In this document: positions 1-8,986 of the stretch, piece by piece
Position numbering within the stretch: the first letter of the stretch is position 1
How the letters are laid out: every line of letters starts with the position of its first letter
Assembly: GCA_018268735.1 (NCBI GenBank)
Contig: JAFDWA010000050.1
Span: 1-8,986, forward strand
Length of the DNA: 8,986 nucleotides
Direction: 5' to 3'
DNA from: Actinomycetota bacterium
Lineage (GTDB): Bacteria; Actinomycetota; Acidimicrobiia; Acidimicrobiales; Microtrichaceae
The notes under the pieces: generated by a model
Seen by the model: only the letters and a program-made list of their open reading frames with translations
What the model was told of the DNA's origin: nothing
Database searches by the model: none
Position numbers and translations under genes: made by a program

Positions 1-486
1 GCGCTGTCGCTCGTCGAGGAGGATCGCCCGGTCGTCGTGTCGAGGACCTACTCCAAGACCTGGTCCGCGGCCGCGCTCCGGCTCGGCTACCTGATCGGCC
101 CGACGTGGGTGGTCGACGACCTGCAGAAGGTGGCGCTGCCGTACCACCTCGATTCGATGACGCAGCTCGCCGGCGTGCTGGCGCTCGACCACCTCGCCGA
201 CATGCAGCGCCGCGTGGCTCGCCTCGTCGAGGAGCGTGGTCGGGTCGAGGCGGCGCTCGGCGGACTGCCCGTCGACGTGTGGCCGAGCGCGGCGAACTTC
301 ATCCTGCTCCGGCCACGCGATCGTGACGGTAGCGAGGTCTGGCAGGACCTCCTCGACCGCTCGGTGCTCGTGCGCAACTGCTCGTCGTGGCCAGGGCTCG
401 AGGGGTGCCTGCGCGTCACGCTCGGCACGCCGGAGGAGGACGACGAGCTCCTCGAGGCGCTCGCCGACGTGCTCGACCGGCGCTGA
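1..486 (+). CDS. hisC: Histidinol-phosphate aminotransferase, C-terminal part (5' end outside window)
   Basis: This PLP-dependent class I/II aminotransferase makes L-histidinol phosphate from imidazole-acetol phosphate and glutamate in the cytoplasm. The window holds 161 residues in frame 1, running in from the left edge to a TGA at 484-486. The PLP-lysine region reads SRTYSKTWSAAALRLGY, with the Schiff-base Lys at residue 19 of the fragment (codon 55-57). Family landmarks follow in order: a YHLDSMTQ segment, SAANFILLRPR, a VLVRNCSSW segment, and LRVTLGTPEED with the substrate-phosphate Arg. A GTG at 37 is internal and lies inside the PLP motif, so it is not the start. The his genes that follow support HisC over other aminotransferases of the same fold. 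A 108-bp gap separates it from hisB, while the next genes overlap, so it may form its own transcriptional segment. Confidence 0.93.
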   Translation, partial: ALSLVEEDRPVVVSRTYSKTWSAAALRLGYLIGPTWVVDDLQKVALPYHLDSMTQLAGVLALDHLADMQRRVARLVEERGRVEAALGGLPVDVWPSAANFILLRPRDRDGSEVWQDLLDRSVLVRNCSSWPGLEGCLRVTLGTPEEDDELLEALADVLDRR

Positions 487-496
487 GGTGCACCTC
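485..496. repeat. 12-bp perfect palindrome at the hisC stop
   Basis: GAGGTGCACCTC is a perfect 12-bp palindrome that begins inside the hisC stop codon (484-486). It lies just before the larger hairpin at 503-541. It could be a protein-binding site or chance; nothing in the sequence decides. Confidence 0.4.
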
Positions 497-502
497 GACG
501 AG

Positions 503-541
503 CTCGTGACGGTGCGCCGAGCGTGGCGCGCACGTCACGAG
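503..541 (+). terminator. Strong imperfect hairpin between hisC and hisB (terminator or attenuator-like)
   Basis: CTCGTGAC (503-510) pairs perfectly with GTCACGAG (534-541). Inside it, GTGC (512-515) pairs with GCAC (530-533) and GCC (516-518) with GGC (525-527), leaving a six-base loop. That is about 15 base pairs with a 1-nt and a 2-nt bulge. No T-run follows, so it is not a classical intrinsic terminator, although actinobacterial terminators often lack one. It could end or attenuate transcription after hisC, or protect mRNA ends. No histidine-codon leader peptide is visible nearby. Confidence 0.5.
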
Positions 542-594
542 GATGTGGGTTCGGCGTTCCGGCGTTGGGGGTCGGACGCGCGATCCTTGACGCC

Positions 595-1203
595 GTGAGC
601 CCGACCACGCCCCCCACCCGCTCCGCCGGCGACGAGCGCGTGACGAAGGAGACCCGGATCTCCGTCACCCTCGACGTCGACGGCGACGGCACCACCGACT
701 GCCGGACGGGTCTGCCGTTCTTCGATCACATGCTCGACCAGATCGGCCGTCACGGCGGCTTGGACCTCACGCTGCACGCGGAGGGCGACGTCGACGTCGA
801 CGCGCACCACACGGTCGAGGACTCAGGCATCCTCCTCGGCGAGGTGCTGCGTCGGGCCCTCGGCGACAAGCGGGGGGTGAGGCGCTTCGCCTCGATCCGG
901 GTGCCGCTCGACGAGGCGGTCGTGGAGGCGGTGCTCGACCTGTCGGGCCGCCCGTACCTCCACTACGAGATCGACATCCCCGGCGAGAAGATCCTCGGCG
1001 ACCCGCCGTTCGATCCGCAGCTGATGGAGGAGTTCTGGCGGGCGTTCGTGATGTCGTCGGGCATCACGCTGCACCTGACGCTCGTGCGTGGCCGCAACAC
1101 CCACCACATCATCGAGGCGTCGGTCAAGGCAGCCGCGCGAGCGCTGCGCGACGCCGTGCGCGTCGAGGGCACGGCGTTGCCGTCGACGAAGGGGACGCTG
1201 TGA
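595..1203 (+). CDS. hisB: Imidazoleglycerol-phosphate dehydratase
   Basis: This enzyme dehydrates imidazole glycerol phosphate to imidazole-acetol phosphate using paired Mn ions. It is the monofunctional IGPD type, without the fused phosphatase seen in enterobacteria. The metal-binding and fold motifs are all present: TKETRISVTLDVDGDG near the N-terminus, FFDHMLDQIGRHGG, the DAHHTVEDSGILLGE metal motif, and near the C-terminus RGRNTHHIIEASVKAAARALR with the second His-His cluster. The GTG at 595 gives 202 residues, close to the usual length of about 200, and places DERVTKET where homologues have a similar lead-in. A GTG at 523 would add 24 atypical residues and lies in the loop of the upstream hairpin. 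A GTG at 640 would trim the N-terminus just before TKET. No start has a good Shine-Dalgarno. It overlaps hisH by four bases (GTGA). Confidence 0.95.
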   Translation: MSPTTPPTRSAGDERVTKETRISVTLDVDGDGTTDCRTGLPFFDHMLDQIGRHGGLDLTLHAEGDVDVDAHHTVEDSGILLGEVLRRALGDKRGVRRFASIRVPLDEAVVEAVLDLSGRPYLHYEIDIPGEKILGDPPFDPQLMEEFWRAFVMSSGITLHLTLVRGRNTHHIIEASVKAAARALRDAVRVEGTALPSTKGTL

Positions 1204-1880
1204 GCGCACCTGTCGACGGACCGATGATCGCGGTGCTCGACTACGGGATCGGCAACCTGCGCTCGGCGGAGAAGGCCCTCGCGCACGTCGGAGCGAACGC
1301 TGTGCTGACCGCGGATCCCGATGTCGTGGCGGCCGCCGACGGCGTGGTCCTGCCCGGTGTCGGCGCGTTCGGACGTTGCCGTGAAGCGCTCACCGAGACC
1401 GGACTCGACGACGTCGCGCTCGATGCCGTCGCGTCGGGCCGACCGTTCCTCGGGATCTGCGTCGGCATGCAGCTGCTCTACGAAGGCTCGGAGGAGGCAC
1501 CGGGCATCAGCGGTCTCGGCGTCCTGGCCGGCGACGTCCGGCGACTGCCACCGGGGGTGAAGCACCCGCAGATGCAGTGGAACCGGCTCGAACCGCTGAC
1601 CGAGTCGCCGTTGCTCGACGGCCTCGGTGAGCGGCCCTGGATGTACTTCGTGCACTCCTACGCTCCGGAGGCGACCGGTGACGTGATCGCGACCTGCGAC
1701 TACGGGGGGCAGGTCACCGCCGCTGCGCAGCGTGAGATGGTCATGGCGACGCAGTTCCACCCCGAGAAGTCCGGCGGCCCGGGCCTGCGGCTCCTGTCGA
1801 ACTTCGTGCACCTTGCCAGTACGACTCCGGGGACCGACGGCACGGTCCTCGACGCGGCTCCGTCCGGGCGGGTGCGGTGA
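1200..1880 (+). CDS. hisH: Imidazole glycerol phosphate synthase, glutamine amidotransferase subunit
   Basis: HisH hydrolyses glutamine and passes ammonia through HisF, which makes imidazole glycerol phosphate and AICAR. It is a class I (triad) glutaminase of 226 residues. VLDYGIGNLRS is at 12-22 and the oxyanion strand PGVGAF at 52-57. The nucleophile Cys87 lies in GICVGMQLLY, and His187 and Glu189 lie in QFHPEKSG. The usual P-H-M-G-W-N segment at the HisF interface reads P-Q-M-Q-W-N (123-128), a variant that spares the triad. The GTG at 1200 overlaps the hisB stop as GTGA and has AAGGGG at 1189-1194 as a well-spaced ribosome binding site. The ATG at 1224 is a possible alternative just before the conserved core. 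It ends at the hisA start, so translational coupling is likely on both sides. Confidence 0.95.
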   Translation: MSAPVDGPMIAVLDYGIGNLRSAEKALAHVGANAVLTADPDVVAAADGVVLPGVGAFGRCREALTETGLDDVALDAVASGRPFLGICVGMQLLYEGSEEAPGISGLGVLAGDVRRLPPGVKHPQMQWNRLEPLTESPLLDGLGERPWMYFVHSYAPEATGDVIATCDYGGQVTAAAQREMVMATQFHPEKSGGPGLRLLSNFVHLASTTPGTDGTVLDAAPSGRVR

Positions 1881-2617
1881 TGGACCTGTACCCGGCGATC
1901 GACCTGCTCGACGGACGCTGCGTCCGCCTCTACCAGGGCGACTACGGCCGCAGCACCGTGTACGGCTCGGACCCCGTTGCGCAGGCGCTCGCCTTCCAGG
2001 CCGAGGGTGCGCCGTGGGTCCACGTCGTCGACCTCGACGCAGCCCGCACCGGTGAGCCACGCAACCGGGACCTCGTCGCAGCGATCGCCGACGCCTTGGA
2101 CGTGCCGGTGCAGACCGGTGGAGGTGTCCGCAGCGTCGAGGCGGCCGAGGCGCTGTTCGCCGTCGGGGTGTCGCGCGTCGTGCTCGGCACCGCGGCGCTC
2201 GAGGACCCCGACCTCGTCCGACGCCTCGCCGAGTCGAACCCCGTCGCGGTCGGGCTGGACGCGCGTGGAACCGAGGTCGCGGTCCGGGGCTGGCTGGAGG
2301 GATCGGGCGCGGACGTCGTCGACCTTGCGGTCGCGTTCGGCGACGCCGGGGTCGACGCGCTGGTCGTCACCGAGATCGGTCGGGACGGGACCCTCGCCGG
2401 ACCGGATCTCGAAGGCTTGTCGCGCGTGCTCGCAGCGAGCTCGATCCCCGTCATCGCGTCCGGTGGGATCGGCACCCTCGACGATGTCCGCTCGCTCGCC
2501 GCGCTGTCGGTCGAGGGTCGGGCGCTCGCAGGGGCGATCACCGGACGAGCGGTCTACGAAGGAGCGTTCACCGTCGCCGAAGCCGTCGCCGCGACCCGCG
2601 ACGAGACAGCCACATGA
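1880..2617 (+). CDS. hisA: Phosphoribosyl-ProFAR isomerase (ordinary HisA type)
   Basis: HisA is a (beta/alpha)8-barrel isomerase that converts ProFAR to PRFAR, the substrate of HisF-HisH. From ATG 1880 it has 245 residues. Catalytic Asp8 lies in PAIDLLDG, phosphate-binding loops are QTGGGVRS (78-85) and ASGGIGT (193-199), Asp127 lies in VGLDARG, and Asp169 in TEIGRDGTLAG. The ATG shares its A with the hisH stop; an in-frame GTG three bases earlier would give a four-base overlap instead. Actinobacterial PriA, which also does the TrpF reaction, has Ser-Gly-Gly where this protein has Gly-Gly-Gly, and this one has the HisA-like RLYQGDYGRSTVYGS. I therefore expect a monofunctional HisA; this is inferred from motifs. 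The last residues, Glu-Thr-Ala-Thr, are encoded by the first, imperfect unit of the tandem repeat that leads into hisF. Confidence 0.94.
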   Translation: MDLYPAIDLLDGRCVRLYQGDYGRSTVYGSDPVAQALAFQAEGAPWVHVVDLDAARTGEPRNRDLVAAIADALDVPVQTGGGVRSVEAAEALFAVGVSRVVLGTAALEDPDLVRRLAESNPVAVGLDARGTEVAVRGWLEGSGADVVDLAVAFGDAGVDALVVTEIGRDGTLAGPDLEGLSRVLAASSIPVIASGGIGTLDDVRSLAALSVEGRALAGAITGRAVYEGAFTVAEAVAATRDETAT

Positions 2618-2667
2618 CCGAGACAGCCACATGACCGAGACAGCCACATGACCGAGACAGCCACATG
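2600..2667 (+). repeat. 17-bp tandem repeat, four units, joining hisA to hisF
   Basis: The unit ACCGAGACAGCCACATG occurs three times without error at 2617-2633, 2634-2650 and 2651-2667. An upstream unit at 2600-2616, inside the end of hisA, matches at 15 of 17 bases, differing only in the first two. Each unit ends in ATG, and each ATG is followed by A, giving ATGA at every junction. The last unit supplies the hisF start codon. The unit is 17 bp, one less than a multiple of three, so each unit steps the reading frame exactly as an ATGA overlap needs. It probably arose by slippage on an ancestral ATGA hisA/hisF overlap. Confidence 0.97.
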
Positions 2668-2668
2668 A
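2614..2668 (+). other. Chain of three overlapping six-codon ORFs (MTETAT) between hisA and hisF
   Basis: ATG codons at 2614, 2631 and 2648 each open the same ORF, Met-Thr-Glu-Thr-Ala-Thr then TGA (2614-2634, 2631-2651, 2648-2668). The first ATG overlaps the hisA stop (2615-2617), and each mini-ORF stop overlaps the next ATG as ATGA. The last stop overlaps the hisF ATG at 2665. A ribosome ending hisA could restart at each in turn and reach hisF. Each start has only a weak GAG about eight bases upstream. The reading frames are seen directly; their translation is inference. Confidence 0.55.
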
Positions 2669-3465
2669 CAGCCGTCGCTCGGGTGATCCCGTGCCTCGAC
2701 GTCGACGCCGGCCGTGTGGTCAAGGGCGTGAACTTCGTCGAGCTCCGCGACGCCGGCGACCCGGTGGAGCTCGCGGCACGCTACGACGCCGAAGGTGCCG
2801 ACGAGCTCGTGTTCCTCGACATCACCGCGTCCTCTGACGCGCGCGCCACGACCATCGACATGGTGCGCCACACCGCCGAGGAGGTGTTCATCCCGTTCAC
2901 CGTCGGCGGCGGCATCCGCAGCGTCGACGACGCCCGTCGCATCCTGCGTGCCGGTGCCGACAAGGTCGGCGTGAACACCGCAGCAGTCGACCGACCCGAG
3001 CTCGTGTCGGAGATCGCCGATGAGTTCGGCGCCCAGTGCGTCGTCGTCGCGATCGACTCGCGGTCACGCCGTTGCGAGCCCGACGGGACCCCCGGTGAGG
3101 GACCGCCGTTCCAGGTGTTCACCCACGGCGGACGCACCGCGACGGGCCTCGACACGATCGAGTGGGCCGCGCGCGTCGCAGAGCTCGGCGCCGGCGAGAT
3201 CCTGCTGACGTCCATGGACCGCGACGGCACCAAGGACGGCTTCGACGTCCCCGTGACCGCAGCAGTCAGCTCCACGGTGGGCGTGCCGGTCATCGCATCC
3301 GGCGGTGTCGGCACGGTCGCGCACATGGTCGAGGGGATCACCGACGCCGGTGCCGATGCGGTGCTCGCGGCGTCGATCTTCCACTTCGGCGAGCACACGA
3401 TCGCAGAGGTCAAGGCGGCGATGTCGGCCGCGGGGATCACGGTGCGTCCGGCTACGTTGCCGTGA
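2665..3465 (+). CDS. hisF: Imidazole glycerol phosphate synthase, cyclase subunit
   Basis: HisF is the barrel subunit that joins HisH-derived ammonia to PRFAR and releases imidazole glycerol phosphate and AICAR. The product has 266 residues, slightly above the usual 250-260. Catalytic Asp12 lies in [18 protein letters not shown] and Asp131 in VVVAIDSR. Phosphate-binding segments are FTVGGGIRS (78-86), [13 protein letters not shown] (182-194) and ASGGVGT (211-217). The start is well fixed: in this frame the upstream stop is the TGA at 2632-2634, and the only start codon after it before the conserved core is ATG 2665, formed by the last 17-bp repeat. There is no strong Shine-Dalgarno, so expression probably depends on ribosomes arriving from hisA through the repeat. 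Its TGA shares its A with the ATG of the next gene. Confidence 0.96.
3453..3458 (+). promoter_or_regulatory. TANNNT -10-like hexamer before the oxidoreductase gene
   Basis: TACGTT lies inside the end of hisF, six bases before ATG 3465. This spacing matches leaderless actinobacterial promoters, where transcription starts at or next to the start codon. The -35 region is hisF coding sequence with no clear TTGAC-like match, so this is suggestive only. Confidence 0.35.
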
Positions 3466-4403
3466 TGGACCTGCGCATCTTCACCGAACCCCAGCAGGGC
3501 GCCACCTACGACCAGCTCCTCGCCGTCGCCCGCCGAGCCGAGGAACGTGGCTTCGACGCCTTCTTCCGCTCCGACCACTACCTGTCCATGGGTGCGGTGT
3601 CTGGACTGCCGGGGCCGTCGGACGCGTGGATCACCCTCGCCGGCCTCGCCCGCGACACCGAGCGCATCCGCCTCGGCACGCTCGTCACCGCCGCCACGTT
3701 CCGCGCCCCGGGTCCGTTGGCGATCGCCGTCGCGAACGTCGACGCGATGTCCGGTGGGCGAGTCGAGCTCGGCATCGGTGCCGGTTGGTTCGAAGCCGAG
3801 CACGCCGCGTACGGGATCCCGTTCCCGCCGGTGGGGGAGCGCTTCGACCGCCTGACCGAGCAGCTCGAGATCATCGACGGCCTGTGGCGGACACCCGCCG
3901 GGTCGCGCTTCGGACACCACGGCGAGCACTACACGCTGACCGACTCGCCGGCGCTGCCCAAGCCGGTCCAGTCGCCACGCCCGCCGATCATCATCGGCGG
4001 GTCCGGCCCACACCGCACCCCCGCGCTCGTCGCGCGTTTCGCGGACGAGTACAACCTGGCGTGGGCCGACGTGGAGGCGACCCGGGCCCGCAACGAGACC
4101 ATCGATGCCGCATGCCGTGCCGCCGGTCGGGATCCGTCGACGGTGCTGCGGTCGGTCGCCCAGGTGCTCTGCGTCGGTGCCGACGAAGCCGAGCTCGCCC
4201 GGCGTGCCGGAGCGATCGGCCGGGAGGTCGACGAGCTCCGCGCCCACGGTCTCGCCGGCACGCCCGACGAGCTGATCGCCAAGGCATCGGCCTTCGCCGA
4301 CATCGGCATCAGTCGCATCTACCTGCAGGTGCTCGACCTCGACGACCTCGACCACGTCGACCTCGTCGCCGACGCGGTCATGCCGGCGCTCGAGCGCAAG
4401 TAG
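3465..4403 (+). CDS. Luciferase-like, probably F420-dependent oxidoreductase
   Basis: The product has 312 residues and belongs to the bacterial luciferase-like monooxygenase superfamily, whose actinobacterial members mostly use coenzyme F420. Visible marks are the N-terminal strand [38 protein letters not shown] (26-44), IRLGTLVTAATFRAPGPLA, the superfamily segment MSGGRVELGIGAGWFEAEH, the YGIPFPPVGERFDRLTEQLEII stretch, and RPPIIIGGSGPHRT. It resembles the subgroup I associate with Mycobacterium Rv1855c, but that comes from memory of the motifs. No substrate can be read from the sequence. ATG 3465 overlaps the hisF stop by one base (TGATG), and an in-frame GTG precedes it at 3462. A TANNNT hexamer six bases upstream suggests a second, leaderless transcript. 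A role in histidine synthesis is not known; it may simply travel with the operon. There is no signal peptide, so it should be cytoplasmic. Confidence 0.87.
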   Translation: MDLRIFTEPQQGATYDQLLAVARRAEERGFDAFFRSDHYLSMGAVSGLPGPSDAWITLAGLARDTERIRLGTLVTAATFRAPGPLAIAVANVDAMSGGRVELGIGAGWFEAEHAAYGIPFPPVGERFDRLTEQLEIIDGLWRTPAGSRFGHHGEHYTLTDSPALPKPVQSPRPPIIIGGSGPHRTPALVARFADEYNLAWADVEATRARNETIDAACRAAGRDPSTVLRSVAQVLCVGADEAELARRAGAIGREVDELRAHGLAGTPDELIAKASAFADIGISRIYLQVLDLDDLDHVDLVADAVMPALERK

Positions 4404-4406
4404 CGT
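4401..4406 (+). promoter_or_regulatory. TANNNT -10-like hexamer before the GroES-like gene
   Basis: TAGCGT, which includes the TAG stop of the preceding gene, sits nine bases before ATG 4416. A start site six or seven bases downstream would leave an almost leaderless mRNA. No Shine-Dalgarno is seen in the 12-base gap (only GGAT), which fits leaderless translation. The motif is short and the evidence weak alone. Confidence 0.35.
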
Positions 4407-4415
4407 GGATCGCCC

Positions 4416-4760
4416 ATGACCGACTCCGGACCGACCGCCGGCACGCCCGACAAGCTGCCGGTGCGGATGCTCAACGACCGCATCCTGGTCAAGGTCGACG
4501 CGGAGGGCGACCGTCGCTCCACCGGCGGGATCCTCATCCCCGCAACCGCCCAGATGGGCAAGCGGCTGGCGTGGGCCGAGGTGCGGGCCAAGGGGCCGAA
4601 CGTGCGGGCGGTCGAGGAAGGCGACCACGTCCTGTTCAACCCCGAGGAGGTCTACGAGGTGGAGGTCCGTGGCGAGACCTTCATCATCCTCCGCGAGCGC
4701 GACATCCACGCCCTCGCATCGGAGCGGCTCGAAGCAGGTCACACGGGCCTGTACCTCTGA
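4416..4760 (+). CDS. Divergent GroES-like (Cpn10-fold) protein
   Basis: This 114-residue protein fits the Cpn10 family. [19 protein letters not shown] (13-31) matches the first strands of Gro[16 protein letters not shown] (33-46) the mobile loop, [19 protein letters not shown] (66-84) the core, and [15 protein letters not shown] (86-100) the usual EEYLILREDDILAV end. The hydrophobic Ile-Leu-Ile (39-41) replaces the IVL-type tripeptide that GroES uses to bind GroEL, so binding is possible. The usual Gly-Lys-Tyr-Ala-Gly-Thr segment is replaced by Asn-Pro-Glu-Glu-Val-Tyr, and the loop after the mobile segment is altered. There is an N-terminal extension of about 12 residues and a C-terminal one of about 14. 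No groEL is next to it. It may be an accessory co-chaperonin or a Cpn10-fold protein with another role. A perfect hairpin follows 11 bases after its stop. Confidence 0.78.
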
Positions 4761-4771
4761 GGTGCCCGATT

Positions 4772-4794
4772 CCCGTTCGGCGCGGCCGAACGGG
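4772..4794 (+). terminator. Perfect 10-bp stem, 3-nt loop hairpin between GroES-like gene and hisI
   Basis: CCCGTTCGGC (4772-4781) and GCCGAACGGG (4785-4794) are exact reverse complements around a GCG loop. It starts 11 bases after the GroES-like stop. No T-run follows, so it would be an actinobacterial-type terminator without a U tail. It also covers the place where a -35 element for the TACAGT hexamer at 4801 would lie, so an operator for a dimeric repressor is a real alternative. Either reading marks hisI-trpE as a separately controlled unit. Confidence 0.65.
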
Positions 4795-4800
4795 TCCTCG

Positions 4801-4806
4801 TACAGT
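4801..4806 (+). promoter_or_regulatory. TANNNT -10-like hexamer before hisI
   Basis: TACAGT lies nine bases before ATG 4816, in a 55-bp intergenic gap and just after the perfect hairpin. No Shine-Dalgarno is present (TGGCCCACC precedes the ATG), which fits a near-leaderless message. No good -35 match is seen at 17-19 bp. This is the best of the three internal promoter candidates because it follows a possible terminator. Confidence 0.5.
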
Positions 4807-4815
4807 TGGCCCACC

Positions 4816-5241
4816 ATGTCACCCACCCACGACACGCCTCCTTCTGCCGGCAGCTCCGCCGTCACCCCGATCGAGGTCCGCGAGGAGGACCTGGCGAACA
4901 TCCGCTACGACGCCGACGGGCTCGTGCCGGCGATCGTCCAGGACGTCGACACCCGGGCCGTGCTGATGATGGCGTGGATGAACGCCGAGACGCTGCGCAT
5001 GAGCCTCGAGCAGGGACGCACCGTGTTCTGGTCCCGCTCCCGTCAGGAGGTCTGGCGAAAGGGCGACACGTCCGGTGATCGCCAGTTCATCCGCTCCGCC
5101 CACTACGACTGCGACGGTGACGCACTCCTGCTCCTCGTCGAGCAGGAGGGCAAGGGCGCCTGCCACACCGGTGCCTACACCTGCTGGTTCCGCACGTTCG
5201 GAACCGATGAGCAGACGACCGAACGTCCCGGCCCCACCTGA
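4816..5241 (+). CDS. hisI: Phosphoribosyl-AMP cyclohydrolase (HisI domain only)
   Basis: HisI opens the purine ring of phosphoribosyl-AMP to give ProFAR, the substrate of HisA. The product has 141 residues and no HisE domain is fused, so phosphoribosyl-ATP pyrophosphatase must be encoded elsewhere. Family marks are [24 protein letters not shown] (37-60), [17 protein letters not shown] (71-87), DCDGD (98-102) with three Asp spaced for Mg, and [14 protein letters not shown] (111-124). Cys99, Cys116 and Cys123 match the conserved zinc cysteines. The first 17 residues are a Pro/Ser/Thr-rich extension ahead of the usual start of the fold. ATG 4816 is chosen because it begins just after the intergenic hairpin and TACAGT element; an ATG at 4669 would run back through the GroES-like gene. 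trpE starts 11 bp after the stop, so the two are probably cotranscribed. Confidence 0.95.
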
Positions 5242-5252
5242 TCCGGTCCCGG

Positions 5253-6854
5253 ATGCTCACCCAGCAGGAGTTCCGGGCGCTCGCGCGTCGCTTCCGAGTC
5301 GTCCCGGTCACCCGGACGCTGCTGGCGGACCTGACCACCCCGGTCGCGGCGTTCGCTCGCTGGTGCGGACCGGACGTCGATGGTGACGGAACCCGGGGTC
5401 GACACGGCTTCCTGCTCGAATCTGTCGACCACGGCGGACGTTGGAGCCGGTGGAGCTTCGTCGGACGCGACCCGCGAACCCGGCTCGTCGCCCGGGGTCG
5501 ACACGTCGAGCTGATCGGGGACCTGCCCGCCGGCCTCGACGCCGACGCCATGCCCACCGATGCCGGCATCCTCGCTGCGCTCGATGTGCTGCTCGACCAC
5601 CTACGGGCGCCGACCGCCGAGGACCTCGCTGCGTTCACCAGTGGTGCTGCGCCCGAGCTGCCGCCGCTGCACTCCGGTGTTGTCGGCTACCTCGGCTACG
5701 ACGTCGTCCGCGAGGTGGAGCACCTTCCGGAGCTGCCCGACGACGACCGGGGCTGGCCCGACGCGGTGCTGTCGGTCATCGGTGAATTGGCTGCGTATGA
5801 CCACTGGTCCCAGCAGGTGACGCTCGTCGCCAACGCGTTCGTCGCCGAGGGAGCGACCGACGCCGAGCTCGACGCCGCCTACGAGGAGGCCGTCGCACGA
5901 CTCGAACGGATGACCTCCGACGGTGCGACCCCGATCGACGAACCGCTGGTCGAGCCGCCGAGCCGCACCGACGAGTCCGTCGAGGTCGTGTCGTCCATGG
6001 CCGGCGGCGACTACGAGCGGGCCGTCGAGGTCGCGAAGGAGCACATCCTCGCCGGTGACATCTTCCAGGTCGTGCTCGCCCAGCGCTTCGACTTCACGAC
6101 CTCGGCCGAACCGCTCGACATCTACCGGACGCTTCGGCAGGTCAACCCGAGCCCCTACATGTTCCTGCTCCGCGAGGACGAGCTGACACTCGTCGGCTGC
6201 TCACCCGAGCCGATGGTGCAGCTGCTCGACGGTCGGGTCATCTCGCGGCCGATCGCCGGCACCCGATTCCGGGGTCGCACCGACGAGCACGACCGCCTGC
6301 TCGCCGCCGAGCTGTTGGAGCACCCGAAGGAGCGCGCCGAACACGTCATGCTCGTCGACCTCGCCCGCAACGACGTGGGTCGGGTCGTCGAGTACGGGAC
6401 CTGCCAGGTCGACGAGCTGATGACCCTCGAGCGATACAGCCACGTGATGCACCTGACGTCGCAGGTGTCGGGCCGACTCGCGCAGGGTCGCAGCGCGACC
6501 GACGTGCTGCGCGCGACGCTGCCGGCGGGCACGGTGTCGGGGGCGCCGAAGGTGCGGGCGATGGAGATCATCGACGAGCTGGAGCCCACGAAGCGCGGTC
6601 CGTACGCCGGGATCGTCGGCTACGTCGACTTCTCCGGCGACATCGACACCGCGATCGCGATCCGCACGATGCTCGTCGAGCCCCCCGGACCCGATGGTCG
6701 TCGTCGGGCCAGCGTGCAGGCCGGTGCCGGCGTCGTCGCGGATTCGGTGGCCGCCGACGAGGAGCTCGAGACCCGCAACAAGGCGAAGGCGCTGCTGTCG
6801 GCGGTGCCGGCAGCAGAGCGGATGACGGCACAGCGCCGTCGCGGGTCCATGTGA
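5253..6854 (+). CDS. trpE: Anthranilate synthase component I
   Basis: TrpE converts chorismate to anthranilate, using ammonia from a separate glutaminase (TrpG). The product has 533 residues, of normal length. The N-terminal regulatory domain contains LLES at 54-57, the element that binds tryptophan for feedback inhibition, followed by WSRWSFVGRDP. The chorismate-binding domain shows ILAGDIFQVVLAQRF (265-279), NPSPYMFLL (298-306), RPIAGTRFRG (332-341), the Mg-binding region HVMLVDLARND (364-374), SHVMHLTSQV (396-405), TLPAGTVSGAPKVRAMEIID (422-441) and QAGAGVVADS (489-498). These mark anthranilate synthase rather than isochorismate synthase; aminodeoxychorismate synthase (PabB) is less likely given LLES and the his/trp setting. 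It sits 11 bp after hisI and has no clear Shine-Dalgarno. No trpG, trpD or trpC follows, because the next gene is on the other strand. Confidence 0.93.
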   Translation: MLTQQEFRALARRFRVVPVTRTLLADLTTPVAAFARWCGPDVDGDGTRGRHGFLLESVDHGGRWSRWSFVGRDPRTRLVARGRHVELIGDLPAGLDADAMPTDAGILAALDVLLDHLRAPTAEDLAAFTSGAAPELPPLHSGVVGYLGYDVVREVEHLPELPDDDRGWPDAVLSVIGELAAYDHWSQQVTLVANAFVAEGATDAELDAAYEEAVARLERMTSDGATPIDEPLVEPPSRTDESVEVVSSMAGGDYERAVEVAKEHILAGDIFQVVLAQRFDFTTSAEPLDIYRTLRQVNPSPYMFLLREDELTLVGCSPEPMVQLLDGRVISRPIAGTRFRGRTDEHDRLLAAELLEHPKERAEHVMLVDLARNDVGRVVEYGTCQVDELMTLERYSHVMHLTSQVSGRLAQGRSATDVLRATLPAGTVSGAPKVRAMEIIDELEPTKRGPYAGIVGYVDFSGDIDTAIAIRTMLVEPPGPDGRRRASVQAGAGVVADSVAADEELETRNKAKALLSAVPAAERMTAQRRRGSM

Positions 6855-6899
6855 TCTCCTACCGCGGGTGGCCGCAGATCGACGCGGGAGGTCCTGCTC

Positions 6900-6923
6900 G
6901 CCGAAGTTCGGGCCGGTTCGGCC
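6900..6923. terminator. Weak hairpins between the convergent trpE and KOW-protein genes
   Basis: GCCGAA (6900-6905) can pair with TTCGGC (6917-6922), or GGCCG (6911-6915) with CGGCC (6919-6923) around GTT. The two options exclude each other. A further six-base pairing, CGCCTG at 6949-6954 with CAGGCG at 6964-6969, lies at the end of the minus-strand gene. None has a T-run. In a 108-bp gap between converging genes they may act as terminators, but the stems are short for such GC-rich DNA. Confidence 0.3.
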
Positions 6924-6926
6924 GCC

Positions 6927-6964
6927 AGCCGCCTGGGGAGCTGTCAGCCGCCTGCGGAGCTGTC
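6927..6964. repeat. 19-bp tandem duplication at the 3' end of the KOW-protein gene
   Basis: The unit AGCCGCCTGGGGAGCTGTC (6927-6945) is followed directly by a copy at 6946-6964 that differs at one base (G6936 against C6955). The second copy contains two of the three bases of the minus-strand stop at 6963-6965, so the duplication lies at and just beyond the end of that gene. It looks like a slippage product; no function is evident. Confidence 0.9.
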
Positions 6965-7304
6965 AGGCGCCGGTCGCTCCACATCCAGCGCCCACGCTGC
7001 GGTCCACCGAAGCGCTCGCCGTGGCACCGGGCGGTGCGGGTTCGGTCTGGATGCGCTGTGCCGACCTGGCGGGAACCGCTGGCTTGCGACCCACGTCCTG
7101 CGTGGTGGGCGACGAGGGGCTGATCGGCTCGAGCATGCTCTTGCGGATCTTGATGCAGCGGCCTCCCTCGGGCTGGCCTCTCGTGATCCCCACCACGACC
7201 ATCCGGTTGCGAGAGGTGCCGAGGACCCTTCCTCTCGCCCCTTCGAAGCGCCCGCCGATGATCCGGACCTCACGGTCCTGCCACGCTCTCCACAGTCGTG
7301 CCAT
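6963..7304 (-). CDS. Small protein with a KOW/SH3-like segment
   Basis: The predicted product has 113 residues. Residues 12-60 (REVRIIGGRFEGARGRVLG, then VVVGITR, then GGRCIKIRKSMLEPI) look like a KOW motif and small beta-barrel as in ribosomal L24 or NusG C-terminal domains: a V-x-I-x-x-G-x-F-x-G-x-x-G-x-V pattern followed by strands. The last 53 residues are rich in Pro, Ala and Ser and probably disordered. I chose ATG 7304 because GGGAG lies eight bases upstream; a longer frame reaching 7472 adds residues with no family signal. Codons such as AGA, GGA and TCT occur in the KOW part, unlike the strongly G/C-ending neighbours. It converges on trpE and lies 212 bp beyond the kinase stop. An RNA-binding or ribosome-linked role is a guess from the fold, and the family itself is not one I recognise. 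Confidence 0.6.
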   Translation of the reverse strand: MARLWRAWQDREVRIIGGRFEGARGRVLGTSRNRMVVVGITRGQPEGGRCIKIRKSMLEPISPSSPTTQDVGRKPAVPARSAQRIQTEPAPPGATASASVDRSVGAGCGATGA

Positions 7305-7306
7305 GT

Positions 7307-7317
7307 CCCTCTCTCCC
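7307..7317 (-). promoter_or_regulatory. Ribosome binding site of the KOW-protein gene
   Basis: On the minus strand, GGGAG (7313-7317) and AGAGGG (7307-7312) form a purine-rich run just before ATG 7304. It is the clearest Shine-Dalgarno in the window and decides the start of this gene. Confidence 0.6.
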
Positions 7318-7342
7318 GATCCGCTGGGCGATGCTGCGGATG

Positions 7343-7355
7343 CAGACGCCGTCTG
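7343..7355. repeat. 13-bp interrupted palindrome in the KOW-gene leader
   Basis: CAGACG and CGTCTG flank a single C. The site is about 15-27 bases downstream of the inferred minus-strand start site, a place where a repressor could bind. As RNA it would give only a five-pair stem with a three-base loop. It could be chance. Confidence 0.3.
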
Positions 7356-7376
7356 GAAGCCACCCCTCGGGCCTGG

Positions 7377-7406
7377 AGTATCGCAACCAAGATGCGGCGT
7401 GATCAA
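7377..7406 (-). promoter_or_regulatory. Sigma-70-type promoter for the KOW-protein gene
   Basis: Read on the minus strand, TTGATC (7401-7406, four of six to TTGACA) is followed after 18 bases by GATACT (7377-7382, four of six to TATAAT). TG precedes the -10 by one base, making an extended -10. Transcription would start near 7370 and leave a leader of about 65 bases before ATG 7304. This gives the small gene its own promoter apart from the kinase operon. No other gene is supported in 7305-7516. Confidence 0.5.
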
Positions 7407-7516
7407 CCGATTCGGCGACATCGGGAAGGACGACCCAACCGCTGTCTGGGCCGAATGGACCCCCACCGGCATCCAACCGAGGAGCGAGCGTGGTGCTGCT
7501 GGCGGCCCGTGCAGGC

Positions 7517-8902
7517 TCAGCTTCGGGCGGTCGGGAGGCGGAACCAGAACGTGGTTCCGCCCTCCGGTGCCGAGCTGACGCCGACGTCGCCGTCCATCGC
7601 CGCGACCAGTTCCCGCACGATCGCGAGACCGAGGCCGCTCCCCGACTCGGTCCGGCGTGGCTGCTCCTGTGCCTGGTAGAGGCGCTCGAACACGTGTGGC
7701 TGATCCGCTGGTGGGATGCCCCGGCCGTCGTCGTGGACCTCGACGAACGCGCTGTGCGCATCGCTGCCGGCCCGGACCCTGACGGTCGTCGTCGCGTAGC
7801 GGGCGGCGTTGTCGATGAGGTTCCCGACGACCTGGCCGAGCCGGTCGACGTCGACGACGACCTGCGCTCCGGAGTCGACGTGCACCTCGAGTCCGAGGGA
7901 GGCGCCGCTGATCTCGGCACGGTGGGACTCCGCAGCGTCTCGGATGACCTCGTCGAGCGGCACCGTGACCGGGTGGAGCGTGAACTGCCGTGCATCGAGC
8001 CGCGCCAGGTCGAGCAGGTCGCGCACCAGGCGGTCCAACCGGTTCGACTCCCGAACGATGACCCGGGCGCCGTCCTGCGGCGACGTCGCCCCGTCGGTGA
8101 TCGCCTCCGCGTAGCCGCGGATGTTGGTCAGCGGTGTGCGCAGGTCGTGTGACACCGACATCAGGAACTGCTGCTCCAAGGTCCGTGACCGCGCAAGCGC
8201 ATCGGCCATCGTGTTCACAGAACGGGCCAGCACCGCAGTCTCGTCCTCGTCGCCAGGAGCGGGGTCGGGGAGCCGGGCGGCGAGGTCACCCGACGCGATG
8301 CGCCGGGTGACCTCGGTGGCCTCCCGGATCGGACGGGCGAGTCGTGAGCCGAGCCACCAGGCGAACGCCGTGGCCAGCGCGACCACGAGACCCGACGAGA
8401 CGAGGAACCAGGTCGCGGGACCTGAGAAGAGCGGGCGGGTGGTCCCCGTGACGCCGACGACGATGGTCGAGGCGCCGACCGCTCGTCCTGCGACCCCGAA
8501 GATGCGGCCGCGGCTGGCAGCACCGCTCGCCTCGCCGCCCGAGCGGGCGATGTCGCCAGCCGCCGAGGACATGGGAACGTCGGCGGGCAGCTCTCCGTAT
8601 GTGCGACCGGCAGGGCCGATCACGACGAGTCCGATGTCCTGCAGCTCGCCCTCTCGGTGCGGCATCGCTGCGGCGATGCGCCGGAGCGTCGCCACCGACA
8701 CCCGTGGCGGTCGTGTGCCGTCGGGGTTGCTCGCGGATCCGAGCGATGCCACGAGGTCCGCAACCGCCGCGGCCTGGTCCCGGAGCTGGCGCTCGGCCGA
8801 TCGTCGGCTCGCCGCACGACTCAGCACGAGCGTGCCGATCCCGGCCAGCACCAGTGCCGCGACCACGGAGATGACGACGGCGAGAGCGACACGGCGGCGC
8901 AT
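7517..8902 (-). CDS. Membrane sensor histidine kinase
   Basis: This 461-residue two-component kinase has a membrane segment at about 5-28, an extracytoplasmic sensor region at 29-163, a second membrane segment at about 164-185, a HAMP domain at about 186-240 (RLARPIREATEVTRRIASGDLAARL and a NTMADAL helix), HisKA with phospho-acceptor His252 in MSVSHDLRTPLTNIRGYAE, and a HATPase with N box VVGNLIDNAARYA (358-370), G1 box DDGRGIP (391-397), FERLYQ (405-410) and G2 box GSGLGLAIVRELV (421-433). All catalytic residues are present. The sensor region has no motif I know, so the signal is unknown. ATG 8902 has GGAG eight bases upstream. It lies 24 bp after the response regulator stop, the usual order for an OmpR-type pair. 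It should autophosphorylate and pass the phosphate to that regulator. Confidence 0.94.
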   Translation of the reverse strand: MRRRVALAVVISVVAALVLAGIGTLVLSRAASRRSAERQLRDQAAAVADLVASLGSASNPDGTRPPRVSVATLRRIAAAMPHREGELQDIGLVVIGPAGRTYGELPADVPMSSAAGDIARSGGEASGAASRGRIFGVAGRAVGASTIVVGVTGTTRPLFSGPATWFLVSSGLVVALATAFAWWLGSRLARPIREATEVTRRIASGDLAARLPDPAPGDEDETAVLARSVNTMADALARSRTLEQQFLMSVSHDLRTPLTNIRGYAEAITDGATSPQDGARVIVRESNRLDRLVRDLLDLARLDARQFTLHPVTVPLDEVIRDAAESHRAEISGASLGLEVHVDSGAQVVVDVDRLGQVVGNLIDNAARYATTTVRVRAGSDAHSAFVEVHDDGRGIPPADQPHVFERLYQAQEQPRRTESGSGLGLAIVRELVAAMDGDVGVSSAPEGGTTFWFRLPTARS

Positions 8903-8926
8903 GAGGTGGGCTCCGGTGCCGGTCCG

Positions 8927-8986
8927 TCAGTCCAGCCGGTACCCGACGCCCCACACGGTCGCGAGGGGGAGGTCGTCGCCGAGCTT
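8927..8986 (-). CDS. OmpR-family response regulator, last 19 residues (rest outside window)
   Basis: Read on the minus strand, the window edge gives Lys-Leu-Gly-Asp-Asp-Leu-Pro-Leu followed by ATVWGVGYRLD and a TGA at 8929-8927. The T-V-W/R-G-x-G-Y-R-L/F ending is the C-terminal hairpin of the winged-helix DNA-binding domain in OmpR/PhoB regulators. The histidine kinase follows 24 bp downstream and is its likely partner. The receiver domain is outside the window, so the phospho-acceptor Asp cannot be checked. Confidence 0.88.
   Translation of the reverse strand, partial: KLGDDLPLATVWGVGYRLD

Follow-up and report, generated by a model that had tools for sequence, protein, structure and literature searches.

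In the window analyzed here, which is a whole contig of 8,986 bp from an 83% complete genome in 767 contigs, the hisA and hisF genes are linked by an array of 17-bp tandem repeats that probably serves as a termination–reinitiation relay, keeping hisF coupled to hisA over 47 nt that would otherwise form a plain gap. Overlaps of 4 nt connect the hisA stop, three identical mini-ORFs within the array, and the hisF start into a chain with four contacts in series. For the window itself, we infer the relay from this architecture and by analogy.

In an NCBIfam search of the window, hisB, hisH, hisA, hisF, a gene for an F420-dependent LLM oxidoreductase, and hisI were above the cut-off, the best matches of trpE and of a GroES-like gene were below it, and a sensor-kinase-like gene was located on the opposite strand. 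On the forward strand, hisB (imidazoleglycerol-phosphate dehydratase; positions 598–1203, with an approximate start; NCBIfam HisB, 1.1e-72) is followed by hisH (1200–1880; TIGR01855, 9.1e-62), hisA (1880–2617; TIGR00007, 1.7e-73), hisF (2665–3465; 266 amino acids; TIGR00735, 7.8e-109), and, as context only, the F420-dependent LLM-class oxidoreductase gene (3465–4403; TIGR03560, 1e-91), which overlaps the hisF stop by 1 nt. The hisB stop and the hisH start overlap as GTGA (in the sequence at 1195–1212), and the hisH–hisA (−1) and hisF–oxidoreductase contacts both read GTGATG. Only hisA and hisF are separated within this run, by 47 nt built of 17-bp repeats that restore an ATGA at each step. The HisA protein is 245 amino acids long and ends in ...RDETAT, and its close homologues have the N-terminus MDLYPAIDLL. 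A second tandem array in the window (6926–6971; 19 bp × 2.4 copies; CAGCCGCCTGCGGAGCTGT) lies about 70 bp past the trpE stop, away from gene contacts.

Tandem Repeats Finder placed the hisA–hisF array at 2602–2669 (period 17, 4.0 copies, 100% matches, score 136), its top row among 13 for the window, and the longest self-match run was 51 nt at periods of 5–60, compared with a maximum of 15 in 100 dinucleotide shuffles. A pattern search resolved the array into four identical forward-strand units, CGAGACAGCCACATGAC, at 2602–2618, 2619–2635, 2636–2652, and 2653–2669. The original prediction had counted three perfect copies and an imperfect one; the array is real, but in this phase all four copies are perfect, the earlier count having been made in another phase. 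The predicted ATGA motifs at 2614, 2631, 2648, and 2665, and the overlaps leading from hisA through the mini-ORFs to hisF, were borne out by both the sequence and a chain script. The hisA TGA (2615–2617) falls within the first copy and overlaps the start of mini-ORF 1 (2614–2634) by 4 nt, the stop of which overlaps the start of mini-ORF 2 (2631–2651), and the stop of mini-ORF 3 (2648–2668) overlaps the hisF start at 2665. All three lie on the forward strand and read ATG ACC GAG ACA GCC ACA TGA (MTETAT). The unit comprises the final four sense codons and the stop of hisA together with the hisF start, so each mini-ORF ends in a hisA-like local context.

When the copy number was varied from one to seven by script, HisA stayed at 245 amino acids and the chain to hisF closed every time; because 17 is of the form 3n+2, the chain is kept at any copy number. 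The earlier argument from this frame step was correct, but the property belongs to about one in three of all duplications: any 3n+2 duplication across an ATGA gives back-to-back ORFs, so the frame step alone is no evidence of selection. Similarly, since whole-unit changes preserve the chain automatically, the intact array by itself is no proof of selection. Simulated 1-nt indels left the chain of the window unbroken in a proportion of 0.55. Pairing with the anti-Shine–Dalgarno (anti-SD) sequence was weak at all four ATGs (−3.0 kcal/mol each, compared with a median of −6.1 kcal/mol for 306 direct overlaps), and by this measure the SD motif that is usual, if not obligatory, at such contacts is missing from the array.

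The RNA fold of the array was no better than those of shuffled sequences (z = +0.94; 167 of 200 shuffles folded at least as well), Rfam gave no match in the window at the gathering threshold, and a scan of 2400–2900, with promoter types other than sigma-70 outside its scope, detected no sigma-70 promoter-like or terminator-like site. On these fold, Rfam, promoter, and terminator results, we rejected the idea that the junction contains an RNA hairpin or a known RNA element. A his leader-peptide attenuator was also rejected, as MTETAT contains no His and a terminator-like site was absent at 2400–2900. At up to two mismatches, the unit occurred at four places in the 83% complete assembly, all within the array (one place for a reversed-pattern control), which speaks against a dispersed repeat. 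A phase-variable switch was discarded because the chain to hisF is retained at one to seven units, and a function of the encoded peptides because, on visual inspection, MTETAT, MIGxA, and the peptides of the other mini-ORFs seem unrelated.

In the mechanism we favor, tandem duplication of an ancestral ATGA contact would have generated the four 17-bp copies, and with them three six-codon mini-ORFs joined stop to start. Ribosomes finishing hisA are predicted to pass step by step, by termination and reinitiation, to the hisF start, with each 17-bp unit supplying about enough upstream sequence for one more round, whereas hisA–hisF coupling across a plain gap of 47 nt would be expected to be lost largely or entirely. 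According to PMC10666635, coupling in native Escherichia coli pairs is reduced by 40–80% when the spacing is +14 nt and almost disappears when it is +38 nt, and for reinitiation the final 15 nt of the upstream gene are enough; from this distance decay, a 47-nt gap would largely sever hisF from hisA. For other reporters, a review (PMC12548453) cites work in which spacings as long as +25 nt had little effect, and coupling that was still partial at +50 nt or more. Because four serial steps would pass the product of their efficiencies, hisF output might fall with copy number, and tuning of the HisA:HisF ratio by copy number is possible; the relay would chiefly preserve coupling, with any tuning a side effect.

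Comparison with relatives suggests that the array most likely arose within this lineage, when an ancestral ATGA contact was duplicated in tandem. In G001 (HisF 89% identical), the only other genome of the same genus found, hisA and hisF share a single GTGA contact without the repeat, and it is on this basis that the array is taken as lineage-specific. Direct hisA–hisF overlaps were found in 119 of the 160 genomes of the order that have hisA just upstream (192 examined), and a single contact is likely the ancestral state. The seven nearest HisA homologues (95–96% identity, among the best 120 of 2,034 matches) are equal in length and end in DETAP, DETAA, or EETAT; as they all stop at this length, the hisA end is common to them. 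The identity of the four copies means that the duplication was probably recent.

Mini-ORF bridges without repeats occurred at other his junctions. In family f59, hisA was located upstream of hisF in 29 of 30 loci, with 21 direct and 8 relayed junctions, and all eight of the latter belonged to genus g74. Eleven g74 genomes were searched, one of which gave no HisF match and one of which had no hisA upstream, and in eight of the nine readable junctions one or two mini-ORFs bridged the gap (gaps of 27, 28, or 31 nt in the genus). At the ninth (L267, genome G298), compared with L266 and L268, the mini-ORF frame is part of a read-through hisA that overlaps hisF directly, a difference that the alignment assigns to one extra nucleotide. 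Because G298 differs by this nucleotide, a 1-nt indel would toggle between relay and read-through with the contact kept in both, and the aligned sequences suggest that the relay and the C-terminal tail of hisA may interconvert.

At hisB–hisH, gaps of 5–100 nt were present in 55 of 143 junctions, and among the 31 junctions with NTGA at both flanks, 30 relayed to the most downstream start and one to a nearer start. In family f10, four genomes relayed over hisB–hisH gaps of 13, 46, 64, and 76 nt, the bridges being 27, 17, 23, and 6 codons long in L153, L216, L237, and L244, which represent four genera. The 10-nt hisB–hisH gap of f59 also suits an SD right past the stop, so the evidence from that clade is weak. 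Junction counts depend on which in-frame start is chosen: among gapped junctions, relays to the most downstream start and to any start numbered 33 and 37 of 55 for hisB–hisH and 3 and 11 of 19 for hisA–hisF, and 4 of 27 by either choice for hisH–hisA. An indel-perturbation null for these junctions was set aside because it depresses relay rates by construction. In L229 (G130), the hisH start region seems to be duplicated and no chain reaches the downstream copy, possibly representing a broken relay. Across all taxa, 198–199 distinct hisA–hisF junctions (from 246 loci, less 37 that lack hisA immediately upstream, 9 duplicates, and 1 that has no start) comprised 122 direct, 11 relayed, and 66 unchained cases, the last including many long proteobacterial gaps. 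One locus labelled Bifidobacterium breve (L035; CAMDAT010000006.1) encodes a HisF 74% identical to that of the window and shares sequence with acidimicrobial loci; it is probably a mislabelled MAG.

A scan for perfect arrays across 110 loci (1.50 Mb) returned the window as the sole match, and a looser scan for duplicated stops across 237 loci (2.90 Mb) listed eight loci. Of these, L003 and L213 have chains that reach the called start; the chain of L135 leads to a different in-frame start, located 57 nt before the called one; L215 counts as a relay only if +1 spacing is allowed; and the duplication in L321 is frame-compatible, with a chain that falls short of the called start. L322 was rejected as containing no relay, and L222 and L044 as not lying at a called gene pair.

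A second multi-copy array was located through the 237-locus scan in genus g50, which belongs to another family than the window, between trpE and a downstream gene with GCV_T domains. Among 22 g50 genomes, this junction was direct in six and contained one mini-ORF in four, two in seven, three in two, and four in three. Every one of the 22 has an unbroken chain, made of −4 or −1 contacts, that leads from the end of trpE to a start in frame with the following gene, the acceptance of any in-frame start being a permissive rule; the −1 contact comes first in four chains, and two chains are opened by TTG. The original prediction that whole units could be gained or lost without uncoupling is therefore backed by this series of zero to four mini-ORFs, as well as by the script with one to seven copies. 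Five-codon mini-ORFs, corresponding to a 14-nt step (also 3n+2), accounted for 32 of the 36 mini-ORFs in the 16 g50 arrays. These units have diverged: the ten nucleotides between contacts differ from the consensus by 2.8 on average, and TGA is invariant, an invariance that is partly ascertained because intact contacts were what identified the units. In simulations, the chains of the 16 bridged arrays withstood random substitutions in a proportion of 0.78 and 1-nt indels in a proportion of 0.39. G440, G445, and G148 contain altered units, and their chains still close.

Single duplications were found in three genomes. In G434 (L340), one of the g50 genomes, the end of trpE and the start of the next gene are duplicated once in tandem over 68 bp, again 3n+2, which creates one 23-codon mini-ORF; G186 has a one-off duplication of 20 bp with a −4 contact at the trpE junction; and G039 has a 19-bp duplication at hisA–hisF with a +1 contact, its length equal to the spacing modulo 3, a case noticed afterwards in which the strict script found no relay. 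For study, the g50 junction (L331–L352) offers a better system than the window. When one mismatch was allowed, the g50 unit occurred more often than its reversed control in the G227, G148, and G442 genomes (7 versus 2, 7 versus 1, and 8 versus 2, respectively), with only two exact matches in the three genomes, both within the G227 array; this excess may come from codon usage or from a faint family of dispersed repeats.

To compare bridges over all gene pairs, we used 112 loci (1.79 Mb; 1,277 same-strand pairs), assigned to the order Acidimicrobiales by record titles and mostly located around the his–trp operon, with genes and starts called by a simple purpose-made caller. For gaps of 5–100 nt, we asked whether a chain from the upstream stop reached the called start. 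CTGA stops, which have the same geometry with a codon that is not a usual start, served as the control. In-frame direct contacts were removed alike in all stop classes, because their removal in the restart-capable class alone produces a bias. Bridges were found in 42 of 82 gaps after ATGA or GTGA stops and in 24 of 135 after CTGA stops, and bridging tracked the strength of the start codon (ATGA, 13/23; GTGA, 29/59; TTGA, 5/19; CTGA, 24/135). The corresponding ATGA/GTGA and CTGA counts were 34/70 and 20/109 for gaps of at least 13 nt, 26/60 and 20/104 for at least 20 nt, and 14/34 and 12/70 for at least 40 nt. The combined GC strata gave an odds ratio of 5.0 (p = 2.6e-7), and in the lowest-GC third alone the contrast (9/20 versus 13/45) was not significant. 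Among CTGA-stop gaps in these 112 loci, there was a slight excess at 1 mod 3 (69, compared with 54 at 0 mod 3; 2 mod 3 was depleted by design), and CTG may be a weak restart codon in this order.

The enrichment persisted after dereplication by homology cluster and family (0.466 of 68 versus 0.151 of 102; p = 5e-5, the floor for 20,000 permutations) and per family (0.476 of 28 versus 0.136 of 27; p = 3e-4), and was weaker per homology cluster alone (0.312 of 41 versus 0.151 of 65; p = 0.016). It was present in his pairs (16/20 versus 1/11) and in non-his pairs (26/62 versus 23/124; p = 0.0013). A hold-out set gave 9/20 versus 2/27 (one-sided p = 0.0037); it consisted of 25 of 37 named acidimicrobial loci, 11 having been excluded for shared sequence and 1 for length, and represents other genomes rather than other lineages. 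The same scripts were applied to it with three GC classes of different width instead of four, and one of its nine relays (L056) had been met earlier in the analysis. No enrichment was observed in 41 named, mostly proteobacterial loci (6/24 versus 21/90), in 20 evenly spaced regions of the same-genus genome G001 (1/8 versus 3/16, few cases), or across 23 short loci drawn from other Actinomycetota (0/4 versus 0/3, a small set), so the pattern is seen only for this order, mostly near the his–trp operon.

In terms of the SD sequence, the median anti-SD pairing at the mini-ORF starts of relays was −5.0 kcal/mol (n = 42), compared with −2.65 at unbridged ATGA/GTGA stops (n = 40), −2.1 at CTGA pseudo-relays (n = 24), −2.85 where NTGA stops lie at a distance from the following gene, and −6.1 for direct overlaps; the hold-out relays gave −4.0 (n = 9). 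As a group, relay starts were somewhat weaker in SD than direct overlaps (p = 0.02), and the SD-poor contacts of the window differ from the typical relay of its order. The difference from the controls at the mini-ORF starts is independent of start calls; the SD difference at downstream starts may partly reflect mis-called starts. The suggestion, already part of the original prediction, that the array acts as a reinitiation relay is thus backed by comparison, both by the g50 chains and by the enrichment of bridges after restart-capable stops in the order.

The same junction might have arisen by neutral slippage, with a duplication that was simply tolerated, hisF initiated de novo at 2665, and mini-ORFs that are a meaningless coincidence of frame. 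In favor of this, the last unit spans −12 to +5 of the ATG at 2665, which makes the start region identical at any copy number, the 3n+2 length has a 1-in-3 chance, the copies are identical and hence probably recent, and every contact is SD-poor. However, strong independent initiation is opposed by the weak hisF SD (−3.0) and by the lack of a sigma-70-type promoter-like site at 2400–2900, and neither 22 unbroken g50 chains of 22 nor the enrichment over CTGA is expected of meaningless bridges, so we regard slippage without function as unlikely, although it deserves serious consideration. It is more doubtful still that the array is a rheostat, in which each step passes a fraction of the ribosomes, the number of units sets HisF:HisA, and slippage provides heritable variants. 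The maintenance of the frame over one to seven copies and the presence of zero to four mini-ORFs, between species, at one g50 junction would suit such a device, but a biosynthetic operon is, to our knowledge, no usual target of phase variation.

That the true junction has one copy and the array is an artefact of assembly seems barely credible, even though the genome is a draft (767 contigs, 83% complete) and perfect short tandem repeats can be mis-assembled: a single ordinary short read can contain the 68 bp, every copy is located within the same contig and the reading frames are intact, and arrays of a comparable kind are present in assemblies from another genus (g50). The termination–reinitiation relay is accordingly the reading we retain for the window. 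A broader proposition, which is plausible but which we advance only tentatively, is that acidimicrobial operons follow a no-gap rule, in which throw-away relay cistrons would close chains after a duplication or frameshift, tandem repeats would be the frame-safe, quantal form of such relays, and the hisA–hisF array would be a newly born example.

Mycobacterial MIRUs, the nearest known parallel, occur in tandem copies with units near 77 or 53 bp (both 3n+2), share a family consensus, and vary in copy number among strains. The window repeat is similar in that it also carries a small ORF tied to its neighbours by a 4-nt stop–start overlap, but it is 17 bp long, is made of the local hisA end, conforms to neither this unit length nor this consensus, and is not dispersed, only the four array copies being found at up to two mismatches in the 83% complete assembly. 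As the array is local, coupled at both ends, and serial, with mini-ORFs of five to six codons, we class it as a variant of stop–start coupling, not as a MIRU. MIRUs are described as apparently mobile repeats in which a small ORF is coupled to a gene at −4 spacing (PMC12548453, citing Supply 1997). In mycobacterial leaderless transcripts, RTGA-coupled small ORFs are over-represented, and the linkage is in places conserved over the peptide (Shell et al. 2015, PMC4633059). Over-represented RTGA contacts and linkage without peptide conservation are common to both systems, whereas those small ORFs, as far as that text describes them, are the first ORFs of transcripts and coupled at one end, and the window mini-ORFs lie between operon genes and are coupled serially at both ends.

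Known termination–reinitiation pairs (PMC6728339, PMC10666635) resemble the window in the ATGA contact and in the sufficiency of a short upstream stretch, and typical contacts carry SD-like motifs; the stop and start proximity of such pairs is found in the window as four −4 contacts in series. Those systems are described for direct pairs, and the available portions of the two papers contain no chain of mini-cistrons bridging a gap. The effect of SD removal in such pairs ranges from loss of an essential element to none, depending on the gene pair (PMC6728339, in the part accessible). Among Enterobacteriaceae ismORFs codirected with the downstream gene, ~13% stop within 10 nt of it and some 37% of those overlap it by 1–4 nt, with similar figures on the upstream side (PMC11188072); they differ from the window mini-ORFs in having 15–70 codons and in being treated as microproteins, and serial or two-sided relays do not appear in the available text. 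The mgtQ ORF is likewise a tiny ORF between operon genes that controls downstream translation, but the accessible account gives it its own strong SD 51 nt past the upstream stop and alternative hairpins (PMC8092293), whereas the window array folds like its shuffles. Synthetic leader ORFs are comparable in that a meaningless short ORF boosts the next start, although in the text available they are engineered, single, and equipped with a strong internal RBS (PMC13255528). In the open-licence PMC literature, as far as its text was accessible, no description of serial intercistronic relays was found.

If the relay reading is true, short gaps in the operons of this order would often be chains of minimal cistrons and not untranslated spacers, and these cistrons would be too short for ordinary gene calling. 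Distance statistics that count such gaps as uncoupled would misplace them. The window, with three links, and the g50 junction, with zero to four, would together form a natural dose series for the travel of post-termination ribosomes and the loss per step, and the relay would be a cheap way for a coupled gene pair to survive an insertion.
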